In this document: positions 1 through 32,310 of the stretch, piece after piece
Numbering within the stretch: the stretch's first letter is position 1
Layout: each line of letters begins with the position of its first letter
IMG/VR virus record: IMGVR_UViG_3300021356_000088
Coordinates: 1 to 32,310 of that record
Source of the DNA: a virus
DNA length: 32,310 bases
Direction: 5' to 3' (one strand)
Made by a program: the position numbers and the translations under genes
The notes under the pieces: model-generated
Told to the model about the DNA's origin: nothing
Databases searched by the model: none
The model's input: the letters and a program-made list of their open reading frames with translations, nothing else

Positions 1-62
1 ATATGAAGCTAAACCTGACAACAGGCGAAGCAGCGTTTGAACTTTTAACACTTGTAGAATGA
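1..62 (+). CDS. C-terminal end of large tail protein (partial, first copy)
   Basis: The window opens inside a gene. The open frame gives about 20 residues ending in LLTLVE and a TGA at 60-62. These match the last codons of the 852-aa tail protein at 27321-29879, so this is the end of a second copy of that gene cut by the window edge. Its stop overlaps the ATG of the next small ORF (ATGA), exactly as in the complete copy. Role as for the full-length copy: a tail tip or baseplate-region virion protein, by position only. Confidence 0.85.
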   Translation, partial: MKLNLTTGEAAFELLTLVE

Positions 63-202
63 TTAAGGATATTATAGAACTACTGAAGAGCGATGATTGG
101 CACGATGGCGGTCAACTAACACAGATGGCAAAAGGCAAGTACAAAGTACCTGAGAACCTAGCCGAATTTAAGAACTACTTTAAACTACAAAGTAATGGCT
201 GA
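59..202 (+). CDS. Small protein upstream of tape measure (47 aa, first copy)
   Basis: A 47-codon ORF starts in an ATGA overlap with the preceding tail gene and ends 8 nt inside the tape measure gene (ATG at 195), the spacing expected of a translationally coupled cistron. It begins MIKDIIELLKSDDWHDGG and is charged, with no membrane segment. The duplicate at 29876-30019 encodes the same protein with one silent-looking base change, so the frame is conserved between variants. I do not recognise the family. The position between a tail protein and the tape measure suggests a tail assembly or minor virion role, but that is inference. Confidence 0.65.
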   Translation: MIKDIIELLKSDDWHDGGQLTQMAKGKYKVPENLAEFKNYFKLQSNG

Positions 203-2273
203 AAAAATAAGAAAAGTAGTTGAGATTGAGGTTGATGTTAATAGTTCTGAGGTTACTCAATTAAACCAAGAAATAAAAACAACCAACAGCAACTTACAGC
301 AAACCAATGCAGCTAATGCTGGACTGTCAAACCAGCTTAATAAAACAACAGGCAGTGCTATCTCAGGATTTAAGAAATTCGTCAAACTTATTAAAGCAGC
401 AGCAAAAGATGTATGGGGCGTTGGTAAGGGATTAAAAGAAACTGAAAAAGGCACAGAGGGCGTTGGCAAGGGATTAAAAAAAGTTGAAGAATCAACAGAG
501 GGCGTTAATAAGGAATTAAAAAAAGTTGAAAAAGGCACAGGGGGCGTTAATAAGGAATTAAAAAAGTCAGCAAAAGGCACATCAGGACTTGCTGGTGGAT
601 TTAAGAAAGTCGGCACAGCTATTAAAGCAGCAGGTATCGGCTTACTCATTTCCGCATTAGGAACTTTGGTTCAGGTATTTAAAAACAATCAAGGGGCAAT
701 AGACGCTTTTGAAACAGGTCTAACAGCTTTAAAAATAGCTGGAAATGATTTGTTTAAATTCTTAGAAGCAAATGTCGGTTCTGTTGTAGATTATTTTAAA
801 TCAATCTTTGAAGATCCTAAACAAGCATTAATAGACTTTGCTGAAGCGTTCAAGAAAAACATACAAGAACGTTTTGATTCTTATCTTGATACATTAGGCT
901 TTTTAGCGAGTGCTGTTAAGAAGGTATTTAGTGGAGACTTTGCAGGCGCGATGGATGATGTTAAAGCAGCAGGCAAGGAATCACTAGATGTACTAACAGG
1001 CGTAAATAATTCCTTTGACAAAGCAACGGAGCTAGTAAGTGAAGCGGTTACAGCAATAAGCGACTACACATCGGAAACATTAAAAAGCGCGAAGGCTACT
1101 GTTGAACTGAGTAAAGCAGCAGAAATTGCAGCTATTCAGCAACAAGGCTTAATAGAAGAATTTGACAGAGCTGCTGAAATTCAAAGACAGATTCGAGATG
1201 ACGAGACAAAATCATTTGAAGAGCGCATCGCAGCGAATGAGAAGCTAGGTGAAATATTGCAAGACCAAATTGAGGCGGAAACAGCCTTAATTGACATTCA
1301 ACAAAGAGCAATCCAAGATAGATTAGCCAAAGGTTTAATACCTGAGTTTGAAGCTAAAAAACAACTGCTGGAATTAGAAAACGAAAGGGCAGCTATATTA
1401 GCAAAGGTCACAGGTTTTGAGTCTGAACAGCTAATAAATAGAAACAGTTTGCTGCGCGAGCAAAGAGACTTACAGGATCAGATTACTCAACAAGCCATAG
1501 ACAGGCAAAAACAATTAGATGACATCAGCCTTGAAATAATGCAAGAAGGTATTGATAAAGAGTTGATGATGTCTGCTCAAAAATATGATGATCTATACGC
1601 ACAGGCAGAAGGCAACGCTGAACTACAAAAGCAAATCACAGAGGCGCAAGAAGCCGAACAGCAAGCTATACGAGATAAATATGATGCAGAACGGAAAGCT
1701 GCTGAAGAAAAAGCAGCTGCAGACCAAATAGCACTAGAAAGAGAAAAACAGGAACAACTTGAACAGCTTGCGACCGATGGTTTGCAAGCATTATCAGGAG
1801 CAACAGACTTTTTTTTAGAGAAGTCAAAAGTAAATGCTAAACGTCAATTTCAAATCACGAAAGGGCTTCAGTTAGCTTTAGCTATAGTTGATGGCATTAA
1901 GGCAGTAACAGCATCGCTTGCTTATGCACCTGTTGCAATAGGAGCAGCACCAAATCCAGCAGGTATCGCTTCTTTAGCTTTTGCAGTATTATCATCAGCA
2001 GTCGCGGTAGCAAAAATAGCATCTGCTAAATATGAGCCAAGCGGTGGCGGAGGCGGAGGCGGTGGCGGTGGCGCAAGTACAAGCACACCATCAATACCAA
2101 CAGCAGGCGGTGGCGCGCCACAATTTAACACAGTCGGAACAAGCGGATTTAATCAGGTGGCTGGCAGTATTGCACAACAGAATCAAGAACCTGTCAAAGC
2201 CTATGTTGTATCGACAGACGTAACGAGTCAGCAGAGCCTTGACAGAAACAGCCGAGACAAGTCATCATTTTGA
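195..2273 (+). CDS. Tail tape measure protein, allele A (692 aa)
   Basis: Long protein, mostly alpha-helical and coiled-coil, as expected for a tape measure that sets siphovirus tail length and passes through the tail tube. Visible parts in order: an N-terminal coiled coil (residues 1-70), four 14-residue repeats of GVxKxLKxxEKGTx type (75-130), a hydrophobic helix (about 143-162), a long Q/E/K-rich coiled coil (about 290-545), a second hydrophobic stretch (about 565-620), a glycine run (about 628-640) and a conserved tail ending SQQSLDRNSRDKSSF. Neighbours are tail genes upstream and the prohead protease downstream. A second allele of 677 aa lies at 30012-32045. It shares the ends and the 290-490 core but differs at about 200-290 and 490-625. 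Tape measure is the clear best call from length, composition and context. Confidence 0.88.
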   Translation: MAEKIRKVVEIEVDVNSSEVTQLNQEIKTTNSNLQQTNAANAGLSNQLNKTTGSAISGFKKFVKLIKAAAKDVWGVGKGLKETEKGTEGVGKGLKKVEESTEGVNKELKKVEKGTGGVNKELKKSAKGTSGLAGGFKKVGTAIKAAGIGLLISALGTLVQVFKNNQGAIDAFETGLTALKIAGNDLFKFLEANVGSVVDYFKSIFEDPKQALIDFAEAFKKNIQERFDSYLDTLGFLASAVKKVFSGDFAGAMDDVKAAGKESLDVLTGVNNSFDKATELVSEAVTAISDYTSETLKSAKATVELSKAAEIAAIQQQGLIEEFDRAAEIQRQIRDDETKSFEERIAANEKLGEILQDQIEAETALIDIQQRAIQDRLAKGLIPEFEAKKQLLELENERAAILAKVTGFESEQLINRNSLLREQRDLQDQITQQAIDRQKQLDDISLEIMQEGIDKELMMSAQKYDDLYAQAEGNAELQKQITEAQEAEQQAIRDKYDAERKAAEEKAAADQIALEREKQEQLEQLATDGLQALSGATDFFLEKSKVNAKRQFQITKGLQLALAIVDGIKAVTASLAYAPVAIGAAPNPAGIASLAFAVLSSAVAVAKIASAKYEPSGGGGGGGGGGASTSTPSIPTAGGGAPQFNTVGTSGFNQVAGSIAQQNQEPVKAYVVSTDVTSQQSLDRNSRDKSSF
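417..584 (+). repeat. Four 42-bp tandem repeats in tape measure allele A
   Basis: Residues 75-130 of the tape measure are four in-frame 14-residue units (GVGKGLKETEKGTE, GVGKGLKKVEESTE, GVNKELKKVEKGTG, GVNKELKKSAKGTS), followed by a degenerate GLAGGFKKVG. Loss or gain of a unit would change tape length in fixed steps. Allele B keeps the same four-unit periodicity at 30234-30401 with much more diverged sequence. Confidence 0.85.
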
Positions 2274-2277
2274 TAAA

Positions 2278-2307
2278 AACAAAACCTAAAAAATTCGTTT
2301 ATTACAT
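2278..2307 (+). promoter_or_regulatory. Candidate late promoter (CGTTTATT-N4-ATG) before protease gene
   Basis: A 25-bp sequence (2278-2302, starting AACAAAACCTAAAAAATTCG) recurs identically at 8560-8584 and 32050-32074, each time just before a structural gene. Its core CGTTTATT lies exactly 4 nt before the ATG, as at 6379 and 23478. It falls in the 34-nt gap after the tape measure stop. It may be a phage-specific promoter with a very short leader, or a translation-initiation element; the sequence alone does not separate these. Confidence 0.55.
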
Positions 2308-3255
2308 ATGAAGATTATAGAACTGATACTTGACGAAGAAAGTATTGATGCTGGAGTCAATGCCATCAGCATAGTCGAGTCACCTGCAATAGAGTCTGAC
2401 TTCATTGCTTTAAGCAAAGACCAAGAAATCAAGCTGGCAGAAGTAGATAAGGAGAAGCGTGTATTGATGGGCGCAGCATTGATACCTAACAAAACCATAT
2501 TCCGCAAGAATGGCGAGGAAGAATTCTACGTTTACTTCTCAAAGGAGACTATTGCCAAAACATCGCAGCTATTTTTGAAGCAAGGCAATCAGAGCAAAAG
2601 CACTTTAGAGCATCAGCTTAAATTATCTAACCTGACAGTAGTTGAATCTTGGTTAGTCGATGACACAGAAAAAGACAAGTCAGCGTATTACGGACTTTCG
2701 ATGCCTGTCGGCACTTGGATGGTCAGCGTAAAAGTTGACAACGATGCGGTATGGAATGAGTACGTCAAAACAGGTAAGGTAAAAGGATTTTCTATTGAAG
2801 GTTATTTCGCTGACAAGACAGAACTGAAAGCTGTTGAATCCATAGACACGATCCTAGCAGCATTTGAGGCAGAGGAAAAAGAATACTTGCTTAAAGAAGT
2901 CAAGGCGGTAATCAAGTCAGACAAGCGAACCAAAAGCGGCAAGCGTGTTTCAATGGAATCATATAGCGACTATCCTGATTCGGTAAAGAACAACGCAAAG
3001 CGAGGCTTAGAACTAAACGAGAAGGTCAACAATAAATGCGCTACACAGGTCGGTAAGATTAGGGCGCAGCAGTTAGCACAAGGCAAACCAATCAGCTTAG
3101 AAACCATCAAGCGAATGAAAAGCTACTTGAGTAGGGCGGAAGAGTATTATGATGCTTCAGACACAGAGGCTTGCGGAACTATCAGCTACTTGCTATGGGG
3201 CGGCAAATCTGCATTGAGTTGGGCAGAATCTAAAATCAACAGCTTAGATGCGTAA
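2308..3255 (+). CDS. XkdF-like prohead serine protease with C-terminal fusion domain (315 aa)
   Basis: The N-terminal half (about 1-175) fits the XkdF-like / peptidase S78_2 phage protease family: it opens with ISIVESPAIE, contains the core RVLMGAALIPNKTIFR, then EHQ (H102) and GFSIEGYF (S162, E164). H102 and S162 are the candidate catalytic pair. Such enzymes mature the capsid by cleaving scaffold and capsid precursor. The C-terminal part (about 195-315) is a separate domain containing KRMKSYLSRAEEYY and SYLLWGGKSALSWAE, which I know only as an add-on to phage head proteins of unknown function. The start follows the conserved CGTTTATT element by 4 nt. A second partial copy starts at 32080. 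The stop overlaps the next gene by 8 nt. Confidence 0.8.
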   Translation: MKIIELILDEESIDAGVNAISIVESPAIESDFIALSKDQEIKLAEVDKEKRVLMGAALIPNKTIFRKNGEEEFYVYFSKETIAKTSQLFLKQGNQSKSTLEHQLKLSNLTVVESWLVDDTEKDKSAYYGLSMPVGTWMVSVKVDNDAVWNEYVKTGKVKGFSIEGYFADKTELKAVESIDTILAAFEAEEKEYLLKEVKAVIKSDKRTKSGKRVSMESYSDYPDSVKNNAKRGLELNEKVNNKCATQVGKIRAQQLAQGKPISLETIKRMKSYLSRAEEYYDASDTEACGTISYLLWGGKSALSWAESKINSLDA

Positions 3256-3484
3256 GGATAAGCTGCGGTATTACAATGCGCAATCATCAAGGCGAGGCGG
3301 TAGGAGGGGATGCTTATGTCCTAACAACACATATTCCGTTAAGTGCTGCGATGGCTCACTATGGGCGCAAGGCATAGGCAATATTACAGGCACGCCTCCA
3401 ACCATCATCAACTACATATACATCACAACGGATGATTTCAAATACGTCACATCCGATAACGAACTTTACTTAACAGTCAACTAA
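3248..3484 (+). CDS. Small cysteine-rich structural-module protein (78 aa)
   Basis: It starts 8 nt inside the protease gene and its stop shares a base with the next ATG (TAATG), so it is coupled on both sides. The N-terminus is basic (RRGGRRG) and is followed by GCLCPNNTYSVKCCDGS, four cysteines that could bind metal or form disulfides, then WAQGIGNI and a threonine-rich end. Short proteins with a CLC...CCDGS...QGIG pattern sit beside tail-fibre genes in related phages as I recall them, but no function is established. A small fibre-associated or adhesion-module protein is plausible by position. Confidence 0.65.
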   Translation: MRKDKLRYYNAQSSRRGGRRGCLCPNNTYSVKCCDGSLWAQGIGNITGTPPTIINYIYITTDDFKYVTSDNELYLTVN

Positions 3485-5229
3485 TGGCAACAGAGAGAGT
3501 AGGCATACACAGCTTCGCAGAACTTGAAGCGTCAATCGGAAACGCGAAAACAGCAGCCGATGTCAAAACAGCATACGAAAGCAATGCAAATACCAATGAG
3601 TTTAGCGATTCAGAACAGACTAAGCTACTAGGCATTGAAGCTGGAGCAGAGGTAAACCCAACGGATGCTGAGATCAAAACAGCATACGAAAACAACGCTA
3701 ACACAAACGCCTTTACCGATGCCGAGCAAAGCAAGCTGTCAGGCATATCATCAGGCGCAGAGGTCAATGCTGTTGATTCAGTATTTGGCAGAACAGGCGC
3801 AGTAACTGCTCAAAGCGGTGACTACACAAAGTCAGATGTTGGACTTGCAAACGTAGACAACACCAGCGATGCAGATAAGCCAATAAGCACGGCAACGCAA
3901 ACGGCACTAGACGCAAAGCAAGGAGACATCACCTTAACTACCACAGGCACATCAGGTGCAGCTACATTGGTAGGAGACACTTTAAACATTCCACAGTATA
4001 GTGGAGGAGGTGGTAGTGGAACAGTAACAGAAGTTACAACAAACGCTCCGTTAGCTGTAACAAACGGAACAACTACTCCTGATTTATCAATTTCACAATC
4101 AACGACATCGACAGATGGTTATTTAAGTTCAACTGATTGGAACACATTTAACGACAAGCAGAATAGTATAACCTTAACCACAACAGGAACGTCAGGAGCA
4201 GCTACATTGGTAGGTGATACATTAAACATTCCTCAATACAGCGCAGGGGGTGGTGGTATTGCTGCGGTAGTCGATGACACTACGCCACAGCTAGGCGGTG
4301 ACTTAGATTTAAACACACTCGATGTCACAGGCAAAGGTAACATAAACATTACAGGCACAGTTACATCAGATGAATTTATAGGCGATGTAAATGGTGCGAT
4401 TCGATTCGGTGCTAAGAACGAAAGCGGAGCGACCTTACTAAAGGGCAAGGTCGTTTCAATTACAGGTGTAAGCGGAAACGAAACGCTTGTTGATTTAGCT
4501 GATGCAGATGATGCTACTGCAAGACCAGCATTCGGTTTAGTTTATGCGGATGCGAACAATAACGCAGCTTGCGAGGTGATTACTTTTGGAAACTTAACAG
4601 GGTTAAACACATCAGCATTTACTGAAGGCGATACACTATACGTTTCCACATCAGCAGGTGAGTTGACAGCTACACCACCAAGCGGTGAATCAGCAGACAT
4701 TCAGAACATCGGTAGAGTCATAAGAAGTCACGCAAGTGCTGGCATCATCAAAGTAGGAGGTGCAGGTAGGGCAAACGCAACGCCAAACCTTGACTCAGGC
4801 AAGATGTTTCTTGGCAACGCATCAAATCAGTCGGTATCAGTTGCAATGTCGGGTGATGTTACAATAGACAATGCGGGTGTAACAACAGTAGGCACTATCA
4901 ATTCCGTAGCGGTTGCCACAGTCACAAGCGGTGCGGCATTAGGAGCGACAGCAAACCAAGACTCAACAGCGACAATCTTAGCTGGAGATTTGACAGGCAC
5001 AGTCAACAGCGTAGCAGTTGCCACAGTAACGTCAGGAGCAGCACTTGGGGCAACATCGGTGCAGCCAAACGATAACGTATCAACGCTGACAAACGATGCT
5101 GACTACCTACCATCTGATCCAACAGGAGTTACAGGTGCAGATGTCATTACGAACATTATGAGTTTGACGCAAGCGGAATACGATGCCATCGCAACACCTG
5201 ACGCATCAACACTTTACATAATTACTTAA
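3484..5229 (+). CDS. Tail fibre / receptor-binding protein (581 aa)
   Basis: A long, Ala/Thr/Gly/Ser-rich, beta-type protein built from repeats, typical of phage tail fibres. Visible parts: two related modules ending SxLxGIxxGAEVN (about 25-95), the phage fibre motif VFGRTGAVTAQSGDYTKSDV with GLANVDNTSDADKP (about 100-140), a duplicated 25-residue module at 3928-4242 with Gly-rich linkers, a globular region from about 300 (GKVVSITGVSGNETLVDLAD) and a duplicated NSVAVATVTSGAALGAT (4900-5055). It likely projects from the tail and touches the host surface. It lies between the cysteine-rich protein and a LamG-like protein, 1 nt before the latter. No chaperone or cleavage domain is evident at its C-terminus. 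Confidence 0.8.
   Translation: MATERVGIHSFAELEASIGNAKTAADVKTAYESNANTNEFSDSEQTKLLGIEAGAEVNPTDAEIKTAYENNANTNAFTDAEQSKLSGISSGAEVNAVDSVFGRTGAVTAQSGDYTKSDVGLANVDNTSDADKPISTATQTALDAKQGDITLTTTGTSGAATLVGDTLNIPQYSGGGGSGTVTEVTTNAPLAVTNGTTTPDLSISQSTTSTDGYLSSTDWNTFNDKQNSITLTTTGTSGAATLVGDTLNIPQYSAGGGGIAAVVDDTTPQLGGDLDLNTLDVTGKGNINITGTVTSDEFIGDVNGAIRFGAKNESGATLLKGKVVSITGVSGNETLVDLADADDATARPAFGLVYADANNNAACEVITFGNLTGLNTSAFTEGDTLYVSTSAGELTATPPSGESADIQNIGRVIRSHASAGIIKVGGAGRANATPNLDSGKMFLGNASNQSVSVAMSGDVTIDNAGVTTVGTINSVAVATVTSGAALGATANQDSTATILAGDLTGTVNSVAVATVTSGAALGATSVQPNDNVSTLTNDADYLPSDPTGVTGADVITNIMSLTQAEYDAIATPDASTLYIIT
3928..4242 (+). repeat. Duplicated 25-residue module in the tail fibre
   Basis: The peptide from ITLTTTGTSGAATLVG to NIPQYS is encoded identically at 3928-4002 and 4168-4242, although the two DNA copies differ at several synonymous positions. 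Each copy is followed by a glycine-rich linker. Confidence 0.85.
4900..5055 (+). repeat. Duplicated NSVAVATVTSGAALGAT module in the tail fibre
   Basis: Identical 17-residue peptides are encoded at 4900-4950 and 5005-5055 with mostly synonymous DNA differences, next to the fibre's C-terminal domain. Confidence 0.8.
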
Positions 5230-5230
5230 T

Positions 5231-6004
5231 ATGCCGATTGAATTAGGAAGTACAGACATCACCACGCTAAAGTTGGGAAGTACAGATGTCAGTCAAGTAT
5301 ATCTAGGCTCAACAGCTTTATTGTCGACAAGCTACAATTTTGGAAATGCAATATTCCCCGATGGCGTTAATGATGATGCGTTAACAGCTTCAACTTTATC
5401 AATATCAGGAACAACAGATTGGATTACTTCATTTTGGATTAAGGGAAGTGGCACTAGCAATTCACTCAATGTAGTAATGTCGAAAAGTAGTGTTAATTAC
5501 AAATACATTTTTTTAAGAAAAGGAAGCACACCATACATCAGGTGGCAAGGGGCATCACAAACTAATTCAAGAGAAGAATGGAGTGATTCAGGACTTTCAG
5601 GGTGGGATGATGGTGATTGGCATCACGTTTATTTTTATAGAGTAGGAAATAACAGACATCTTGTTTTTGATGGAGTGGATTACGGAAGCGGTGGGGCATC
5701 AATAACACAGAATGGAGTAGATTTAAATTCTTTCTTTTCAAGATACAATACGTCATCACTTTATTCTAACGTGGCAATGGATGATGTTGTTATAGCCGAA
5801 ACAACAGGTAGTGTATCACAAGCACAATCTCTTTACAATTCAGGTGCAGGCGCAAATCCGACAACAGTTTTAGGCGCAACCCCTAAGTATTGGTACAAGT
5901 TTGACATTAACAACGGAGATACTACTGTGCCGAATAGCGGTAGTGCAGGTACAAATGATTTAACACTTAGCAACTTCTCAGGAACATATATACAAGCACA
6001 CTAA
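5231..6004 (+). CDS. LamG-like (concanavalin A fold) tail-surface protein (257 aa)
   Basis: The N-terminus carries three LGST repeats (ELGSTDI, KLGSTDV, YLGSTAL), a pattern seen at the start of phage tail-surface proteins. Residues about 35-200 look like a Laminin_G_3 / concanavalin-like jelly roll: TDWITSFWIKGSG, then DWHHVYFYRVGNNRHLVFDG, then AMDDVVIAETTGSVSQAQSLYN. Such domains bind glycans or glycoproteins, so a host-recognition role fits, next to the fibre gene. It starts 1 nt after the fibre stop and shares a base with the next ATG. No catalytic motif is visible. Confidence 0.75.
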   Translation: MPIELGSTDITTLKLGSTDVSQVYLGSTALLSTSYNFGNAIFPDGVNDDALTASTLSISGTTDWITSFWIKGSGTSNSLNVVMSKSSVNYKYIFLRKGSTPYIRWQGASQTNSREEWSDSGLSGWDDGDWHHVYFYRVGNNRHLVFDGVDYGSGGASITQNGVDLNSFFSRYNTSSLYSNVAMDDVVIAETTGSVSQAQSLYNSGAGANPTTVLGATPKYWYKFDINNGDTTVPNSGSAGTNDLTLSNFSGTYIQAH

Positions 6005-6219
6005 TGAATCACTACGGCTATATCACAGACCATACTTACATCGTCCCTGACACAGCGATCACTTGGGATTTTGTAAGATACAACGAAGACCAATCGACTA
6101 CCAGCTACACAGGTATAGAAAGCACAGAACAAATAGATGACAACAAGGTCACAATGTTTGCAACACCTGACGCTTTCAATAATTGGAAATACGAGTTTCA
6201 ACCTGACGAAGAAATATAA
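6004..6219 (+). CDS. Hypothetical protein (71 aa)
   Basis: A coupled small gene: its ATG uses the last base of the upstream TAA, and the next ORF begins directly after its stop. The protein is acidic and aromatic-rich (MNHYGYITDHTYIV...WKYEFQPDEEI), with no membrane segment or recognisable motif. Its position suggests an accessory to the tail-surface module. I do not recognise the family. Confidence 0.6.
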   Translation: MNHYGYITDHTYIVPDTAITWDFVRYNEDQSTTSYTGIESTEQIDDNKVTMFATPDAFNNWKYEFQPDEEI

Positions 6220-6354
6220 ATGAGCAACATCACGGAAGAAGGCGAAGCGTTCGCAGAAATGCTCCGCAAGGCAGCAGAACTTGATAAAACCAAGCAAGTC
6301 AAACCACAGCAATGCAGCCTTGATGACGAGGATTGCGAGGCTTGCGGAAGTTGA
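6220..6354 (+). CDS. Small acidic Cys-containing protein (44 aa)
   Basis: An ATG directly abutting the preceding TAA opens 44 codons beginning MSNITEEGEAFAEMLRKAAE and ending CSLDDEDCEACGS. It fills the gap before the scaffold gene's upstream element and continues the tight gene spacing. The N-terminal half is likely a helix; the C-terminal three cysteines could bind metal. Function unknown. Support comes from context and codon-like composition only. Confidence 0.55.
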   Translation: MSNITEEGEAFAEMLRKAAELDKTKQVKPQQCSLDDEDCEACGS

Positions 6355-6375
6355 AAATCTAACACTTTCTCGAAA

Positions 6376-6390
6376 TTACGTTTATACAGT
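6376..6390 (+). promoter_or_regulatory. Candidate late promoter (TTACGTTTATA-N4-ATG) before scaffold gene
   Basis: The 36-nt gap 6355-6390 contains TTACGTTTATA, with CGTTTATA at 6379-6386 and exactly 4 nt to the ATG at 6391. Core and spacing match 2296, 8578 and 23478, while the upstream flank differs from the 25-bp repeat, which helps define CGTTTATW as the conserved part. Confidence 0.5.
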
Positions 6391-6939
6391 ATGGAAAATT
6401 CTGTATTAAATCAAATCAAGACTTTGCTCGGCATCGAAATTAAGCTAGAGCAAATGACTCTTGAAAATGGCACAGTTATCGAAGCAGAGAGTTTCGAGGC
6501 TGGTGAGGCGGTTTTCATTGTCACAGAAGATGGTCAAGTGCCATTGCCTGTTGGCGAGTATGAACTGCCCGAATCTAGAGTGCTAGTCGTATCTGAAGAA
6601 GGTGTGATTGGTGAAATGAAAGCAATGGAGGAAGAGCCTGTTGCTGAAGAAGAAGCTGTCGAAACCAAAGAAGTTGAGGTAGAGGCAAGCGAAGAGCCAA
6701 GCTATGTAACAAAGGAAGACTTTGAAGCAGCTATTGGCGAAATTAAGTCTATGCTTTCTGAGACTAAAAAAGAGGAAGTAAAAGAAGAGGTTGAATTATC
6801 AAAAGAAGATATGCCAGCCGCAAAGGCAATTATGCCAAACCCTGATAAAGAATCAGGTAAATCATTCAATTTTCATTCAATAAAATTTGGAGGTACTGAA
6901 TCAAGAGTGCTTTCTAAAATAGCTCAAATCAAGAAATAA
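6391..6939 (+). CDS. Capsid scaffold-like acidic protein (182 aa)
   Basis: Very Glu/Lys-rich protein directly upstream of the major capsid gene (2-nt gap), the usual place for a scaffold. Residues 1-80 form a compact region with LENGTVIEAESFEAGEAVFI and VPLPVGEYELPESRVLVV, which I associate with Bacteroidetes phage scaffold-type proteins. Residues 80-135 are a low-complexity acidic segment (EEEPVAEEEAVETKEVEVEA) suited to a helical scaffold core. The basic C-terminus (LSKIAQIKK) could dock on the capsid protein. It is a probable substrate of the protease at 2308. Confidence 0.65.
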   Translation: MENSVLNQIKTLLGIEIKLEQMTLENGTVIEAESFEAGEAVFIVTEDGQVPLPVGEYELPESRVLVVSEEGVIGEMKAMEEEPVAEEEAVETKEVEVEASEEPSYVTKEDFEAAIGEIKSMLSETKKEEVKEEVELSKEDMPAAKAIMPNPDKESGKSFNFHSIKFGGTESRVLSKIAQIKK

Positions 6940-6941
6940 AA

Positions 6942-7871
6942 ATGGCTACAACTACTAATATCACTACTACCTACGCTGGAGAAGCAGCAGGTCAGTATAT
7001 AAGTGCTGCTCTATTGAGCGCAAGCACTATCGAAAATGGCGGCATCACAGTTCGCCCTAACGTAATGCAAAAAGAGGTTATTCAGCGAATTGACGTTGAT
7101 GCTATCGTAAAGAATGCAACTTGCGACTTTACACCAACATCTACTGTTGATCTAACCGAAAGAATCTTAACAGTTGAAGAGGCTCAAGTAAACCTTCAGC
7201 TTTGTAAAAAGGACTTCGTAACAACTTGGGAAGTTGCTCAGATGGGTGCTAATTCAGGTGACGTTCCTTCTTCACTTGCTGACTATATGATTGGTCACAT
7301 AGGCTCTAAAGTTGCTCAGAAGATTGAGCAGAATATTTGGTCAGGTGTAAACGCTAATGAAGGTGAGTTTGATGGACTAGCTGTTCAGCTTGCTGCTGAC
7401 GCTGCTCTTCCTGCTGCTCAAGAAATTACAGCAACCACAATAACTGCTGCTAACGTTGCTGCACAGATGTCATTAGTTGTCGCTCAAATTCCTTCTGCTG
7501 TTTATGGCAAAGAGGATTTGAAGCTATACGTTTCTAAGAATGTTTACAAGGCATACATCGAACATTTAGCTGGATACGCTGCGGCTGGAGTAGGTGCTAA
7601 CGGATACGAGAACAGAGGTTCAAACCAGCGTTTGGTTGATTTGTTCTTCAACGGCATCCCTGTATTTGTTGCAGAAGGATTGACTGACAACAAGATGGTA
7701 GCTGCTCAAACTAGCAACCTTTTCTTCGGAACATCTTTACTCAGCGCAATGCAAGAAGTTAAGCTACTTGATATGGCTGACATTGATGGTTCTAACAACT
7801 TCAGATTTGTTGCTCGCTTCTTTCAAGGCGCAACCTACGGAGTAGTAGAAGACATAGTTCTTTACGCTTAA
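6942..7871 (+). CDS. Major capsid protein (309 aa)
   Basis: Its size, its position after a scaffold-like gene and the strong terminator just downstream all fit the major capsid protein, and the sequence looks like an HK97-fold shell protein of Bacteroidetes phages. Visible are an Ala/Thr-rich N-terminus, the sequence IENGGITVRPNVMQKEVIQR, a central helix ending SKVAQKIEQNIWSG, the stretch DLKLYVSKNVYKAYIEHLAG and a C-terminal RFVARFFQGATYGVVEDIVL. No Ig-like decoration domain is fused. Heavy use of GCT/GAA codons and the isolated terminator suggest high expression. No biochemical motif proves it, but alternatives are weak. Confidence 0.82.
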   Translation: MATTTNITTTYAGEAAGQYISAALLSASTIENGGITVRPNVMQKEVIQRIDVDAIVKNATCDFTPTSTVDLTERILTVEEAQVNLQLCKKDFVTTWEVAQMGANSGDVPSSLADYMIGHIGSKVAQKIEQNIWSGVNANEGEFDGLAVQLAADAALPAAQEITATTITAANVAAQMSLVVAQIPSAVYGKEDLKLYVSKNVYKAYIEHLAGYAAAGVGANGYENRGSNQRLVDLFFNGIPVFVAEGLTDNKMVAAQTSNLFFGTSLLSAMQEVKLLDMADIDGSNNFRFVARFFQGATYGVVEDIVLYA

Positions 7872-7891
7872 TTTAATACTAACCAAAATTG

Positions 7892-7927
7892 GGGCAGGTG
7901 AGCGATTGCTTGTCTGCCCTTTTTTTT
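7892..7927 (+). terminator. Rho-independent terminator after major capsid gene
   Basis: GGGCAGGTGAGC pairs with GCTTGTCTGCCC as a 12-bp stem (three G-U pairs) around loop GATT, followed by eight T's. The next gene starts 14 nt later with no CGTTTAT element, so it is probably fed by read-through. Confidence 0.92.
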
Positions 7928-7941
7928 AACAAAAAATAGAT

Positions 7942-8502
7942 ATGAGTTGCGATATTACAGCAGGACGAGTTGAGCCTTGCAAAGACGCAGTAGGTGGCAT
8001 TAATAACATCTACATTTTTAACTACGCAGACTTGCCCGAATCAGCATTCACATTTGATGCCACAGACACAGATGTGATTGACGTTTTAGGTTCAAGTTTA
8101 ACTGCGTACAAGTACGAATTGAAAGCGACAACTAATACGCTTGAGCAGACCATTACAGCAAGCCGAGATAACGGCACTACATTCTTTGAGCAAGCCTTAA
8201 ACATCACTTTGAAAAAGATGACAAAGGAAGCTAACAAAGAGTTGAAATTGCTTTGCTATGGTAGACCAAAAATCTTAGTTGAAACCAACAATGGAGATTT
8301 GTTGCTTTGCGGTCACGAACACGGACTTGATGTGACAGGCGGTACGTTTGCCACAGGAGGTGCGTTAGGTGATTTGAATGGTTATACATTGACGTTCTCA
8401 GGAAGCGAGAAAGTTCCTGCGAACTTTTGTATTCCAGCTACAGGAACAACAATTGCAGATAAGCTAACCAATTTAGGTATTACTTCAATAGTCACCAGCT
8501 AA
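7942..8502 (+). CDS. Putative major tail (tube) protein (186 aa)
   Basis: Mostly beta protein starting MSCDITAGRVEPCKDAVGGI, with FEQALNITLKKM in the middle and GDLNGYTLTFSGSEKVPANF near the end. The pattern of mixed strands ending in a 'TLTFSG' hairpin resembles the tail-tube proteins I associate with Bacteroidetes siphoviruses. It sits alone between two terminators, which suits a highly made, independently tuned virion protein. Four cysteines are present (C3, C13 and two in the second half). Other possibilities are a head decoration or other minor virion protein. I am confident it is structural, less so that it is the tube. Confidence 0.55.
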   Translation: MSCDITAGRVEPCKDAVGGINNIYIFNYADLPESAFTFDATDTDVIDVLGSSLTAYKYELKATTNTLEQTITASRDNGTTFFEQALNITLKKMTKEANKELKLLCYGRPKILVETNNGDLLLCGHEHGLDVTGGTFATGGALGDLNGYTLTFSGSEKVPANFCIPATGTTIADKLTNLGITSIVTS

Positions 8503-8526
8503 TAATTAGCAAAGGTGATTAGAAAG

Positions 8527-8553
8527 GGCTATCCAATGTGGGTAGCCTTTTTT
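8527..8553 (+). terminator. Rho-independent terminator
   Basis: GGCTATCC pairs with GGGTAGCC (one G-U pair) around loop AATGT, followed by six T's. It ends the tail-tube transcript and is followed within 7 nt by the 25-bp promoter-like repeat at 8560. Confidence 0.88.
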
Positions 8554-8559
8554 ATTTAG

Positions 8560-8589
8560 AACAAAACCTAAAAAATTCGTTTATAGTAT
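8560..8589 (+). promoter_or_regulatory. Candidate late promoter before portal operon
   Basis: The same 25-bp sequence as at 2278-2302 occurs immediately after a terminator and 4 nt before the ATG at 8590 (core CGTTTATA, 8578-8585). A gene block lying just behind a terminator needs new transcription, which supports the promoter reading over a pure ribosome-binding function. Confidence 0.6.
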
Positions 8590-8934
8590 ATGGTAATCTT
8601 AACCACATCAGCAACGGCTCAATCGTTCCAAGTGATTCCGCGATTTGAGCCGACAGGAAATGTAGATGTAACTTTCACCAGTGAGCAACAAAACAAGCTG
8701 ACACACACTTTTAATCTAGCAGCTACTTATTTGAACGGCTACTTGACCATTACAAATACATTTTCTCCTGTGCTGGTGGATGGTCAGAATTACATTATTG
8801 AAATAAAAGATGGTGCAGAACTTTGCTTTCGAGGCAAAGCATACATTACAGACGATACTGACTTTGCAAAATTCAGCATCAATGAGAGTCTGTTTACGGA
8901 GCAGTCATCTAATAACGAATTTGTCATAATATGA
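8590..8934 (+). CDS. Hypothetical structural-module protein (114 aa)
   Basis: First gene of the portal operon; its stop overlaps the portal ATG (ATGA at 8931). The protein appears to be all-beta (SFQVIPRFEPTGNVDVTF, NYIIEIKDGAELCFRGKAY) with no signal peptide or membrane segment. Small beta proteins in this slot could be tail-completion or head-decoration proteins, but I see no diagnostic motif. Start choice follows the conserved upstream element at fixed spacing. Confidence 0.7.
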   Translation: MVILTTSATAQSFQVIPRFEPTGNVDVTFTSEQQNKLTHTFNLAATYLNGYLTITNTFSPVLVDGQNYIIEIKDGAELCFRGKAYITDDTDFAKFSINESLFTEQSSNNEFVII

Positions 8935-10673
8935 GCAGCAACATTAGCCTAGTGCAACTGGGTAAGTACACAACGCCTGAGATCAGCGAGAACAAGCGCG
9001 ACAAATGGGTAGCGTATGGCGTAGATAATAACTACTATCAGACGCTCATAGATGCCAAAGAATCGCCTACCAATAGCGCGTTAATCAATGGCATTAGCGA
9101 TATGATTTATGGGCGCGGGTTACACGCCACAAACGCTGCAAAGAAGCCTGATGAGTACGCTATGATGGTTCAGCTATTCAGCGAGGATTGTATGCGCAAG
9201 ATATGCGATGACTTTTACACTTTCGGTCAAGCTGCTTATCAGGTAATCTACGACACAGCACACACAAAGGTGATGGAGGTAGCACATATGCCAATCCAAA
9301 ACCTGCGACCTGAGAAGATGAATGAGGAAGGTTACATTGAGGCATATTATTACTGCGATGATTGGGCAAACGCCAAACGTAACGATGAGCATCAGCGCAT
9401 ACCTTGCTTTGGGAAAAGTAGAGAAGGTCTTGAGGTTATGGTCATCAAACCATATAAAGCTGGATTTCATTACTTCAGTCCTGTCGAATACCAATCAGGA
9501 TTAGACTACGCATTCGTTGAGATAGAACTTGGACAATTTCACCTAAACAACATCTACACAAGGTTCTCAGGTAGCACTATAATCAACTTTAATAATGGCA
9601 TACCTGAAGAAGATCAGCAGCGGATGATTGAGTCAAAGATTAAAGACAAGTTTACAGGCACAGAAGGTGACAGCGTAATTGTAGCTTTTAATGATTCGCA
9701 AGACACAGCAGCGCAAATAGAGTCCATCACTTTACCTGATGCGCACAATCAATATCAATTCATCTCAGAGGAGGCAAGCAAAAAGATAATGGTATCACAC
9801 AGAGTGACTTCACCTTTGCTATTTGGTTTACCACAAAACGGAGGACTTGGTTCAAACGCAGATGAAATTAAGATGGCAGCTTTGTTGTTTGACAACACAG
9901 TTATCAAGCCAATGCAACGAGTCATTATTGAGTCAGTCAACGCGATTCTATCCTTTAACAACATCAGCTTAAACACATTCTTCTTAACTAGCCAGCCTCT
10001 AGAGTTTAGCGAGATGGAAATCGAAGAAGTTGACGAGGACACGGCGCAGGAAAAGACAGGTATTGAATTGTCAAAAGGTGACAACCTTGACGAGATAGCA
10101 GAACTGCTGATTGAAAAAGGCGAAGAACTTGGTGAAGGATGGGAGTTGATAGAAGAGAGTGATGTTGATTATGACGAAGATGACAAAGAGCCAAGCCTGT
10201 TGTCAAAGGTATACAACTTTGTCAGCACAGGCACAGCTAGACCTAATGCGAAGAGCGAGCAAGACAGAGTGATTGATGGAGTTGCGTACAAAACACGATA
10301 TGTTTATTCGCCAAACAGAGCATCAGCAAACAGTAGAGATTTTTGCAAGAAGATGACTTCAGCCGATAAGCTATACAGAAAAGAAGACATCATTGCAATG
10401 GGTGATAAAGCGGTAAACGCTGGTTTTGGAGTGGGTGGTGCATCTACTTATTCAATTTGGAAGTACAAAGGCGGTGCAAGATGTCACCATAAATGGATGC
10501 GTAGAGTTTATCGCAAGCCTGTTGAAGATGGAGGTATTGACACAAAGAGTCCGCTTGCACCAACCATTAGCACCAACAAAAGCGAAAAAGAAGGTTATCG
10601 CGTTCGTAATCCTAAAGAAGTGGCGATGAAGCCAAAAGATATGCCGAATGAAGGCTTTGTAAACCCAAGATAA
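8931..10673 (+). CDS. Portal protein with C-terminal fusion domain (580 aa)
   Basis: Residues about 1-400 match phage portal architecture in length and motif flow: NALINGISDMIYGRGL (about 45), YQVIYD with a following VMEVAHMPIQNLRPEK (105-130), YRVTSPLLFGLPQ-like HRVTSPLLFG (about 292), then an aliphatic and amphipathic stem helix region. The portal is the dodecameric ring through which DNA enters and leaves the head. After an acidic linker (about 360-430) a separate domain (about 436-580) contains SRDFCKKM, LYRKEDII, YSIWKYKGGARCHHKWMRR; its Cys/His spacing could bind metal. I know this add-on only from Bacteroidetes phage head proteins and cannot assign its role. Head adaptor gene follows 1 nt later. 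Confidence 0.82.
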   Translation: MSSNISLVQLGKYTTPEISENKRDKWVAYGVDNNYYQTLIDAKESPTNSALINGISDMIYGRGLHATNAAKKPDEYAMMVQLFSEDCMRKICDDFYTFGQAAYQVIYDTAHTKVMEVAHMPIQNLRPEKMNEEGYIEAYYYCDDWANAKRNDEHQRIPCFGKSREGLEVMVIKPYKAGFHYFSPVEYQSGLDYAFVEIELGQFHLNNIYTRFSGSTIINFNNGIPEEDQQRMIESKIKDKFTGTEGDSVIVAFNDSQDTAAQIESITLPDAHNQYQFISEEASKKIMVSHRVTSPLLFGLPQNGGLGSNADEIKMAALLFDNTVIKPMQRVIIESVNAILSFNNISLNTFFLTSQPLEFSEMEIEEVDEDTAQEKTGIELSKGDNLDEIAELLIEKGEELGEGWELIEESDVDYDEDDKEPSLLSKVYNFVSTGTARPNAKSEQDRVIDGVAYKTRYVYSPNRASANSRDFCKKMTSADKLYRKEDIIAMGDKAVNAGFGVGGASTYSIWKYKGGARCHHKWMRRVYRKPVEDGGIDTKSPLAPTISTNKSEKEGYRVRNPKEVAMKPKDMPNEGFVNPR

Positions 10674-10674
10674 A

Positions 10675-11175
10675 ATGGCAAAAGCACTACTCATAAAGAC
10701 AGATGATGTACTACGTTACTCAAACTTGAGTGGCAATGTAGACAGCGACAAGTTCGTGCAATACATAGCAATCGCACAGGATATGCACATCCAGCGTTTG
10801 TTAGGAACTGACCTACTTGAGAAGATACAAGCCGACATCATTGCAGGTACACTTGCAGGCAACTACTTATCACTTGTCACGGATTGGGTAAAGCCTGCGT
10901 TGATACATTGGTCATTGGTTGAGTTCTTACCAATGGGAAGCGTTACCATCGGCAACGGAGGTATTTATCGCCATCAACCTGAGAATGCCACAGCATTGGA
11001 TAAGTCAGACGTTGACAGCTTAGTATCTCAGGAGCGAGACTTTGCTGTTTACTATTCTAATAGGCTAGTTGATTACCTATGCAACAATAGCAGTTTATTC
11101 CCTGAGTATTCATCTAATACTAACAGCGATGTCAATCCAGCATCTGAAAGTAACTTCTGCGGATGGGTACTGTAA
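10675..11175 (+). CDS. Head-tail connector / adaptor protein (166 aa)
   Basis: An all-helical protein directly downstream of the portal, beginning MAKALLIKTDDVLRYSNLSGNVDSDKF and containing QDMHIQRLLGTDLLEKI and WSLVEFLP. This fits the DUF6712-like family found in the adaptor slot of Bacteroidetes phages. Such proteins sit below the portal and close the head for tail attachment. It begins 1 nt after the portal stop. Its end overlaps the small basic ORF at 11163 by 13 nt. Family assignment is from memory of the sequence pattern. Confidence 0.62.
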   Translation: MAKALLIKTDDVLRYSNLSGNVDSDKFVQYIAIAQDMHIQRLLGTDLLEKIQADIIAGTLAGNYLSLVTDWVKPALIHWSLVEFLPMGSVTIGNGGIYRHQPENATALDKSDVDSLVSQERDFAVYYSNRLVDYLCNNSSLFPEYSSNTNSDVNPASESNFCGWVL

Positions 11176-11273
11176 AGAAGAAATCATACGAACCAAAGAA
11201 AAGCAACGTGATCAAGTTGCAGAGATTTATCAAAAAATTGAGCAAGAATGGAAGTTATAGAGGGCGTTGCTAA
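11163..11273 (+). CDS. Small basic protein (36 aa)
   Basis: The 72-nt gap between the adaptor stop (11175) and the next start (11248) is covered by a 36-codon ORF that overlaps both neighbours by 13 and 26 nt. The product MGTVKKKSYEPKKSNVIKLQ... is strongly basic (11 Lys, 3 Arg) with no membrane segment. The overlapping placement is typical of real short genes in this genome, but there is no homology evidence. It could bind nucleic acid or be spurious. Confidence 0.4.
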   Translation: MGTVKKKSYEPKKSNVIKLQRFIKKLSKNGSYRGRC

Positions 11274-11574
11274 ACTAATCAGCGAACACGGAATAATGAC
11301 TGTGCTGAGTGCGGTTGCATTAGGTACTTTGATTTGGAAGGGGAAAACAATAGGAGCGTTTGTTGTGCAGACATTGCAGGCATCAGCGATTGTCAAGAAG
11401 AATGAGGAAATCATTGAGTCTTTAAAAAATGAGATTGAGGAACTTCGTAAGAAGCTAGACGAAATGAATCAGGTTTTGATAGAGCAATCTGCTACAATCG
11501 CACGTCTTGAGGAGCGCATCATTCAAACTGCTAAGAAGCGAGTATCTAAGAGAAGGGTGACCGATGAAAATTAG
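11248..11574 (+). CDS. Holin-like membrane and coiled-coil protein (108 aa)
   Basis: Residues about 14-45 (GIMTVLSAVALGTLIW, then GAFVVQTLQASAIV) form one hydrophobic segment and a second weaker one. Residues 50-95 are a clear heptad coiled coil (EIIESLKNEIEELRKKLDEM), and the C-terminus is basic (KKRVSKRR). It lies directly upstream of the endolysin (11-nt overlap) and the spanin, so a holin or holin-like protein of the lysis cassette is the best guess. Many small phage holins have one or two TM segments and a charged tail; the long coiled coil is less usual. Another membrane-anchored assembly protein is possible. Confidence 0.55.
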   Translation: MEVIEGVAKLISEHGIMTVLSAVALGTLIWKGKTIGAFVVQTLQASAIVKKNEEIIESLKNEIEELRKKLDEMNQVLIEQSATIARLEERIIQTAKKRVSKRRVTDEN

Positions 11575-12034
11575 TGCTAACCTAACATTAAAAGAAGTCA
11601 GTAAAAGCCTGACAGCGACACGCAGAGGCATCGACAATGAGCCAAAAGGTGAGCATTTAACTGCGCTAATCAATTTAGCTAACAATGTATTTCAGCCGAT
11701 CCGAGATCATTTCGGTAAGCCTATATTTGTCAGTAGTGGTTATCGTTCGCCTGAGTTAAATAAAGCAATAGGAGGTTCAAAAACATCTCAGCATTGTAAG
11801 GGTGAGGCTATTGATATTGATAATGATGCGCGTGAATATCCAAGCAACGCAGACATATTTTGGTACATCTATGACCATTTAGACTTTGATCAAATGATAT
11901 GGGAGTTTGGTGATGATAAAAACCCTAGCTGGGTTCACGTTAGCTACAAATCAGAAGGCAACAGAAAACAAGTTTTAAGGGCTTCAAAATCTAAAGGTAG
12001 AACTGTCTATACAAACTTTCAAGATAATCGATGA
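11564..12034 (+). CDS. Endolysin, peptidase M15 family (156 aa)
   Basis: Zinc D-Ala-D-Ala-type peptidase of the M15A/M15_3 family, cutting peptidoglycan peptide stems to lyse the host. Motifs: SGYRSPELNKAIGG (58-71), SQH with H77, GEAIDID with D84, MIWEF with E114 and WVHVS with H125. H77, D84 and H125 are the expected zinc ligands. Length fits a single-domain phage enzyme; there is no signal peptide, so export needs a holin, consistent with the upstream gene. Overlaps the upstream gene by 11 nt and the spanin ORF by 4 nt. Confidence 0.9.
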   Translation: MKISANLTLKEVSKSLTATRRGIDNEPKGEHLTALINLANNVFQPIRDHFGKPIFVSSGYRSPELNKAIGGSKTSQHCKGEAIDIDNDAREYPSNADIFWYIYDHLDFDQMIWEFGDDKNPSWVHVSYKSEGNRKQVLRASKSKGRTVYTNFQDNR

Positions 12035-12498
12035 GAGGGCTTGTAACAGCCTTAATATTGATTCTAAGCAGTTGTTCTTTGGAGCAGCGCGTAGAAAAGA
12101 AGTTGAGAAGGGCAGAGCGCAAGATTGAAAAGCTGACAATTCTATATCCTCAACTATTAAAACGAGATACTATAAATGACACGATACAAATCACAATTCC
12201 ACAAGTCGAAGTTGATACTATCTTTCAAGGAACAGATGGTGATACTGTCACTATTTATAAGGACAAACTTAGAATCCAATACGTTCGGCAGGGTGATACT
12301 GTATATATATCAGGTCAGTGTAAGACTGATACAATCTATAAAACTGTATCTGTACCTTTTGAGCAAGTCGTGGTAAGGAAACAATCGTTTGTTGAGCATA
12401 TTCAAAAGCACGGAAAGCGATTCATTTGGTTTTTCGTTATTTTAGCGGTGATCGGAATCGTAATCCGCATAGCGTGGAAGTTTATAAAACCACTATAA
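12031..12498 (+). CDS. Unimolecular spanin (u-spanin) candidate lipoprotein (155 aa)
   Basis: N-terminal lipoprotein signal: MRGLVTALILILSSC, with lipobox LSSC and acylated Cys at 15. C-terminal transmembrane helix at about 131-149 (FIWFFVILAVIGIVIRIAW) followed by a short basic tail. Between them is a helical stretch then a strand-rich segment (VDTIFQGTDGDTVTIY, QGDTVYISGQ). A lipid anchor for the outer membrane plus an inner-membrane C-terminal helix on one chain is the architecture of one-gene spanins such as T1 gp11, which fuse the membranes at the last step of Gram-negative lysis. Gene order holin candidate - M15 endolysin - this gene supports the call. Overlaps the endolysin stop by ATGA. 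Confidence 0.72.
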   Translation: MRGLVTALILILSSCSLEQRVEKKLRRAERKIEKLTILYPQLLKRDTINDTIQITIPQVEVDTIFQGTDGDTVTIYKDKLRIQYVRQGDTVYISGQCKTDTIYKTVSVPFEQVVVRKQSFVEHIQKHGKRFIWFFVILAVIGIVIRIAWKFIKPL

Positions 12499-12848
12499 AA
12501 GGCAATGTGCCTAGCAAATCAAACTGCTATCGTATCATTCGTTTAGGGAGTCGCTGCTCGCTCGCAAAAGGCAAAGACCTAAAAGACTACGAGAAATCAT
12601 TTTTAACGCAGTACAGAGCCTCTAAGATGCTCGAATGCGAGTTTGGTATCAACTTAACTGTTTACTATCCATCACGCAGAGCAGACCTTGACAACAGCTT
12701 AAAGATAATCCTTGACTGCCTTCAGAAAGCTGGGGCGATTAAGAATGACAACAAGTGCGTTGAGATAGTTGCACATAGAAAGCTAGATAAAGAGAATCCG
12801 AGAATAGAATTTAACCTGTATAGACATGAACAGACCAAGACTAAGTGA
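12474..12848 (+). CDS. rusA: RusA-family Holliday junction resolvase (124 aa)
   Basis: RusA-type resolvase that cuts four-way junctions during recombination or before packaging. The family signature is visible: VPSKSN near the start, then YYPSRRADLDNSLKIILDCL with the catalytic aspartates of the DLDN block, then KCVEIVAHRKLD and NPRIEF. An upstream in-frame ATG at 12426 exists, but those 16 residues overlie the spanin TM segment. The GTG at 12474 gives the usual start VEVYKTTIKGNVPSKSN, so I prefer it. The 3' end overlaps the phosphoesterase gene by 23 nt. Confidence 0.8.
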   Translation: MEVYKTTIKGNVPSKSNCYRIIRLGSRCSLAKGKDLKDYEKSFLTQYRASKMLECEFGINLTVYYPSRRADLDNSLKIILDCLQKAGAIKNDNKCVEIVAHRKLDKENPRIEFNLYRHEQTKTK

Positions 12849-13536
12849 GGGGCTAAACAAGCTGGTAAGTGGATTGAAGTCCAAAGAGAATCGCATCCTT
12901 GTCATAGGTGACTTGCACGAACCATTTTGCTTGGATGGATACCTTGAGTTTTGCCTTGAGCAATCTGAGAAGTTCAATACAAATAGAACCATCTTTATAG
13001 GCGATGTCATAGACAACCACTATGCAAGCTACCACGAAACCGATGCTGATGGTATGGGGGGAGGTCAGGAACTTGACCTGTCAATTAATAAGATAGCTAA
13101 GTGGAGAGATGCGTTTCCAAAAGCTGATGTTATTATTGGCAATCACGATCGGTTAATTATGCGTAAGGCTCAAACATCAGCGATTCCAAGTAAATGGATT
13201 AAAAGCTACAAAGATGTTTTGGAAGTGCCTGAGTGGAACTTCGTAGAGCGATTAGTCATTGACGATGTTCAGTATATTCACGGAGAAGGTGGTACAGCAC
13301 GAACTAAATGCAAGGCAGACCTGATGTCAACTGTGCAAGGACATCTGCATACGCAGGCTTATACCGAATATGTGGTTGGTCAAAACTTTAAAATCTATGG
13401 TAGTCAGGTAGGATGTGGCATAAACCACAAAGCCTACGCTATGGCTTACGCTAAGTATGGCAAGAAGCCAGCTATCGGTTGTATGGTCGTTCTTGACAAC
13501 GGCAAAACGCCTATCAATTTATTGATGAATTTATAA
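12826..13536 (+). CDS. Calcineurin-like metallophosphoesterase (236 aa)
   Basis: All metal-binding blocks of the calcineurin-like phosphoesterase fold are present in order: GDLHEP (28-33), GDVIDN (59-64), GNHD (105-108), HGEG (152-155) and GHLHT (172-176). The enzyme hydrolyses a phosphomonoester or diester with two metal ions; in phages related proteins include nucleic acid 3'-phosphatases/nucleases and protein phosphatases, so the substrate cannot be set. The spacing fits a short single-domain enzyme with no signal peptide. It lies between the resolvase and a small ORF just before the terminator. Confidence 0.85.
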   Translation: MNRPRLSEGLNKLVSGLKSKENRILVIGDLHEPFCLDGYLEFCLEQSEKFNTNRTIFIGDVIDNHYASYHETDADGMGGGQELDLSINKIAKWRDAFPKADVIIGNHDRLIMRKAQTSAIPSKWIKSYKDVLEVPEWNFVERLVIDDVQYIHGEGGTARTKCKADLMSTVQGHLHTQAYTEYVVGQNFKIYGSQVGCGINHKAYAMAYAKYGKKPAIGCMVVLDNGKTPINLLMNL

Positions 13537-13547
13537 TACATTTGCGT

Positions 13548-13730
13548 ATGAAGTACACAATAGAAGAGTGGAAGGAGATTGTCAAGGATTACCTGCTTGA
13601 GCAGAATGCTAAGATTGCTGCAGGTAAGGGTGCAACTGATGACAAGGTGATGCTGGAAAGAATGAGAAAAGAGAATTTGCACTTCGTTAATCGCATATTA
13701 AAAGACTATTTGCCGACTTTGGCAGACTAG
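13548..13730 (+). CDS. Hypothetical helical protein (60 aa)
   Basis: Short gene closing the transcript before the terminator at 13760. The ATG at 13548 is preferred over a TTG two codons earlier. The protein MKYTIEEWKEIVKDYLLEQN... is charged and probably all-helical. The ATG is only 3 nt after TACATTTG (13537-13544), which resembles a Bacteroidetes -7 box but lacks a correctly spaced upstream TTTG. Function unknown. Confidence 0.6.
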   Translation: MKYTIEEWKEIVKDYLLEQNAKIAAGKGATDDKVMLERMRKENLHFVNRILKDYLPTLAD

Positions 13731-13759
13731 AAGCGTTCATTGTTTGTTTGTTTAATAGG

Positions 13760-13789
13760 GGGCAGTTCGAAAGGATTGCCCTTTTTTTT
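13760..13789 (+). terminator. Strong rho-independent terminator
   Basis: GGGCAGTTC pairs with GGATTGCCC as a 9-bp stem (two G-U pairs) capped by a GAAA tetraloop and followed by eight T's. It separates the late head/lysis block from the early/replication block. Confidence 0.93.
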
Positions 13790-13809
13790 GTCTTTTTTTT
13801 AAAAAGTTA

Positions 13810-13840
13810 TTTGTCTTATCAACATTTAATCCTATATTTG
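13810..13840 (+). promoter_or_regulatory. Bacteroidetes-type housekeeping promoter
   Basis: TTTG (13810-13813), a 19-bp spacer and TATATTTG (13833-13840) match the known Bacteroidetes TTTG / TAnnTTTG consensus at the expected spacing. It follows directly on the terminator and precedes an A-rich leader and the ATG at 13865. It is the natural early promoter for the replication block. Confidence 0.85.
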
Positions 13841-13864
13841 TCGAAACAATTAAAACAAACAACG

Positions 13865-14140
13865 ATGAAAATCACAAAAATCTATCACGGATTCAAAGAC
13901 CAATGCCGATGCGGTTGCAATGGCACTTACCATAAAGAAGGAGATAAGGATTTCCTATATTGGGTAGGAGAGTTTAATCGCTTGGCATCAGAGAAGCCTT
14001 TAACTTACGAAGGCGAAACTGTTAAAACCAAAATCGAAGAGGTCGAATGCTCTGACATTCTAGGCACAGTTCTCTGTGCATATCGAGAGAAAGACCATAG
14101 CAATAGCTTTATGAACAAACTAACATTCTTAAAGCAATGA
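13865..14140 (+). CDS. Early hypothetical protein with Cys cluster (91 aa)
   Basis: First gene after the early promoter. An in-frame ATG further upstream (13748) lies before the terminator, so the ATG at 13865, preceded by an A-rich leader, is the real start. The N-terminus MKITKIYHGFKDQCRCGCNGTYH has three closely spaced cysteines and a histidine, a possible small zinc site. The position suggests an early host-interaction or regulatory protein, but no family is recognised. Its stop overlaps the next small ORF (ATGA). Confidence 0.7.
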   Translation: MKITKIYHGFKDQCRCGCNGTYHKEGDKDFLYWVGEFNRLASEKPLTYEGETVKTKIEEVECSDILGTVLCAYREKDHSNSFMNKLTFLKQ

Positions 14141-14220
14141 ACGACCACGATTTAAAGCACGAAGCAATCATCAACTTGGTGATTATCACCTTAATCATAA
14201 TTGCAATCATAATCTTATGA
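14137..14220 (+). CDS. Membrane micro-protein (27 aa)
   Basis: A 27-codon ORF with ATGA overlaps at both ends, linking the genes at 13865 and 14217. The product is MNDHDLKHEAI followed by an uninterrupted hydrophobic run (INLVIITLIIIAIIIL), a single transmembrane helix reaching the C-terminus. The double coupling argues that it is translated. Function unknown; small single-TM phage proteins are often host-directed. Confidence 0.6.
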   Translation: MNDHDLKHEAIINLVIITLIIIAIIIL

Positions 14221-14429
14221 ACCTTGAACAAACAATTGGTGAAATGCTTGAGAAGCACAGTCACCTTCAGCACAATGACAACTTGCTAGTTGCCAATGTA
14301 TATGCGCATCTCTATTCCAACAGATATGCCTTCAATCAATTTCTCTTTAATTTAGCCGATGGCAAAGTGCCATCTCAAAATCAAATCATTAACATCAAAA
14401 ACAAATTAACAAATGAAAAATCTGTTTAA
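14217..14429 (+). CDS. Hypothetical protein (70 aa)
   Basis: Begins in an ATGA overlap with the micro-protein and ends 17 nt inside the ERF gene. The sequence MNLEQTIGEMLEKHSHLQHN... is soluble and mixed-charge without a known motif. It belongs to the early operon by position. I do not recognise it. Confidence 0.6.
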   Translation: MNLEQTIGEMLEKHSHLQHNDNLLVANVYAHLYSNRYAFNQFLFNLADGKVPSQNQIINIKNKLTNEKSV

Positions 14430-14931
14430 ATCTATGGCGGCATTTCAGCAAGAATGCCCAACAATACACAAAGGAACACAAGGGTATGGGTACAGCTATG
14501 CAGACCTTCCTTCTATATTCAAAGTCATCAATCCGCTAATGAAAAAGCACGGACTTGGATTCACGCAAGAACTTGATGGTGATGCACTTGTCACAACCAT
14601 ATTTCATATTGAAAGTGGAGAATTTCGAGCAAGCCGAGCAAACCTAATTCAAGGAGTTCAGTTGAAAGGGATGAACGAATTTCAAGTATTCGGTTCAAAT
14701 TTAAGCTATATGCGCAGGTACTGCATATCAGCAGCACTAGGTATTGTGACTGACAAAGACACAGACGCTGGTGGTCAGCAGGTCAAAGCAGCCAGCAAGC
14801 CACAGCTTAAAGCAAACACATCTTCTTGGCAAAAAGCACAAGAGTACATTGCAGGCGGTGGTGACATTGAAAAAATTACATCTAAGTACGATGTGTCAGA
14901 TGCTTTAATTTCTAAACTAAAATCAATTTAA
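14413..14931 (+). CDS. ERF-family single-strand annealing recombinase (172 aa)
   Basis: Matches the ERF superfamily of phage single-strand annealing proteins: GYGYSYADLPSIFKVINPLM (about 25-45), KHGLGFTQ, a strand pair ending TTIFHIESGE, and GSNLSYMRRYCISAALGI (about 95-112). These promote annealing in recombination-dependent replication or repair. The C-terminal tail (about 120-172) is a linker and a short helical part. It sits with an SSB-like protein downstream and, further off, a RusA resolvase, so a full annealing-resolution set is present. High mosaic exchange in the tape measure would fit such activity. Confidence 0.85.
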   Translation: MKNLFKSMAAFQQECPTIHKGTQGYGYSYADLPSIFKVINPLMKKHGLGFTQELDGDALVTTIFHIESGEFRASRANLIQGVQLKGMNEFQVFGSNLSYMRRYCISAALGIVTDKDTDAGGQQVKAASKPQLKANTSSWQKAQEYIAGGGDIEKITSKYDVSDALISKLKSI

Positions 14932-14932
14932 G

Positions 14933-15181
14933 ATGGGATACGCAAAATACAACGGATGGACTAACTACGCTACTTGGCGTATTGCACTAGAAATATTTGA
15001 TGGATGGGTGATAGAAGGATCAGAACCTATAACATCCTCAGAAGTAGAATCAATTATTGAAGAAGTCGTGTTTGGTGCTACCATCGATGACAATAAATTG
15101 TGTCAAGATTATGCTCGCGCATTTATTGCAAACGTCAACTTTTACGAAATTGCGGCACACATAAACCAAGAATCTAATTAA
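14933..15181 (+). CDS. Small phage protein with NGWTNYATWR motif (82 aa)
   Basis: Begins 1 nt after the ERF stop. The opening YNGWTNYATWRIALEIFDGW is a pattern I recognise from small proteins spread across many phages, of unknown function. The remainder is acidic (EVESIIEEVVFG) with a helical end. Location among recombination genes suggests a DNA-metabolism accessory, but that is inference. Confidence 0.7.
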   Translation: MGYAKYNGWTNYATWRIALEIFDGWVIEGSEPITSSEVESIIEEVVFGATIDDNKLCQDYARAFIANVNFYEIAAHINQESN

Positions 15182-15196
15182 TTAAAATCAGTAAAA

Positions 15197-15454
15197 ATGG
15201 AAAATAACGAACTTATAAAAGTCTTTATCGGACAAGTCAAAAAGGTGCAAACCAAGTATGGCGAAATGACTAAAATCGCATTCGGCACAAAGGATGTCAG
15301 CACAATTCAGAAACACGCTAATGATCAAGGCTGGTCAAATTGGAATCTTAAAGAATCCAAAAGCGGCACTTTCTACCTAGAATTAGATACTTGGCAGCCC
15401 AAAGAGAATCCTCAGTCAAACCATAAAAAAGAAGAGAATGACCTACCTTTCTGA
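15197..15454 (+). CDS. SSB-like protein with acidic tip (85 aa)
   Basis: A short strand-rich protein (LIKVFIGQVKKVQTKYGEMTKIAFG) with a disordered tail ending EENDLPF. The terminal D-L-P-F closely resembles the acidic tip (DDxPF) with which bacterial SSB recruits partner proteins. Its body is only about 60 residues, smaller than a normal OB fold. Its place between ERF and the DnaA-like gene supports a replication/recombination role. It could be a minimal ssDNA-binding protein or a decoy for SSB partners. The end overlaps the next gene by 17 nt. Confidence 0.5.
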   Translation: MENNELIKVFIGQVKKVQTKYGEMTKIAFGTKDVSTIQKHANDQGWSNWNLKESKSGTFYLELDTWQPKENPQSNHKKEENDLPF

Positions 15455-15920
15455 TGAGATACAAGAACTGCGCGCTCAGCTTCCACAATTCGTGGAGGCT
15501 TTGCGCAACGCGAGATTGAATTACGAAGCAGCCAAGAAGCAACTTGAGTTGCTAACCCATAAAAAAGTGGTCTATGATCAGGCGGTAAGCGATGACCAAA
15601 AAGTAGATAGCATTATCAGAACTGTGTCTGATTTGTCAGGCATACCAATGTCAACTATGTTAAGCGCGAACAGACATAGCAAGGTGGTCATTGCGAGGCA
15701 AGTTGCCATTTACTTAATCAAGGAAAACACGCACTTGTCGCTAGGCAGAATTGGCGAGGTCATCAGTAATGGCAGACCGAAGAATCACGCGACCATAATC
15801 CACAGCGTGAAAGCTGTGTTAGATGATTATTGGACTGCAAAAAAGACCAACACCGAAACAGAAAGATATGCGCTTGCAGAACAAAGTAAAGATTTGCTGA
15901 CTGCTAACTTTGAGATATAG
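15438..15920 (+). CDS. DnaA domain IV-like DNA-binding protein (160 aa)
   Basis: Residues about 57-130 match the C-terminal DNA-binding domain of DnaA: DLSGIPMSTMLSANRHSKVV, ARQVAIYLIKE, SLGRIGEVI and NGRPKNHATIIHSVKAV, in place of the usual FGGRDHSTVIHA. The N-terminal 50 residues form a coiled coil (LNYEAAKKQLELLTHKK) instead of an ATPase, so this is a DnaA-like binder without AAA+ activity. It directly precedes the replication initiator gene that carries 11-bp iterons, so binding of the phage origin or recruitment of the host helicase loader is a reasonable inference. Confidence 0.75.
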   Translation: MTYLSDEIQELRAQLPQFVEALRNARLNYEAAKKQLELLTHKKVVYDQAVSDDQKVDSIIRTVSDLSGIPMSTMLSANRHSKVVIARQVAIYLIKENTHLSLGRIGEVISNGRPKNHATIIHSVKAVLDDYWTAKKTNTETERYALAEQSKDLLTANFEI

Positions 15921-15922
15921 TT

Positions 15923-15930
15923 TAATTTTG
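15923..15930 (+). promoter_or_regulatory. Possible -7 box (TAATTTTG) before replication initiator
   Basis: TAATTTTG fits TAnnTTTG and is followed by an A-rich leader and the ATG at 15948. There is no TTTG at 19-21 bp upstream (the nearest, 15893, is 26 bp away). Such 8-mers are expected several times by chance, so support is weak. Confidence 0.3.
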
Positions 15931-15947
15931 AAACAAACAAACAGACA

Positions 15948-16571
15948 ATGGCAAAAGAACTTCCTTACTTTAAGTTTGAACCTAGTGAATGGGATAATGG
16001 CAATATTCAGATGTGCAGCTTTAACACACGCGCAATATTCATTGATCTGTGCTGTATCTATTGGACAAGGGTAGGGGATCTACCTTACGCGCTTGCTTTG
16101 CAAAAAGTATGTAGCAACAATAAGGCAGCATTAGTTGAGTTGCAAAAACACGGAATTATCAAAGTCGAAGATGACTTTATAAGCATTAAATTCCTTGACG
16201 AACAGCTAGATGAATTTGCAGAAACGAGAGCAAAAAGAGCGTCTGCTGCTAAGAAAAGATGGAAGGTAGATGCAAGTGCAATGCAAGTGCATAGCAAAAG
16301 CTATGCTACAAGACAAGACAAGAAGATACAAGATAAGAATATACCATCAGCCGATGAGTTTGTTTCTTATTGTTTATCTAAGCAAGCAAATGTTGATCCT
16401 GCACACGCAAAACTTAAATACGAGCAATGGGTAGAAAACGGCTGGAAGGATGGTTACAATAAACCAATCAAGGTTTGGAAGTCAAAAGCAAACGGAGTCA
16501 TTCCTCATTTGAAGACAATACAACCACAGGGAAAATATAAATTAGACAAAACACAATCAAAAGACTTTTAA
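15948..16571 (+). CDS. Replication initiator, DUF4373/Lin1244-like N-terminal type (207 aa)
   Basis: The N-terminus (PYFKFEPSEWDNGNIQMCS, then FIDLCCIYWTRVGDLPYALA) is the winged-helix type of phage replication proteins in the Lin1244/Lin1753-like (DUF4373) group. Residues 90-130 are a basic hinge, and the C-terminal part (about 133-207, ADEFVSYCLSKQ, YEQWVENGWKDGYNKPI) resembles the helical end of such initiators. The hinge DNA (16270-16323) contains two perfect 11-bp iterons, a 7-bp hairpin and ACAAG repeats, so the origin probably lies inside the gene, as in lambda O. A DnaA-like gene lies just upstream and a DnaB-like ATPase downstream. Confidence 0.72.
   Translation: MAKELPYFKFEPSEWDNGNIQMCSFNTRAIFIDLCCIYWTRVGDLPYALALQKVCSNNKAALVELQKHGIIKVEDDFISIKFLDEQLDEFAETRAKRASAAKKRWKVDASAMQVHSKSYATRQDKKIQDKNIPSADEFVSYCLSKQANVDPAHAKLKYEQWVENGWKDGYNKPIKVWKSKANGVIPHLKTIQPQGKYKLDKTQSKDF
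16270..16323. repeat. Iteron/hairpin cluster inside the replication initiator gene (origin candidate)
   Basis: ATGCAAGTGCA occurs twice in tandem (16270-16280, 16281-16291). The perfect inverted repeat GCATAGC-AAAA-GCTATGC follows (16289-16306), then TATGCTACAAG with further ACAAG units. The iterons are the exact reverse complement of TGCACTTGCAT at 27248, and 16302-16323 is an exact 22-nt direct repeat of 27279-27300. Tandem 11-bp repeats put one protein contact per helical turn. Confidence 0.65.
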
Positions 16572-16572
16572 G

Positions 16573-16758
16573 ATGGACTACAAGCTAATAGATAATATAG
16601 ATATGGATGGCATCGACTATTCAGACTATCCTGATTTCTGCGATGCATTCATTTGCGCTGCTGACTACGATGGCGATCCAATGACACAAGAACAACTAGA
16701 CATATTGAACGAAGATAGACAATTCGTTTATGAGTGCGTTGAAAGTTATATATACTGA
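16573..16758 (+). CDS. Small acidic protein (61 aa)
   Basis: Begins 1 nt after the initiator stop. The protein is strongly acidic (MDYKLIDNIDMDGIDYSDYPDF...) with many Asp and Tyr residues and could mimic DNA or bind a basic partner, but no family is recognised. Two cysteines are present. The gene end is followed by an A-rich 28-nt leader for the next gene. Confidence 0.65.
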   Translation: MDYKLIDNIDMDGIDYSDYPDFCDAFICAADYDGDPMTQEQLDILNEDRQFVYECVESYIY

Positions 16759-16786
16759 AAAAACAAATAGTTAAAATTAAATACTT

Positions 16787-17062
16787 ATGCTAACAATAAA
16801 CAAGATAAAACAAGAATGTATTGAAATAGATATGTCAAATATTGACGCAGGAGATAGGTCGATTGGCACATATATAGATGGTAAGTTTTTTCAATTTAGA
16901 GATTTACACGATGTAGAATTGTTTTATAGTAATATCTCCTTAAAAGAATTACTTACAATTTACTCACAATATAATGGTTTAAAATGCTATAAGGCAGATG
17001 AGCCAAAAGATTATAGAGAATCTTACAATTTAGATATACTTACGATTTTAGAATTATTGTAA
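16787..17062 (+). CDS. AT-rich hypothetical protein (91 aa)
   Basis: Visibly richer in A/T than its neighbours and set off by small gaps (28 nt upstream, 15 nt downstream) rather than overlaps, which suggests recent acquisition. The product MLTINKIKQECIEIDMSNID... is soluble, with IYSQYNGLKCYK in the second half and no known motif. Function unknown. Confidence 0.65.
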   Translation: MLTINKIKQECIEIDMSNIDAGDRSIGTYIDGKFFQFRDLHDVELFYSNISLKELLTIYSQYNGLKCYKADEPKDYRESYNLDILTILELL

Positions 17063-17077
17063 TTACCTACAACGGTT

Positions 17078-17368
17078 ATGAATGCAAGAAATAAACGCAG
17101 GGAGTTAGCCCAGCAACTGAGTGATGCAGACAACTACATCATCATAATGGCTAAAGCAAACAAGCTGGTATGTAACGCTCTGACAAAACAAGGCTTGAGC
17201 TTGATAGGCGCATTCCTTTGCGAGAACGATTACGCAAAAGAATTTATATTTGAGTACATTAAACAATACAAACAGATAACAGATGAGCAAACCAATGACA
17301 ACAGCACCGCTGCAAGTGCTGAACCAAATAAAGCAGCGCAGGATAACGAATCGCAAGAGAGGTCTTGA
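17078..17368 (+). CDS. Hypothetical protein overlapping the helicase gene (96 aa)
   Basis: The N-terminal two thirds is helical (RRELAQQLSDADNYIIIMAKA) with a possible ATP-loader-like compact fold, but no motif decides it. The last 29 residues (EQTNDNSTAASAEPNKAAQ...) are low complexity and overlie the first 86 nt of the ATPase gene in another frame. A small helicase-loader role would fit its position just before a DnaB-like ATPase, but this is only a guess from context. Confidence 0.6.
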   Translation: MNARNKRRELAQQLSDADNYIIIMAKANKLVCNALTKQGLSLIGAFLCENDYAKEFIFEYIKQYKQITDEQTNDNSTAASAEPNKAAQDNESQERS

Positions 17369-18281
17369 CACAGCTTGGTCAAATGCAAACCAATACATAA
17401 GCTTAAAGAAAGGCTATCCCATTATGATAGCTGGAGTAGGTGGCGCAGGTAAGACCGAGTTTACCTTTGACTTAATACTCAACGCATCCTTGATGCACGG
17501 ATGGAAGTGGCTTATCCTATCGCCTGAGACAGGAGACAAATACGAAATCATTGAGATGCTCATTGAAAAGCTGGCAGCAGGCGAAACGCTTGAGCATAAC
17601 AGCGATAATCCAATTAGCGAAGAAAGGCTTGATAAGATAATGCTATGGCTAAATAATCACTTTCGCATACTTGACCCGACAGAACATTGGAAGGAGAACT
17701 TAAACGACCTACAAATGAACATCACTAACTTCTTTGACGCGGTCAACTACGAAGAGCAAAGGCTAGGAGGTCAATTCGATGGAGTTCTAATTGACCCATT
17801 CAATGAACTTGATATAGAGATTGGTGGCAGCAAAACAGCCAATATCGTCAAGAACGAACTTGATGTTCTTATCGCTTGGACAAAAAAGAAGAACTACCTA
17901 ACTATCCTAACGAATCACGCCAACGATAAAAACGAAGTGCGTGAAAAGGATGATGATGGCGAGTGGTATTTTTGGACTCCTCCCAACAAGAAGGATGAGT
18001 GGGCGTATGGTCAGCAGTTTGGGCGCAAAGGTTATCAGATGATATTGCTGTACGAGCCACATCAAATAAAGCAAGTCCAGCTTGCCAATCAAGGCGATAC
18101 AGAGATGCAACACAGCGTTGATAATTACTACAACGTCAGAGATGTATATGTCCAAAAGACTAAGCCGAAAGGTGTAGGCAAGACAGGAAAGTTTAGATTG
18201 TTTTATGATCGTAAACAGCAGCGATACTACAACGTGGATTCGCTGGGCATTAGAAAAGGATTAATTGGTATTAAGAAATGA
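17283..18281 (+). CDS. DnaB-like replicative ATPase/helicase (332 aa)
   Basis: RecA-fold ATPase of the DnaB/DnaB-C type: KRGLDTAWSNANQYISLKKG (about 26-44) as the usual lead-in, Walker A GVGGAGKT (51-58), LILSPETG (about 77-84), Walker B GVLIDPFNEL (167-176) and a downstream block LTILTNHAND. It lacks the N-terminal primase-interacting domain of full DnaB, as short phage forms do. It probably drives the replication fork or acts as a RecA-like accessory. It overlaps the preceding gene by 86 nt; the ATG at 17295 would shorten this slightly. The stop overlaps the next ATG (ATGA). Confidence 0.78.
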   Translation: MSKPMTTAPLQVLNQIKQRRITNRKRGLDTAWSNANQYISLKKGYPIMIAGVGGAGKTEFTFDLILNASLMHGWKWLILSPETGDKYEIIEMLIEKLAAGETLEHNSDNPISEERLDKIMLWLNNHFRILDPTEHWKENLNDLQMNITNFFDAVNYEEQRLGGQFDGVLIDPFNELDIEIGGSKTANIVKNELDVLIAWTKKKNYLTILTNHANDKNEVREKDDDGEWYFWTPPNKKDEWAYGQQFGRKGYQMILLYEPHQIKQVQLANQGDTEMQHSVDNYYNVRDVYVQKTKPKGVGKTGKFRLFYDRKQQRYYNVDSLGIRKGLIGIKK

Positions 18282-18598
18282 GAATGATTGACTTAGAATT
18301 TGATGCTGTGAAAGCGTTGGCGCAGGTAACGATTATGAAGAACACCACGCTGTCAAAAAATCCTGACCATAAGTTTATTGAATACTTTGAGAACATCGAA
18401 ACAACGCTGCGTATAATGCGTGAGAAGAATCTCAAGCTGCTGGGCAGAGTTGAGGCAGCCGAAAGGCAGATTGATAAGTTTAGCCAGCTAGGCAATGACC
18501 AAATTGAGATAGAATACCAAGAAGATGTTAAGCAACAAGATCAGCTAACTGATGAGGCGTGGTTGAAAATTATACCAAACAAGACAACCGCAGGTTAA
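18278..18598 (+). CDS. Helical/coiled-coil hypothetical protein (106 aa)
   Basis: Coupled to the ATPase gene by ATGA. The sequence is mostly helix with heptad character (IETTLRIMREKNLKLLGRVEAAERQIDKF) and an acidic end. It carries no recognisable domain. As the last gene before a small gap it may close the replication operon. Confidence 0.6.
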   Translation: MRMIDLEFDAVKALAQVTIMKNTTLSKNPDHKFIEYFENIETTLRIMREKNLKLLGRVEAAERQIDKFSQLGNDQIEIEYQEDVKQQDQLTDEAWLKIIPNKTTAG

Positions 18599-18620
18599 AT
18601 ATTTTCGTATTATTGCTAAA

Positions 18621-18764
18621 ATGGAAATTTCATTTGGCTTATTACAAGGGTTTGTTTTCGGCATCAACTACTATGATTTTGAAGCAGAAGACAACATTGA
18701 GTGCGTTGTGCAGGTATTCATTGGCATTGTAGCTGTTGAATTTATGTGGTATGAATCTCCTTGA
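18621..18764 (+). CDS. Small hydrophobic protein (47 aa)
   Basis: A 47-codon ORF fills the space before the sigma-like gene and overlaps it by 14 nt. The product MEISFGLLQGFVFGINYYDF... has a second hydrophobic stretch (CVVQVFIGIVAVEFMW), possibly one membrane helix. A TATTTTCG sequence 13 nt before the ATG loosely resembles a -7 box. Function unknown; support is from spacing. Confidence 0.5.
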   Translation: MEISFGLLQGFVFGINYYDFEAEDNIECVVQVFIGIVAVEFMWYESP

Positions 18765-19278
18765 GATTGCATACACAACTGAAAGGCACAGCGATTGGAT
18801 AGTGATGGCTCAAAATTTGGGCGCAGGACATTACGCGGAGGATATTGTGCAGGAAATGTACATCAAGCTGAGTGAGATTAAGAATCCTGAGAGGCTGATA
18901 GATAAAAATAATCCAAATCAGTTGGTAGGTTTTTACGTTTATACTATTATCAGGAGTTTAATAGTTGACTTACAGCGAGTTCAGAAGCGTACTAAGATTA
19001 TCAGTATTGAACATATCAAAGAATTAGAAGCGTCAGAGGTTGACTTTGAGTTTGAAGCAGAGTATGCCAAGAAGCTGGAGGTGATTGAGCAGTCCAAAGC
19101 GGATATGGGGTGGTATGATTTGAAGCTATTTGAACTATATCACAACGAAGGCTTAAGCATACGAAAGCTATCTAAAGAAACGCGCATAAGCGCATCATCA
19201 ATATTTAATACATTGACAAATGCCAAGAGCAAAATCAACGAAGCCTACAACGAGGCGAAGAAAGAAAGCACCAAGTAA
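18751..19278 (+). CDS. Sigma-70/ECF-like transcription factor (175 aa)
   Basis: Looks like a small sigma factor with region 2 (about 20-75: GHYAEDIVQEMYIKLSEI, FYVYTIIRSLIVDLQRVQKR) and a C-terminal helix-turn-helix of region 4 type (about 130-165: YHNEGLSIRKLSKETRISAS). The ATG at 18751 is preferred over a TTG at 18736. It would bind core RNA polymerase and direct it to phage promoters; the repeated CGTTTATW elements before late genes are obvious candidates. It overlaps both neighbours. The family call is from motif pattern; a non-sigma DNA-binding protein is possible. Confidence 0.68.
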   Translation: MNLLEIAYTTERHSDWIVMAQNLGAGHYAEDIVQEMYIKLSEIKNPERLIDKNNPNQLVGFYVYTIIRSLIVDLQRVQKRTKIISIEHIKELEASEVDFEFEAEYAKKLEVIEQSKADMGWYDLKLFELYHNEGLSIRKLSKETRISASSIFNTLTNAKSKINEAYNEAKKESTK

Positions 19279-19654
19279 AGGTTTAGGCGATACCATAGAG
19301 AAGGTAACAGAAGCCACAGGAATAAAGAAGGCGGTCAAATGGTTGGCTGGTGAAGATTGTGGATGCGATGCTCGCAAGGAGAAGTTGAACAAGTTATTTC
19401 CATACGATCGGCACAAGCCAAAGAAATGTATGTCGGAGGCGCAGTATAACCAATGGACAAAGGTCAAGGACATCACGAAGCAAGACAAGCATAGATACCT
19501 TACAGAAGTCTATCCTGTGATTGCACAGATACACGCGATTGTTTTCGACCATAGATACCACGAGCCTTGCACCTGCACACCAAGACAATGGGAGCAATGG
19601 CGTAAAGATTTAGACCAAGTTTATTCAACATACCAAGAAGATGCAAAAAGTTAA
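19220..19654 (+). CDS. Cys-rich basic protein (144 aa)
   Basis: Starts 59 nt inside the sigma-like gene. A basic N-terminus (KSTKPTTRRRKKAPSKG) is followed by GLGDTIEKVTEATGIKKAVKWL, then GEDCGCDARKEKLNKLFPY, KKCMSEAQY and CTCTPRQWEQW. The paired CGC and CTC clusters suggest zinc binding. I recognise the GEDCGCDxRKEKLNKLFPY block from Bacteroidetes phage genomes but no function is known. It precedes the ParB-type gene by a 14-nt overlap and may belong to the same unit. Confidence 0.65.
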   Translation: MPRAKSTKPTTRRRKKAPSKGLGDTIEKVTEATGIKKAVKWLAGEDCGCDARKEKLNKLFPYDRHKPKKCMSEAQYNQWTKVKDITKQDKHRYLTEVYPVIAQIHAIVFDHRYHEPCTCTPRQWEQWRKDLDQVYSTYQEDAKS

Positions 19655-20213
19655 GATAACAGAAGTAAAGACCAATCCTAACAATCCGCGATTGATTAAG
19701 GATGACAAGTTCAAGAAGCTGGTCAAGTCAATAAAAGAGTTTCCTCAGATGCTAGAGTTGAGACCCATCGTAGTAAACGATGATATGATAGTGTTAGGTG
19801 GTAATATGCGTTTAAAGGCTTGCAAGGAAGCAGGATTAAAAGAAGTGCCTATCATTAAAGCAAGCGATTTGACTGAAGAGCAGCAGAAGGAGTTTATAGT
19901 TAAGGATAATGTAGGATTTGGTGAATGGGATTGGGATATATTAGCAAACGAATGGGATAATGCACAGCTTGGAGAATGGGGTTTGGATGTTTGGCAGCCT
20001 GAGGAAGAGGTGGACTATTCCATCCTTGATGATGAAGATGTTGAGAATCAGCTTCAAGATATGGCTGATGGGGTTAAGAAGGCTATTCAGATTGAATTTG
20101 AGCCTGACCACTATGAAGAGGCTTACGATCTTGTAAAGTTTTGGCGTGACCAAGATGCTTATATTGGCAAGATGATATTAGACTTCTTGAAATCTGAAAA
20201 GAACAAGCTATGA
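19641..20213 (+). CDS. ParB-like nuclease-domain protein (190 aa)
   Basis: Residues about 1-95 match the ParB/Srx N-terminal domain: NPNNPR (about 12-17), ELRPIVVNDDMIVLGGNMRLKA with the GGNxR motif, and EVPIIKASDLTEEQQKEFI. The rest (DNVGFGEWDWDILANEWD, then an acidic stretch) is as seen in phage ParB-type proteins. These are linked to DNA binding, nicking or modification, and ParB-domain proteins recur in phage gene sets with TET/JBP dioxygenases and glycosyltransferases. Here it overlaps the glycosyltransferase gene by 4 nt. Its exact activity is not determined. Confidence 0.8.
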   Translation: MQKVKITEVKTNPNNPRLIKDDKFKKLVKSIKEFPQMLELRPIVVNDDMIVLGGNMRLKACKEAGLKEVPIIKASDLTEEQQKEFIVKDNVGFGEWDWDILANEWDNAQLGEWGLDVWQPEEEVDYSILDDEDVENQLQDMADGVKKAIQIEFEPDHYEEAYDLVKFWRDQDAYIGKMILDFLKSEKNKL

Positions 20214-20923
20214 AATGCCTTGTTTGCATACCAAGTAAGGCAAGACCAAACAACATAAAGAAGTATGTTGAGCCGTTTATGCAAAGGCTGGAACTTGATT
20301 ACAAGATATTTGTTGAGCCGCAAGACGCTGAACAATATAAGTTTGATAACGTAGTGATTCTTGACGCAAACGACAAAGGGTTAGGGTACGCTACTGCATT
20401 TGCCAAGAAATACGCAGAAGAAAAAGGATACGACCTTTACTTCCGTATAGATGATGATGTGAAGGGTATTGGCGAAATTGAAAAAGATATTGACAGAATC
20501 ATAAAGGCTTTTGAGATAAAGAAGGTTGGAGCGGTTGTGTTTCCTTATTCATTTGAATGGTATGCTAAAACAGATAAGCTATTCACAAGGGTAAATAAAC
20601 GAACGCAAACTTGCTACATAATACGCACGAACTTGTTTAGACCAAATAACAACGTAAGCACATTTGATGATTTTTATCAATACCTTTTGCTGCGCAACGA
20701 CAATTACGACACATTGTATTGTTCAAAGCATTTAATTGACTGCGCACCAGTAGGCGGGGGCACGGGCGGCTTGCAAGTTTTTGATCGTTCAGAAATGGCT
20801 TTAAATGAGATTAACATATTCAAAAGCATTGACCCGACAATTAAGGTAATAACTAAGCCTGACAAGCCTTGGAAATACGAGCCTAAGTTTACGGATAAGA
20901 AATACAGAAGTAAAAAGATATGA
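20210..20923 (+). CDS. TAGT/GREB-type DNA-modification glycosyltransferase (237 aa)
   Basis: GT-A-like nucleotide-sugar glycosyltransferase of the TET/JBP-associated (TAGT, GREB1-related) group. Visible are CIPSKARPNNIKKYVEPF (6-23), VEPQDAEQY (35-43), NDKGLGYATAFAKKYAEEKG (54-73), the acidic metal site RIDDDVKGI (D81-D83) and PVGGGTGGLQVFDRSEM. The family adds a sugar to oxidised bases in DNA; the trypanosome base-J glucosyltransferase is related. It is coupled by ATGA to the ParB-type gene before it and to the dioxygenase after it, so it most likely acts on the dioxygenase product. Donor sugar unknown. Confidence 0.75.
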   Translation: MKCLVCIPSKARPNNIKKYVEPFMQRLELDYKIFVEPQDAEQYKFDNVVILDANDKGLGYATAFAKKYAEEKGYDLYFRIDDDVKGIGEIEKDIDRIIKAFEIKKVGAVVFPYSFEWYAKTDKLFTRVNKRTQTCYIIRTNLFRPNNNVSTFDDFYQYLLLRNDNYDTLYCSKHLIDCAPVGGGTGGLQVFDRSEMALNEINIFKSIDPTIKVITKPDKPWKYEPKFTDKKYRSKKI

Positions 20924-21726
20924 AACGCATAGACCTAAATCAGATAGAACACGTTGTAAAGATTGGTGACCAATGCCCAGCGTTTGAGCCTAACGTAACA
21001 GAGGACTGCATATTCTATGCTGATGATGAGCCGATTGGTTTCTTTATGCGACAAATGCCCGACAAAATGTGCAAGTTGGCAGACCTTGCGGATAAGGAAT
21101 TGAGGAGCAAGAATGTTCCAAAGTCAATGATGAATAGAGCCTCAGCAATAAAGGCTTTTTATCAAGGAGGCATAGAAGCTATGAAAAATGACGTTCAACA
21201 ATTCTCAACAATTTTAGGAAGCACACCGCCAAAGCCACACTTGAAAAGACCTTACGCATCAAGAAGCAGCGTTCACCAAGTCAAGTCAGCGCAAACCTTC
21301 ATAAAGGCAATGTTGTTGTTAGTAAAGAAAAGCGAGCAACTAATAGCTGATATATTACCCAAGCAATACCAAAGGCAAAAAGAATTATTTAGTAAAGTCG
21401 GTAATGAATGGAAGTTTGGCAACCTGTTTACATCTTCGATTAGCAATTACAATATAAGCGCACCATTCCACAGGGATACAGGCAATATCGTTGGCGCAGT
21501 AAATGTGATTATCACTAAGCGCAAGAACAGCAAAGGAGGAAACCTAAATATACCTGATTACGGTGCAACGATTGACCAATGCGATAATTCTATTTTGGTT
21601 TACCCAGCTTGGAGAAACGTACACGGAGTAACACCGATTGAACCAACGTATGAAGGCGGCTATCGTAATTCCTTAGTTTTTTACCCATTAAAAGCATTTT
21701 TGAATGAACAAAACAGAACAACATAA
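20920..21726 (+). CDS. JBP/TET-like 2-oxoglutarate-Fe(II) dioxygenase (268 aa)
   Basis: The C-terminal half has the double-stranded beta-helix signature: APFHRDTGN (H184, D186), GGNLNIPDYG (207-215), WRNVHGVTPI (H235) and YRNSLVFYPL (R249). H184/D186/H235 are the iron ligands and R249 the 2-oxoglutarate anchor; the spacing is close to that of JBP1. Upstream is STILGSTPPKPHLKRPYASRSS-like text (96-117), typical of phage members. It would hydroxylate the 5-methyl group of thymine or 5-methylcytosine in DNA, giving the substrate for the adjacent glycosyltransferase. It is coupled to that gene by ATGA and overlaps the small terminase by 23 nt. Base specificity cannot be read from sequence. Confidence 0.78.
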   Translation: MKRIDLNQIEHVVKIGDQCPAFEPNVTEDCIFYADDEPIGFFMRQMPDKMCKLADLADKELRSKNVPKSMMNRASAIKAFYQGGIEAMKNDVQQFSTILGSTPPKPHLKRPYASRSSVHQVKSAQTFIKAMLLLVKKSEQLIADILPKQYQRQKELFSKVGNEWKFGNLFTSSISNYNISAPFHRDTGNIVGAVNVIITKRKNSKGGNLNIPDYGATIDQCDNSILVYPAWRNVHGVTPIEPTYEGGYRNSLVFYPLKAFLNEQNRTT

Positions 21727-22057
21727 AAAGGCAGTCATAGAAGCCTTAGAATCTTCGCTTGGTGTTGTGACATCAGCTTGCAAAAAAGCTGGGGTAGGTC
21801 GCACTACATTTTATCAATGGCTTAAAGATGATGCGGACTTTGCGAAGCAGGTTGCAGATATTGAAAACGTAGCATTGGACTTTGCTGAATCACAGCTTCA
21901 TAAGCAGATACAAGATGGCTCGGCTGCTGCTACAATATTCTATCTCAAAACCAAAGGCAAGAAGCGAGGATACATTGAACGTCAGGAGATAGCACACGAA
22001 GGTGTGCAGACCTTCCAAATCATTGAGGATGGCGAATGGGAAGATTCGGGTAAATAA
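21704..22057 (+). CDS. terS: Terminase small subunit (117 aa)
   Basis: An N-terminal helix-turn-helix (about 15-45: SACKKAGVGRTTFYQWLK) is followed by ALDFAESQLHKQIQDGSAAA and IFYLKTKGKKRGYIER, a pattern typical of phBC6A51-type small terminases. It recognises phage DNA and starts packaging. It overlaps the dioxygenase by 23 nt and the large subunit by 29 nt. Packaging therefore sits directly behind the DNA modification genes. Confidence 0.82.
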   Translation: MNKTEQHKKAVIEALESSLGVVTSACKKAGVGRTTFYQWLKDDADFAKQVADIENVALDFAESQLHKQIQDGSAAATIFYLKTKGKKRGYIERQEIAHEGVQTFQIIEDGEWEDSGK

Positions 22058-23189
22058 AGTCTTTACACATCTCAAGAAGTCAGACCAAAAGATAATCGTT
22101 GAGCAGGGCGGTACGAGATCAGGTAAGACGTACAACATTCTGCTATGGATAATATTCGACTACTGCTATCGTAATAAGGGCAAGACCATAACGATTGCTC
22201 GTAAGACATTCCCAGCAGTTCGCTCATCTGTAATGCGTGACTTCTTTGACATTCTCCGTAAGCATAATTTATACAACGAGCAATACCACAACAAATCCAA
22301 CAGCGAATACCATCTGAATGGAAACCTGATTGAGTTCATCAGCTTAGACCAACCACAAAAGATACGAGGTCGCAAGCGTGATTTAGCCTTTCTAAACGAA
22401 GCAAATGAATTGTATTGGGAAGATTGGCAGCAGATACTATTCAGAACCACAGGTCGCATCATAATCGACTACAATCCATCTGACAGCTTCCATTGGATTT
22501 ATGACAAGGTAGTGCCACGAGAGGACTGCTCTTTTATGCAAACCACATACAAGGATAATCCATACCTTGAGGAAAGCATCATTCACGAAATCGAAAGGCT
22601 GAAAGAAACAGATGAGGACTATTGGAGGATCTATGGACTTGGTGAGCGTGGAATGTCAAGAGCAACAATATTTCAGTTTGGCATTGTGCAAGAGGTATCA
22701 GGTCAGCTACTATCCACAGGAATGGACTTTGGGTTTACTAATGATCCGACAGCATTGGTCAAGGTTTATAAGAAAGGTAACCAGCTTATCCTTGATGAAC
22801 TGCTCTACCATACCAACTTAACCAACCAAGACATAGCACACAAGTTTGAGGAGTTAGGATTGAACAGGCTTGATGTTATCTACGCGGACTCGGCTGAGCC
22901 AAAGTCAATAGAGGAACTGCATAGGCTAAGATGGAATGTAAAACCAACAGCCAAAGGTGCGGATTCAATAATGGCTGGCATTGATATGTTGAAGCGTTAT
23001 GAGTTGAAGGTGACAGCGAATAGTTTGAACCTAATCAAAGAACTGCAAAACTACAAATGGACAGAGGACAAGAATGGCAACCTACTCAACAAACCTGTGA
23101 ATAATTTCAATCACGCTATTGATGCGGTCAGGTATGCGGTTTGGAATCGTTTGGCAAACCCGAACTACGGAAGTTATAGTATTCGCTAA
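22029..23189 (+). CDS. terL: Terminase large subunit (386 aa)
   Basis: ATP-driven packaging motor and nuclease. Walker A EQGGTRSGKT (about 26-35), Walker B DLAFLNEANEL (about 119-129), then RNase H-like nuclease blocks GMDFGFTNDPTAL (about 235-247), VIYADSAEPKSIEEL and a C-terminal NHAIDAVRYAV. The ATG at 22029 (MANGKIRVNK) is chosen over an upstream GTG at 22002 because it gives the usual short lead into the ATPase. It is followed by a hairpin over the stop codon region and a small gene. Confidence 0.9.
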   Translation: MANGKIRVNKVFTHLKKSDQKIIVEQGGTRSGKTYNILLWIIFDYCYRNKGKTITIARKTFPAVRSSVMRDFFDILRKHNLYNEQYHNKSNSEYHLNGNLIEFISLDQPQKIRGRKRDLAFLNEANELYWEDWQQILFRTTGRIIIDYNPSDSFHWIYDKVVPREDCSFMQTTYKDNPYLEESIIHEIERLKETDEDYWRIYGLGERGMSRATIFQFGIVQEVSGQLLSTGMDFGFTNDPTALVKVYKKGNQLILDELLYHTNLTNQDIAHKFEELGLNRLDVIYADSAEPKSIEELHRLRWNVKPTAKGADSIMAGIDMLKRYELKVTANSLNLIKELQNYKWTEDKNGNLLNKPVNNFNHAIDAVRYAVWNRLANPNYGSYSIR

Positions 23190-23203
23190 ATTTATATTTT
23201 AGC
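23185..23203. other. Small hairpin at terminase stop / next start
   Basis: GCTAAA (23185-23190) and TTTAGC (23198-23203) form a 6-bp stem around TTTATAT, overlapping the terminase stop and ending 3 nt before the next ATG. It could modulate initiation; with no T-tract it is not a terminator. Confidence 0.3.
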
Positions 23204-23206
23204 AAT

Positions 23207-23452
23207 ATGACACAAGCAGAATTAGACGAGCGAATCAACCAGCTTGAAGAAGGCGATGAGTTAGACCTATTGATGACCGCAACCTTTCAAGCATCAGGGC
23301 AAATCATTCAAAAGATTACACCGAAGGCTATATTAGTCAATCACGTTTGGATACCTAAAAGTCAAATTGAACATATTGACGATGACAACAGGGTGCTACT
23401 AGGTGAATGGTGGGATAGAAAAAAGTCGCGTGAGAAATACTTAAACAGATAA
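23207..23452 (+). CDS. Hypothetical protein (81 aa)
   Basis: A small mixed-charge protein (MTQAELDERINQLEEGDELD...) with a short strand-rich core (ATFQASGQIIQKITPKAILV) and a basic end (WWDRKKSREKYLNR). It sits between the terminase and the tail module. No family recognised. Confidence 0.65.
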   Translation: MTQAELDERINQLEEGDELDLLMTATFQASGQIIQKITPKAILVNHVWIPKSQIEHIDDDNRVLLGEWWDRKKSREKYLNR

Positions 23453-23477
23453 ACTGAGGTACAAACAGAATCAAATA

Positions 23478-23489
23478 CGTTTATATATT
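23478..23489 (+). promoter_or_regulatory. Candidate late promoter (CGTTTATA-N4-ATG) before tail module
   Basis: CGTTTATA at 23478-23485 lies exactly 4 nt before the ATG at 23490, in a 37-nt gap after the preceding gene. Core and spacing match 2296, 6379 and 8578. This is the head of the whole tail operon. Confidence 0.5.
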
Positions 23490-24185
23490 ATGAAAGTTAA
23501 ATTTCAAGTTCCAGCCAGCCTTGCCGATATTCCTTTAAAGGACTACATCGCTTACCAAAAGATATTGGAAGCGAACAAAGGTGAAGAGGACAGCGAGTTC
23601 GTGGCAATGAAGATGGTCAGCATATTCTGCAACGTCAGCTATGATGAACTGCAAAAACTTAGCCTGACTCAATACGATGTTGTGGTGCAGATGCTGCAAG
23701 ATGTGTTCGGTGAGAAGCCAACCTTCAGGAACAAAATCAAGATCGGTGACACAGAGTTCGGATTCATTCCAAAGTTGGATGACATCAGCTTGGGCGAGTA
23801 TGTGGACTTGGAGAACTATATGAAGTCACCAACCACCTACCACAAGGCAATGGCTGTGCTTTACAGACCTATCACGCTCAAGGTGAAGGAAACCTACCTA
23901 ATCGAAGAATACGAAGGCTCAGACAAGTACGCAGAGTTCTTCCTTGACTGCGACCTGCAAACCACACTAGGCGCAATGCTTTTTTTTTGGAATTTAGGAA
24001 GAGAATTACTGAGCAGTATGAAGACTTATTTAGTGGAGGAATCGAAGACAATGAATTTGGAGAGCGCGCACAATTTGGACAGCGATGGGGCTGGTATCAA
24101 TCAATCAATCATCTCGCAGATGGAAGCGTCACTAGAATTGATGAAGTCACAAAATTGGCACTCCATAAATGTCTGCTTAAACTGA
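23490..24185 (+). CDS. Tail assembly chaperone, zero-frame product (231 aa)
   Basis: Begins MKVKFQVPASLADIPLKDYIAYQKILEANKG and contains FGFIPKLDDISLGEYVDLENYM, AVLYRPITLKV and FFWNLGRELLSSMKTYL, a pattern I associate with Bacteroidetes phage proteins at the start of the tail module. By place and overlapping frames it corresponds to the G/GT tail chaperones that bind tape measure before tube polymerisation. After FF at 23982-23987 the zero frame continues for 65 codons. A second, equally coding frame runs alongside it to 24247. A conserved promoter-like element lies 4 nt before the ATG. Confidence 0.62.
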   Translation: MKVKFQVPASLADIPLKDYIAYQKILEANKGEEDSEFVAMKMVSIFCNVSYDELQKLSLTQYDVVVQMLQDVFGEKPTFRNKIKIGDTEFGFIPKLDDISLGEYVDLENYMKSPTTYHKAMAVLYRPITLKVKETYLIEEYEGSDKYAEFFLDCDLQTTLGAMLFFWNLGRELLSSMKTYLVEESKTMNLESAHNLDSDGAGINQSIISQMEASLELMKSQNWHSINVCLN

Positions 24186-24247
24186 TGTTTGATAAACAGA
24201 AAACAGAAATCGAAATCAACGAACTAAAACGCAAGCAAAGACAATGA
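23948..24247 (+). CDS. Tail assembly chaperone -1 frame extension (T-type)
   Basis: In the -1 frame an open stretch runs from 23948 (after a TGA at 23945-23947) to a stop at 24245-24247. It encodes LEFRKRITEQYEDLFSG, then GWYQSINHLADGSVTRIDEV and LALHKCLLKLMFDKQKTEIE, which looks like a genuine helical protein. The only possible start near the beginning is a TTG (23987) at the end of nine T's. The heptamer T TTT TTT (23981-23987) sits in the zero frame where a -1 slip joins the two, giving a fusion of about 252 aa. This matches the G-GT arrangement. A lost base in the homopolymer is the other explanation. Overlaps the next gene by 4 nt. Confidence 0.62.
   Translation: MRPANHTRRNAFFLEFRKRITEQYEDLFSGGIEDNEFGERAQFGQRWGWYQSINHLADGSVTRIDEVTKLALHKCLLKLMFDKQKTEIEINELKRKQRQ
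23980..23988 (+). promoter_or_regulatory. Slippery site T TTT TTT (run of nine T)
   Basis: Nine T's cover codons TT(T) TTT TTT TGG. The zero-frame heptamer T TTT TTT (23981-23987) allows a -1 slip into the frame that runs to 24247. Confidence 0.6.
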
Positions 24248-24708
24248 GACAGTTCTATACAGTAACGCAGAAGTTACACGACCTTTTGATCGCAGACAAT
24301 AACGTCAACGTGGTGACAATAGGAGACATCTCAGAGGCTGATTTAGCAAAGCAGAGTATTTTCCCTCTGTCACATATTATCGTTGGGGATACGTCTTTAA
24401 ATGGCTCGACAATGACCTTGAACTTCACAGTCATCTGTATGGATGTGGTGGACATCAATAAGAATGACTTGAGAAACGAGTCAGAGCCTTTCTATGGGAT
24501 GGATAACCTACAAGACATTTGGAATACTCAGCTACAAGTTTGCAACCGATTGGTTGAGCAGCTACGAAGAGGCACAGCGTTTACTGACAACTTTCAGTTG
24601 ACTGATGCTGTAAGGGCAACACCATTTCAAGACAGATTTGAAAACCTACTTGCAGGCTGGGCGATTGACATCTCTATCAACGTGCCTAACAACGAAATCT
24701 GCATCTGA
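24244..24708 (+). CDS. Tail completion/terminator-like protein (154 aa)
   Basis: It starts in an ATGA overlap with the -1 frame chaperone ORF and ends sharing a base with the next ATG. The sequence (MRQFYTVTQKLHDLLIADNNVNVV, then HIIVGDTSLNGSTMTLNFTVICMDV, then AGWAIDISINVP) is alpha/beta, as in small tail terminator or completion proteins. I recognise the overall pattern from Bacteroidetes phage tail modules. Exact role inferred from position; neck proteins are an alternative. Confidence 0.5.
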   Translation: MRQFYTVTQKLHDLLIADNNVNVVTIGDISEADLAKQSIFPLSHIIVGDTSLNGSTMTLNFTVICMDVVDINKNDLRNESEPFYGMDNLQDIWNTQLQVCNRLVEQLRRGTAFTDNFQLTDAVRATPFQDRFENLLAGWAIDISINVPNNEICI

Positions 24709-25289
24709 TGGGTGACAGGGTAAAAGGTGCAAGAGATAAAGCACTGGCTGACTTTGCGGATAATGTGGTCAGGCTTGCCAAGATCAACATAGGCAAAACC
24801 TACACAGCTAAAAATTCACGCGGCAAAAGCTACAAGAAGCGCATAGACAGTAGTGGCAAGCTTCGCAATTCAATTACATCTGAATTAAAGACAAGGACAG
24901 ATGATGGTCGATTCAGCAAAGGCTTCATCATCTTCAAGATGCTTGAGTATGGTCTGAATGTAGATAAGGGCAGGAGGGCAGGTAAGGGAGTTCCTCCGCA
25001 AGCCTTGATTGATTGGATTAATCAAAGACCACCAAAGATTAGATTAAGAGATCAAAAAACAGGTAGCTTCATTAAAAAAACAGAATCGAGAGTAAAAGGA
25101 CTAGCATACGTTATCAATCGCAAGATTAAAAAGTACGGCATACCAGCTACTAACTTTTTCACCGATGCTTATGAAAGTCAGGAGGATAAGTTTATGGCAG
25201 AAATGCAAGAAGCTATTGCACAAGATAATTTAGAATATATCAGCACAAAAATAGACACTATCAATGCCAACAGCACTAAAAAGTCATAG
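24708..25289 (+). CDS. Virion neck/HK97 gp10-like protein (193 aa)
   Basis: A basic protein beginning MGDRVKGARDKALADFADNVVRLAKINIG and containing a long positively charged middle (RGKSYKKRIDSSGKLRNSI) and GRRAGKGVPPQALIDWI. The RNSI...GVPP...L region resembles HK97 gp10-like head-tail joining proteins, though motif support is limited. It overlaps the next gene by 26 nt. It may occupy the neck below the connector. A tail-tube-associated protein is the alternative. Confidence 0.45.
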   Translation: MGDRVKGARDKALADFADNVVRLAKINIGKTYTAKNSRGKSYKKRIDSSGKLRNSITSELKTRTDDGRFSKGFIIFKMLEYGLNVDKGRRAGKGVPPQALIDWINQRPPKIRLRDQKTGSFIKKTESRVKGLAYVINRKIKKYGIPATNFFTDAYESQEDKFMAEMQEAIAQDNLEYISTKIDTINANSTKKS

Positions 25290-27210
25290 ACCTGTAAGAA
25301 CAAGGTCACCATTCTTTATCAACTGCGTACCATCGGCAAATGAAGATATTACGAGCGCATCTCTAAGCGTCAAAATCAAAAGAGGCAACAGAGCGTCAGG
25401 TGGTACAGCAATAAAGACCTACACGCTATCCAAAACCAATGACGTTGATGGCATCATTGTATTTGACATTGCTCCGCTTGTTTCTGATTACATTGAGCAT
25501 CAGATTCCTGATGAGATTAAGGAGATTAGCTACGACATCACATCTACTGCAAACCTAAACGCGAACAATGATGGTAGCGAGTTTACCACAACAGTAGACA
25601 CTACCACTATGTGCAACTTAAAGGTAGGTGATAAGTTTACTATCAAAACACCAGCTTTCAATTCAACAGGGCTAGGAGTATGTACTAATCAAACATACGT
25701 TGCGACTGTTTGGCACGTTACTGTCGTATCATTCAATGCAACATCAATCACGTTTGCTATTCCAGCGTTGCAGCAGAACAAAGCGTACTGCCTTGCTTTT
25801 GAAGCAGCCTTGACTGCCAGCTATGCAGCGAAAGTGAGGTCAGATAAGCACGCCTCGCAAGATGAGATTCTATTCATTGAGGTAGATAAAACAGTAGTTG
25901 ATACAGGAGGTACTACTGTGACAGAGGAATACTACACAGCCAACTACGGATACAGTGCGTTCAAGGATGGCGTAAACTTCTTACCATCGACAGGTGCGAC
26001 AGGTAACTATGGCAATCCTACTTGGTCGCCAGCAGTTGCCAAGCAAACGGATGTGACAATAATGGCAACAGATTGCTATCGACAGATGGGTACAGATAGC
26101 TATGCAATCCTTCCAATATTTACAGGTGAGTTTGATCACAACACACCTGATGTCGAAACTTTCGCTCGCATCAAATGGGGTGCAGGCACAGATTGGTTAA
26201 CAAAGGTAGATGATGACTATTTAACCATTCAAAACATTTATGACGTTGAGATATTGCCTTCTGACTTTGCCATTGACGAGGTAGAATATTCCGTTGTATA
26301 TATTCCATTAGGCAAAAAGAACCTATGCTCAAACTTTGTGACAGGTAAAGACTTTCTACGAGTTGGTCACTTCCTAAATAGGAACGCTGCTGGCAGCCCA
26401 TCGACAGGAACAATAGGTGTATCTGTCGAAATTACGAGTCAAAATGACTTTACGATTGGGTCATTTTTAGATATAACTGTGGCGAATGATGCTTCAGTAG
26501 GTCAGACAGTTAACATTATAACACCAACCTTTACGGATGGGGGTACTACCTATCAAGGCATAGATGAAGAATTAGACGTTGATGCCAACACTACAAGTTC
26601 AGTTTTGGTATTAGATATAAGTACATTAAGCGCAGCACAAGTTACAGCGTTGCAGCAGTTGAAAATTACGCAGGAGCAAATGCCGCAAGGCTTCTATATT
26701 CTCGCTGACGATGTTCCAAGAATATCAGGTGCAAACACTATCGCTAAAATCAATGACCAATCGCCACTTAGATATGAGATTATTTGCGAGCCTAAATACA
26801 ACGTGGTCGATTGCTTATTCATCAACAAGTTTGGCTTTTGGGATAGCTTCAGCTTCATTAAAAAGTCAATGACGCAGATGTCAACTACCGAAAGCAAGTT
26901 CAAAAGAAACATCGGTGAGGTAGTTAATAGTGAGTACACATACAACACTAATTCGGCACAGCATAAGAGGTATAATGTTAATGGATCAAAGTCAATTATT
27001 GTCAACACAGGGTTTGTAGATGAGTCATTCAGCTTGTTGCTGGAGGAGATAATGTTGAGCGAAAGCATTGTGTTAATCATTGATGATGTTTACACACCTG
27101 TCACGATACAAACTAATCAAGTAGAGTTTAAGAAATCTGTCAATGATAAGTTGATAAATTACACTTTGACCTTTGACTTTGCTTACAATGAGTTGAATGA
27201 TGTTATCTGA
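25264..27210 (+). CDS. Large tail structural protein (648 aa)
   Basis: A long, mostly beta protein. N-terminal part: RTRSPFFINCVPSANEDITSA, IKTYTLSK, IAPLVSDYIEHQI. Middle: NIYDVEILPSDFAIDEVEYS. C-terminal: LFINKFGFWDSFSFIKKSMT, then YTYNTNSAQHKRYNVNG, then TFDFAYNELNDVI. I recognise the C-terminal LFINKFGxWD...K pattern from Bacteroidetes siphovirus tail proteins. Position between the chaperone block and an 852-aa protein before the tape measure suggests a distal tail or baseplate component. No enzymatic motif is visible. It is followed by the 110-nt iteron-like gap. Confidence 0.6.
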   Translation: MPTALKSHRPVRTRSPFFINCVPSANEDITSASLSVKIKRGNRASGGTAIKTYTLSKTNDVDGIIVFDIAPLVSDYIEHQIPDEIKEISYDITSTANLNANNDGSEFTTTVDTTTMCNLKVGDKFTIKTPAFNSTGLGVCTNQTYVATVWHVTVVSFNATSITFAIPALQQNKAYCLAFEAALTASYAAKVRSDKHASQDEILFIEVDKTVVDTGGTTVTEEYYTANYGYSAFKDGVNFLPSTGATGNYGNPTWSPAVAKQTDVTIMATDCYRQMGTDSYAILPIFTGEFDHNTPDVETFARIKWGAGTDWLTKVDDDYLTIQNIYDVEILPSDFAIDEVEYSVVYIPLGKKNLCSNFVTGKDFLRVGHFLNRNAAGSPSTGTIGVSVEITSQNDFTIGSFLDITVANDASVGQTVNIITPTFTDGGTTYQGIDEELDVDANTTSSVLVLDISTLSAAQVTALQQLKITQEQMPQGFYILADDVPRISGANTIAKINDQSPLRYEIICEPKYNVVDCLFINKFGFWDSFSFIKKSMTQMSTTESKFKRNIGEVVNSEYTYNTNSAQHKRYNVNGSKSIIVNTGFVDESFSLLLEEIMLSESIVLIIDDVYTPVTIQTNQVEFKKSVNDKLINYTLTFDFAYNELNDVI

Positions 27211-27236
27211 TAATCAAGTAGTTACAAGTTTATTGA

Positions 27237-27310
27237 TGCACTTGCTATGCACTTGCATTGCATTTGCATTGCATTTGGTATGCTACAAGACAAGACAAGA
27301 CAAGATAAGA
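27237..27310. repeat. 11-bp iteron array in the 27211-27320 gap
   Basis: Four tandem 11-bp units run head to tail: TGCACTTGCTA (27237), TGCACTTGCAT (27248), TGCATTTGCAT (27259) and TGCATTTGGTA (27270). They are followed by TATGCTACAAG and ACAAG repeats. Unit 2 is the exact reverse complement of the iterons at 16270-16291, and 27279-27300 repeats 16302-16323 in direct orientation. It could be a second origin-like site or an operator for the downstream tail gene. Confidence 0.75.
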
Positions 27311-27320
27311 CAATAGAATT

Positions 27321-29879
27321 ATGAGGTTAAATGTTGAGGTTTATATTGGCGATTTGAGGCTTGATTTGTTCGATGATGAAGCCATTGAGATAAATCGAAC
27401 TGTCAAAGACTTCAGAGAATTGGATAAGGTCTTTTCTGACTACACTCAATCCTTTACAATTCCAGCTTCTAAGAACAACAACATCGCAATGAGTCATTGG
27501 TATAATGAGTCCATTGCAACAGGCTTCAATCCAGCAGCCAAGAAAGCTGCACGCATTGAGATAAACACATTACCATTTCGAGAAGGTTATTTGTGGCTCA
27601 ATCGTGCTGTTTTAAAAAATGGCAGCGTTGACTACTACGAGGTTGAGTTCTTTAGCGAGATGCCGAATGTACTTGAGGCGTTTGGTAAAGACACAATACC
27701 ACAGTTAGGCACATTGACTGAAACGTCAAACTTTAAATTGACATACGACCAATTTGATGATGCTATTCAAGGTACACTAGGATCAGGCAATAAACTGATT
27801 CCATTAATCACTTCGCAGCGTAATTGGAATCTTCAAGGCAGAGGCAATGGGATGTATAATTCCATTAACTACAAACCATACTCAGGTTCAATATCAGCAG
27901 GTGACTACACAGTAAAAGACAATCGCCTGACACTTGTGCCTTATGAAGTCACTACAACTGAAGGAGACGCTTCATTTTATGACCGAGAGAACAATTGGTT
28001 TAATCAAGTCAATGGAGTTGAAACAGATGTATTCGCTGTTGGTGTACAGACAGCCAAGACAGAAACTTGGGAAATAAAAGTCAGAGATGCCGATGCTGAC
28101 TTTGCAACTGTTGCGACTATTACTTCAGCTAACCCATTTGCATCAATCGCTCAAACTAACTTACCTAGAAAACTTGCCTTTCAATTTTCAGATATGCCTG
28201 TGTCTGATTTTCGTATGGTCATAGCCGCTACGATGCGTGATGGAAATGACTTTATTGGTATTAGTAATAACTATCAATATGCGGCACAAGGCGGTATGTT
28301 TTACGAATTGAAACCAGCGTTGAAAGCTAACTTCATCCTTGAGCAGATTGAGAGCAAGTATTCAATCAACTTTACAGGTGGTTTTTGGAATACCGATGCT
28401 TGGCAAGATTTGTATGTATGGAGCAATAGAGCGGAAGGTTTTGGTGATCATTTCAAGATGGATTATGTTCAACTGACAGGAGGTACTACATCAGGAGGCG
28501 GTGCAGCAGTTTGGGATGTAGCCACAGGAGTTTTAACAGTTCCAGCTAATTCAGGAGATGTAAGTGTGTTAGGTCGCATCAAGGTAAGGATGAGTTTATT
28601 CGAAGAGGTCAATGAATATTTGCCTGAACCTAAAGTGAAGCTAGTTTGTACTGAAACCACAGGAGGCACAGAGACTGCACACGACTATGTGTATTTGGAT
28701 GGTGGCAGTATCCGAGATGAATATGTCACACACACATTCAGCTTTCCTGACTCAGCGTCAGCTAGGACTTTCAAGTTCTATGTCAAATCAAACTTCCCTG
28801 AAAAATTCGATTGGGGATTTGTAAGTGGCGTAAGCGACCTAAACTTTGTTGTCGTAGAAAGCACCACAAGTATGGATGATTCCTCTACTTGTGAGTTTAG
28901 ATATTTCAACCATACATACACCGACAGCTTAACCAACGAAACCATCAACATCGAAGGTGGACTGCCTGACCAAAATATTGCTGAATGGTTGCAGAACATC
29001 ATCAAGATGTTCAACTTAGTTATCTTGCCTATTAACGCAACCACATTTCAAGTAGAAACTTTTGATGATTGGATCGCATTAGGAGGTGAGATAGACATCA
29101 CCAAATATGTCGATATGGATAAGGTTGATGTGCAACCAGCATCACTTTACAATGAATTGAAATTTAGCTATGCAGAAACAGAATCGGTTATTGGTGAGAA
29201 CTACGCTCAACTGAATGGAGGTATTGGCTATGGTGATTCAATTACGGAAATTAGGGATTCATTTGGCGATGCTATCAGTTCACAAAACTTTGAGTTGAAA
29301 ATACCTTTTGAAAATCCTAGCTGGTCAAGGCTAACCAACTTTGCCCCTGTTTCAGATGAGGCTAGTTTTCTAAGTGAATTGATGGTTTGCCATTATATCA
29401 AAAGTGATTTGTCTACAACAGGAGGCAAGACAGTTATGTTTTACAGAGGCACAACAAAAGACCTTTCAGTCACTAATCAAACAGCTTTTGACTTCCGCAC
29501 TTTCTACATCAACGGAGCGCATAGTAACATTGCCAACACCATTCAAGAATACAACGTCTGCTTTCAGTACAATGACAAAGACAGCAACTACACACAAAGC
29601 CTGAACTTTGGTGCGGAGGTCAATCCGTTTACATTGGCTACTGACACAGCCAGTAGTCCAAGTATTTACAAAACATTTTGGGAAGATTACATCACCGACC
29701 TATATGACCTGTCAATGCGCAGGACAATGGTCAGAGCGATATTGCCATTGAATTTGATCCTAGAAATCAATGTCAATGATGTGCTGACGATAAGCACTAA
29801 GAAATACACAATCAACAATATGAAGCTAAACCTGACAACAGGCGAAGCAGCGTTTGAACTTTTAACACTTGTAGAATGA
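27321..29879 (+). CDS. Large tail/baseplate-region protein (852 aa)
   Basis: Begins MRLNVEVYIGDLRLDLFDDE and soon has VFSDYTQSFTIPASKNNNIAM, a pattern I recognise at the start of large tail proteins in Bacteroidetes phages. The rest is beta-rich with several domains. A segment near 690 (VSDEASFLSELMVCHYIK) and the conserved end LNLTTGEAAFELLTL are visible. It is likely a tail tip or baseplate protein. The final codons are duplicated at 1-62. The stop overlaps the small ORF before the tape measure (ATGA), and a 14-codon ORF ending in an ATGA overlap precedes its start. Confidence 0.62.
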   Translation: MRLNVEVYIGDLRLDLFDDEAIEINRTVKDFRELDKVFSDYTQSFTIPASKNNNIAMSHWYNESIATGFNPAAKKAARIEINTLPFREGYLWLNRAVLKNGSVDYYEVEFFSEMPNVLEAFGKDTIPQLGTLTETSNFKLTYDQFDDAIQGTLGSGNKLIPLITSQRNWNLQGRGNGMYNSINYKPYSGSISAGDYTVKDNRLTLVPYEVTTTEGDASFYDRENNWFNQVNGVETDVFAVGVQTAKTETWEIKVRDADADFATVATITSANPFASIAQTNLPRKLAFQFSDMPVSDFRMVIAATMRDGNDFIGISNNYQYAAQGGMFYELKPALKANFILEQIESKYSINFTGGFWNTDAWQDLYVWSNRAEGFGDHFKMDYVQLTGGTTSGGGAAVWDVATGVLTVPANSGDVSVLGRIKVRMSLFEEVNEYLPEPKVKLVCTETTGGTETAHDYVYLDGGSIRDEYVTHTFSFPDSASARTFKFYVKSNFPEKFDWGFVSGVSDLNFVVVESTTSMDDSSTCEFRYFNHTYTDSLTNETINIEGGLPDQNIAEWLQNIIKMFNLVILPINATTFQVETFDDWIALGGEIDITKYVDMDKVDVQPASLYNELKFSYAETESVIGENYAQLNGGIGYGDSITEIRDSFGDAISSQNFELKIPFENPSWSRLTNFAPVSDEASFLSELMVCHYIKSDLSTTGGKTVMFYRGTTKDLSVTNQTAFDFRTFYINGAHSNIANTIQEYNVCFQYNDKDSNYTQSLNFGAEVNPFTLATDTASSPSIYKTFWEDYITDLYDLSMRRTMVRAILPLNLILEINVNDVLTISTKKYTINNMKLNLTTGEAAFELLTLVE

Positions 29880-30019
29880 TTAAGGATATTATAGAACTAC
29901 TGAAGAGCGATGATTGGCACGATGGCGGTCAACTGACACAGATGGCAAAAGGCAAGTACAAAGTACCTGAGAACCTAGCCGAATTTAAGAACTACTTTAA
30001 ACTACAAAGTAATGGCTGA
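29876..30019 (+). CDS. Small protein upstream of tape measure (47 aa, second copy)
   Basis: Same 47-codon ORF as at 59-202, in the same ATGA overlap with the 852-aa tail gene and the same 8-nt overlap with the tape measure gene. The one clear base difference (CTGACA for CTAACA) is silent, which supports purifying selection on the frame. No membrane segment or motif is present. Function unknown. Confidence 0.65.
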   Translation: MIKDIIELLKSDDWHDGGQLTQMAKGKYKVPENLAEFKNYFKLQSNG

Positions 30020-32045
30020 AAAAATAAAAAAAGTAGTTGAGATTGAGATTGATGTTAATAGTTCTGAGGTTACTCAATTAAACAAAGAAATAAAAGCAAC
30101 TAACAGCAACTTAAATCAAACCAATACAGCTAATGCTGGACTGTCAAGCCAGCTTAATAAAACGACAGGCATTGCTATCTCAGGATTTAAGAAATTTATC
30201 CAACTTATTAAATCAGCAGCAAAAAGTGTAGGGGGCGTTAGTAAGGAATTAGAAGAAACTGAAAAAGGCACAGAGGAAGTTGGTGGTGGATTTAACAAAG
30301 TCCGAACATTTGTTAAAGGCGTTGGTGAGGAATTAAAAGAAGTAAAAAAAGACACAAAGGATGTTAGTAAGGAAACAAAAAAATCTGAAAAAGGCACATC
30401 AGGACTTGCTGGTGGATTCAAGAAAGTCGGAACAGCTATTAAAGCAGCAGGCATTGGATTACTGATTGCCGCTTTAGGAACTTTAGTTGAGGTATTTAAA
30501 AACAATCAAGGGGCACTAGACGCTTTTGAAACAGGTCTGACAGCTTTAAAAATAGCCTTTAATGATTTGTTTAAATTCTTCGAAAGCAATGTCGGTACTG
30601 TTGTAGATTATTTTAATGAATTATTTGAAGATCCACAAAAGAAAATTGCAGAACTAGGAGCATCAATAGGTGAAGGGCTGACCAAGCGTTTTGAGCAGTT
30701 AATGGAGACATTGGGATTAGCAGGCAAAGCATTGTTTCAATTCTTCTCAGGAGACTTTGCAAAGGCGTGGGAAACAGCCAAAGAAGCTGCGGTTCAGAGC
30801 GTAGATATAATTACAGGTGAGGATGGTGGTTTAGAAAAGATTGTCAATACAGCTAAAAACGTAGTAGGCGCAATAAGTGACTATACATCGGAAACATTAA
30901 AAAGCGCGAAGGCTACTGTTGAACTTGGTAAAGCAGCAGAAATTGCAGCTATTCAGCAACAAGGCTTAATAGAAGAGTTTGATAGGGCGGCTGAACTTCA
31001 AAGACAGATTCGAGATGACGAGACAAAATCATTTGAAGAGCGCATCGCAGCGAATGAGAAGCTGGGTGAAATATTGCAAGACCAAATTGACGCAGAAACA
31101 GCCTTAATTGACATTCAACAAAGAGCAGTACAAGATAGATTAGCCAAAGGTTTAATACCTGAGTTTGAAGCTAAAAAGCAACTGTTAGAATTAGATAATG
31201 AAAGGGCAGCTATATTAGCAAAGGTCACAGGTTTTGAGTCTGAACAGCTAATAAATAGAAACAGTTTGCTGCGCGAGCAAAGAGACTTACAGGATCAGAT
31301 TAATCAACAAGCCATAGAGAGGCAAAAACAATTAGATGACATCAGCCTTCAGATAATGGAAGATGGCATTGATAAAGAGTTGATGATGTCTGCTCAAAAA
31401 TATGATGCTCTATACGCACAGGCAGAAGGCAACGCTGAACTACAAAAGCAAATCACAGAGGCGCAAGAAAGAGAAGCAGGCGAGATTGTAAAAAAATATG
31501 CTGATGAAGAGGTAAAATTACAAAGACAAAAGCAGGAGGCAATTACTCAAATTGCTAGAGATGGTTTAAATGCAGCATTAGCAATTAGTGATGCACTAGC
31601 AGCAAATCAATTAATTTCAGCAAAACGAGCATTTCAAGTTCAGAAGGCTGTATCAATCGCTCAAACAGCAATAGACACAGCACAATCAGCACAATCTTCA
31701 TACAAGGCAATGTCAGGAATCCCTGTGGTTGGACCTGTGCTTGGAGGTATTGCGGCAGCAGCAGCAGTTGCAATGGGGGTTGCTCAAATTGCCACAATAG
31801 CATCACAAAAGTTTGAGCCTAAAGGCGGTGGCGGTGGTTCTAAGCCATCAGTAAGTCAGCCATCAATGCCATCATCAGGTGGTGGCGCACCACAATTTAA
31901 CACAGTCGGAACAAGCGGATTTAATCAAGTGGCTGGCAGTATTGCAGAACAGAATCAAGAACCTGTCAAAGCCTATGTTGTATCGACAGATGTAACGAGT
32001 CAGCAGAGCCTTGACAGAAACAGCCGAGACAAGTCATCATTTTGA
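30012..32045 (+). CDS. Tail tape measure protein, allele B (677 aa)
   Basis: Same organisation as allele A at 195: N-terminal coiled coil, 14-residue repeats (75-130), hydrophobic helix GTAIKAAGIGLLIAALGTLV (about 140-159), a nearly identical coiled core (about 290-490), a second hydrophobic region (about 570-620), a shorter glycine run (KGGGGGSK) and the same SQQSLDRNSRDKSSF end. Diverged blocks lie at about 200-290 and 490-625, and it is 15 residues shorter. The mosaic of identical and diverged blocks points to recombination between strains. Role as for allele A: tail length ruler. It is followed by a partial protease copy at 32080. Confidence 0.88.
   Translation: MAEKIKKVVEIEIDVNSSEVTQLNKEIKATNSNLNQTNTANAGLSSQLNKTTGIAISGFKKFIQLIKSAAKSVGGVSKELEETEKGTEEVGGGFNKVRTFVKGVGEELKEVKKDTKDVSKETKKSEKGTSGLAGGFKKVGTAIKAAGIGLLIAALGTLVEVFKNNQGALDAFETGLTALKIAFNDLFKFFESNVGTVVDYFNELFEDPQKKIAELGASIGEGLTKRFEQLMETLGLAGKALFQFFSGDFAKAWETAKEAAVQSVDIITGEDGGLEKIVNTAKNVVGAISDYTSETLKSAKATVELGKAAEIAAIQQQGLIEEFDRAAELQRQIRDDETKSFEERIAANEKLGEILQDQIDAETALIDIQQRAVQDRLAKGLIPEFEAKKQLLELDNERAAILAKVTGFESEQLINRNSLLREQRDLQDQINQQAIERQKQLDDISLQIMEDGIDKELMMSAQKYDALYAQAEGNAELQKQITEAQEREAGEIVKKYADEEVKLQRQKQEAITQIARDGLNAALAISDALAANQLISAKRAFQVQKAVSIAQTAIDTAQSAQSSYKAMSGIPVVGPVLGGIAAAAAVAMGVAQIATIASQKFEPKGGGGGSKPSVSQPSMPSSGGGAPQFNTVGTSGFNQVAGSIAEQNQEPVKAYVVSTDVTSQQSLDRNSRDKSSF
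30234..30401 (+). repeat. Four diverged 42-bp repeats in tape measure allele B
   Basis: Residues 75-130 keep a 14-residue period (GVSKELEETEKGTE, EVGGGFNKVRTFVK, GVGEELKEVKKDTK, DVSKETKKSEKGTS) and end in the same GLAGGFKKVG as allele A, but units 2 and 3 have drifted strongly. Confidence 0.75.
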
Positions 32046-32049
32046 TAAA

Positions 32050-32079
32050 AACAAAACCTAAAAAATTCGTTTATTAGAT
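32050..32079 (+). promoter_or_regulatory. Candidate late promoter, second copy of 2278-2307
   Basis: Identical 25-bp core (32050-32074), then 5 nt to the ATG at 32080, giving the same CGTTTATT-N4-ATG spacing as at 2296-2308. Downstream spacer bases differ slightly (AGAT versus ACAT). Confidence 0.55.
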
Positions 32080-32310
32080 ATGAAGATTATAGAACTGATA
32101 CTTGACGAAGAAAGTATTGATGCTGGAGTCAATGCCATCAGCATAGTCGAGTCACCTGCAATAGAGTCTGACTTTATTGCTTTAAGCAAAGACCAAGAAA
32201 TCAAGCTGGCAGAAGTAGACAAGGAGAAGCGCGTACTAATGGGCGCAGCATTGATACCTAACAAAACCATATTCCGCAAGAATGGCGAGGAAGAATTCTG
32301 CGTTTACTTC
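32080..32310 (+). CDS. XkdF-like prohead protease, second copy (partial, 77 codons)
   Basis: N-terminal fragment of a protein matching residues 1-77 of the protease at 2308, cut by the window edge. Differences include several synonymous changes and one codon change, TAC to TGC (Tyr74 to Cys, near 32299). The frame is otherwise intact, so this is a strain variant of the same gene rather than a decaying duplicate. Confidence 0.85.
   Translation, partial: MKIIELILDEESIDAGVNAISIVESPAIESDFIALSKDQEIKLAEVDKEKRVLMGAALIPNKTIFRKNGEEEFCVYF

Follow-up and report, generated by a model that had tools for sequence, protein, structure and literature searches.

A candidate phage DNA-hypermodification cassette with an exchangeable tailoring gene between ParB-like and TET/JBP genes

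Three overlapping phage genes, which encode a ParB-like protein, a TAGT-type GT-A glycosyltransferase and a TET/JBP-type dioxygenase, very probably serve to oxidise a base in the phage DNA and to attach a sugar to it. To judge from related loci, the middle gene is an exchange slot between a constant ParB gene and a constant TET gene. A preliminary description of this DNA had proposed oxidation of a base methyl group followed by sugar addition; the protein families, the invariance of their motifs, the gene order and the folds support that course, while the chemistry itself is a prediction. It had noted neither the exchange of the middle gene nor the lack of an accompanying C5-methyltransferase, which moves the likely substrate towards thymine.

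The reading that we favour, with somewhat better than even confidence, is a co-translated and post-replicative hypermodification cassette that turns thymine into a base-J-like product and whose tailoring step can be swapped. The ParB-like protein would bind the phage DNA and help to place the dioxygenase, which would hydroxylate the 5-methyl group of a DNA pyrimidine; with thymine, the most likely base, this would yield 5-hydroxymethyluracil. The TAGT enzyme would then move a sugar from a nucleotide-sugar to the hydroxyl thus formed, and the product would be a nucleotide like base J. The constant core would be ParB and TET, and the gene between them a replaceable tailoring step, which could give way to an FkbM-type methyltransferase (with a predicted methoxymethyl base), to a kinase plus an amino-acid:DNA transferase (with a predicted amino-acid-derived adduct) or to other transferases, or could be lost. 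The likely benefit would be a varied DNA decoration that counters host nucleases, among them any that attack a single kind of decoration; in this scheme we infer the substrate base, the sugar, the role of ParB and the benefit. If the scheme is right, phages would diversify their DNA chemistry by a one-gene swap around an unchanged oxidising core. This would account for the ability of base decoration to keep up with nucleases that are specific for a decoration, and the scheme predicts unreported DNA nucleosides (a base-J-like one in phage and a methoxymethyl pyrimidine).

The three genes and their products

The genes are found in the virus record IMGVR_UViG_3300021356_000088, and the window is the whole stretch analysed, 32,310 bases, a record without end repeats that may be incomplete. 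It carries replication, terminase, portal, prohead-protease-like, endolysin and tail genes. The ParB-like gene (19641..20213, plus strand, 190 aa), the transferase gene (20210..20923, plus strand, 237 aa) and the dioxygenase gene (20920..21726, plus strand, 268 aa) are consecutive and coupled by ATGA overlaps at 20210-20213 and 20920-20923. The preliminary description was exact on these coordinates and couplings; the position of a ParB-domain gene ahead of the other two and the three family assignments hold as well; all three products score above the Pfam gathering cut-offs. The dioxygenase ORF runs into the ORF of a probable small terminase subunit (21704..22057, plus strand; phrog_4044 1e-8, phrog_309 4.8e-8), which is followed by the large terminase subunit (22002..23189, plus strand; PF04466 2.9e-24, PF17288 2.9e-18), whose true start is probably the ATG at 22029. 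The terminase adjoins the cassette in the window, as had been claimed for this DNA, and likewise in many relatives and cultured phages; that the cassette acts just before packaging we infer from gene order only. In comparison with G001, which has the nearest cassette by DNA, third codon positions are about 3 to 5 times more divergent than first and second positions, and therefore the cassette genes are under purifying selection.

The ParB-like protein has a ParB_N domain (PF02195, 2.5e-8; 34.3 bits against a cut-off of 26.3) and matches solved ParB/Spo0J structures. Its two halves have no clear difference in conservation.

The transferase matches the Pfam TAGT family (PF20691, 2e-8; 34.9 bits against a cut-off of 27.5), whose name stands for TET-Associated Glycosyltransferase; the match, which was recovered again in the genome scan, covers only the N-terminal half of the protein (residues 5-88). 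The motifs first read from the sequence, CIPSKARPNN at residues 6-15 and RIDDDVKGI at residues 79-87, are present, and 36 slot transferases, with identities down to about 15%, all share R12, D82 and D83 of the DDD motif, D154 and K216. The structural model (pLDDT 92.4) has a GT-A fold and matches GT-A structures with Z 14-17, among them ppGalNAcT-2 (Z 17.1, rmsd 3.1 over 217 residues). A sequence search of solved structures gave no true relative and the structural comparison gave no close relative beyond the general GT-A fold, so no particular sugar is assigned. A tblastn search of the cultured phages with the transferase of the window gave no match. The arrangement in which the TAGT gene lies beside the TET gene, with the ATGA overlap, recurs in relatives.

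The dioxygenase matches Tet_JBP (PF12851, 8.6e-12; 45.0 bits against a cut-off of 34.9) over profile positions 12-161 of 164, which is nearly the whole domain. The residues H184, D186, H235 and R249, proposed earlier as its HxD...H...R set, are there and are invariant in 58 aligned relatives. When a profile of the relatives was compared with PDB sequences, TET2 was the first match, although a weak one (E 0.036), with H235 and R249, the third iron ligand and the 2-oxoglutarate arginine, aligned. The model of the enzyme has a low pLDDT of 69, which falls below 50 in parts of the active-site region. In the fold comparison the 16 best rows are all TET2, NgTET1, CcTET or CMD1 (Z 9.5-11.4), and every other 2-oxoglutarate dioxygenase scores lower, the next row having 7.7; the best match, to TET2 (Z 11.4, rmsd 4.4 over 230 residues), carries modest weight at a pLDDT of only 69. 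As modelled, the enzyme is a dioxygenase with a TET-like double-stranded beta-helix fold. The preliminary description had staked its proposal on the presence of DNA-active family folds, and the models keep them, the transferase as a GT-A enzyme and the dioxygenase as nearest to the TET family.

Exchange of the gene between ParB and TET

Relatives of the dioxygenase are encoded on at least 597 viral contig stretches; we read the 80 best of these, together with further loci reached through the transferase. This sample holds only the closest TETs, most records are fragments, and functions of the slot genes are taken from family membership. In nearly all loci read, ParB precedes TET and flanks the slot on its 5' side, often with a terminase downstream of TET, and the gene between ParB and TET varies. 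Among 81 non-duplicate loci, the slot holds a TAGT-type GT-A enzyme in 44 (in four divergent groups, some below the Pfam cut-off), an FkbM-type methyltransferase in 22 and, combined with an amino-acid:DNA transferase, in one more, a 301-aa protein in five, and P-loop kinase-like and ADDT-type genes in another five, some with a glutamine amidotransferase, an acetyltransferase or an FAD oxidoreductase; it is empty in four. Clustering of slot genes at 1e-5 merged the TAGT and FkbM proteins, and stricter cut-offs separate them.

The exchange takes place directly between sister phages and is not merely a difference between lineages. L016, which has a TAGT gene, and L034, which has an FkbM gene, are 94.8% identical in DNA up to the ParB stop and 87.5% identical over 4.1 kb from the TET start. 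The flanks of L004 (TAGT) and L006 (FkbM) are 96% and 91% identical, and those of L083 (TAGT) and L008, which has no slot gene, 93% and 92%, with similarity resuming about 80 bases inside TET; for L015 (kinase and ADDT-like) and L077 (FkbM), flanking DNA is 82-85% identical. In the sister phages, the breakpoints coincide with the ParB stop and the TET start or fall no more than about 80 bp from them. L042, a relative of the window, has 74% DNA identity in ParB and 69% from TET through terminase, but its TAGT belongs to a different group. The TET tree requires at least 32 changes of slot state, against a minimum of 8; the figure of 32 is soft, since many inner branches are weak. Misassembly is an unlikely cause of these differences, because many independent contigs have their breaks close to or exactly at gene ends, and the FkbM arrangement is found in a cultured phage. 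Repeated swapping of the finishing step would be the pattern expected from selection by decoration-specific nucleases.

ParB and TET remain together even when the slot is empty, and ParB adjoins or is near TET in cyanobacterial phages, those of Prochlorococcus among them, and in actinobacterial phages too. For these reasons ParB was assigned to TET rather than to the transferase, and it is probably a DNA-binding or targeting partner of the dioxygenase. Pairwise identities of ParB and TET correlate only weakly (Spearman 0.15, a value reached by 27 of 500 permutations), so the trio is not claimed to move always as a unit; those of TET and terminase do not correlate. The three genes of the window are 80% identical to those of G001 over 2,039 bases, the only other DNA match between the two is of 73 bases, and their large terminases are 29% identical.

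The slot contents differ in the product that they suggest. An FkbM-type methyltransferase lies between ParB and TET in Prochlorococcus phage MED4-184 (L095:16431-17132) and in 23 viral loci, and where it is present the DNA is predicted to contain a methoxymethyl pyrimidine, which is not known to us from nature. In L018 (1712-4014), L039, L025 and L027 the slot is filled by genes for a kinase-like protein, an ADDT, a glutamine amidotransferase, an acetyltransferase or an FAD oxidoreductase, a set of the thymidine-hypermodification type that is paired with a TET. The 301-aa slot protein (L081:3099-4001 and four other loci), which has no Pfam or PHROG match, looks glycosyltransferase-like, by eye only. 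In Arthrobacter phage Lilmac1015 (L115:2808-6152), the ParB, TET, annotated glycosyltransferase and glucosaminyl deacetylase genes stand in a row, which suggests that an amino-sugar may be placed on DNA. We tentatively propose, with a little less than even weight, a phage thymine-to-base-J-like pathway with a constant core of ParB and a TET/JBP thymine hydroxylase, in which one-gene tailoring swaps would leave sister phages with pyrimidines that bear a sugar, an O-methyl group (methoxymethyl) or an amino-acid decoration, or that stay as bare hydroxymethyl bases.

The oxidised base and the use of the decoration

TET enzymes act on a 5-methylpyrimidine, which is 5mC or thymine. Thymine, as in base J, is the substrate that we prefer for the cassette, at slightly better than even confidence, and 5mC is its chief rival; the preference rests on the search for C5-methyltransferases, on one substrate-contacting position, on the ADDT partners and on the few restriction-modification systems of Prochlorococcus. 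No C5-cytosine methyltransferase (PF00145) was found in the window by a Pfam search over the whole record, nor in G001 (32,231 bases, with 123-base terminal repeats, probably complete), nor in eight cultured TET phages (MED4-184, MED4-117, Tonitrus, Acadian, LittleMunchkin, Lilmac1015, Kozie and Cr30), and the family is absent from 19 of the 23 TET-carrying metagenomic records and present in the other four. In TET2 the cytosine is contacted by His1904 and Asn1387. All eleven phage-type TETs compared have Leu or Ile in place of His1904, and in 58 close relatives the Leu is invariant; at the position of Asn1387 the phage TETs compared keep Asn, with Asp in Cr30. The Leu would be compatible with thymine use and is not proof of it; the TET model is of low confidence around the active site. 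Several TET phages have beside TET an amino-acid:DNA transferase, which is a thymine-hypermodification family (PMC6449724). Many Prochlorococcus genomes are without restriction-modification systems (PMC8262939), and host 5mC is therefore unlikely for the Prochlorococcus members.

If the same cassette acted instead on 5mC, made by the host or by a missed phage C5-methyltransferase, the product would be glycosyl-5hmC at methylated sites only. This is possible, though we do not think it probable: characterised phage TETs are said to use 5mC, PF00145 does occur in the minority of TET records counted above and most of the solved TET-family enzymes to which the model is similar act on 5mC, whereas the C5-methyltransferase is missing from the window, the terminally redundant G001 and the cultured phages, the cytosine-contacting His is replaced, and the amino-acid:DNA transferase partners belong to thymine hypermodification.

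A second alternative, which concerns the benefit and not the chemistry, is that the DNA is decorated mainly for regulation or packaging and not for nuclease evasion. The place of the cassette directly before the terminase, in the window as in many relatives and cultured phages, and the few restriction systems in Prochlorococcus hosts (PMC8262939) are in its favour, but rapid exchange of the tailoring gene fits an arms race and not a fixed packaging signal, and we regard it as unlikely. The papers listed in a literature search showed no restriction-resistance data for phage Cr30.

That the enzymes modify RNA or protein instead of DNA is very improbable, since the one hint of it, the name queuine tRNA-ribosyltransferase given to homologues in RefSeq and PHROGs, is countered by the Tet_JBP profile, catalytic residues and fold of the dioxygenase, which has no Pfam match to a tRNA-ribosyltransferase family, and by the ParB partner and amino-acid:DNA transferase neighbours, which point to DNA. 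The name itself, carried by PHROG phrog_6059 and by RefSeq entries among the homology matches of the dioxygenase, was ruled out on the same profile, residues and fold; it is apparently a propagated misannotation, and the present finding corrects it for TET/JBP phage proteins.

Relation to known systems and neighbouring genes

The ParB-TAGT-TET set is an already known kind of phage DNA-modification set. Iyer, Aravind and colleagues are said to have predicted in 2013 the TET/JBP-TAGT-ParB sets of phages; the same three families form one operon here, but the middle gene is exchanged between sister phages for enzymes that are not glycosyltransferases. Characterised phage TETs reportedly act on 5mC made by partner methyltransferases (the work of Burke et al. 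in PNAS, 2021, which PMC12730594 cites). The cassette resembles such TET, C5-methyltransferase and glycosyltransferase clusters in the use of a phage TET followed by DNA glycosylation, which is predicted here, and differs from them in that the C5-methyltransferase was not found in the window or the eight cultured TET phages. The kinetoplastid base J pathway (JBP1/JBP2 and JGT) likewise combines a Tet_JBP dioxygenase with a separate DNA glucosyltransferase, and thymine is the substrate proposed here too. In contrast to that pathway, the present system is from a phage, has a ParB partner and a TAGT instead of JGT, its thymine use is a prediction, and the dioxygenase of the window, of only 268 aa, has no J-binding or SNF2 domain that could be seen.

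Thymidine hypermodification in phages M6, ViI and W-14 uses a 5hmdU kinase and amino-acid or alkylamine transferases (PMC6449724), and the slots of relatives hold kinase-like and ADDT genes. In those phages 5hmdU enters DNA as a nucleotide, whereas the present cassette would have TET form it in replicated DNA. As of 2019, no phage had been reported to contain glucosylated 5hmdU (PMC6449724). Cryoconite phage pan-genomes, in the sections of the account consulted, have a methyltransferase and other genes that interchange near ParB and terminase, so that near-identical phages differ in genes at one place beside the packaging genes, as here; those sections describe no TET-linked tailoring slot (PMC7468147). 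As far as checked, what is new is the single-gene tailoring exchange between a constant ParB and TET, the FkbM alternative and the evidence that most such phages are without a C5-methyltransferase. Cultured phages that encode such a TET include Prochlorococcus phages P-HS2, MED4-184 and MED4-117, Rhodococcus phage Tonitrus, Mycobacterium phage Acadian, Gordonia phage LittleMunchkin and Caulobacter phage Cr30. TET relatives that are 49-69% identical (L109, L110, L111 and L112) are on contigs binned with beta-proteobacterial, Flavobacteriaceae and Oscillatoria MAGs, which are hints of hosts.

Upstream of the cassette, an ORF (19220..19654, plus strand; phrog_32048 2.5e-10) overlaps ParB and encodes a small Cys-containing protein. 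The protein, basic at its N-terminus and with a number of Cys and His residues, is kept at the same place in some relatives, with homologues upstream of ParB in 10 other loci, mostly 39-46% identical (30% in L073). We treat it as context, a neighbour rather than an established cassette member. Before it, at 18736-19278, lies the gene of a sigma-70-region-like protein, also found upstream in some relatives, which may drive late genes including the cassette. At opposite ends of the record, the genes at 195-2273 and 30012-32045 encode tape-measure or virion-structural-like proteins that are 69% identical over their full length, the result of a gene duplication.
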